IMG/VR virus record: IMGVR_UViG_3300024317_000012
Span: 1-34,330 of that record
DNA length: 34,330 bases
Origin: a virus
Reading direction: 5' to 3' (one strand)
In this document: positions 1-34,330 of the stretch, one piece after another
How positions within the stretch are numbered: the stretch's first letter is position 1
Layout: each line of letters starts with the position of its first letter
Notes under the pieces: model-generated
Database searches by the model: none
Seen by the model: the letters and a program-made list of their open reading frames with translations, nothing else
What the model was told of the DNA's origin: nothing
Translations under genes and position numbers: made by a program

Positions 1-3000
1 AGCACTCGAAACGAGAGCCTGCCGAGTTTGTGTGGTTTCTTGTCCTGCTTTCTGGGCCGCCGTCAGATTATTGCGGGCAAGCTCCATCTGACGCAAGTTT
101 TCAAGCTCTTGCTTTTGTGAAGCGAGCTTAGCCTTGTCCGTTGTAGTTTGACGTTCTGCCAGCTTTTCGAGTTGCTTGATCTCGGTGTCGTATTTCAGGT
201 TAGTTGCGGTGTTGAGTTGGTCGAGGGCAGATTTTTGCTCGTTGAGAAGGGCGCGACGAAGCTCAGCTATCCGCTTGTCTGTGGCATCAACCTGATCCCG
301 CTCGGTCTTCTCGCGTTGTACTTGTGCTCTTCCTTCCGCTTCGCCCCTATCTTTAATCGCCCTCAGCGCCTCGTAGCCTTTAATGCCTTCCGCTGTAGCT
401 TTCGCTACCGCTGCGGCACCGGCTGCCTGAATACGCAGATAATCATTGCCGTCTTGGATACGCTGTTTGTTCTCCTGTTCTTCTATGGCGAAGTTTTCTC
501 GCTTCTTACGTTGATCATACTCCACCAAAGCTAGTCGGACGATCTCCTTCTGTTTAAGGTCTTCATTCGACTCCTGTTCGGCGCGAACCCGCGCTTGTCG
601 TTCAACCTCTCGCCGCTCTTCCGCCTGACTTGCTGCTTGTTCTAACGCTATGCGGTCTTTTGCTTGCTGAATAGCCTGTTGAGCGTTCTTTTCCTTTTCG
701 CCGCTATCGCCAGTTGTCGTCCCTGTAGTAGTACCCAATCGAGCGGCTTGGTTAGCAGCCTCCTGACCACCCAGACTGTAGTGGCCGGAATCTGGTTTTG
801 AAAACCGCGTTCCGATAGCAAGTGGTTGGCCTGGAGCTATCCGCGCCGCCGCAGCTTCTACGGCTTTATCGAAAGCTTGGTAAACCGACCCGCCCGCCCC
901 CATAAAACCGGGAACCGGTTGTCCCTTGTCATCCACAATGCGAACATCGATCGCACGTCCGAAACCGTGCTCCGATGGTTTATCGGTGCCGGCTACTATG
1001 GCACCAGGGCGCTCCGTATTAGAAGTCTCCGCTCGGTAACCAGGGGGAAGCGATTTAGACGCCTCGGTCAGTATCTGAGCAAGAAGGCGAAGCTGCTCTG
1101 TATCAACTTTGAGACCGCCAGAACTAAAGCGTTCCCCTCCAACTCCAGCTTCTGCTACCGGTTTAGGTGGACCGAAGATCGCGCCGGCTCCACTACCAAG
1201 CGCAGCCCCCGCCGCGCCGGCAGGATTAACCACAAATCCGAGAGCCTTAATCACTAATTGAAGTTTCGGATCGTCCCACTTTTTGGCTAGTTGATCGGCG
1301 AGTTCTACCGCCTTAGTCATCGCGCCGACAAGACTGGTAACAAGAGTTACAAGATCCGAGAAGACCTTACTCTTACTAAGTGTATCGAGAAGGTGATTCC
1401 ACTCCTTACTCAGTTTCTCGGTTGCATCGGTAAACGGACTGATTTTCCTTTGTGCCGCATCCCGATACATTTCGCTCAAGATGCGAAGGACTTCAACTTG
1501 AGCTTGACCCGCCTTCCCTTCCTCCAACAAAGCCCGAACATGTTTAAGCTGGGCGTCATTGAGAGCCGGGTACTTCGCAATCAACTCCCCAATGGCGTCC
1601 CGACCACCGGTCAAGCCCTTGATGATATCCGCCATGGCGTCTTTAACATCGACGCCTTCGACGCGAGATATATCCTTTGCTAGTTGAGCGAACGGCTGGA
1701 TCAATTCAGGCCGGATGTTGGCCTTAACCGCTTGATTGATTATCTTGCCAGCGTCTTCCCAGGAGACAGCCATGTCTTCAACGGTGTGTTGAAGAGCAAC
1801 TAGCTGTTCCTTGTTGTATCCGATCGCACGGGCATTGGCCGTCAGGGCAGCATCGAACTGACGTAGCGAGGCAGCTTCATTCAGGTTTCTGGTTAATGCC
1901 CCGATGGCAACTGCGGCGGCAGTAGCTGCTACCGCTACCGCCGGGAACCAGCGCAGCGCAGCCATACCGAAAATTTGGATAAACTGACCACCTTGCTGCG
2001 CGAGCACCTGGGTGGCGTTCTGACCACTCGCCAAACCGCTAATGACATCGTTTATCTGGTAGCCCAGGTTGGTCAGTTCATAGGGACGCAGGCCGAATAA
2101 ACTTGGTGTACCGGCGGCACCGCGCCCAGGACGCCCCATAGCATCGGTACGTGGTCCCCCCGGCCCCGCACCGGGTACGGGCGTTGGTGCCCTAGCCGGG
2201 GCTGCGGCAGCGGTTTCCTCGCCCCTCAACCGGGCTTGGAGCCGCCGGAAGTTGGCAAGCGCATCCGTCTCCCGCTGCCGTGCTATCTCCCTGGTCCGCG
2301 TAGCTACCCGTTGCTCCTCGGCGATTTGTGCGTCCGCAGCAGCCTTGGCTGCCGCCGCCTTCTCCGCTTGCTCCCTTCTGACGATGATCAGACCTTCGCG
2401 GACCTGGGTGACAAACCTAGCGTTCGCGTCTGCCCGTGCTTTTTCGGCCGTCTTGAATGTCTGAAACGCCTGTAGCTGCCCAGCCTCTTGTATCTTGACG
2501 GACTGAGCGTACGCCTCGGCCGTCTTACGCTGTTCCGCCGCCTCGGCCGCTTGTGCCTCGTTAAGTTGGCGTTGCGCCTCTCTGGCTTTGCGTGTGTTCT
2601 CAGCCAAGTTCAACTTGGCGTCGTTCAACTTTGTGATCGCCGCGCCGGCTTGATCGGCTGCGGTCTTCAGGTTTTGTTCGGCGACAGCAAGGTTGTTGAC
2701 ATCGACACCCGCCTTTCGGAGTGCCGCGCCCATCTGTTCATAGGTCGCAAGGTTCTCTTGGAGCTTGGTTTGCTCCGATGTCAGCCGGCTTTCCAGCTTG
2801 GCGATAGCACGTTCGGCTTCACCTCCGCTTTCGCCCGTCTGGGCCAGCTTGGTACGAAGCTGTTCAAGCTTGGCAGCGGCCTGTGCTACCCGCTGTTCCG
2901 ATAGCTGGATGACATTCTGGAATTTCGTGAACTGGTCGATCGCAGTAGCGATACCAGTAAAATTCCGGCTCGCCTGTTCGAGCTTGGTCAGGGTGGCGGT

Positions 3001-3165
3001 TAACTCTTTTTCAGTTATTTCCGCCCGGTTAGCTGACTGGATCTGCTTGTCGAGCGAAGCAGTTAAACTGTCAACCGCCGTCTTGGCAGCGTGGAACTCG
3101 GCAGTGGAAAGATTCTGCGCCCGGATGCGTAGCAGGATGTCCCGTGTGAGGCCGCCGTCGCTCAC
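1..3165 (-). CDS. Tail tape measure protein with embedded M15-like peptidase domain (3' end outside window)
   Basis: The frame is open from a GTG at 3165 to the window edge (1055 codons seen, no stop), so the C-terminus is missing. The GTG overlaps the stop of the frameshifted chaperone product by 4 bases (GTGA). Residues about 1-330 are Ala/Gln/Lys/Glu-rich coiled coil. Around residues 350-400 a segment with LGYQINDVISGLASG followed by VLAQQGGQ matches the TMP_2 tape measure signature. Hydrophobic stretches follow. Near residues 690-800 is an HxxGxAxD motif (H733, G736, A738, D740) and a DxxH motif (D792, H795), typical of M15-type peptidoglycan peptidases. More coiled coil follows to the edge. 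The protein would set tail length and may open the cell wall during DNA entry. The position directly after the G/GT genes fits lambda gpH. Tape measure identity is secure; peptidase activity is inferred. Confidence 0.93.
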   Translation of the reverse strand, partial: MSDGGLTRDILLRIRAQNLSTAEFHAAKTAVDSLTASLDKQIQSANRAEITEKELTATLTKLEQASRNFTGIATAIDQFTKFQNVIQLSEQRVAQAAAKLEQLRTKLAQTGESGGEAERAIAKLESRLTSEQTKLQENLATYEQMGAALRKAGVDVNNLAVAEQNLKTAADQAGAAITKLNDAKLNLAENTRKAREAQRQLNEAQAAEAAEQRKTAEAYAQSVKIQEAGQLQAFQTFKTAEKARADANARFVTQVREGLIIVRREQAEKAAAAKAAADAQIAEEQRVATRTREIARQRETDALANFRRLQARLRGEETAAAAPARAPTPVPGAGPGGPRTDAMGRPGRGAAGTPSLFGLRPYELTNLGYQINDVISGLASGQNATQVLAQQGGQFIQIFGMAALRWFPAVAVAATAAAVAIGALTRNLNEAASLRQFDAALTANARAIGYNKEQLVALQHTVEDMAVSWEDAGKIINQAVKANIRPELIQPFAQLAKDISRVEGVDVKDAMADIIKGLTGGRDAIGELIAKYPALNDAQLKHVRALLEEGKAGQAQVEVLRILSEMYRDAAQRKISPFTDATEKLSKEWNHLLDTLSKSKVFSDLVTLVTSLVGAMTKAVELADQLAKKWDDPKLQLVIKALGFVVNPAGAAGAALGSGAGAIFGPPKPVAEAGVGGERFSSGGLKVDTEQLRLLAQILTEASKSLPPGYRAETSNTERPGAIVAGTDKPSEHGFGRAIDVRIVDDKGQPVPGFMGAGGSVYQAFDKAVEAAAARIAPGQPLAIGTRFSKPDSGHYSLGGQEAANQAARLGTTTGTTTGDSGEKEKNAQQAIQQAKDRIALEQAASQAEERREVERQARVRAEQESNEDLKQKEIVRLALVEYDQRKKRENFAIEEQENKQRIQDGNDYLRIQAAGAAAVAKATAEGIKGYEALRAIKDRGEAEGRAQVQREKTERDQVDATDKRIAELRRALLNEQKSALDQLNTATNLKYDTEIKQLEKLAERQTTTDKAKLASQKQELENLRQMELARNNLTAAQKAGQETTQTRQALVSSA

Positions 3166-3485
3166 CGCAGTTCCTCTAAGCTTTCACGGAGATGGTTCCC
3201 TCCAGACAATACATCTATCACAGCCGCCCTGATAAGGACGGACTCCATAGCGACTCGATTATGTATGCGTTCCTGTGCGATATCGGCTTCGGTCCATAGC
3301 ATGGCGAGCGGCATCGCCCACACATCGCCAAGACCGTAACCTTCGCTTACCAGCAGTGCGGCGTCTTCGCGCAAGCTCCGGTAAGTTTCAATTGCCCACG
3401 TCTCCCTTACTCTGCCGCTTGCGCCAACGTTACCGTCCCCGGCGGGAGAATCCCGTGGATCAGCCTCATCACGTCGGCGGCTAGT
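3162..3485 (-). CDS. Tail assembly chaperone frameshift extension (gpGT-like T domain)
   Basis: This is the second half of a two-frame chaperone. The frame is open without a stop from the A7 slippery run at 3485-3491 to the TGA at 3162, about 107 residues. If ribosomes slip -1 at the run, the product is a fusion of about 229 aa sharing the first 122 residues with the 147-aa upstream product. Independent translation would have to use a TTG at 3374 (70 aa) with no convincing ribosome binding site, which argues for frameshifting. In lambda and many siphophages, gpG and gpGT made this way escort the tape measure protein during tail assembly, and the gene here sits directly before the tape measure gene. 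No enzymatic motif is seen. Confidence 0.85.
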   Translation of the reverse strand, partial: TSRRRDEADPRDSPAGDGNVGASGRVRETWAIETYRSLREDAALLVSEGYGLGDVWAMPLAMLWTEADIAQERIHNRVAMESVLIRAAVIDVLSGGNHLRESLEELR

Positions 3486-3850
3486 TTTTTTATGGCGGCG
3501 GCATCCTTGAAAGTCAGGTCAGCAATGGTGAGCAAAGCTGCAAGTTGGACCGTCGCCGGCAACTGCAACGCCATCTCCTGCTGGTCACGCTCATCGCAAC
3601 ACAAGGAGATGATGTTCGCCACCAGCACAGGCGATTCGCGAATCACCTCAATGATCGCCTCGCGAATGATATCATCATCCGGAAACATCATCTCTCGTGA
3701 CATTCTCACTTGAGCCGCAATCTGATCGACAGCGTACCGGTGGTTGTCGATCAACATACTGATGTCGAGAAGGTTTAACGCGCGGACCTCGAACTCGCCG
3801 CCGGGAAACTCGACCGCGCGTTTCGCCGGCCTGAAATCGGCCAAAGGCAT
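3407..3850 (-). CDS. Tail assembly chaperone (gpG-like)
   Basis: This 147-aa protein begins with an ATG preceded by GGGAG. It lies between the tail tube gene and the tape measure gene, the standard place for siphophage tail assembly chaperones. The sequence is mostly helical, with no transmembrane segment or enzyme motif. The N-terminus (PLADFRPAKRAVEFPGGEF) resembles the short beta N-terminal segment common in these chaperones. The last 25 codons follow the A7 slippery site, so this is the zero-frame (major) product. Its role is to bind the tape measure protein with the longer frameshift product. The assignment rests on context, size and the frameshift rather than on direct sequence recognition. 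Confidence 0.82.
   Translation of the reverse strand: MPLADFRPAKRAVEFPGGEFEVRALNLLDISMLIDNHRYAVDQIAAQVRMSREMMFPDDDIIREAIIEVIRESPVLVANIISLCCDERDQQEMALQLPATVQLAALLTIADLTFKDAAAIKKLAADVMRLIHGILPPGTVTLAQAAE
3485..3491 (-). promoter_or_regulatory. Programmed -1 ribosomal frameshift site (A AAA AAA)
   Basis: On the minus strand the codons are ATA AAA AAA CTA, so the heptamer A AAA AAA sits in the X XXY YYZ phase required for tandem -1 slippage. The -1 frame is open from here to 3162. The zero frame continues only to 3407. This is the classical lambda G/GT arrangement. Confidence 0.85.
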
Positions 3851-3871
3851 AGCTTGTCTCCCACCTGGGTC

Positions 3872-3901
3872 GCCCCGGTTGCGGGGGTAAGCAACCGGGG
3901 C
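3872..3901. other. Strong hairpin between tail tube and chaperone genes
   Basis: An 11-bp perfect inverted repeat (GCCCCGGTTGC / GCAACCGGGGC) has an 8-base loop (3883-3890). It fills most of the 60-base gap after the tail tube stop. No T-run follows on the minus strand, so it is not a canonical intrinsic terminator. It may limit read-through or stabilise the abundant tail tube transcript. Confidence 0.7.
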
Positions 3902-3910
3902 AAGGTGCTA

Positions 3911-4696
3911 CTACGCCGCTGGTGCCAGCACTTCCCTGATGTAGACCATCTTCCGGCCGTCCTTCGGGATCAGGATCTCAAAGGCGAATGTCATGGTTTG
4001 CCACGTCTCGCCCTTCAGCGCGAACTCACCGGACGGGGCCAGACGCACATGCGGCCAATAGTAATCTCGGTTTGTGCCCTTCGGGTTGTCCGCGATAAAC
4101 CGCAAACTCCCCTCAACCTGGGTGTTATCGTCAACTACGACCACCCGATCCTGAACGACAACGTCGTAGGTCACGGTGATCTCGTCGTCGTTGTCGATGT
4201 CGGTCGCCCCATCCTCGATAAAGATGCGGCCCTTCTCCAGATCGACTTGGTAGTTGCCAGCCATCGTGACCGGGCTGGCTGTGACCGTCACGCTGACATT
4301 CGTAACGGCCCCAATGCCATCCGCGTACAGATCGGTGCCTAGCTGATACCACAGTCCCTTCTGGACAACGATATCTTCGGTCTTCGCCGTCGCGGCTGTG
4401 GTTGACTCCTCCACCGGGGGCGCAATACCGAACATGATTGCAATGTTTTCCATGTTGATATTGTCGCACTGGAACGTGCCGGCGCGATCGACCTGCAACT
4501 GCACCGAATCGTCCCTGACCCGAACGCCTTCATCGGAGCTATAGTGGTCAAGGTTCTGGTACGCCGTCGTCATCGTAATGGCTGGCGTGTTGCCCAGATA
4601 CCGCTCACCGGTAGGGATTTCCGTGTTCACGGCGGCGAACTTATCGAAATACAGCTTGCCGCGACCGAGTGTGTAGTTCTTCAACTCGCCTTGCAT
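3911..4696 (-). CDS. Major tail tube protein (gpV-like)
   Basis: A 261-aa protein starting at an ATG with a strong GGAGG seven bases upstream. It is beta-rich and begins with GELKNYTLGRGKLYFDKF, typical of siphophage tube proteins. A middle segment (about residues 105-180), with alternating Val/Thr strands and acidic turns, reads like an inserted beta-sandwich domain. The C-terminal part (DYYWPHVRLAPSGEFAL, then TFAFEILIP) resembles the conserved tube-protein C-terminus. Length is close to lambda gpV (246 aa), and position between the terminator and the chaperone genes agrees. Many copies stack around the tape measure to form the tail tube. Confidence 0.88.
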   Translation of the reverse strand: MQGELKNYTLGRGKLYFDKFAAVNTEIPTGERYLGNTPAITMTTAYQNLDHYSSDEGVRVRDDSVQLQVDRAGTFQCDNINMENIAIMFGIAPPVEESTTAATAKTEDIVVQKGLWYQLGTDLYADGIGAVTNVSVTVTASPVTMAGNYQVDLEKGRIFIEDGATDIDNDDEITVTYDVVVQDRVVVVDDNTQVEGSLRFIADNPKGTNRDYYWPHVRLAPSGEFALKGETWQTMTFAFEILIPKDGRKMVYIREVLAPAA

Positions 4697-4708
4697 GATC
4701 TGCCTCCG

Positions 4709-5233
4709 TTACGGCAAGAACGGATTGCTCACGTCCGTCGCCAAACCTATACCAAGCGGCAGGTAGAAGAAAGCCCTTGAACTCGCCTCTTGCCTGATAG
4801 CAACACTGACTACCCCTGGTCCGATCGACATGCCTGTGATGCCCTTCTTGTAGCCCAGGAAGTAGGCATCAGGAAAAGCCGGGTAGCCCTGGTCGTTCTG
4901 CTTGATGCACTCACCCAGCCGCTTCTCAACGCTCGCCTTCAACTGATAAGCATCGTCGGTGGGGTGAGCCACGTCGTACAAGATCCAGCCCTGTACCAGC
5001 AGTACCCAGGTTTCAAACCGGGTTACCTGATTCTCTTCGGTCGTACTGACGTTCACATCGGCCGTCAGGTGTTCCACGATGGACACCAGCGGCGATGGGT
5101 CATCATCGCCAAAGATCAACCGGCCACGAAACACGCTTTGCGATAGGTCAAAATCGTACCCGTTAGCCGGCGTGATCCCCTGCAAGTGGGCCGTCAGCCG
5201 CTTCAAGATATCGAGTTGCCTAGATTCAGGCAT
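4709..5233 (-). CDS. Tail terminator / minor tail protein (gpU-like)
   Basis: 174 aa from the ATG at 5233, giving MPESRQLDILKRL. A longer frame runs to 5293, but this ATG overlaps the stop of the 53-aa gene by 8 bases, in keeping with the rest of the operon. The pattern of an N-terminal helix (ILKRLTAHLQ), then beta strands (FETWVLLVQGWI), then a basic helix is common in proteins that cap the tail tube and join it to the head. Position between the Z-like and V-like genes is that of lambda gpU. Sequence recognition is weak; the call is mainly positional. Confidence 0.65.
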   Translation of the reverse strand: MPESRQLDILKRLTAHLQGITPANGYDFDLSQSVFRGRLIFGDDDPSPLVSIVEHLTADVNVSTTEENQVTRFETWVLLVQGWILYDVAHPTDDAYQLKASVEKRLGECIKQNDQGYPAFPDAYFLGYKKGITGMSIGPGVVSVAIRQEASSRAFFYLPLGIGLATDVSNPFLP

Positions 5234-5387
5234 CAGTCTGTTCGTCCACCCTGACCGTCGCTGCCTCACGCTGTCGGGCGAGCGCACTGGCAACCGCGCG
5301 AACCCTGGCTTGCTCCTCGCTGTCGGCGTTAACGACGACTTCCTCGTAGATCGCAGGCGCTTGGATAATCACGGTGTAGATCGGCAT
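5226..5387 (-). CDS. Small hypothetical phage protein (53 aa)
   Basis: An ATG directly abuts the TAA of the preceding Z-like gene, and the TGA overlaps the start of the terminator gene (ATGCCTGA). The product begins MPIYTVIIQAPAIYEE and is followed by an Ala/Arg/Glu helix (EEQARVRAVASALARQRE). The tight packing on both sides is the main evidence that it is translated. No function is recognised. Similar-sized proteins of the form beta strand plus helix are common between tail genes. Confidence 0.6.
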   Translation of the reverse strand: MPIYTVIIQAPAIYEEVVVNADSEEQARVRAVASALARQREAATVRVDEQTDA

Positions 5388-6047
5388 TTACTGGTTCCTA
5401 CTCAGTCGTTGGATCTGCCGCAGAAACTCGTTTTCCAGGTGAACTAGCAGCGGCTGCGAGATATCGACCGCGACCGTGCGGAACACCTGATCCACACTCG
5501 GGCCGTATAGCAGAGCGACACCGGCCAATGGCCCGCTGGTGATCAGCTTCGCTCCGACCGTGTGCTCTAGCCTTTCACCCGGCCGCAGCCGGATACCTAG
5601 GCCGATATTCCCGCTTCGCAACGACAGCAGGAATGCCCTTTTCAGTGTCACACTGCGACCGGGCTGCACCATGACCGTCACGCCCCGCCCAGCCTGCGCG
5701 CGACGACGCCGCCTGCCTCTAGCTCTGGACGTGACAAAGGACGCCCTGGCACTCGTAAACCGCGCCAGAGGGGTTGGGGTGAACTGACCTACGATCCCCG
5801 CTTCCAGCCGGTCCTGCGTGGCCCGGTACTTCAGCCTGAAGCGTTTCTGACCAACCCCATCGGTCCCCGACAGGTAGCCGGCGGGGAACGCCACTTGCTC
5901 CAGCATGGCTTCCCTTGCCAGTGACAACCCCTGCCTCTCTGCCGTCTGGTTAAGGGCCAAAGTGGCGGCACGCGGTGCAATATCGGGCAGCAACTGAAGG
6001 TAGCGGCTATACTCGCGCAACCCCGTTGTATCGATGATGATGCTCAT
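5388..6047 (-). CDS. Minor tail protein Z-like / tail completion protein
   Basis: 219 aa. The start ATG overlaps the stop of the FII-like gene by 4 bases. The N-terminus (GLREYSRYLQLLPDIAPRAATLALNQTAE, given here in part as LALNQTAERQGLSLAREAM) matches the opening of lambda minor tail protein Z family members, which have a helix with a conserved Asn before a run of basic residues. The centre carries an Arg cluster (SRARGRRRRRAQAGRG) likely to be exposed or DNA/neck-contacting. The C-terminal third is beta-rich and ends with a helix (ENEFLRQIQRL). Lambda gpZ acts at the head-proximal end of the tail and is needed for DNA to enter the tail. Gene order supports the call. Confidence 0.78.
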   Translation of the reverse strand: MSIIIDTTGLREYSRYLQLLPDIAPRAATLALNQTAERQGLSLAREAMLEQVAFPAGYLSGTDGVGQKRFRLKYRATQDRLEAGIVGQFTPTPLARFTSARASFVTSRARGRRRRRAQAGRGVTVMVQPGRSVTLKRAFLLSLRSGNIGLGIRLRPGERLEHTVGAKLITSGPLAGVALLYGPSVDQVFRTVAVDISQPLLVHLENEFLRQIQRLSRNQ

Positions 6048-6394
6048 GGCCGGGTTACCGTCCAGATCAGGTACACCGGCCCATCGCTAGGCTCACGCAC
6101 GTCAAGCACGAACTGGTGCTCCGGGTACATGTCGAAGACCACTATACCGGCCCGCTTAGGGTTGACCTGTCTCTCGGCCAACTCCTCCACATTGAAGACC
6201 ACCCGGTCGATGTTCTCCATCACCCGTGCGTAATCGCCACCGGGAATGTCACCGATCGCCGCCGTAAAACGAGAGTGCCACCGAACATGAAGCCCAGTGG
6301 CACTACCTGACGAATCGGTGTAGGTCGCTAGGAGGGAGAATGTGGTGTGGACATCCCTCCGCGCTTGCTGCCTAACAGTGAACCAGTCACTCAC
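6044..6394 (-). CDS. Head-tail joining protein (gpFII-like)
   Basis: 116 aa, length close to lambda gpFII (117 aa). The start overlaps the upstream gene's stop by 4 bases (ATGA). It is a beta-rich protein with a distinctive tail PVYLIWTVTRP. No catalytic motif is present. Its place between the FI-like gene and the Z-like gene is that of FII, which binds the connector after packaging to create the tail attachment site. The name depends on position, size and fold style. Confidence 0.65.
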   Translation of the reverse strand: MSDWFTVRQQARRDVHTTFSLLATYTDSSGSATGLHVRWHSRFTAAIGDIPGGDYARVMENIDRVVFNVEELAERQVNPKRAGIVVFDMYPEHQFVLDVREPSDGPVYLIWTVTRP

Positions 6395-6690
6395 AGATCA
6401 ATTTCTGCCGGCCGCCGCCGGCCGGTACGCCGGTCATCGGCATGGTCCGCTGGTGCCCTGGTAGGCGTCCGGTTCTCCGTCACCGCTTCCTCACCAGGGC
6501 CAGCGACAGCCGGCGCACGCCCGGTGTCATCCCGTGGCGAACGGATGATGCCGCTGGCGTCGAGCTTCCGGACTTCCTCTTCGCTCAACCCTAACGTTTC
6601 GGTATTGAAACGCTCACCCGGCCCAAGGGTCACCCGGTTACCCTTATCGTCCATGTGGACGAGGGAACCAACCGCCACCCGGTCTACCAT
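6391..6690 (-). CDS. FI-like accessory head protein (hypothetical, 99 aa)
   Basis: A 99-aa protein with an N-terminal beta hairpin (RVAVGSLVHMDDKGNRVTLGPGERF), a helix (SEEEVRKLDASGIIR) and a disordered Pro/Arg/Asp-rich tail. The N-terminal part resembles small phage head-tail proteins (DUF7210-type) in which a 'G..V.L.PGE.F......E...L...G.I' pattern recurs. It lies directly after the capsid gene, where lambda FI is found, but no homology to FI itself is claimed. Overlaps the FII-like gene by 4 bases. Confidence 0.6.
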   Translation of the reverse strand: MVDRVAVGSLVHMDDKGNRVTLGPGERFNTETLGLSEEEVRKLDASGIIRSPRDDTGRAPAVAGPGEEAVTENRTPTRAPADHADDRRTGRRRPAEIDL

Positions 6691-6699
6691 GTCTACCTC

Positions 6700-7764
6700 C
6701 TATTCAGTGGTCAGCTTGAAGCTGTCGTTTGGGTTCAACGGCACGAACAGCGGGGCTGACTGCGACATGGTGTAAACAACTGACGGGTCCATGTTTTTCC
6801 ACATCTTCGGGAAAATTGGTTGCTCGACGGTGAAGTTCGCATCGGCATCCATGATCGCGCCGTACATGGCAACCATGTCGATCGCCGGTCCTACGCCAAC
6901 CACCACGGTCGGATCGAGAAACTGCCGAGTGGTCAGGTTGCCGTTGTTGGAGTCCACATCGGAGTACCAGTTGGAGTACCGGTACAAGTCGAACCGGCCG
7001 CCTGTGGTGATGATCGCCCCCATCGACTGCGAGTTCGAGTTCGCAATCAGCGGGATCGTCGGGAACTCACTACTGCCGATTCGCCGGGTGGCGTCCAACA
7101 GGTTCAAGACAGCCGGGTTCTTGATGAAGTTGCCCCAGGCTGTGGCACCAAAGATGAACCGGGTGATCGGTGCATTGCCAAGGGTGAAGCACAGATCGTT
7201 CAGCGCCGCCAGATCACCCAGCGGATCGGCCGTCCCCGTCTGGCTCCATCGAGCGGCCCCGGTAAGCTGCCGGGTCAACTGTGGGTCACGGCCAAACGAC
7301 ACCGTGACCGAAGGGTAGTCGTCACCGGCCACGGTCACCTGACCGTCTTGGATAGCCTTGGACGCCATCCAATCCCACCGTCGCTCGATCGCCTCACGCT
7401 CGAGTCGGAGGTTGTTGACGATGTGGGCGTTGAACCGTGCTTCCAGGCTCATGCCACCCAGGATCGGCTCGCCCATCATCCGCGAGATCGCCTTGGTGGG
7501 ATCGACCACATGCTTCGGCTTCACATACGCCGGCCGGAAGCTTTGCGCCGCGTACCCCTGACCCCTCATCACGCGGCCCTGGACATTAGGCGCGACAAAC
7601 GGAGCCAGCTTCCGGTTGTCGATATCCGCCCGCTCGAACAGGATCTCCTCACGATCACTGGTGATCGTGCGGGTAGCCATGTTCCTCCAGAAGCCATCCG
7701 GCAGATCGGCAAGCCGCTGCTGGACTTGGATTAACTCCTGCGTGTTATAAAAGGTAAGAGGCAT
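6700..7764 (-). CDS. Major capsid protein (lambda gpE family)
   Basis: 354 aa, near the 341 aa of lambda gpE, with AAGGA eight bases before the ATG. The sequence follows the Phage_cap_E pattern: a start with YNTQELIQVQQRL, a conserved FFERADIDNRKLAPFV-like region near residue 45-60, a loop with HVVDPTKAISRM, and the long-helix segment LRLEREAIERRWDWMASKAI around residues 118-138. Beyond it come GAAWGNFIKNP and a C-terminal segment with VYTMSQSAPLFVPLNP. HK97-fold capsid subunit forming the procapsid together with the decoration protein and scaffold encoded just upstream. Confidence 0.93.
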   Translation of the reverse strand: MPLTFYNTQELIQVQQRLADLPDGFWRNMATRTITSDREEILFERADIDNRKLAPFVAPNVQGRVMRGQGYAAQSFRPAYVKPKHVVDPTKAISRMMGEPILGGMSLEARFNAHIVNNLRLEREAIERRWDWMASKAIQDGQVTVAGDDYPSVTVSFGRDPQLTRQLTGAARWSQTGTADPLGDLAALNDLCFTLGNAPITRFIFGATAWGNFIKNPAVLNLLDATRRIGSSEFPTIPLIANSNSQSMGAIITTGGRFDLYRYSNWYSDVDSNNGNLTTRQFLDPTVVVGVGPAIDMVAMYGAIMDADANFTVEQPIFPKMWKNMDPSVVYTMSQSAPLFVPLNPNDSFKLTTE

Positions 7765-7787
7765 GGATCAAATCCTTCTGAATCCGG

Positions 7788-8519
7788 CTACAGCACTTGC
7801 CTCACGCCGATGTTGGAGCCATCAAAAGCCCGCTTCCGCTCTTCCAGTGACATAAAGCCAGCCGGCCAAACCAGGGCTTGGTGGTTGAACACGCCGCCAG
7901 TGAAGTAGGGGAACCACCGGCTGGTCGAGGCGGCATCGAGCGGTTGGGCCGCAATGCCGATCGCATTGTTACTCGGCGTCCCTTCAGCAGCGCTGCCGCC
8001 CGTCAGCGTGGCACCGGAGACGGTGAAACCGGCGGCGGCAACACCTTCCACCACTGTAACCGAGTTGCCCGCTGTACCGACATCTTCGGCAACCAGTGTC
8101 ACCGTAGTGCCGGATGCAGCCGCAGTACAATTGAGGGTTGCAACATTGGCGTTAATCACAGCAGCGAGATTGCTCGCGGTAACGGTGGTGCTCGTCCCAA
8201 TCAGGCATTCGATGCCGACAAAGGTGAGAGCGGTGCGGAACGTGATCACAACGCCATTGATCGTCAGCGTATCGGTGGCTACCGGCTGCCCACCTACCGT
8301 GATCGTCCCGGTAGCGTAACCCGCGCCGGCACTGGTGAACGGGATCAGCTTCCCGTCCGCGTCCCGCATCAAAACTTGGAACTGTAGGATGGCTTGCCCG
8401 GCGGGAGCCTCACCCTGATCGGTGACGATATCCGACTCGCCGCCGTACAGGTCAAATGGGTCGAACCGGCCCTGGTCAGTGAACCCGGTCGCAAGCAGAG
8501 GCGGATACGTCGCTGCCAT
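7788..8519 (-). CDS. Head decoration protein (gpD-like) with inserted beta domain
   Basis: 243 aa with GGAGG seven bases before the ATG. Residues 1-67 and about 180-243 look like a normal gpD-family (HDPD) decoration protein: an early FDPFDLYGGESDIVT segment, AILQFQVL, and an end with FTGGVFNHQALVWP. Lambda gpD is about 110 aa. The extra length is a Thr/Val/Ala-rich insert at residues 68-178 with the pattern ATGTITVGG...DTLTINGV...TASNLAAVINA...SGTTVTLVAEDVGTAGNSVT...LTGG. This repeats a beta-sandwich domain seen on many phage surface proteins. The protein is expected to bind expanded capsid lattice as trimers and stabilise it, with the insert exposed outside. Confidence 0.85.
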   Translation of the reverse strand: MAATYPPLLATGFTDQGRFDPFDLYGGESDIVTDQGEAPAGQAILQFQVLMRDADGKLIPFTSAGAGYATGTITVGGQPVATDTLTINGVVITFRTALTFVGIECLIGTSTTVTASNLAAVINANVATLNCTAAASGTTVTLVAEDVGTAGNSVTVVEGVAAAGFTVSGATLTGGSAAEGTPSNNAIGIAAQPLDAASTSRWFPYFTGGVFNHQALVWPAGFMSLEERKRAFDGSNIGVRQVL

Positions 8520-8533
8520 AGTCGTTCCTCCGG

Positions 8534-8920
8534 TTAGGCTGCTTTGATCTTGCGGCCAGAGGCAGCGACATAGTTCGCCAGCAACTGGTTCGCCACCTTA
8601 GTCGGATCGTCCGCGTCACTACCCTCTGTAGCCGGATCGGCACCGACATTGGGATTGGGTGAGTGATCCATCGCAGCCGCGAATCCGTTAGCCGCTTGCC
8701 GTGTGTTGGCTACCGGTTCACCGGCTGCCGACAGGATGGCCCGTGCTTCGTCAACCGACAGGCTGGTACCCTCGGCCAGATGCGAAGCAAGTTGTTCGCG
8801 CCCTCTGGCTTCCTCACACCCTCGAATAGCAGCGGCGCGGCTGCGTTCGGCCGCCAGACCGGCAGCTATGCCCTCCGCAACCATTCTAGATACATCTTCC
8901 GGGGTCATCGCTTTGTCCAT
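8534..8920 (-). CDS. Putative internal-start scaffold protein (Nu3-like)
   Basis: An in-frame ATG at 8920 inside the protease gene is preceded by GGAG with a 6-base gap. It would yield 128 aa: MDKAMTPEDVSRM, a long charged Ala/Glu/Arg helix, then a disordered Asn/Pro/Asp tail ending RKIKAA. In lambda the scaffold Nu3 is made from an internal start in gene C in the same way. The helix-rich composition fits a scaffold. Independent initiation is inferred from the start signals and the lambda precedent. Confidence 0.6.
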   Translation of the reverse strand: MDKAMTPEDVSRMVAEGIAAGLAAERSRAAAIRGCEEARGREQLASHLAEGTSLSVDEARAILSAAGEPVANTRQAANGFAAAMDHSPNPNVGADPATEGSDADDPTKVANQLLANYVAASGRKIKAA

Positions 8921-9784
8921 GGTAGGCTCCAACTCGTTGACGGCTTCAACGGATGTTTTGATTCCGTCGATAAGGCCGAGTTCAAGCGCTTCGGACGGCA
9001 AGTAGCATCTGGCTTCCGTGGCGCGAACCTCATCCTCCGACAATCCGCGATGTCGAGCTACGGCTTCGACAAACATGCCGTAATGATAACTGACATCACG
9101 CTGTATAGATTCCTTCGCCCTTGGTGACAAGGGTTCAAACGAATTTCCATCTACTTTCTCGGCACCCTCATAGATGAAAGTAAGTTTGACGCCCTCATTT
9201 TCGAGCGCTTGGCTGAAATCGACGTGCATCGCGACACAACCGATCGACCCAACCCCGCCAGACGGGGTCACAACAACCCGGTCGGCAGCACTTGCCAGGA
9301 AGTACGCAGCCGAGTAGCAGTGCGAATCGACAACGGCCAAACTCGGTTTGATGCTGCGTCTCTCGTACAATGTGTTCGCCAACTCAGCACAGCCAGAAGC
9401 TAGTCCGCCTGACGAATTTACGTCGTACACCAGCAGCTTAACGTCATCGTCAGCCAACGCGGCATCCTGCTGCGCCCTTATAAAGTCGTAACCCGTGGCG
9501 AACTCCGCAGACCATGACATCCGGTTGACGAGGAAACCGTGTATTGGGATGAAGGCGATCCCGGCGGCATACGCAAACGGTTTTGCGTGCTCCACTCCTC
9601 CGTTGAACCCGTAGCTGGAAACAAGTTCGGACATGCGCGCCCGAAAGCCAGCCTTAACCTCAGCCAAATCCACCGCAGCGATATCACGTAGGGCAGCGGC
9701 AACATCGGCGTGACCACGTTCGACCAAAACTCCGCGATGGTGGAGCCGGTACGCGATGTCACGCGAAAACGCTGTCATGCTCAT
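8534..9784 (-). CDS. S49 family head maturation protease with C-terminal scaffold region (gpC-like)
   Basis: 416 aa. Residues about 70-280 are a SppA/S49 serine protease domain: IAFIPIHGFLVNR, the DVNSSGG oxyanion region (121-127), the nucleophile Ser158 in HCYSAAYFLAS, the GSIGCV turn, and the general base Lys210 in YEGAEKVDGN. The spacing of Ser and Lys fits the Ser-Lys dyad of this family. From about residue 290 it becomes a charged scaffold-like helix, as in lambda gpC/Nu3. The enzyme cleaves scaffold and portal inside the procapsid. No strong ribosome binding site is seen before the ATG at 9784; an ATG two codons further in is an alternative. Confidence 0.92.
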   Translation of the reverse strand: MSMTAFSRDIAYRLHHRGVLVERGHADVAAALRDIAAVDLAEVKAGFRARMSELVSSYGFNGGVEHAKPFAYAAGIAFIPIHGFLVNRMSWSAEFATGYDFIRAQQDAALADDDVKLLVYDVNSSGGLASGCAELANTLYERRSIKPSLAVVDSHCYSAAYFLASAADRVVVTPSGGVGSIGCVAMHVDFSQALENEGVKLTFIYEGAEKVDGNSFEPLSPRAKESIQRDVSYHYGMFVEAVARHRGLSEDEVRATEARCYLPSEALELGLIDGIKTSVEAVNELEPTMDKAMTPEDVSRMVAEGIAAGLAAERSRAAAIRGCEEARGREQLASHLAEGTSLSVDEARAILSAAGEPVANTRQAANGFAAAMDHSPNPNVGADPATEGSDADDPTKVANQLLANYVAASGRKIKAA

Positions 9785-9850
9785 CTGGCGTGCCTAATAC
9801 GATGACATTAGTCATAGTTAACTAGATTCGGTTCCGGGGCAACACAAACG

Positions 9851-10306
9851 TCAAGCCGCTGTCAACAAGAATGCGTTATCGTATTCGATCGTGTCCCCCG
9901 TCGCTTCGCCGGGTAAAAGGAAAACATCGAAATGGACTACCGTGCCCGGTGCCAGCGCATTGATAACGGGAACCGGCAGCGAGACGACACCAAACGCTCG
10001 CCCCGGCAAGACTGACACGTTGAGTGTGATCAGCGCGCCATGCGCTACCGCATTACGTATCTGACTGGGCGGCAACCAGATGACTGGCGGGCGCTGACTC
10101 TGCCCACTGGCCTTGCCCGCATCGAGCGCAACAACGAGCGGGATAGTGGCACCGGGTGCGAGGACACCCAGTATCTCACCACTGGCAGCCCCTGGCTCGA
10201 TCGTAACCGTCAGGGTGACAAGGTCACCCGGAGCTACCGCCGCCGGCCGGTCGCTTGGCGGAAGCTGGCCTAGTGCCAGCCAGCCAAGCGGACCAAAGCC
10301 TAGCAT
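9851..10306 (-). CDS. Hypothetical protein with four degenerate repeats
   Basis: 151 aa beginning MLGFGPLGWLALGQLP, a start typical of small structural-region proteins in alphaproteobacterial phages. The remainder contains four related blocks of about 22 residues: APGDLVTLTVTIEPGAASGE, APGATIPLVVALDAGKASGQ, AHGALITLNVSVLPGRAFGV and APGTVVHFDVFLLPGEATGD (near residues 25, 50, 87 and 119). Each reads as a beta hairpin with a G-x-A-x-G turn. It lies in the fibre cassette between portal and protease, so a role with the fibre or on the virion surface is possible. No known function. Confidence 0.75.
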   Translation of the reverse strand: MLGFGPLGWLALGQLPPSDRPAAVAPGDLVTLTVTIEPGAASGEILGVLAPGATIPLVVALDAGKASGQSQRPPVIWLPPSQIRNAVAHGALITLNVSVLPGRAFGVVSLPVPVINALAPGTVVHFDVFLLPGEATGDTIEYDNAFLLTAA

Positions 10307-10309
10307 GTG

Positions 10310-10402
10310 TTAAGCCACATGCGGCCCGCCCGCCGCATCGGGGGGTGTGTTGGTCACGCCCAAATCTCTGCCGACAGTGGGCGCGTCAGGGAAATTCATC
10401 AT
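10310..10402 (-). CDS. Tiny hypothetical protein (30 aa)
   Basis: The ATG at 10402 overlaps the TGA of the tail fibre gene and the frame ends in TAA three bases before the next ATG. The product is [20 protein letters not shown] followed by DAAGGPHVA. It fills the gap between fibre and the 151-aa gene exactly, in an operon where genes abut. Coding status is uncertain because of the length; the coupling is the only support. Confidence 0.4.
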
Positions 10403-12417
10403 GGCGAGGTTCCCGCCGGCACTGTTGCCGCCTTTAGTTCGTCCAGTTCTGCCTTGAGTTCTTTTATGGCATTCAACATGGCGAAGAAAACCGGGTTTTG
10501 GTCGAGCGTCCGATATTCTTTACCATCGATGCTTTCATCGTCTTCCGTCATCGCCGGCTGTGCGCCCAGCACGGCATGGCCTACAGCTTCCGGCAGGACC
10601 GGCTCAACATCGTCAGCTATCAACCCATGAAACTTTGTGTTCTTCGGCAAGCCGCCTTCACCGTTGTATTCGTAGATCACGGGTTGCAGTTGCATAATCG
10701 CATCGAGCCCGCGTTTGTATGGCTCGATGCTGTCGCGTACTTTCAACTGAAAGTCGGAGGGCGCTACCCACGGTCCGCCGCCGGGTTTTGTCGCGGTGCC
10801 GCCAGCAATCGTTAGATTGCCCGAGTTATCAACGACGTGCAGGGCAACGCCGGGATTGCTGTAGATCGTCGAACTCGGGTTAGCGCCGGGCGGTAGTTGT
10901 AAATTGATCGCGGTATTGTTGGCAGCAATCCGCCCCGCATTTGGCGATGCTCCTCCCATGTACATAATGCCAAGGCCGCCAGCAGCCCCAAGAACGATGT
11001 TGCCGCCGTCAACCGTCACGTTGGCGCTAAACGTCGCATTGCCGGTCGCGCGGTTAATTGTCAGCGGAAAGTCGATAAAAGTGCCGGCATCGTTGAACCG
11101 CGCGAGCCCAAAATTGCTTCCGGCGTTGCCGGTACTCTCCGCCGCCCCGTCGCCTAAATCCAGTTCCCACCGCTGGTTTGTGCCGACATAACCGTTAAGC
11201 TGAGCGCGGTTTCCCGCTGCGGGCGCGCGCACCGTCAGATTGGCCCATCCGGAGGAAGGGGCAATTGTTATGTTGCCGTTGGATGTTACCGTGCCGCCGA
11301 ACGTCGTTGGCCCGGCCACATAAATCCCGCCCGGCCCCGGATCGTTGGCGATACTCCCGCCGACCATGAGGCCGCGCCCGATGGTTACTGCGGTTTCAAG
11401 AGTAACCGATCCGGGAGGGCAGGTTTCAATGTACCAATACGCGCCGTGCGCGGCTGTCGTCCAATTGTCCCGAGATTTGCAGGTTATTTGGGCGGCCTGC
11501 CCATAGGTGGTGGAGTTTTGTGCGCCATGACATTGCAATACCATTATCAGATCAGTAGAAGTAAGCGCGGTCCTCGCCGCTGCCGTGCCTTTTGCGGCAC
11601 GAAAATACTGAACCGGGAATCCACCGAAAGCGTCCACGCCCAGCGAAGCAATTTGTGAATCCGTTCCACCTATCCACAATCCCTGACCCGCCGCTAACGC
11701 AGGAAGGGCGGGCAATGCTGCGGCGTTCTGGTTAATAACCAGCGCGCCGGTCATAGTGTCGCCCGACTTGAGGACGTAACCTTGCAACTTCACCCAGCCG
11801 GTGGTCGCTATCGAAGTATCGTTATCCCCAACAGCAGGCGTAGGGGCACGCGGATCACCAGTTAATACCGGGCTATCGATTGGCGCGTATGACACCGCTA
11901 CATCAATAGTGGAAGGTGATGTTCCGGTATTAAGCGCTAGACCGGGACCAACTAACCAATTCGGACCCTGCGGACCTGTGTTGCCCTGCGGACCCTGCGG
12001 TCCTGTCGCTCCAGGGTTACCCTGCGGACCAGGGTTGCCCTGCGGTCCAGGGTTGCCCTGCGGTCCAGGGTTGCCCTGCGGTCCAGGGTCGCCCTGCGGT
12101 CCTGGCGGCAGGCTTCCAAAGTCTTCCGCCAATGCCGTGATGAATACCTGGGCAGCCCCGGACAAAATAATTGGGCTAGTGTTATTGGCACCTGTCGAAC
12201 GATACACGTTCCGAGTCAGTGTCGAACCAGAGGCAGTATAAACACCCCAGCCGACTTCACTCTGCGGACCATCGGAGATCCCGTAACTGACAGTCGCACC
12301 ATCCGGCACGCCAGCAGCCACAAACGTCAAAAACCCCGAAACAGGCGTTCCAAGCGCAACCGGACCAGTACCGACTGTCGCTGTATTGACACGCGCTAAA
12401 TCGAACAGCGCGTTCAT
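10399..12417 (-). CDS. Tail fibre with collagen-like repeat and S74 intramolecular chaperone
   Basis: 672 aa, GAGAGG six bases before the ATG. Residues 1-103 form a beta-rich N-terminal domain ([14 protein letters not shown] motif). Residues 105-152 are Gly-X-Y repeats (GPQGNPGPQ type), expected to fold as a collagen-like triple helix. Residues 155-550 are Gly/Asn/Thr-rich beta-helix or tail-spike-like sequence. The end (about 554-655) is a Peptidase_S74 chaperone domain: SDFQLK gives Ser554 and Lys559, with the Ser+5=Lys spacing of the endosialidase self-cleavage dyad, then [15 protein letters not shown] and a C-terminal coiled coil. The domain trimerises the fibre and cleaves itself off. 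The location between portal and protease is unusual. Confidence 0.9.
12011..12100 (-). repeat. Five tandem 18-bp repeats encoding Gly-X-Y triplets
   Basis: Five successive 18-base units (CCAGGGTTGCCCTGCGGT on the plus strand, with 1-2 changes in the first and last) start at 12011, 12029, 12047, 12065 and 12083. Each encodes two Gly-X-Y triplets of the fibre's collagen-like stalk. Near identity suggests recent expansion, and the copy number is probably variable. Confidence 0.9.
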
Positions 12418-12426
12418 GATCGCCTC

Positions 12427-12843
12427 TCAATTCTGAATGCGTACCGTGGATGGTTCGAGAGCGAAAAGCCCCCCAACTGAAACGACATCACCGCTAAAAT
12501 CGATGTAAGCGACAAGCTCATCCTCCCCCGACACACCACCACGGCTATCGTAATAAACTGCCCCGGCAGCGGTGATGGTTGCGGCCGGCCATTGCGCTCC
12601 ACCCAACCCGATATCTGTACGATTCAATACCAGATCAGTCCCGACAGTGACGGTAACGTCCGCGCCGCCCACCGTATAGCCGACACCCGTTACTTCACCC
12701 GTCACGTCATCGCGACGAGTATGCCCAGCTTTATCGGGCACATAGGTCGCATCGACCAACATCACCTTAAAGCTGTCAGTATCAAAAGCGATTGCGCCTC
12801 GCGCCATGTCATCGACCATCGAATCGTAGACAAGGCTAGGCAT
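12427..12843 (-). CDS. Conserved-type phage structural protein, function unknown
   Basis: 138 aa from the ATG at 12843, which overlaps the portal stop by 8 bases (ATGCCTAG). A longer frame starts at 12888 but the overlap start is more likely. The N-terminus YDSMVDDMARGAIAFDTDSF and the middle ATYVPDKAGHTRRDDVTGEV follow a pattern I recognise from uncharacterised head-region proteins in many proteobacterial prophages. The rest is beta-rich (GGADVTVTVG, AVYYDSRGG) and ends RIQN. Placed between portal and fibre. It may be a small capsid or fibre-attachment protein; this is a guess. Confidence 0.75.
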   Translation of the reverse strand: MPSLVYDSMVDDMARGAIAFDTDSFKVMLVDATYVPDKAGHTRRDDVTGEVTGVGYTVGGADVTVTVGTDLVLNRTDIGLGGAQWPAATITAAGAVYYDSRGGVSGEDELVAYIDFSGDVVSVGGLFALEPSTVRIQN

Positions 12844-14716
12844 CGACTTCCTCGCGTTCGAACTCAAGGATTCGGCCGGACGCATCATGCTTGGTGACGC
12901 GGGTTCGCTCGACGCCCTTCATCGGCAGATGTACGTTGACTATGGGCTGTGGCACGTTAACCACCGGCTGGGCCACGTTGACCGTAGGCTGGGCCACGTT
13001 GACCACAGGCTGCGGCACGGTGACAACTGGTGCCGGCATCAGTGAAATTGCCTCTGCGAATGCTTCTGTCAGTTGGTTAAGGGACACAGCATTAGTGTTA
13101 CTAGGCGGTGTGTCTTGCATCACCGTCTGACCGCTTGTAGACCCATCCTTCTGGACATTCTGGTCGAAGGCCAGATCGAGATCGGCCTGTAGCTTCGCCT
13201 CACGGTTCAGTTGCCTGAACACTTTCCGCCAATCCCCGCCCTGTTTCGCGATCTCATACTCGCGGGTGGACATGCCACCCTTCACCCGCAACAAGGCAGC
13301 CTGTGTCTCCTTCAACTCGTCAATCTGACCACGCCCCGCCCCGATCCAGTCGCAAGAGGTGAAGCATTCCTTGCCCCACGGGCGATACCACACCTCACTG
13401 GTAAAACCGCGCGGCATCGGCATATTGCCGGCGTTCATATCCTCCTCAAGCCACAGCGAGTACACCTCGTCCGCGAACTTGTCGGCGACGAACTTTTTGG
13501 TGCCCATCATGTGCTTCCACGTCGTCATCATGGCCGCACGGGCAGACGAGTAATTCGTCCTACTGAAATCGCGGGCAAATTCCTCGTAGGAGATGCCCAA
13601 GCCGGCCGCGATGTGCCGCAACAGGGATACCTCAAACTCGGTTCCCACGCCTCCAGGCGTCCCCAGCGTCTGCATGTTGAGCTTGGTGCCGGGGAACAGG
13701 TGGGGCATCTTCGCCCCATCCACGGCAACGCCATTGGCTTCCGACAGGTAGCTATTGAGGCTGGTCAGGTATGACCCGATGACGTTCAGGAAAGACGCGT
13801 TCGGGTCCAGGCCGCCGCCGCCCATTGCCGCAGCGATAACCTCTTTCGGCAACTCGCTCTCGATCGTCGCGGCATAGCTTGCGTTGATCACCGCATTTTG
13901 GAGGACGATCTCCTCGAACTTCTTCGTCATCTTGATGTCTTTCAACACGGCGACAAGCTTGGCTACGCCACGCGTCTGGTCCGGTTGAATCGAATCGATG
14001 ATGTGGATGACTTGCCGGCGGCCCCACGGCTTCTCGGCCGGCACAAACGCCCATCGGAACGTATCGGTGCCCATATACCACTGGGTTGGATAACCGATAC
14101 GGATGAAATACCCGGTTGGCCGCCCCCGCAGATCCCTGCGTACACCTCGCCGTAGGAACTGGTCGTCCTCTTTACCATCCGGGTTCGACAGCCTTGTAGG
14201 CGCAACCATCTGGATCGCGGTGTTAAACGGTCTTCCAACTTCCCGTATCCATTCAGCCGTCGCCAGGACTTCACCGGTATAAACGAAACCAGCAACGGCC
14301 ATACGCACCAATGAGGTGAACGTATTCCTTCGGGACGCGTCAAGGTAACAGCCACCGGAGTCAGCCATGAGGTTGAACTTTTCCTCGGCGGCGACCTGAA
14401 ACTCCTCGGCCCACTTCTCGTCAAACCGGGTGGAGTAAAGCTGTTGCAGGACGGTCCAGTTGGGCTGCGAGTTCAACCGGAACTGCGACCCGACAATGTT
14501 GTCCCGATTGAGATCGACAATGCCTTGGGCGTAGCCGTCATTGCTGACGACATCGCGCCCGCGAAAATCGGCCTCATCCTTAACTTGGTTGATGATCTGG
14601 TCAGGATGCCTGCGGTCGGCGACCCACAGCATCGTCTCGCGAGTCGTCCGCTCAGCGCCCTCCAGGGCACCTCCGATAGCAGCCGTCTCGGGCCGGGTAA
14701 GAGCGATATCGGGCAT
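12836..14716 (-). CDS. Portal protein (lambda gpB family)
   Basis: 626 aa, longer than lambda gpB (533 aa). The ATG shares one base with the gpW-like stop (TGATG). Portal signatures include RRDVVSNDGYAQGIVD-like sequence near residues 53-70, VGSQFRLNSQPNW, VHIID/IQPDQTRGVAKL around 240-255, and YSSARAAMMTTW near 385. The core resembles Phage_portal_2. The additional C-terminus holds five heptapeptide-like repeats of the form PVVNVxQ (about residues 563-598), then a conserved-looking ERDASGRI-like end (KHDASGRILEFER). The dodecameric portal forms the DNA entry vertex, binds terminase and the gpW adaptor. Confidence 0.94.
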   Translation of the reverse strand: MPDIALTRPETAAIGGALEGAERTTRETMLWVADRRHPDQIINQVKDEADFRGRDVVSNDGYAQGIVDLNRDNIVGSQFRLNSQPNWTVLQQLYSTRFDEKWAEEFQVAAEEKFNLMADSGGCYLDASRRNTFTSLVRMAVAGFVYTGEVLATAEWIREVGRPFNTAIQMVAPTRLSNPDGKEDDQFLRRGVRRDLRGRPTGYFIRIGYPTQWYMGTDTFRWAFVPAEKPWGRRQVIHIIDSIQPDQTRGVAKLVAVLKDIKMTKKFEEIVLQNAVINASYAATIESELPKEVIAAAMGGGGLDPNASFLNVIGSYLTSLNSYLSEANGVAVDGAKMPHLFPGTKLNMQTLGTPGGVGTEFEVSLLRHIAAGLGISYEEFARDFSRTNYSSARAAMMTTWKHMMGTKKFVADKFADEVYSLWLEEDMNAGNMPMPRGFTSEVWYRPWGKECFTSCDWIGAGRGQIDELKETQAALLRVKGGMSTREYEIAKQGGDWRKVFRQLNREAKLQADLDLAFDQNVQKDGSTSGQTVMQDTPPSNTNAVSLNQLTEAFAEAISLMPAPVVTVPQPVVNVAQPTVNVAQPVVNVPQPIVNVHLPMKGVERTRVTKHDASGRILEFEREEVDA

Positions 14717-14967
14717 CAGGGAAAGATGAAGTTAATCGGGGTTGTCAGCGCTGCGCCCTTGCCGCTGATACAAGCGTCGTAAGCAGCCTGAAGGAGTTGT
14801 AGTCTCTCCCGGTAAGCCTCGGCATTACCGGTTGTGTACTCGATACGAGAGCCGTCAGAATCCGTCACAGACCGGACACCGGGGGCAATCAGCCTCTCAT
14901 ACGTTGCCCTCGCCTTGTCCAACTCGTCCTTGAGCGCTGCACAGTCAGGTGCCATTACCATCGGCAT
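14716..14967 (-). CDS. Head-tail adaptor (gpW-like)
   Basis: 83 aa; AAGGAG lies seven bases before the ATG. An N-terminal helix (CAALKDELDKARATYERLI) is followed by a beta hairpin with a DGSRIEYTT core and a second helix (AEAYRERLQLLQAAYDACI), the alpha-beta-beta-alpha pattern of lambda gpW (68 aa). It sits between terminase and portal exactly as W does. The protein closes the portal after packaging and accepts the FII-like protein. Confidence 0.8.
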   Translation of the reverse strand: MPMVMAPDCAALKDELDKARATYERLIAPGVRSVTDSDGSRIEYTTGNAEAYRERLQLLQAAYDACISGKGAALTTPINFIFP

Positions 14968-15166
14968 TCTCTTGCTCCTTCAGCCGTCGCTCAATATGTG
15001 CTCTTTCACGCCGCAGGTTGTCCATAACATGCTGGGTAAAACGGTCCACCCCAACTCGTGCGGTCCCCGTTGCGCCACACGCTTGACAAGGGTAAGCGAA
15101 CTGTTCGTTACCCGGATACGACCGGCGCAAACGGTAGCCGGTCCCCTGGCACTCCTGGCACTTATC
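14945..15166 (-). CDS. Small zinc-finger protein with DnaJ-type CxxCxGxG motifs
   Basis: 73 aa if started at the TTG at 15166, which has GGGGA upstream and overlaps the terminase stop. A TTG at 15190 would add 8 residues. Two half-motifs are present: CQECQGTG and CQACGATG, i.e. two CxxCxGxG units about 25 residues apart, as in one zinc centre of the DnaJ cysteine-rich domain. A charged C-terminal helix (RRERAHIERRLKEQE) follows. Located between terminase large subunit and gpW-like gene. It probably binds one zinc ion and acts in protein binding during head assembly or packaging (inference). Confidence 0.75.
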   Translation of the reverse strand, partial: DKCQECQGTGYRLRRSYPGNEQFAYPCQACGATGTARVGVDRFTQHVMDNLRRERAHIERRLKEQENADGNGT

Positions 15167-17273
15167 CAAGGCTTTTCCCCAGTTCTGCAAAGTTGTAGGA
15201 ACCCTCGGTCGAAGTCAACGAATCCGGATCGTCCGACTTAACAACTAACGGGTTTCGGCTCCACACATCCGCCCAACTCGGCGGGTTCAGCCAATCGATC
15301 TTCTCGACCAACAAGATCTGCGAGGCGCACCCACCTAGCGTGTAGTACAGCAGATCCCACGCCTCGTTTCTAATCCCCCTGGTGGCTTCCCAGCCCTTCT
15401 CCGTCCGTCGCTCGACGCACAACTCTTTGTAGAACCAATCCGGCAGCCAATCGGGAAAGCGGATCATCCCTTTGCCGGGTTCAATCGAATCCAGCCGGTT
15501 GTGCAACGCATCCTTGAGTATATTCGAGTTTAGCATTAGGACCGGCACGTCGCCTCTCGCCGCTGCCAGCCGATCCTTCCGCCCCTGGTCGGGGTACTCC
15601 ACATGCGCTCGTGGTGAAGACCAGCGACCTTCGCCCTTTACCAGATGGAATCGCGGCGACAGCCCCCGCCGTCTCAGGCTACGGTAGAACTCATACGCAT
15701 TGGTGGTCACGCCGGCCCGACCACCGCTATCGCACAAGGTCATCTTGACGGTCATAACCTTGCCGCTGCCATCCTCAACCGGATACGTCTTTAGCATTAC
15801 TTCATCGACCAGAAGCTCCCAGTCTTCCTGAAACGTTCCCGGTTTAACCCACAGTCGGTCACCATCATTGTCATATCGACCCGACTTCATGATGCTGAAG
15901 CGATCGACAATGGTGATGTCGTAGGGCGTCCCCGGCCCGATGCCGTGAACCTGCACCACAAACGCATTCTTCTGCACGTCAACCGCCGCCACGAGGAACC
16001 GGACCCCTTGCGGAATCTGCGGCATCGGTTCCGCCCTGGCTTGCAGTATCTCAGGGAGCCGCATCAGTTCCTCGGCTTTCGACCTGTACGGCTCACCTAA
16101 GTCATTATTAAAAAACTGCTTTAACGCCTCCTCCGACCCAGTGGCAGCGAACTCTCGTTGAGCGTTGAGAAACTTCACCACAAGCTGCGGCCAACTCTGG
16201 AACCCGGCAGCGACACCGTTCAGCCAGAACGACGCGATGTTGGTCCGTGGTGCCCGCCCAACTGTGTTACCCCGTTCATCGATCGACTGTCCGTCCTTGA
16301 GCCACACCCCGAACTCCTGCATCACGGGACGGTCACTAGGGTGCATGGCGTGTCCGCATGTCGGGCAGAGCATCCGGACAGTGTCAGCCGCATCCAGCGG
16401 GTTTTCCTTGTCATCCCACTTCAGGTGGTTAAACCGCCCCTCAAAATAGTCAGAGCAGCGGGCACAAGGCCAGTACCAACGCCTACGGTCACCACGATTG
16501 TATAAGGCTAAGATGCCCGTGGTGGGGGGTGCTTCGTGTGGGCTACCGGGTATCCACCTGGGGTCCGTCACCGGCCTGGACGGGGACGACTCGGCAACAG
16601 TCATGGCAAGGGAGCCGAAGGTGGTTGTCCGCATGTAGGCCAAGTCGAACGGTGACCCTTCGTCACCGACATTGTCGTCCATTCGGTCGTAGTCGGTGAG
16701 GGCGATCCGGCCCGCCGGCTTGCCGGCCATTTCACTGACCGTGGGCCAACTCAGGGACAAGATCATGCCGGATGAGTAGAGCTTGGCCTGTTTGTTGTCG
16801 CCGCTCTTGCTGCGAAGTAGCCGCTCCTTCATCTGGGGCGAGTTGAAATTCAGCCGGTCGATACGACGAACACTGAAGTCCCGTGCAGCTTGCTGGGTAG
16901 GGCTGAACAGAATCAAGTCCATCGGGTCTTGGATGACCGAATAAGCAATGAAGTTGAGAACCAAGGATTCCGTCTTGCCTGATTGCGCCGGGCCAGCAAA
17001 AATCACAGCCGACAATTCGCGGCTGGAAAGCAGGTTCTGCGGCTCCACCATGTACGGGGTGCGCTCGCGGTTCCACGGCTCGGACCTAGAGCCAAGCCGC
17101 TTAATCATCACGTATTGTTCTGCTACGTCCGTGACCGAAAGGCGATCGGCTTTCCGGAAAACTTGAGCCGCATCGATAAAAATGTCTACGACAGACCTAT
17201 AGCGGCCCGTCTTCGTCAACAGATCCGGGTCCAGCCTGATCCGGTTTTCTGAGATCGGCAATGAGTCTAACAC
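15162..17273 (-). CDS. Terminase large subunit (gpA family)
   Basis: 703 aa, near lambda gpA (641 aa). The GTG start gives a 77-base overlap with the small subunit. Walker A is GPAQSGKTE at residues 94-102, in the GpA-type position after RTPYMVEPQNLLSS. Other family features are LILFSPTQQAARDFS, a zinc-binding pair (CARC near 270 and CPTC near 305) and the C-terminal nuclease half with LVAAVDVQKNAFVVQV, a typical first acidic nuclease motif. The enzyme packages DNA by ATP hydrolysis and cuts concatemers. Family members usually generate cohesive ends, so a cos site may exist, but none was identified here. Confidence 0.95.
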   Translation of the reverse strand: MLDSLPISENRIRLDPDLLTKTGRYRSVVDIFIDAAQVFRKADRLSVTDVAEQYVMIKRLGSRSEPWNRERTPYMVEPQNLLSSRELSAVIFAGPAQSGKTESLVLNFIAYSVIQDPMDLILFSPTQQAARDFSVRRIDRLNFNSPQMKERLLRSKSGDNKQAKLYSSGMILSLSWPTVSEMAGKPAGRIALTDYDRMDDNVGDEGSPFDLAYMRTTTFGSLAMTVAESSPSRPVTDPRWIPGSPHEAPPTTGILALYNRGDRRRWYWPCARCSDYFEGRFNHLKWDDKENPLDAADTVRMLCPTCGHAMHPSDRPVMQEFGVWLKDGQSIDERGNTVGRAPRTNIASFWLNGVAAGFQSWPQLVVKFLNAQREFAATGSEEALKQFFNNDLGEPYRSKAEELMRLPEILQARAEPMPQIPQGVRFLVAAVDVQKNAFVVQVHGIGPGTPYDITIVDRFSIMKSGRYDNDGDRLWVKPGTFQEDWELLVDEVMLKTYPVEDGSGKVMTVKMTLCDSGGRAGVTTNAYEFYRSLRRRGLSPRFHLVKGEGRWSSPRAHVEYPDQGRKDRLAAARGDVPVLMLNSNILKDALHNRLDSIEPGKGMIRFPDWLPDWFYKELCVERRTEKGWEATRGIRNEAWDLLYYTLGGCASQILLVEKIDWLNPPSWADVWSRNPLVVKSDDPDSLTSTEGSYNFAELGKSLG

Positions 17274-17787
17274 GGGCAGCCTCTAACGCATCGTCAACGA
17301 TCCGCTGCACCATCCGAAACTGGCGCTCATTGAGATCGCTTTCCTCGCGCAATACATCCGGTATCAGCATTATACTCATTCGGATCGATTGAAAAGACTC
17401 GGCCGCCACGCGGCTCACGTCTTCTGTGAACCACAACTCGTTCGAACGTTCGAGATAGCGGTCCCGCGACAGCTTACCTTCCCAGTAAAGCTTGTTCAGG
17501 ATCGGCGGCAGATCTCGGCCGTTGACCCGCCGCATGTACAAGTCGATCATCTCCGGGGTGACCGGCATGGGGATCAACCGCTGGGCCGCCTCCCGCAATT
17601 CGTAAAGCGGGTTGTTCTGCCGCCCCACACCAACAGGCTGAAGATCGCCTAATCGCCGCGCGATATCCGGCGTCTTCATTCGGAAGATTTCGCCAAGCTG
17701 GTTTACCGATGCACCCTGGTAGATGATCGCACGGGATTCGGTATCGAGGTTGACCCTCTCACTAATCGGCTTCGCCGCAGGCATCAT
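17197..17787 (-). CDS. Terminase small subunit-like DNA-binding protein (DUF1441/Nu1-like)
   Basis: 196 aa from the ATG at 17787, preceded by GAGAG; a GTG at 17805 would add six residues. The N-terminal third contains a winged-helix-like segment (GASVNQLGEIFRMKTPDIARRLGDLQP). The centre is rich in helices (ERSNELWFTEDVSRVAAE) and the C-terminal part is a basic helix (LEAARVRLIADLRKPDQ). Size and pattern fit the DUF1441 proteins that pair with GpA-type large subunits. The gene overlaps the large subunit gene, as nu1 and A are adjacent in lambda. It would recognise the packaging site. Confidence 0.78.
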   Translation of the reverse strand: MMPAAKPISERVNLDTESRAIIYQGASVNQLGEIFRMKTPDIARRLGDLQPVGVGRQNNPLYELREAAQRLIPMPVTPEMIDLYMRRVNGRDLPPILNKLYWEGKLSRDRYLERSNELWFTEDVSRVAAESFQSIRMSIMLIPDVLREESDLNERQFRMVQRIVDDALEAARVRLIADLRKPDQAGPGSVDEDGPL

Positions 17788-17965
17788 CCCGCTCTCTATG
17801 ATCACTCACCAACCAGAACACCCCGTTACCCGCGTCCCGCCAGCGTTTATTCGGGTCGCGATCCATTTCTTCCGCTGTCGTCCAAACCAACGGGCGCACG
17901 GGGCACAAACACCATTCCTTCTCAATCTTTGGCAGCGCTCGCTTAAAGCGAGTCTCGGCACGCAT
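17762..17965 (-). CDS. Small hypothetical protein (67 aa)
   Basis: The ATG shares one base with the reductase stop (TGATG) and the end overlaps the terminase small subunit start. The product is basic at the N-terminus (RAETRFKRALPKIEKEW), has a CLCP motif, and contains DPNKRWRDAGNGVFWLVSDHR. The W-x-D-x-G-N-G-x-F-W core looks like a compact fold. Function is not recognised. Coupling at both ends supports translation. Confidence 0.6.
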   Translation of the reverse strand: MRAETRFKRALPKIEKEWCLCPVRPLVWTTAEEMDRDPNKRWRDAGNGVFWLVSDHRERDDACGEAD

Positions 17966-19791
17966 CAGAAATCACACGAGCGCAAGCCGGTCGTGCCGTC
18001 CACCCGGCAAGCCGCGCCCTCCTCCACCGCAACCTTCTCTCCCGCTTCAACTACCTCGCGTACACCTTGCAATTTTCCCGATGAATTGAAAGTAGTGCAT
18101 CCCTTCGCACCACCCTCATAGGCACGCATGTATAGCTGCTTGAAGTCATTGTATGAGACACCCGGCCCAATCCCGGCAACCTGCCCCTGGACGTTGCACG
18201 TCTTGCTGATCGAACTGTCCACCCATTGCTGCGCCGCACACAACACGTCGATATGTTGCTCTGCGGTCGTCTCGTTGGCGGTCTGGCATCGCACGCCGAA
18301 AAACTCGAAGGCATGATCGACCGTGTCGAAAACTTGTTTCCCGTCTGGCATGACGATCGTGTACTTGCCCTCGATCGCATAGGGCGGCTCGATCCCCGAT
18401 GAGAGGTTGTCAGCAGCCATCGAGATCGTCCCGGTCGGGGCGATCGACAGCAGCAGCCCGTTTCGCAGTCCGTGTCGCCGGATACCGTCGCGGATCTCGT
18501 CATCCAGGGCGGTATTGACAAACCAGCCATCGAGGTACTTGTCAGCATCGAACAGCGGGAAGCTCCCCTTCTCTTTTGCCAACTCAATGCTGGTCCGATA
18601 CGCCTGCGTAGCGAGCCTCGACAAAATTTGATCTTGCATTGCGACATAGCCTGGGGAGCCATAGCGGTGACCGATGATCTCAACCGCGTTCGCCATACCG
18701 GTCACACCCAGCCCCATCCGGCGCTTTGTCAAAGCTTCCTCTCGCTGGGCTTCCAAGGGGAAGACAGTACGCTCTGGTACAGTGTCGAAACAACGCACCG
18801 CTGTATCAACCAGATCGTCCAACAACTCCCAGTCGATGTCGTACTGTGAAGAATGAGGATCAACGATCCTGTGGTCTGTAGAGACGCCGTAACCATCAAA
18901 GCGGGCTAACTCGACCACATTGCCGATGCGAGATGGGGTTAAGGTCTTCACGATATTGATGCTACCAAGTAGACACGCGCCGTTGGGCGGCATGGGTTGC
19001 TCGGCGCAGGGATTGGTAGCGTAGATCTTCTCGCAGTAATAAAGCGGGTTCCTAGCGTTGATTCGATCGATGAAAAGAACCCCCGGTTCCGCCCAATCCC
19101 AGTTCGACTCCATGATCCTGGCCCACACGTCTACAGCGCGAACGGCCCCGAATTTCGTATCGCCGAACCTCAACTGGTACAAGCCATCCTTCTCCAAGGC
19201 TTCCATGAACTCATCCGTCACGGTAACCGAGATATTGAAATTCCGCAGTTGCCCGGTCCCCCGCTTTGCGCTGATGAACTTCAGGATGTCTGGATGATGG
19301 ACGCTGAAGGTTGCCATCATCGCGCCACGCCGATGACCGGCTGTCAGGATTGTCTCGCAGTTAACATCCCAGACTCGCATGAACGAGATCGGTCCACTAC
19401 TGAAACTGCCCTCACCTAACCCCCGGATCGGTTCACCCTCCGGGCGCAACGTATCGAAGTTCCAGCCAACCCCTCCACCGGTACGAAGGGTCATCCCGCC
19501 CAACTTCAATGCCTCTAGTATTCCCTCATACGAATCCGGAATGAGGCCGCCGATGAAACAGTTGTAAGCCGTGGTCAGGTAGGGTCGCCCCATCGAGTGT
19601 TGTTGCCGGCCCGCCGGCAGGAGGGATTGGTCCCGCGTGTACCTGAGTGCCCGCCGAAAGTCCTTGTCGTTGTCCGTGGTGGCCCGCGACCATCGGACAC
19701 AATAATCATCGAACTTCTCCTCCTGTGCCCGGTACTTGGTGGAATGGAGAAGTTGCCCAAATGCTGTGCGCGGGCCGTAATGCTCAGCCAT
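17965..19791 (-). CDS. nrdJ: Class II (adenosylcobalamin-dependent) ribonucleotide reductase
   Basis: 608 aa. It has the ten-stranded barrel active site: LLPAGR at 58-62, redox Cys78 in AYNCF, the radical site NPCAEQ with Asn260, Cys262 and Glu264, and the partner Cys273 in NGACLLGS. The 11-residue gap between radical Cys and second redox Cys equals that in characterised NrdJ. The AHRRGAMMA and PTGTISM(A) motifs are present and the C-terminus ends with two cysteines (ACRVDGTTGLRSCDF), the tail that is re-reduced by thioredoxin-like partners. No NrdB or NrdG gene is near, which fits class II. The enzyme makes deoxynucleotides for phage replication with host-supplied B12. Overlaps the helicase stop by 8 bases. 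Confidence 0.95.
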   Translation of the reverse strand: MAEHYGPRTAFGQLLHSTKYRAQEEKFDDYCVRWSRATTDNDKDFRRALRYTRDQSLLPAGRQQHSMGRPYLTTAYNCFIGGLIPDSYEGILEALKLGGMTLRTGGGVGWNFDTLRPEGEPIRGLGEGSFSSGPISFMRVWDVNCETILTAGHRRGAMMATFSVHHPDILKFISAKRGTGQLRNFNISVTVTDEFMEALEKDGLYQLRFGDTKFGAVRAVDVWARIMESNWDWAEPGVLFIDRINARNPLYYCEKIYATNPCAEQPMPPNGACLLGSINIVKTLTPSRIGNVVELARFDGYGVSTDHRIVDPHSSQYDIDWELLDDLVDTAVRCFDTVPERTVFPLEAQREEALTKRRMGLGVTGMANAVEIIGHRYGSPGYVAMQDQILSRLATQAYRTSIELAKEKGSFPLFDADKYLDGWFVNTALDDEIRDGIRRHGLRNGLLLSIAPTGTISMAADNLSSGIEPPYAIEGKYTIVMPDGKQVFDTVDHAFEFFGVRCQTANETTAEQHIDVLCAAQQWVDSSISKTCNVQGQVAGIGPGVSYNDFKQLYMRAYEGGAKGCTTFNSSGKLQGVREVVEAGEKVAVEEGAACRVDGTTGLRSCDF

Positions 19792-21220
19792 GCTGTCTCC
19801 CCCGTATTTCCTGAAGTCTGCGAAACATGGAATCTTCAGCGTGGCGAAGACGCTGAAGGTTGAAGGCTACTACCTGATCGAGGCTGCCGACAACAGATAA
19901 GAGGTGAACCATCACAGTATTCGTCTGCCCCGACCTATCAAGACGACCGATTAACTGCGTGAATAGCTCAAGCGAGTAGAACAAGTCGAAAATTACAAGG
20001 TGGTGCCCGCCATGTTGCAGGTTCATGCCATGACCGACTGACTGCGGATGCACCAGCATCATCTTGTGCTTACGCTTGTTCCACTCGGCTTCCATCCGGC
20101 CCGCCCGGTCCATCACCACGGCATTCGGGAACGCCGCCTTTAACCGGGTGAGCGTATGACGAAACCAATAGGCAACCATCAGCGGCTGGTCGATCGTCTC
20201 GTCCACGATCGACTTCAACTCTTCTATCTTCTCGTCATGGATGTCATGGACGACACGCCGCTCGTCGTATAGGGCACCACTGGCGTACTGAAGCAGCTTC
20301 GCGCACAGGACGGCACCGTTGACCCCGTCGATGACCTTGTCACCCAGGTCGAGCACCAGATCCCGCTCGAACTGGTGGTAGTCGGCCATCACTCGCGGTG
20401 CCAACTCTACCCTTCTGACACTGATCAGGAAGTCACGCTCGCGCCGCCGCACGAGGCAGATGTCAGCGATCTTCCGTTCGATCTCCTGGGCGGCCCCCTC
20501 CCGAATCTTCCAAGTGCGTGCCCAGAAGTTGTAGATGAAGTACCGCTCGCGAAACGGCGTGATGTTGCGGCCGAATCGTTCGCCCTGATCCAGCAAGAAG
20601 ATCTGGCTGAACAGGTGCATGTAGGTCTGCGATGCCGGGGTGGCGGTTAGCTGGTGAAACCGCTTGATGTGCGGCAATACTTTTCGCAACGCCCTGAACG
20701 TCACACTCCGATGGTCACGCAGCCGGCTCGCCTCGTCAAAGATCACCACGCGGTACGGCCACGTCTTCTTTCTGGCGCAAACCCCAACCAACCAATCGAC
20801 CGCTTCCTGATTGATGACGTGAATCTGATCGGGGCTGTCGAGAAGGGCTTCCCGCAGCCGGTGTTTCATCACCGTCCTGGCTGGCCCCCTTAATCCCCGT
20901 AATCGGGGATCGTCGTCCTCGACCCGAATGACCGTCATCGACATGTAGGCGAGGTGCGACCACTGCCTCGATTCGTTCGGCCAAACTCGGTTTGCTACCC
21001 GAATCGGTGCGATGATCAAAACCTTCCCGTGGTAACCGTGTAGCCACAACCAATCGATCAGGGACAAAATGATGACGGTCTTGCCGGTGCCAACATCGAG
21101 GTAGAGAGCACTGAACGGTTTGGCCTTGACGAACTCGATCGCCTCACGCTGTTCCGGGCGTAGGTCAGCCTCGGTCCAACGGACATCCGCGAACGTCTCC
21201 CGTAGGTAGTCGTCAAGCAT
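19784..21220 (-). CDS. SNF2/DEAD-like helicase
   Basis: 478 aa from the ATG at 21220, which overlaps the VRR-NUC stop by 8 bases; the frame upstream of this is the nuclease gene read out of frame. Motifs: Q-like LRPEQREAIEFV, Walker A DVGTGKT (42-48), motif Ia KVLIIAPIRVANRVW, motif II VVIFDEASRL (DEAS), motif III QLTATPAS, and motif VI QLIGRLDRSGQTNTVMVH near the end. This is the short phage SNF2-type ATPase found in many phage replication modules. It likely moves along double-stranded DNA and partners with the adjacent VRR-NUC in recombination or replication restart. Confidence 0.92.
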   Translation of the reverse strand: MLDDYLRETFADVRWTEADLRPEQREAIEFVKAKPFSALYLDVGTGKTVIILSLIDWLWLHGYHGKVLIIAPIRVANRVWPNESRQWSHLAYMSMTVIRVEDDDPRLRGLRGPARTVMKHRLREALLDSPDQIHVINQEAVDWLVGVCARKKTWPYRVVIFDEASRLRDHRSVTFRALRKVLPHIKRFHQLTATPASQTYMHLFSQIFLLDQGERFGRNITPFRERYFIYNFWARTWKIREGAAQEIERKIADICLVRRRERDFLISVRRVELAPRVMADYHQFERDLVLDLGDKVIDGVNGAVLCAKLLQYASGALYDERRVVHDIHDEKIEELKSIVDETIDQPLMVAYWFRHTLTRLKAAFPNAVVMDRAGRMEAEWNKRKHKMMLVHPQSVGHGMNLQHGGHHLVIFDLFYSLELFTQLIGRLDRSGQTNTVMVHLLSVVGSLDQVVAFNLQRLRHAEDSMFRRLQEIRGRQHG

Positions 21221-21497
21221 CGATGCCCAACACCCGGTTGGCTTCCTCGATCGTATAGACGACGTGAACCTCGACTCCCGCCGCCCGCAGTTCCTGGTGA
21301 CGCAGTTGTTGCTGTGCCGATAGCCGCCCACCCGGCCGCTTCCACTCGACCAGCACCACCCGACCACCTCGCGCATAGAACCGGTCGGGAAACCCACCCC
21401 TGCTGGTCTTCTCAATCTTCTCAACAACCCAACCGGCCATCGTCGCTATCTGCCGATGCCGCCGCTCTATGTCACTTTCAAGTTGTCTGCGGTTCAT
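21213..21497 (-). CDS. VRR-NUC domain nuclease
   Basis: 94 aa, a complete stand-alone VRR-NUC. The PD-(D/E)XK core is visible: Glu7 in ESDI, GGFPDRF with Asp38, EWK with Glu51 and Lys53, then the conserved Gln in LSAQQQLRHQEL. GAGGGAGG lies seven bases before the ATG, inside the preceding HNH gene, with 20 bases of overlap. Phages often pair this nuclease with a SNF2 helicase, as here. Such enzymes cut Holliday junctions or other branched DNA (known of the family). Confidence 0.93.
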   Translation of the reverse strand: MNRRQLESDIERRHRQIATMAGWVVEKIEKTSRGGFPDRFYARGGRVVLVEWKRPGGRLSAQQQLRHQELRAAGVEVHVVYTIEEANRVLGIDA

Positions 21498-21960
21498 AAC
21501 GATGCCTCCCTCTGTTCGGAGGATCGAACAACCGCGATGCGGGCCATCCTACGTCTACACGATATTTAATAGTAGCAGCCAAAAGAGAACTATATTCTGC
21601 CGCCTCAGAGAGCGACATCAAGCCTATCGGCGTATCTACATAACGGTTGTTACGCCTATTCCTGGCCTGAACCTTCCAAGATGCCCATTCACAGTTTTCT
21701 TTACTATAACCAAGAGCATTGTCTATACGCTCTAAGGTAAGCCCTGTTTTATACGTCGGCCACATATCATGAAAGAAAGTTTCAAAGTTATACCAAGCTG
21801 CACAAACATTTATACCCCGCGCACCGTAATCCTTAAACGCATAGTGAGACTTCCGATAGCAACGTGCGTGCATAGATGCCCAAACAGCATACATCGGATG
21901 CTTAGACATCCCATGCACAGGGGGTCTTCCGCCCTGATCTCCACCATGTCGTCCAGCCAT
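21478..21960 (-). CDS. Free-standing HNH-type (homing) endonuclease
   Basis: 160 aa. It has the pattern of phage HNH/AP2-related homing endonucleases: HPMYAVWASMHARCY (21-35), FKDYGARGINVCAAW (42-56), the nuclease core LERIDNALGYSKENCEW (76-92), a basic QARNRRNN, and a C-terminal NUMOD-like helix-turn-helix (MSLSEAAEYSSLLAATIKYR). It is richer in A/T and rare codons than its neighbours and sits between the methyltransferase and VRR-NUC genes. It overlaps the latter by 20 bases, so it carries the VRR-NUC ribosome binding site. This is consistent with a mobile gene that joined the operon. The same family occurs a second time in the window, inside the polymerase intein. Confidence 0.85.
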   Translation of the reverse strand: MAGRHGGDQGGRPPVHGMSKHPMYAVWASMHARCYRKSHYAFKDYGARGINVCAAWYNFETFFHDMWPTYKTGLTLERIDNALGYSKENCEWASWKVQARNRRNNRYVDTPIGLMSLSEAAEYSSLLAATIKYRVDVGWPASRLFDPPNRGRHRYEPQTT

Positions 21961-21990
21961 CGTTATTACGACCTCATAGCGGTAATCGCT

Positions 21991-22584
21991 TCATCTCCAA
22001 CCCTCAACCACTACCCGTAACCGCTGTAACGCCGCCGACAGACCGTGCGGGTAGTCCCGCCCCCAGCCATCCCAACCGGGCCACGCCCTGGTGGCGAACA
22101 ACTCAATGTACGGCCCCGCCACCAGACGCTCGATCCGCTTGTACGCTTCATCCGGTTTACGACTGTGCTCCCGGCGAGGCTCGCGGATCATCTGGCGCAC
22201 GCCCTTGTCCAACCGGCGCGGCGATCCCCTGGTGAACAGCAGACAGGACTCGCATTCTTTACGGGTCCAAAAGCCCATACCCATCTTGGCTTTGTCCCAC
22301 TCAAACGCCCTGGACTTATATTTAAAGCCCCACGCCTTCCCGACCTCGATACAGGCATCCAAGAGGGGATCGACCACCCAGAGGAACAGGGCGCAGTCGG
22401 GCTTTGCCAGATCGGCAACCGGCAGGGCGGCAAGGTCGCTGATCGACATCACCGGGTACGGCTCGAACTCGGTACGGTGCGGGGTCGTATCGTCGCCGCC
22501 GTAGGTCCGGAACGACCAGGGCGGGTCCGCGAGTATGGCCCCGTAGTTGCCCAGCGGAAGCCCCTGGAAGGGGTGTTCGCTCAC
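21991..22584 (-). CDS. MT-A70 family N6-adenine DNA methyltransferase
   Basis: 197 aa, GTG start overlapping the previous stop by 4 bases. The catalytic DPPW is at residues 20-23 (AILADPPWSFRTYGG). FLWVVDPLLDACIEV and the C-terminal VAGPYIELFATRAWPGWDGWG segment are standard for the phage branch of MT-A70, including the GYVEL/PYIELFAR-type S-adenosylmethionine site. It probably protects phage DNA from host restriction by methylating adenines. No cognate restriction enzyme is adjacent, so it is taken to be an orphan enzyme. Confidence 0.94.
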   Translation of the reverse strand: MSEHPFQGLPLGNYGAILADPPWSFRTYGGDDTTPHRTEFEPYPVMSISDLAALPVADLAKPDCALFLWVVDPLLDACIEVGKAWGFKYKSRAFEWDKAKMGMGFWTRKECESCLLFTRGSPRRLDKGVRQMIREPRREHSRKPDEAYKRIERLVAGPYIELFATRAWPGWDGWGRDYPHGLSAALQRLRVVVEGWR

Positions 22585-22856
22585 CGCACCTTCACCATAC
22601 CCTCAATCGTTCCGGTCAACCGGCGAACGGCCCCGGTCAAGTACCACATCTCCTCCTGTAGACTGTCGCCCTGACCAACCTTCCATGGGCCATCCGGGTG
22701 ACCGCTGGCTTCCAGCATGGACAGGATGACCGACGCCTGTTCTGGTGTGATATGCGACACACTCCAGCCTTTCTCATCCCGGCGGCGAACCGACATCTGC
22801 CAGCCTTTGCCGGGGTTCTCGAACAAGGTGAACCCGCTAATCTGCGGTTGCCGCAT
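22581..22856 (-). CDS. Small hypothetical protein (91 aa)
   Basis: Started at the ATG at 22856 (MRQPQISGFTLFENPGKGW), preceded by GGAG seven bases upstream; a TTG at 22874 would add six residues. The first half is a beta sheet with an aromatic pair (GWQMSVRRRDEKGWSVSHI), the second half helical (PEQASVILSMLEA). It overlaps the preceding gene by 20 bases and the methyltransferase by 4. Function not recognised. Confidence 0.6.
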   Translation of the reverse strand: MRQPQISGFTLFENPGKGWQMSVRRRDEKGWSVSHITPEQASVILSMLEASGHPDGPWKVGQGDSLQEEMWYLTGAVRRLTGTIEGMVKVR

Positions 22857-23025
22857 TTCGCAACTCCGCTTCAAGGGTAGCGATCACCTCGTCACGCTTA
22901 CCTAATGCCTTCGCGATGTCCTCGATGATCTGTAACTGTCGCAACGACAGTGTCGCGGTGTCAGGCATCTCACTGAACCCGTAAATTTTGGCGGCTTCCA
23001 ATCGCCTCCCGGCGTCACCTGTCAT
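22837..23025 (-). CDS. Small helical hypothetical protein (62 aa)
   Basis: The ATG overlaps the previous stop by 4 bases (ATGA). The sequence is almost entirely helical: RRLEAAKIYGF, then TLSLRQLQIIEDIAKALGKRD, then VIATLEAELRNAA, with leucine spacing that suggests a coiled coil. No domain is recognised. Tight coupling on both sides supports translation. Confidence 0.55.
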   Translation of the reverse strand: MTGDAGRRLEAAKIYGFSEMPDTATLSLRQLQIIEDIAKALGKRDEVIATLEAELRNAATAD

Positions 23026-23591
23026 GCTTGGCTCCCTTCCAATGCGTCAAGCCGGCGGGTTGCGTTGCCGCGCTCCCGGATGCGGGCAACGATTGGCTTC
23101 AACAAAGGTGATAGATTGATAGTCGTCCGGGTGATTGGCAGCCAGGGCGAGGCCAGATCGGTAAACAGCTTCAGCGTCTCGTCCATATTGTAGCAAAAAC
23201 TTCGAACGCGACGCTGGCTGGTCTGATCGTTCCGCAGCGAATAGATTTGCCAGATCCACCACTCATCGTTTGCGGTGCCGTAGAGCGCGTGCGTGATCGG
23301 ATGAAACGCCCTGGCGACCTGTTCGGGCTGCCATACATAGAGGCCGGTTGCTGCGGCTCCCAGGACATCCCGCTTGGCACCAAGGGCGTCGAACAACCCA
23401 GACATGGCGCTGAACGCAGCGATATCCGATGGCGCGGAAAGATTTGAAGCAGTCAGCCCGCTTTTCAGATGACCGCGTACCTGTATCCAGCGTTCCCGCT
23501 GAAAATTGCGGAGACGATTGCCCGACAACCCAGTGATCCGGACTACTTGATGATTTTCAAAAAGCTGTTCTTCAGGGTTTTTATACAGCAT
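23022..23591 (-). CDS. Hypothetical protein with N-terminal MerR-like helix-turn-helix
   Basis: 189 aa with GAGG before the ATG. Residues 13-40 (HQVVRITGLSGNRLRNFQRE...QVRG) resemble a MerR/excisionase-type winged helix: a VxxITGLS helix, then a recognition helix. The rest (FSAMSGLFDALGAKRD, WQPEQVARAF, ASPWLPITRTTINLSPLLKPI) is mixed helix/strand and matches nothing I recognise. It could be a regulator. It is first in a run of four small, tightly overlapping genes downstream of the polymerase. Confidence 0.6.
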   Translation of the reverse strand: MLYKNPEEQLFENHQVVRITGLSGNRLRNFQRERWIQVRGHLKSGLTASNLSAPSDIAAFSAMSGLFDALGAKRDVLGAAATGLYVWQPEQVARAFHPITHALYGTANDEWWIWQIYSLRNDQTSQRRVRSFCYNMDETLKLFTDLASPWLPITRTTINLSPLLKPIVARIRERGNATRRLDALEGSQA

Positions 23592-23694
23592 AGGGCTACC
23601 TCACGCTGCCTCGACGATATCGTGCCATTTCACTCCCTGGTGATCACTTACGATGTCTTTCAGGATCTTTGTACGGCATCAATTCCACCCCGTG
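23592..23694 (-). other. Polymerase-to-regulator spacer without a supported gene
   Basis: A 103-base spacer in an otherwise overlapping operon. It holds an 11-codon reading frame (MPYKDPERHRK) after GGGGTGG that resembles the first residues of some phage HNH proteins but stops at once. It is listed only because the spacer is unusually long here. Confidence 0.35.
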
Positions 23695-26600
23695 CTACTT
23701 GCGATAAAACGGGGCAGACCACCCGGCCGCGTTAAGCGGGAACCCCGGTGCCCAGGCGATCGGGGCACTCATCAACTCCCGCATCCGCTCCAAGGTGTAG
23801 TAGTTGTCCCCGATCGGCGTGACCGCTATCGCCTCGTCATGCGAGTGACCGACGATCTTGAAGCCGGCCTCATGGAGACGCTGCAAACCCACCTTCAAGA
23901 TGTCACGGGTGAGGGATTGTACAATGTTTTCAGTGCACACGCCTCCATGTGAGGGGATCACCTCCCACTTCGTGGTCCCCTGCTTCCGGCCCATATAGCC
24001 GAACACCACTCGTTCGATGTAATAAGGCTCATCGACCTTCGACCAGCCGACAGAAGTCTTCTCCCACTCAATCTTGATCGAACGCTTAACGTATTGCGGC
24101 CGGTAGTAATAGATGAGCCGTCCACTGGGGAGGCGGATCGTCAGGTATGGCTTGCGGTAGTCGAACTGGAGGTAGCCAAAGTCGTACGGACGCTGCGTCT
24201 GCATCGTGTACCGGATGGCATCCTCGCAGCCATACCAGAACTGTGGGATCTCGGGATAACCAGAGCGGAAGACCGAGACGGCACGCTCAGCCTGTTCCTC
24301 GCTCATGTCGATACCCATGCCTTCGGCGTATCGCAGCAACCCAGTCTTACTGCCCTCGTTGATCCTGCCGGCAGATAGGCGGTAGCCGCAATTGTGCGCG
24401 ATCACTGGGCCAGCGTTCGTCCACACCATGAAGCGGTTACGCGGCCCGCAGTTCAGGATATCATAGGTACGGACCTCGGCAGCCGGCCTGATCGGCAATG
24501 ATCCGTTCCGGTGACAGCCCCTCCCTAATTTTGCGGGCGACCGTCGATTTATCTTGATAAACCGGCGCATACCGCTCCCAAAACTCAACAGCGCACATCC
24601 GTTGACCTTTGTATTCAATCCAACGGAGGACTTCTTTGTTTCGGCCACTCGGCACAGGTTTAACAAACCTGAGATTACCGATCTCATAGTTTCCGTTATT
24701 GTCGATACGGTCGATCCAAAGCTGCGGACCGTCTGCACCGGGCAACGTGAGGCAATAACCGACGAACTCGTAGACATCGACGAACTTGCAACAGATACCA
24801 CGCCCCTCATACCGATGTGCGCCCACCCCCACACCTCGGCACCGGGAGCAAATCGCATAATACCTGTTCGCGAGACGATCGATGGTTTGGCGAGGAACTT
24901 CAAAACGTTCATAAACACCATTCTTTGCTCGGCGAATACGTTCATTGGCGCAATAGACGCAACTTTTAGTCTTACCCCGCTCCAAATTTTGCGCGTAAAG
25001 GATTTTAATTTCTCCACATCCCGCACACCGGCAGCGGTAATACAGTGCTCCTCGCTCCAGCCGAACGTGCGAGAGAACATGCCATTCGCCGAAGCAATAG
25101 CCTGCTTCTCTAAGCGGGTATTGCGAGACACGTCCAAAACGGGGCACCAATCATCTCCACACAATATCTCGTGATCCGGCGTCACGCTCACCCCGTTGAA
25201 ATCAATAACAGCCTTTACACCTTGATCGACAACACCATCATGAGAGACAAAATCGACCCCATCGAACACTAAATCAGCCTTGCGGATACAGCTAATCGGC
25301 ACCCAACCACGGGCGATAAAAACGAGCGTATCAGCCGAAAAACAGCCCAACGTGGGCGGCTTACAGATGTTCCGCTCTGCCCTGGTCACCTCGTCATACG
25401 GCTTCTCGAAAAAGAGGGTGGCAAAGTCCTTGTATGGGTCTTTACCCGACCGGAAGACATCCAACAGGCGAGGGCACTTCGCCACCCAGCCAAGACCGGC
25501 GGATTCCACTGATGAGTAATCACAGACAGTGAACTGGTGCCCCTCCGGTGCGCGGAACATCGACCGCATGGCCCCGGAGAAGGCGTCCATCGGCTCGTTT
25601 ACGAAAAGCTCGAACCCGTCGTAGTCACCCTGCCGGATCAGATTGGTAGCCAGCGTCAGCCGCTCGTCACCGTCCTCCGGATCGAACATCTTCGGCGTTC
25701 TGACCATGTTCTGCGGCTGCACGTTACGGCCGGCGAACCGGCCGGTGCGAGACGCCCCGGCAAACTGGTACATAAAGCGCACCCGGTCACCGGGTCCAAC
25801 AGTCCGATCGGCGGCATCGGCCTTGCTGATGCTGGTCTTACTGACCAGTAACCGGCACTCAAGGATGCGGACGCACTCATCTGTGAGAAGGCCACCCTCA
25901 TGCCGGTGCCGCGCCAGCGCCTTAGCCACAAACTCCTTCTGGAGGTTGGGGTACGGATAACCTTGACCCCTTACCCACGGCAGAAGCTGCGCCACCGAAA
26001 GTGGGTTGGACAGCCCCGTGATCTCTCTCATCTCGGCGGCCAATTCCGCCTTCCGGCGAGCCGCCATCCACATCACATTGCTGACAAACTGCTTATCCAA
26101 CGGGACGCCCCGATCGTTGATCATCTGGTCGAGTTCGTAGAACTGCCACTCGTCCTCGGGGACCGGGTATCCGATCAGTCGCCGCTTGACCGCTTCCTCG
26201 GTCAACACATCCTGCTGGTTGTACCGGACGAACTCTTCCCACAGGTCGGGATCGGTGTCCCAGTTGCGCCAGACATGCGGCTGATTCGTAGTCGGCTTCT
26301 GCGGCACGCTGAACACCCGGATCAGATCGTCACCGGTCTTAAACTTGCGGCTCTCAAGGGGCAGGCCAACCTGTTTACCGATCTCGCCAAGCCCCCCGGT
26401 GAACGATTGCATGAAGGCGAGAACCATCGTGCAACGCCAGTTCCGAATCGGTGTCGGTATCTTCAGCACACGGCGGGTGATCACCCGCTCGAACTGGGCA
26501 TTAAACGCCCACCGCTCGACTTCAGGGTCTACCAGGGCTTCCCGTAGGTCAGAGGGAAAGGGTGCCCTGTGGCCCTCCCAGTGCCGCAGGGGACCGTCAT

Positions 26601-26748
26601 TGATCCGGTAGGCCGCCATCAATACCCGGCAACTCGGTGCGGCCGAGTACCTGTCCAACCCAACCTTGCGGAGATCGAGTTCGCACGCCGTCTCGTAGTC
26701 GAGGTGAAGCGTGTCCTTGGTTGGCCTGTAGTAAGAGTCGAATGGCAT
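23695..26748 (-). CDS. Family A DNA polymerase (PolA) interrupted by an intein
   Basis: 1017-aa precursor from the ATG at 26748 (AGGA eight bases upstream), 699 aa after splicing. A 3'-5' exonuclease domain is present: Exo I Asp17/Glu19 (LDYET), Exo II Asn83...Glu87 (NAQFE), Exo III Tyr176/Asp180 (YNQQD). The polymerase domain has motif A Asp410 (VCDYSSVES), the O-helix Arg459, Lys463, Leu467 and, across the intein, Tyr789 (R-x3-K-x3-L-x3-Y as in E. coli Pol I R754/K758/F762/Y766), and motif C HDE (GHSHDEAIAV). The intein lies between Gly468 and Cys787, inside the O-helix. No 5'-3' exonuclease domain is seen. This is the phage replicative polymerase. Confidence 0.95.
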   Translation of the reverse strand: MPFDSYYRPTKDTLHLDYETACELDLRKVGLDRYSAAPSCRVLMAAYRINDGPLRHWEGHRAPFPSDLREALVDPEVERWAFNAQFERVITRRVLKIPTPIRNWRCTMVLAFMQSFTGGLGEIGKQVGLPLESRKFKTGDDLIRVFSVPQKPTTNQPHVWRNWDTDPDLWEEFVRYNQQDVLTEEAVKRRLIGYPVPEDEWQFYELDQMINDRGVPLDKQFVSNVMWMAARRKAELAAEMREITGLSNPLSVAQLLPWVRGQGYPYPNLQKEFVAKALARHRHEGGLLTDECVRILECRLLVSKTSISKADAADRTVGPGDRVRFMYQFAGASRTGRFAGRNVQPQNMVRTPKMFDPEDGDERLTLATNLIRQGDYDGFELFVNEPMDAFSGAMRSMFRAPEGHQFTVCDYSSVESAGLGWVAKCPRLLDVFRSGKDPYKDFATLFFEKPYDEVTRAERNICKPPTLGCFSADTLVFIARGWVPISCIRKADLVFDGVDFVSHDGVVDQGVKAVIDFNGVSVTPDHEILCGDDWCPVLDVSRNTRLEKQAIASANGMFSRTFGWSEEHCITAAGVRDVEKLKSFTRKIWSGVRLKVASIAPMNVFAEQRMVFMNVLKFLAKPSIVSRTGIMRFAPGAEVWGWAHIGMRGVVSVASSSMSTSSSVIASRCPVQTVRSFGSTVSTITETMRSVISGLLNLCRVAETKKSSVGLNTKVNGCALLSFGSGMRRFIKINRRSPAKLGRGCHRNGSLPIRPAAEVRTYDILNCGPRNRFMVWTNAGPVIAHNCGYRLSAGRINEGSKTGLLRYAEGMGIDMSEEQAERAVSVFRSGYPEIPQFWYGCEDAIRYTMQTQRPYDFGYLQFDYRKPYLTIRLPSGRLIYYYRPQYVKRSIKIEWEKTSVGWSKVDEPYYIERVVFGYMGRKQGTTKWEVIPSHGGVCTENIVQSLTRDILKVGLQRLHEAGFKIVGHSHDEAIAVTPIGDNYYTLERMRELMSAPIAWAPGFPLNAAGWSAPFYRK
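24391..25344 (-). mobile_element. Intein in polymerase motif B (318 aa)
   Basis: Residues 469-786 of the precursor. Block A begins with Cys1 (CFSADTLVFIARGWVPI) followed by RKADLVFDG. Block B is SVTPDHEILCGDDW at intein residues about 54-67, with the conserved Thr and His. Block F is TYDILNCGPRNRF and block G is VIAHN followed by extein Cys+1. All splicing residues (Cys1, block B His, penultimate His, terminal Asn, Cys+1) are intact. Removal rejoins PPTLG and CGYRLS, restoring the O-helix. The central 230 residues have no endonuclease motif in this frame; the endonuclease is in another frame. Confidence 0.93.
24461..25147 (-). CDS. HNH homing endonuclease encoded out of frame inside the intein
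   Basis: 228 aa from a GTG at 25147 with GGAG (25155-25158) seven bases upstream; a TTG one codon earlier directly follows an in-frame TGA. In this frame the protein has a plausible N-terminus (YCFGEWHVLSHVR), a zinc ribbon (CRCAGC...CVYC), ICSRCRGVGVGAHRYEGRGIC, the HNH core WIDRIDNNGNYEIGNLRF (145-162) and a C-terminal NUMOD-like helix (CAVEFWERYAPVYQDKSTVARKI). The reading frame is shifted relative to the polymerase/intein frame, which itself stays open. It begins at block B and ends on the TAT GAT codons of block F. It belongs to the same family as the 160-aa endonuclease further downstream. Expression from its own start is inferred. Confidence 0.82.
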   Translation of the reverse strand: MPRFGRVSQYPLREAGYCFGEWHVLSHVRLERGALYYRCRCAGCGEIKILYAQNLERGKTKSCVYCANERIRRAKNGVYERFEVPRQTIDRLANRYYAICSRCRGVGVGAHRYEGRGICCKFVDVYEFVGYCLTLPGADGPQLWIDRIDNNGNYEIGNLRFVKPVPSGRNKEVLRWIEYKGQRMCAVEFWERYAPVYQDKSTVARKIREGLSPERIIADQAGCRGPYL

Positions 26749-26767
26749 TAGGGGTTCCTGATAGAGT

Positions 26768-26797
26768 GCAACCGATACCGCAGGACCGCTCGGTTGC
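26768..26797. other. Hairpin in the polymerase leader (proximal)
   Basis: An 8-bp perfect inverted repeat GCAACCGA / TCGGTTGC with a 14-base loop, ending about 20 bases upstream of the polymerase ATG. With the hairpin at 26814-26850 it makes a double-hairpin leader in the only sizeable gap on this side of the operon. Confidence 0.6.
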
Positions 26798-26813
26798 CAC
26801 ACGGCACCCGCAC

Positions 26814-26850
26814 TGAACCGGTAGTTACGCTCCCCCTAACCACCGGTTCA
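26814..26850. other. Strong hairpin between SSB and polymerase genes (distal)
   Basis: TGAACCGGT-a-GTTA pairs with TAAC-c-ACCGGTTCA: 13 base pairs with one A/C mismatch and a 9-base loop. It lies just after the SSB-like stop at 26859. No T-run follows on the minus strand. Candidate attenuator, processing site or translational operator of the polymerase. Confidence 0.7.
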
Positions 26851-26858
26851 ATGCCTGC

Positions 26859-27509
26859 CTACAGACCTTCCAGATCGTCAAAGCCACTGTCGTCTTCGGC
26901 CAGAACCTCCAACGTGTCATCGACCACGTCATCGGTAATGCGACCGTCCCCGACAATCCGCTCGCCATCACGCACAAACTGGATGGCGATCAGGTTGGCA
27001 TTGACCTTCTTGCCGTTCGTATTGCTCTGCCACCACGGCTTGATAAACATGTTCACCCAGCAACCGGGATAGAACACCTCGACGGCATCCTGCGGCTTGA
27101 TGATCCTCGCCCGACCGGTGACCGGGTCCGTACCGCGACCCCTCAAAGCGGGAGGGTTCGTCTCGTTGGTGTGGATCGACCAGTGTCCAGGGAACCCCTT
27201 CCGGTCCTTGCGCTCGTCCCCATCCCGCATAAACCGGTGCATACTAGGCAGATCGGGGTTCTGCTTGGATGCCACGAACCGCTGGATTTCGGATTCCAAC
27301 AGCAACTGCGACCGGCGGTACTTCGGAGCCTTCGGCATCAACCCGATCGCACCGTATGTCGGCCTTGGGTTGGTCCCGTTCGGACCCGCCCACGGCTTGT
27401 CGAGGTGGGGGAAGCTCAACCTCACCTCCTTCACCACGATCGTCCCGTCCGAATACGTGACAACGTAGTCTTCGTTCTTTACGATCTTCCGCTCAATTAC
27501 GTCTGACAT
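26859..27509 (-). CDS. Single-stranded DNA binding protein (DUF2815-type)
   Basis: 216 aa. The family pattern is clear: KEVRLSFPHLDKPW near residue 26, PTYGAIGLMPK, the DLPSMHRFMRDGDERK segment, GHWSIHTNETNPP, FYPGCWVNMFIKPWWQS, and NANLIAIQFVRDGERI. It ends in a strongly acidic tail (DDSGFDDLEGL), as in SSBs that recruit partners by the C-terminus. DUF2815 proteins are phage SSBs. It is encoded directly before the polymerase, with which it should work at the replication fork. Confidence 0.9.
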   Translation of the reverse strand: MSDVIERKIVKNEDYVVTYSDGTIVVKEVRLSFPHLDKPWAGPNGTNPRPTYGAIGLMPKAPKYRRSQLLLESEIQRFVASKQNPDLPSMHRFMRDGDERKDRKGFPGHWSIHTNETNPPALRGRGTDPVTGRARIIKPQDAVEVFYPGCWVNMFIKPWWQSNTNGKKVNANLIAIQFVRDGERIVGDGRITDDVVDDTLEVLAEDDSGFDDLEGL

Positions 27510-27672
27510 CGCCTATTCTCCCGTTGACCGTGCGCCAGATGACCCGCTTACGTCGAACGACAAACCCCTCCTTCGTGTTGTTGCGAAAATGTATCGTCTC
27601 CAACCGCTCCGGACGCGGCAGCGAGCGACGGTAAACCTCGGCCGGTTCCTTGGTCGCATAGACCCTAGCCAT
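27493..27672 (-). CDS. Small basic hypothetical protein (59 aa)
   Basis: An ATG six bases after the preceding stop with AAGG upstream; the TGA overlaps the SSB start by 17 bases. The product (MARVYATKEPAEVYRRSLP..., ending VRRN) is very basic, with a beta-rich centre (IHFRNNTKEGFVVRRKRVIW). It fills the space between two clear genes. It may bind nucleic acid; no family is recognised. Confidence 0.55.
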   Translation of the reverse strand: MARVYATKEPAEVYRRSLPRPERLETIHFRNNTKEGFVVRRKRVIWRTVNGRIGDVRRN

Positions 27673-27678
27673 CGAAGT

Positions 27679-28617
27679 TTACCTTTTACGCCGCCTTGCC
27701 ATCAGTTCCGCCACCGTTTGGGGTAAAGGCGGCCCGGTATAAACCGGATCGTCAGGCTTAACGAGAACCGGCTCCATCTCGCAAAAGGCTTGCAACGCCT
27801 CAGCGGCATACTTGAACGTGTTATGATCCGGGTGTAAGCAAGCCTTTATTTTACGAAACGTCTCTTTGCTAATCTTACCCTGGTAATTGGAAAGTATCAT
27901 ATCAGACCGCCTTAATCGGTCTTTCAGGTAGTCTAAATAGACCTCAGCTTCTTTGTACACTTCGACCTTTAACTCCTCGCGGATCTCCTGCCGTGCTTTG
28001 CGTAGAGCGGCCTCGTACCGCTTTTTCATGGTCTTGGACATATCCTCCGCTGGCAGCGGCGGGTACATTTGTTCTTCTCTGGCTTCAGACCGCCCGCGTG
28101 CCCTCTCCGTCGCACGCCTGACAGTCTCCATACCTATGCCAAGCTCCTCGGAAACCTTAGCGCGTGGAACGTTGACACCGGCATCGACAAACGGCTGCAC
28201 TGCCTCAATAGCAGCCTCGATGTTCTCAGTCGGTGGCTTGGGTTGTAACGGCTGGCGCGGCTGCGTCTTTGGAACGTTCCAATAACGACCAAACTCAAAA
28301 CGGTACATCGTCTCCAATGATCGGCGGTCTGTCGCTGTCAAACAGGCACGCAATGCCTGCGGATCACGCCCCATCGTAATAGCCGCCGCCCGCGTCTCAG
28401 CATTGATCACATCATTGCCGAACCCATTATCTTCACACCACTGACCGAACTCAATGTTGGCTGAAAACTGATCCCGTGCCTCGGCCAACGTCAGGCAGAT
28501 ACCCTCCTGTATCTCAATCCATTCCTGACGGTTCGTAGCGTCACGTTGTAAGTAGCTTTTGAGCTTCCCGGCAAGCCGCTCCAACAGCGTTGGTAGCGAA
28601 AAGATATTATCGACCAT
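27679..28617 (-). CDS. DNA-binding protein with DUF3102-like N-terminus and HPD motif
   Basis: 312 aa from the ATG at 28617 (GGAGG seven bases upstream; a TTG at 28623 is too close to it). Residues 30-95 (LAEARDQFSANIEFGQWCEDN, RAAAITMGRDP) match DUF3102-like phage proteins. Residues about 165-185 (PRAKVSEELGIGMETVRRATERA) form a helix-turn-helix. A long charged helix follows, then FRKIKACLHPDH with His-Pro-Asp at 262-264 between two helices, like a J domain. The extreme C-terminus (LPQTVAELMARRR) repeats a motif at the N-terminus of the next gene upstream. Perhaps replication initiation or partition; the role is unknown. Confidence 0.7.
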   Translation of the reverse strand: MVDNIFSLPTLLERLAGKLKSYLQRDATNRQEWIEIQEGICLTLAEARDQFSANIEFGQWCEDNGFGNDVINAETRAAAITMGRDPQALRACLTATDRRSLETMYRFEFGRYWNVPKTQPRQPLQPKPPTENIEAAIEAVQPFVDAGVNVPRAKVSEELGIGMETVRRATERARGRSEAREEQMYPPLPAEDMSKTMKKRYEAALRKARQEIREELKVEVYKEAEVYLDYLKDRLRRSDMILSNYQGKISKETFRKIKACLHPDHNTFKYAAEALQAFCEMEPVLVKPDDPVYTGPPLPQTVAELMARRRKR

Positions 28618-28633
28618 CTTCAATCCTCCAAAA

Positions 28634-28660
28634 GGGGAGCGGGCTATTAACCCGCTCTCC
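28634..28660 (-). terminator. Possible weak intrinsic terminator
   Basis: GGAGAGCGGG-ttaatag-CCCGCTCCCC on the minus strand: 10-bp stem with one G-T pair and 7-base loop, followed by CCTTTT. It lies between the 127-aa gene and the DUF3102-like gene. The T-run is only four long and the downstream gene's GGAGG follows at once, so partial attenuation is more likely than full termination. Confidence 0.5.
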
Positions 28661-28677
28661 CACAGGCGATGCTGACG

Positions 28678-29061
28678 TTACTCGGCCGCCTCATCTACAC
28701 GCTGACCGTGAACACGATTCTGCCGGTCTTTCCGTGACATGTTATACCGCCGGCAAACGACATTGAGCGAATACACGATGGCGGCAATTTTCGCTTCAGC
28801 CGCGATCGGGATATTATTTGCTTTCGCAAAAGTGCGAACCATACCAGCCGCCATGTGCTCATCAGCAATGAACGATCCTTCGATAGTCTCTGAAGCATGG
28901 ACAGCGAAAAAACACCTCCGGTATTCGGGATTGGTCCACAACTTCAGATGGCATTCATCCACATCGTCATGCAGCGACCGTGTCTTCAATGACCTGCGTT
29001 GTGCAAGAAGATCCGCAACGGTTTCTGGAAGTTTACGGGGGTTATAAGTATCATCAGTCAT
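28678..29061 (-). CDS. Hypothetical protein sharing a motif with its neighbour (127 aa)
   Basis: Started at the ATG at 29061 (GGAGAG five bases upstream); a GTG at 29073 would add four residues. The N-terminus contains LPETVADLLAQRR (residues 11-23), nearly the same as the C-terminal LPQTVAELMARRR of the next gene. The rest is helical (FAKANNIPIAAEAKIAAIVYSLNVVCRRYN) and ends with a basic/acidic tail. No family is recognised. Perhaps both proteins bind the same partner through this motif. Confidence 0.6.
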   Translation of the reverse strand: MTDDTYNPRKLPETVADLLAQRRSLKTRSLHDDVDECHLKLWTNPEYRRCFFAVHASETIEGSFIADEHMAAGMVRTFAKANNIPIAAEAKIAAIVYSLNVVCRRYNMSRKDRQNRVHGQRVDEAAE

Positions 29062-29117
29062 TTTACTCTCCACTACGCCGTGTTTTTTGTGGCCGGAACA
29101 CGCGCTAAACCGGCGTT

Positions 29118-29139
29118 AAAGAGCGCCTTGGCACTCTTT
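29118..29139. other. Hairpin overlapping the nuclease stop codon
   Basis: On the minus strand AAAGAGTGC-CAAG-GCGCTCTTT forms a 9-bp stem with one T-G pair. It overlaps the TAA stop of the DUF2800 nuclease and is followed by AACG rather than a T-run. It is a plausible weak terminator or transcript-stabilising element. Confidence 0.45.
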
Positions 29140-30343
29140 ATTCGTCGAAAACATCTCCCACGATTGCCTGGAGATCCGCACGCGCATCACCGATCGGTAC
29201 AAGTGCCGGTTTGCCGGGAGCGCGATCGGTGAACATGGTCACGTATCGCTTCGCCAGTTTCGGATCGCGCACACCGGCTGCCCTGACCACCTTCTCGATC
29301 TGAGCCGGTGACCGGAACTTCAACTCATACAGTTCGTCGTCTTCGACGCCGATACGATGGAAGGCGTCTACCGCCTCGTCCTCGTTGACCCAGCGGCGGT
29401 TACCGGGGCGGCCGACAACAACCTTCCACAGGCCGCCTAGATCGTCGCCGGATTGTCCCCGGCGGATCAGTTCCTCTCCGATCTCAGCAAACCAAGTTTC
29501 CATCATCCGCCGGTAGCGGTAGATCTCGGCTAGCTGCCCGATGGTTAACTCTGCCGGCGGCGGCAGCACTTGATTGGCAGGCTGAACCGCCCGTTGGGTG
29601 TCATCATCCACTTCATCCAACCCCTCGAAAGAGAGATCGACCAAGGCTTGGCGGGCTACCTCAAGCGCGGGGCACGTCAGTCTGACTTTGCACCACATGC
29701 ACGCTTTCGGACTGGGGCTGCGCGGCGCACCCGGTTCCCAGGCAAGCGCCCACCGCTCCCTTGCCCAACCGGCGAACTCCAACAGTTCGTCCCGGCCGAT
29801 CTCCCACAGATCCCAGTGGTTCAGGCGAGGCTGCGCGACCCGCAGCCGGATCGTCTCGAAATCGTAAGTCTGGTTAAACTCTTGGTAAAAGCCGAATGCA
29901 TACAGCAGCAACTGCGTGTTCTTGTAGGCGTACACCTGTACACCCTTGCCATATTTCCAATCGGTTATGTCGAGTACACCGTATTCGCAGAAGGCTACGT
30001 CGCACGTACCGCCCTGACCGGGTATCGGCGTGATCGAACTCAGGTCGACTCGGGTTTCCACATACCGGTCGCCGGGGATGTCGTTGACGCGGGACAGGCA
30101 CTCCTCGGCGTGGACGAACATCTCCTCCACTATCTCGACCGTGTGTCCGTCCACCTCCCTGGTCGTACCCAACAGGTGGTCGGGCCGACCGCGTAACTGC
30201 CATTCCCCGATCAACTCATGGAAGACGGTGCCCTCGGCCGCATCGTAACCAGCCGTGTCGGCCGCCTCGATCGAGGGAAGCAGGGAGCCGGCGCAGAACA
30301 AGGAGGTGGCGGAATAGCTGGGCCGGAACACGCTGACAACCAT
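29138..30343 (-). CDS. AddB/Cas4-like PD-(D/E)XK nuclease with Fe-S cysteines (DUF2800)
   Basis: 401 aa. The opening FRPSYSATSLFCAGS supplies Cys17. The nuclease core is visible as FHEL (His42), GTCDVAF (Asp115) and DITDWKYGKG (Asp128, Lys130). CMWCKVRLTCPAL gives Cys215, Cys218 and Cys224. One N-terminal plus three C-terminal cysteines is the iron-sulphur layout of AddB and Cas4. Residues 145-180 (YAFGFYQEF...QPRLNHWDLW) fit DUF2800. It probably resects DNA ends for recombination and works with the SSB and helicase. Second gene of the minus-strand operon. Confidence 0.92.
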   Translation of the reverse strand: MVVSVFRPSYSATSLFCAGSLLPSIEAADTAGYDAAEGTVFHELIGEWQLRGRPDHLLGTTREVDGHTVEIVEEMFVHAEECLSRVNDIPGDRYVETRVDLSSITPIPGQGGTCDVAFCEYGVLDITDWKYGKGVQVYAYKNTQLLLYAFGFYQEFNQTYDFETIRLRVAQPRLNHWDLWEIGRDELLEFAGWARERWALAWEPGAPRSPSPKACMWCKVRLTCPALEVARQALVDLSFEGLDEVDDDTQRAVQPANQVLPPPAELTIGQLAEIYRYRRMMETWFAEIGEELIRRGQSGDDLGGLWKVVVGRPGNRRWVNEDEAVDAFHRIGVEDDELYELKFRSPAQIEKVVRAAGVRDPKLAKRYVTMFTDRAPGKPALVPIGDARADLQAIVGDVFDE

Positions 30344-30356
30344 TCCGCCGGCCCTC

Positions 30357-30692
30357 TTAAAGCTCCGATTCCGACGCTTCGGCCGGCTGCTGCTTGATCA
30401 AAAGCTCAGCCGCAGCAATGAACTCGGCGTACTTGCTCTCGTCCAAGTCAGCCAGTTGCGCTCCTCCCAGATCGTGGATCAGTTTCACCGCGACGGGGCG
30501 GCTTCGTTCTGTCACTAGCTTGGCTGCAACCGCCTTTACCTCGTCCAAACTGACTTTCCTGGGGCGGCCGGGACCGCGTGTAGCCGGTGCTGTAGTGGTT
30601 GCCGGGGCGGCGGCGGCCCCGTTGACGGGCAATTTCTCCGTCAAATTGGTAAGTGCAAGGGTGAGTGCTTTCACGTCGTCTTCGAGCGCCAC
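30357..30692 (-). CDS. AT-hook DNA-binding protein (first gene of the minus operon)
   Basis: 111 aa, GTG start with GGAG seven bases upstream. An N-terminal helix (MALEDDVKALTLALTNLTEKL), a Pro/Ala/Thr linker and an AT-hook (RGPGRPRK) are followed by a helical domain (SLDEVKAVAAKLVTERSRPVAVKLIHDLGG) and an acidic end. The AT-hook indicates minor-groove binding, perhaps to the AT-rich putative origin or the control region next to it. The first place in the operon fits a regulatory or nucleoid-type role. The exact function is not known. Confidence 0.7.
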   Translation of the reverse strand: MALEDDVKALTLALTNLTEKLPVNGAAAAPATTTAPATRGPGRPRKVSLDEVKAVAAKLVTERSRPVAVKLIHDLGGAQLADLDESKYAEFIAAAELLIKQQPAEASESEL

Positions 30693-30777
30693 TTTTTATC
30701 TCCACATTCAAGTTGACGATTGGAGAATATCGTCGCTAAGTTGTACCGGTCAAGTACAAAATGAAAGGAACTTACAA
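30693..30777. promoter_or_regulatory. Divergent control region with inverted-repeat operator candidate
   Basis: This 85-base gap separates the two diverging operons. TTGTAC-N7-GTACAA (30741-30759) is a perfect 6-bp inverted repeat. On the minus strand TTGACC (30753-30748) and TATTCT (30729-30724) stand 18 bases apart and look like a promoter. On the plus strand TTGACG (30713-30718) is a possible -35 with a poor -10. The repeat overlaps both, so one regulator could control both. The HTH protein at 30778 is the obvious candidate. AAAGGAA at 30764-30770 serves that gene. Confidence 0.6.
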
Positions 30778-31071
30778 ATGCTTTTACCTTTTCCACGGTG
30801 GCTGGTCGAAATGCCCGATGGCCCCGAAAAAGATCGAGCAACGGACGTGTTTTTTATTCAACTGGGGTGCGTTTACGCCAGCCAAACCGGCAAAATGAAG
30901 AATTTAGCCGAAACGATCGGCATAAATTACTCGACCCTACGCTCACAGGTGAACGATCGCCGGATACTTTATGTCAGCGAGAAGACGCTGGAAGCTGTTG
31001 AGCGCGTGATAGGGATCGAGGTTATCGCGTGGGGCAACCAGGAACTGATGTTCCAACGGAGGATCGGATGA
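30778..31071 (+). CDS. Small HTH regulator
   Basis: 97 aa from the ATG at 30778, preceded by AAAGGAA. The reading frame continues upstream, but this start is the only one with a ribosome binding site after the control region. Residues about 38-60 (MKNLAETIGINYSTLRSQVNDRR) form a helix-turn-helix of the XRE/Cro type, followed by a helical end. Its stop overlaps the replicase start (ATGA). It probably binds the inverted repeat immediately upstream and so governs both operons (inference). Confidence 0.7.
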   Translation: MLLPFPRWLVEMPDGPEKDRATDVFFIQLGCVYASQTGKMKNLAETIGINYSTLRSQVNDRRILYVSEKTLEAVERVIGIEVIAWGNQELMFQRRIG

Positions 31072-33485
31072 CCGGTTTCCTGGCGGAAGTAGGGCAACGG
31101 ATACTCGCGAACGGCTACAACGTCATCCCGATCAAGCCTGGAAACAAGTTTCCAGTGATCCCCCAATGGCAAAAACACCGGACGACAAAGGAAGACATCG
31201 GTTACTGGCTGTCGAACGGCCACGCTGAAGCCGGTGTCGGCATAACCTGTGGCGAAAAACTCGCGTTCGTGGATTTTGACATCCCCGAACCGGATGACGC
31301 GAAGCACATGGAGACATTCACCAGCATCCAGATCGGGTTTGCCCCGATTCGCATCGGTAATTTCCCTAAACGTGGACTGCTGTTCAGGGTGAACCGACCA
31401 ATGCGTAAGATCTCGTCCACGATATACTGGGACGACCTTGGACGTAAATATCAAACCGAAATCCTCGGTAATGGTCAACAGTTCGTAGCCTACGGTATCC
31501 ACCCGGAAACCGGTAAAGCTTACGTGTGGACAGAAGGTGATGGTCCGGTCTTCGTCTACATAGATGATTTGCCGGTGATCACGGAGGAACAGTGCCGCGA
31601 GATCATCCGCGAATTTGAAAAGCTGATGACGGCTCGCGGGTACACCAGTGAAAACCGAGTTTCCACCGTCAACCGGGACCGCGAGTTCGGCGACGACGAC
31701 CTAGCCGAACTGGGGATCGGCGGCGATCCCGCTGGCATGAGCGAGGAGGAACTGACCCGGCTGGTGCTGGCAATCCCCAACTCAAACTCGGTTCCCTACG
31801 GCGAAGACTCGGACACCAGCAAACTCGGTTGGCTGAAGCTGATCGCGGCGATCCACCATGAAACCGGTGGAAACATGTTTGGACGGCAGTTAGCCCGCGA
31901 GTGGTCGAGCCGGGCGCTCAAGCACGATGACACGAAATTCGGGATATCATGGGAGTCATTCGGCCGGCACAATCGACCAACAACCCACAGATATATAAGG
32001 AAATGGGCGGCGATAAGTGCCAGGGACCGCCTATCCGACGTGCTTCTAAGGTTAGAGGTAGCGGCAGACATGCGGGGCTTCCGCGCCGCTGTAGCGGAGG
32101 GTAGAAACTTAGTTTTAGATGCACTCGATCGGGAGCGGTTGGCGACGACCGTGCAGCAGAATGCCAAGAGACTCGGGCTTAAATTGAGTATCGCGTCGGC
32201 TCGTAACATGGTGAAATATAAGGAAGAAGGGGTGCCTGTGTGGCTTGAAAACTGGGTTTATCTGACGCATACAACCGAGTTTTATCACACGGGAACAGGG
32301 GCGAGGATCAAACGTGAGGCGTTCGACGCCGCCCACGGGCGCTACGTGGCGGAAGGAAACCCCGGCCAATATGCCCTCGATGTGGTCAAGATCCCGGTCT
32401 ACCACATGACAATGTATCTCCCCACCGAAGAAGCTACGTTCACAGACGGGTATGGACTGAAATGGGTAAACTCCTACAGCGAGCGTGGCATCCCCAAGGT
32501 GCCGGATGATCCCCTTGAGGGGTGGGAAAGCGTTGAGCGGGTAATCCGCCATTTCGAGTTCCTGTTCCCGGTCAAGCGGGAACGGGAACTGGCAATAAGT
32601 TGGTTTGCCCACATCGTCCAGACCAGACGAAGACCAAATTGGGCAATCCTGATGCAAGGGGTAGACGGGGACGGTCGTACCTTTTTCGCCAACATGATGG
32701 CCGGGGTGTTGGGCGGCAATAACGCCCGGACCATCAACGGCAGCGATATCGAAGACAAATTCACGGGATGGGCGGTAGGCCAACTGTTTACCGCAATCGA
32801 AGAGGTGAAAATGATCGGCCATAATCGCTACGACATCCTGAATAAGATGAAGCCTTACATAACCAACGCCACAATCCCCGTTCGAGAGATGCGGATGGAC
32901 ACCTACAATGCACAAAATACTACAGCGTACATGCTAACCAGTAACTTCCAGAACGCGTTGCCGATAACCGATGCCGATCGCCGCTACTTTATACTGCAAT
33001 CACAGTGGCAGGATGCGAAACACATTAGAAAAGTGACGGAGGAAGGATATTTTGACCGATTGCAGGAAACCTTGCAGTCAGCGGGAGCGCTACGCGGGTG
33101 GCTGCTGACCTATAAATTGCACCCGGAATTTAAGCCATACGGTCGCGCTCCGGATAGCACCGGGCGACAATCCATGATCGAACAGGCTCGCTCGGATGAA
33201 AGCGTGACTCTGGAAGACCTCATCGAGGGTGGATTTTATCATGATATTTCGGAAGACGTGGTCGTTGTCTCGAAACTTGCCCAAATATTAGAGGCAAAAA
33301 ACCGATCGAATAACCCGATAAGGGAGACAACTTGCTCCGCGATCCTCCGGATATCTAATTTCACCCGCATGGGGAGAATTATTTACGAGGGGAAAAAAGT
33401 CACCGTGTGGTCACGAAATCCCCGGAAATTCGGAGCTATTTTCCCCCTAATTCAGATTGCACACTACCTGAAAAACCCCCTATAG
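31068..33485 (+). CDS. Primase-polymerase / SF3 helicase replication protein
   Basis: 805 aa from the ATG at 31068, 4-base overlap with the regulator. Residues 1-190 are a Prim-Pol domain: NVIPIKPGNKFP, WLSNGHAEAGVGITCG, the catalytic VDFDIP (Asp69, Asp71) and a later FPKRGLLFRV. The C-terminal half is an SF3/D5-like helicase (DUF5906 type): WAILMQGVDGDGRT at about 524-538, an EEVKM motif B, LTSNFQNALPI (sensor) and DADRRYF (arginine finger region). The Walker A lysine is replaced by Arg537 (GDGRT rather than GxGKT). This protein likely opens the origin just downstream and primes synthesis for the PolA-type polymerase. Confidence 0.92.
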   Translation: MTGFLAEVGQRILANGYNVIPIKPGNKFPVIPQWQKHRTTKEDIGYWLSNGHAEAGVGITCGEKLAFVDFDIPEPDDAKHMETFTSIQIGFAPIRIGNFPKRGLLFRVNRPMRKISSTIYWDDLGRKYQTEILGNGQQFVAYGIHPETGKAYVWTEGDGPVFVYIDDLPVITEEQCREIIREFEKLMTARGYTSENRVSTVNRDREFGDDDLAELGIGGDPAGMSEEELTRLVLAIPNSNSVPYGEDSDTSKLGWLKLIAAIHHETGGNMFGRQLAREWSSRALKHDDTKFGISWESFGRHNRPTTHRYIRKWAAISARDRLSDVLLRLEVAADMRGFRAAVAEGRNLVLDALDRERLATTVQQNAKRLGLKLSIASARNMVKYKEEGVPVWLENWVYLTHTTEFYHTGTGARIKREAFDAAHGRYVAEGNPGQYALDVVKIPVYHMTMYLPTEEATFTDGYGLKWVNSYSERGIPKVPDDPLEGWESVERVIRHFEFLFPVKRERELAISWFAHIVQTRRRPNWAILMQGVDGDGRTFFANMMAGVLGGNNARTINGSDIEDKFTGWAVGQLFTAIEEVKMIGHNRYDILNKMKPYITNATIPVREMRMDTYNAQNTTAYMLTSNFQNALPITDADRRYFILQSQWQDAKHIRKVTEEGYFDRLQETLQSAGALRGWLLTYKLHPEFKPYGRAPDSTGRQSMIEQARSDESVTLEDLIEGGFYHDISEDVVVVSKLAQILEAKNRSNNPIRETTCSAILRISNFTRMGRIIYEGKKVTVWSRNPRKFGAIFPLIQIAHYLKNPL

Positions 33486-33500
33486 TTTTTTCCACCGCAA

Positions 33501-33724
33501 AACCTGTCCTGAACCCCCTTACCTGTCCCATACCCTGTCTACCTTTTAACTTATTGATTCTACTATTATATTTTATTTATAGGACAGGTAGGACAGGTAG
33601 ACAAGGAGATAATACGTGTGAGAGAGAAAATGGAAAAATTAAACGTAAAGAATAATTAAATAATAAAAATATATTTATATAGGGAGTGATGTAAGAAAAA
33701 CCCGCCTGTCCGTGTCACCTGTCC
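33501..33724. other. Putative replication origin with iterons
   Basis: The 251-base gap after the replicase holds six exact copies of CCTGTCC. Four are on the plus strand (33503, 33522, 33705, 33718) and two on the minus strand (33582 and 33591), the latter pair being tandem 9-bp GGACAGGTA repeats. A variant CCTGTCT is at 33534. Between the clusters are A/T-rich stretches (33541-33580 and 33640-33690). Iterons plus an AT-rich unwinding region beside the initiator gene is the usual origin design. Confidence 0.7.
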
Positions 33725-33736
33725 AGCGAGGGAATT

Positions 33737-34231
33737 ATGGATATTTTCGCGGCCCTAGCCGAAATCGAACGGGAAAGAGGCATTCCGGAGCGGCAGGTCG
33801 ATCACCGATCTCCGGAATGGCGCAAGGTCGCCTGGGTGGTCACGGCCTCGAACAACCGGGTCGATAAGTTAGAGCTATCGATCGCCAGGGAGTTCGGGAA
33901 ACGACATGGTTGGACTTTAGGCACCCCCTTCACTCATGAATGTTTGGTCAGGGGTGGGGTTCACGATGGGTATGCCTCTATGCCCTTTACATTTGTAGAC
34001 CATCCTCAATACTACCGTGTTAACCGGAAAGCCGCTGCCCAGTTAAACCACATATATGTACCTCCATTCGAGGAGGCACTGTTTAACCGATGGGCGAGAT
34101 CCAATAATCTTACTTTGTACCTACCCGATCTTCCAAGTTGGTACAGTAAGTCAACCCGGCTTGTGGTTTACCTTGGGCCGGTTGGCCGGCGAGCATTGGA
34201 TGACGGTAAGCCGATCGGCGGATGGCGATAG
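33737..34231 (+). CDS. Hypothetical protein (164 aa)
   Basis: The ATG is preceded by GAGGG. The first helix (IFAALAEIERERGIPERQV) is followed by mixed sequence with many aromatic residues (FTFVDHPQYYRVNRKAA, LYLPDLPSWYSK) and a C-terminal GPVGRRALDDGKPIGGWR. No transmembrane segment or known catalytic motif is seen. It is transcribed with the replicase beyond the putative origin. Conserved function unknown; possibly a host-takeover or replication accessory protein. Confidence 0.65.
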   Translation: MDIFAALAEIERERGIPERQVDHRSPEWRKVAWVVTASNNRVDKLELSIAREFGKRHGWTLGTPFTHECLVRGGVHDGYASMPFTFVDHPQYYRVNRKAAAQLNHIYVPPFEEALFNRWARSNNLTLYLPDLPSWYSKSTRLVVYLGPVGRRALDDGKPIGGWR

Positions 34232-34300
34232 CGGCTGGACCCCCGGTAGCCCGCCAAGCGGTAGCAGCCTGGACCCGTTACCCCGCCTAGCGATAGTGGC
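34226..34300. repeat. Degenerate tandem repeat of about 33 bp
   Basis: Units start at 34226 (CGATAGCGGCTGGACCC...), 34259 (CGGTAGCAGCCTGGACCC...) and 34291 (CGATAGTGGC, partial). The first two share about three quarters of their bases, including TGGACCC and CCCGCC(A/T)AG. They begin at the last codons of the 164-aa gene and run on. The remaining bases to 34330 hold no gene that I can see. Confidence 0.6.
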
Positions 34301-34330
34301 AAATCACACGGATCGGGCTCAGCGTCCCCC

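Follow-up and report, generated by a model that had tools for sequence, protein, structure and literature searches.

A putative HNH endonuclease gene overprinted out of frame on the intein of a phage family A DNA polymerase

Inteins are taught as single proteins in which a splicing domain and a homing domain share one frame, and the endonuclease domain of canonical homing inteins is encoded in the frame of the intein. HNH endonucleases may also be encoded by group I introns, as in the case of I-HmuI. In fractured genes, reportedly described by Dassa et al. in 2009, the intein is said to be split, with a free-standing homing endonuclease gene between its halves. The closest precedent for the arrangement described here is the ShiLan element, an out-of-frame HNH gene in a phage DNA methylase gene, for which neither a splicing domain nor a detectable ribosome-binding site was found, and the methylase is presumed to retain the insert (Arsenault, Gosselin, Gogarten 2025, Genes 16:178, PMC11855218).

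The present locus lies in a 34.3-kb virus record, a single viral contig, the whole of which is hereafter called the window. It shares with ShiLan and with gp54/55 of Applejack (PMC12613952) an out-of-frame HNH gene that lies within a phage gene, starts from GTG, and encodes zinc fingers, a host frame free of stops, and a disjunct distribution suggesting homing. Unlike ShiLan, the window and its relatives have intact splicing blocks, a replicative polymerase as host, a detectable Shine–Dalgarno sequence, 121 loci, and two locked frame offsets; the likeness to ShiLan is one of layout, with no HNH-to-HNH sequence comparison behind it. With canonical homing inteins the locus has in common a splicing domain, an endonuclease placed between blocks B and F, and a conserved site in a replication gene, whereas its endonuclease would be made from a cistron of its own in a different frame, and the linker left in the intein frame resembles filler. 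As in fractured genes, the endonuclease gene is autonomous, and the same HNH family occurs in the split forms of two related loci (L031 and L044), but the intein of the window is contiguous and would splice in cis. Group I intron HNH enzymes such as I-HmuI and I-PfoP3I likewise have their ORF within an element that removes itself, phage DNA polymerase genes being among the hosts; here, in contrast, the insert would be removed by protein splicing, so that the host frame must stay open across the endonuclease gene. The sequence-only reading of this DNA had held that no standard description of such an arrangement exists. No intein with an out-of-frame endonuclease was described among the titles and abstracts searched, and the statement needs tempering in view of ShiLan, an out-of-frame HNH precedent without an intein. 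Priority is also unsettled, given a preprint on actinobacteriophage inteins with non-canonical architecture, which may cover inteins with overlapping frames.

Intein and overprinted gene in the window

The family A DNA polymerase gene of the window occupies positions 23695–26802 of the minus strand and encodes a precursor of 1035 residues from a GTG at 26802, or of 1017 residues from an alternative ATG at 26748; the predicted product after splicing has 699 residues. Its exteins are ~50% identical to the DNA polymerase of Pseudomonas phage vB_Pae-SS2019XI, with the intein outside the match, and insert-free homologues were found. The intein (24391–25344, minus strand; 318 residues) is located within the polymerase motif B region (...KPPTLG/C...HN/CGYR...), its Cys1 codon starting from 25344, its His-Asn end lying at 24391, and the codon of the +1 residue, Cys, starting from 24390. 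As had been claimed from the sequence alone, the splicing blocks, namely TPDH (Thr55–His58), TYD, and HN/C, are all present in the polymerase frame, which is continuous through the insert, with no split of the host gene. The residues C1, T55xxH58, D295, R304, and H317-N318 are conserved across 16–19 relatives; C1 and TxxH are present in 66/66 non-redundant loci, and the HN end is invariant in the aligned set. The N-terminal splicing half containing blocks A and B (25141–25344, minus strand) matched an intN profile with an E-value of 3e-33, and the C-terminal half containing blocks F and G (24391–24477, minus strand) matched an intC profile with an E-value of 9e-19, the window itself being among the seeds of both profiles. 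In an AlphaFold2 (AF2) model of the intein frame, these splicing ends are confident (pLDDT 96–98 overall, 97–98 for the N-terminal and ~96 for the C-terminal half), and the linker between them has a pLDDT below 50 and is predicted to be disordered. The intein profile matched structures of the Mtu RecA (PI-MtuI) intein (E = 9e-5), and Foldseek related the fold to the Ssp DnaB, Spirulina DnaX, and Mtu RecA mini-inteins (probability, 0.97–1.0; E, 3e-3 to 0.1). The insert thus passes every intein criterion that could be run, with splicing activity itself remaining an inference, and fails the criterion of a canonical homing intein that the endonuclease be in the intein frame.

The overprinted HNH-type gene (24461–25147, minus strand) encodes 228 residues from a GTG, in frame +2 (= -1) with respect to the polymerase, or 229 residues from an alternative TTG at 25150. 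A GGAG at 25155–25158 on the same strand, a candidate Shine–Dalgarno sequence, lies 7 nt upstream of the GTG at 25147, in agreement with the spacing, separate ORF, and coordinates given in the sequence-only reading. That reading also had the gene ending exactly at block F, which is nearly correct; the TGA stop falls within the TYD codons and hence overlaps the first codons of the block. The third frame across the HNH domain contains 13 stops. The encoded protein matched PHROG 374 "HNH endonuclease" (E = 7e-21) and PHROG 3377 (E = 4e-13), and found no meaningful match in Pfam or NCBIfam. Four putative zinc-ribbon cysteines (C42, C45, C64, and C67; 24950–25027, minus strand) are invariant over 33 relatives, Cys45 being nearly invariant in a second alignment of 32 relatives. 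The HNH-type core, WIDRIDNNGNYEIGNLRFV...RN (24638–24718, minus strand), reads DRID...GNYEIGN in the window, with the pattern DRID...GxYexGN, and contains D147, R148, Y155, G158, and N159, all invariant in two alignments. In canonical HNH enzymes with the beta-beta-alpha-metal motif, a catalytic His serves as the general base. No invariant His that could act as such was found in the two alignments, and Arg148 is invariant at the usual position. The earlier description of a complete HNH endonuclease is therefore upheld by the PHROG profile and the zinc-ribbon cysteines and not by the catalytic residue, and catalysis is assumed from family membership and selection, without cleavage data.

The C-terminal region of the HNH-frame protein (24488–24622, minus strand) is predicted to form a beta-hairpin and helices (strands 177–180 and 183–186; helices 187–197, 201–209, and 214–221), a NUMOD/HTH-like tail by resemblance only. 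The AF2 model of the whole protein, from an alignment in which two phage-database rows were left out, is fairly confident (mean pLDDT, 83). For this protein, Foldseek gave no match at E ≤ 0.001, and a PDB sequence search gave chance matches only. In VIA-align, residues 10–62 retrieved mainly Tudor-like domains and residues 77–169 the HNH enzyme PacI (Z, 4.9), both too weak to lean on.

Distribution of the layout and intein-free alleles

A tblastn search of phage records with the HNH frame gave matches inside genes annotated as "DNA polymerase" or "intein-containing DNA polymerase precursor". The HNH gene is likewise out of frame, and the intein-bearing polymerase uninterrupted, in Salmonella phages LP31 and VT223, Streptococcus phage PhiSdyV1524, and Vibrio phage 97.13. 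Kagunavirus fPoEco01 (L215) has this arrangement too, and the same architecture is found in Escherichia phages and in prophages of sequenced bacteria, the cultured bacterial genomes with this layout including Allobaculum and Erwinia. Seven isolates were checked or fetched directly. The locus set was assembled by scanning viral contigs, polymerases, and bacterial genomes and was sorted by intein-N, intein-C, polymerase, and HNH profiles. It contains 121 copies, the window included, of a nested HNH in one uninterrupted intein-bearing polymerase ORF: 95 from the window, viral contigs, and phages (66 non-redundant at 90%) and 26 from bacterial genomes, possibly including duplicates of viral contigs. 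At none of the 121 loci is the HNH in frame with the intein; it is always at +1 or +2. Where the host gene was checked it encodes a family A polymerase, and the inteins occupy several sites. For loci whose hosts seemed from a weak profile match not to be polymerases, a Pfam scan identified 11/11 scanned ORFs as family A polymerases (L025 and L042, which pair with L023 and L037, were left out of the scan). Two overprinted inteins occur in one polymerase at L051–L053, L058, and L085.

Some loci show further features. Besides its two overprinted HNH inteins, L085 (3–4499) has extra Pfam matches to Hint and HNH_3 that lie in the polymerase frame and point to a third intein of the conventional, in-frame kind. 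At L202 (1808–5414) the C-terminal part of the polymerase shares its frame with the HNH ORF and not with the N-terminal part, through a frameshift or a further insert. The record of Salmonella phage Ent1 annotates the polymerase intein only as "encoding splicing domains", and at L213 (3852–3897) the DNA helicase of this phage is also annotated as an extein, so that an intein is expected there.

Near-identical polymerases without the intein exist, and an exact empty site (RQIGKA/CELGLGY) is found in phage wast where LP31 carries the insert; the polymerase N-extein is present in 402 phage records, as compared with 163 for the LP31 intein DNA. The comparison of the same polymerase site with and without the insertion, which had been proposed as a check, thus yielded relatives with an empty site, a mini-intein, or a split intein. 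Such a pattern of presence and absence is expected of homing and is not proof of it, cleavage and transfer being inferred, and ordinary recombination could partly account for the disjunct distribution.

Selection on the two frames and internal translation starts

In a codon simulation over 66 loci, in which the HNH proteins were fixed and synonymous codons redrawn, 457 stops were expected in the host frame and 0 were seen; in the third frame, 556 were expected and 680 seen, with no depletion. An open host ORF was a condition for entering the simulation set, although only a handful of loci with flanking intein halves fail it (the first inteins of L031 and L044, and L057). For the window alone, a polymerase frame without stops across the HNH domain departs only mildly from expectation (P = 0.04), and its significance rests on the relatives that show it too. 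In free-standing HNH relatives no other frame holds an ORF of comparable span, with a partial exception (L208/L209) based on a 33-residue match; the openness of the host frame is therefore no by-product of the HNH code.

Over 42 pairs, differences at the first, second, and third HNH codon positions number 1932, 1482, and 3501, respectively, and identity in the linker frame is no better than in the third frame. In close pairs, omega for the HNH frame is 0.16–0.27 at sites nonsynonymous in the linker frame, and the low value holds in recent Guernseyvirinae as well as in other close pairs. Omega for the linker is 0.75–1.0 at HNH-nonsynonymous sites and 0.42–0.54 at HNH-synonymous sites; the latter range rests on few changes, so that weak constraint on the linker stays possible. 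Changes creating a stop in the host frame are depleted in close pairs (4 versus 13.2 and 6 versus 21.1 expected), and those creating a stop in the third frame are not. As judged from these substitution patterns, purifying selection acts on the HNH frame (omega about 0.2), and the linker frame of the intein appears to drift near-neutrally apart from purged stops. A comparison of constraint in each frame had also been proposed, with conservation in the intein frame alone as a refutation; conservation sits in the HNH frame. The inference of a separate overprinted HNH gene, with the linker kept open only for completion of the polymerase, is accordingly supported by the omega values and the stop depletion, together with the disordered linker and the start signals described below. 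In L179 (3411–4166), the nested HNH ORF is interrupted by a stop, and the intein-bearing host frame is still open.

Potential start signals were surveyed by counting ATGs from the opening of the HNH ORF to its domain, with out-of-frame ATGs of the exteins as controls and the Shine–Dalgarno sequence placed at 4–12 nt. A 5-mer match was found for 34/103 of the ATGs upstream of the HNH and for 51/1356 of the controls (Fisher p = 1e-19), an enrichment of about ninefold. Among the non-redundant loci, a candidate start has a 5-mer match in 40/66 and a 4-mer match in 55/66; the only start signal of the window itself is its GGAG-GTG. The enrichment favours internal initiation over frameshifting, without being proof of translation.

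Interpretation, rival explanations, and evolutionary history

Based on these results, we interpret the locus as a mobile intein of two cistrons, from which the splicing and homing functions would be translated separately, and assign this reading a probability of roughly 0.88 in the absence of expression, splicing, or cleavage data. One frame would encode a contiguous splicing domain with a filler linker; the ribosome would pass through the insert, and protein splicing would restore the polymerase, so that the insertion is harmless. The DNA between blocks B and F would serve as an independently initiated HNH-type gene in another frame, and its protein, translated from the inferred internal start, may cut intein-free polymerase alleles and drive homing of the whole cassette.

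An error of sequencing or assembly, in which two compensating indels displaced an in-frame HNH domain, had been named at the outset as an outcome that would refute the overprinting; it would restore the textbook form of an intein, and the window is only a single viral contig. The attempted refutation failed, no relative having this HNH in frame, and the same out-of-frame layout recurs in independently sequenced isolates and cultured bacterial genomes with a phylogenetically locked offset; error is therefore refuted as a general explanation, and we give it practically no weight. The alternative of a group I or II intron that carries an endonuclease ORF, in place of an intein, is no more tenable: endonuclease ORFs are common in introns, HNH ones occurring in phage DNA polymerase genes (I-PfoP3I, PMC3428280), but the polymerase frame is open throughout, C1, TxxH, HN, and C/S+1 are conserved, a Hint fold is predicted, and an Rfam scan of positions 22500–27600 detected no intron, group I included, at the gathering threshold.

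The two remaining rivals accept the intein and concern its nested gene. Programmed ribosomal frameshifting, yielding a fusion of the intein N-terminal half with the HNH and no internal initiation, would be consistent with HNH ORFs that open within or just past the N-terminal splicing half and with the loci lacking a recognisable Shine–Dalgarno sequence; we regard it as improbable, because it leaves the enrichment of such sequences before the HNH unaccounted for and the two offsets, +1 and +2, would demand different shifts. It is also conceivable, albeit unlikely, that the nested HNH is left over from a formerly homing endonuclease and is today a relic merely tolerated in the intein, as the broken ORF of L179 and the existence of mini-inteins without an HNH might indicate; against this stand the low omega in close pairs, recent Guernseyvirinae among them, the intact ORF in almost all loci, and the close polymerase relatives with and without the insert.

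The layout of two genes in one stretch recurs in over 100 further phages and prophages, which may alter views on how inteins spread and split. The arrangement sits in common, well-studied phages, the records of which annotate only the polymerase or the intein. If it is confirmed, surveys that read only the intein frame take inteins able to home for inteins whose linker has no function, the endonuclease is expressed independently of splicing, and the origin of split inteins becomes testable, because members of the same HNH family are found inside contiguous inteins, flanked by the halves of split ones, and as free-standing genes. The loci also provide an overlap of genes on the same strand that is unusually well replicated in nature, one frame being constrained and the other needing only to stay open.

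In a tree of the 66 HNH proteins the frame offset changes once, versus a mean of 22 on shuffling, and it changes twice when genome, free-standing, and split members are added; these trees are quick searches with no inferred root, and an intein-domain tree had too few columns for deep order. By this phylogenetic evidence the offset (+1 or +2) is clade-locked. The HNHs of L053, L058, and L102 that sit in inteins at the second site branch among free-standing HNHs (starred 98), next to a second HNH gene of the window (see below). From the offset changes and this grouping, we infer that HNH genes invaded mini-intein loops out of frame in at least two, and probably three, separate events. A wider proposal, which we favour only slightly, is that overprinted inteins are ancient, frame-locked bipartite elements that arose repeatedly by HNH invasion of mini-inteins, are the form in which this HNH family mostly occurs in phage family A polymerases, and provide a route to split inteins and fractured genes once a stop arises in the linker.

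Mini-inteins without an HNH were found as the first intein of L102, in L108 and L122, and as the second intein of L087; those of L108 and L122 are near-identical to the intein of L133 over approximately its first 70 nucleotides. In L122 (3417–6526) the gene directly after the mini-intein polymerase encodes a free-standing HNH from the same family in the broad sense, and the pair could be a case of collaborative homing. A close relationship of this free HNH with the nested HNH of L133 was rejected, the former being only ~33% identical to the second-site set. A split host was seen only at L031, L044, and L093, in each case at the upstream intein. The polymerases of L031 (66–3574) and L044 (2–3390) each carry one split intein with the HNH between its halves, at +1 to the N-terminal and +2 to the C-terminal half, and one contiguous overprinted intein. 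In L093 (555–4989), a GIY-YIG-like gene, assigned by eye, lies between the halves of the split intein, and an overprinted HNH intein is located downstream. Free-standing HNHs of L175 and L190 are placed inside the +1 nested clade, with a polymerase-like fragment just upstream in L175, and are perhaps the result of escape or of a decayed host. The second HNH gene of the window phage, also free-standing (21478–21960, minus strand), is most similar to the nested HNH of L102's second polymerase intein (55% over 102 columns), and possibly gives a picture of the type of gene from which the invading one came.
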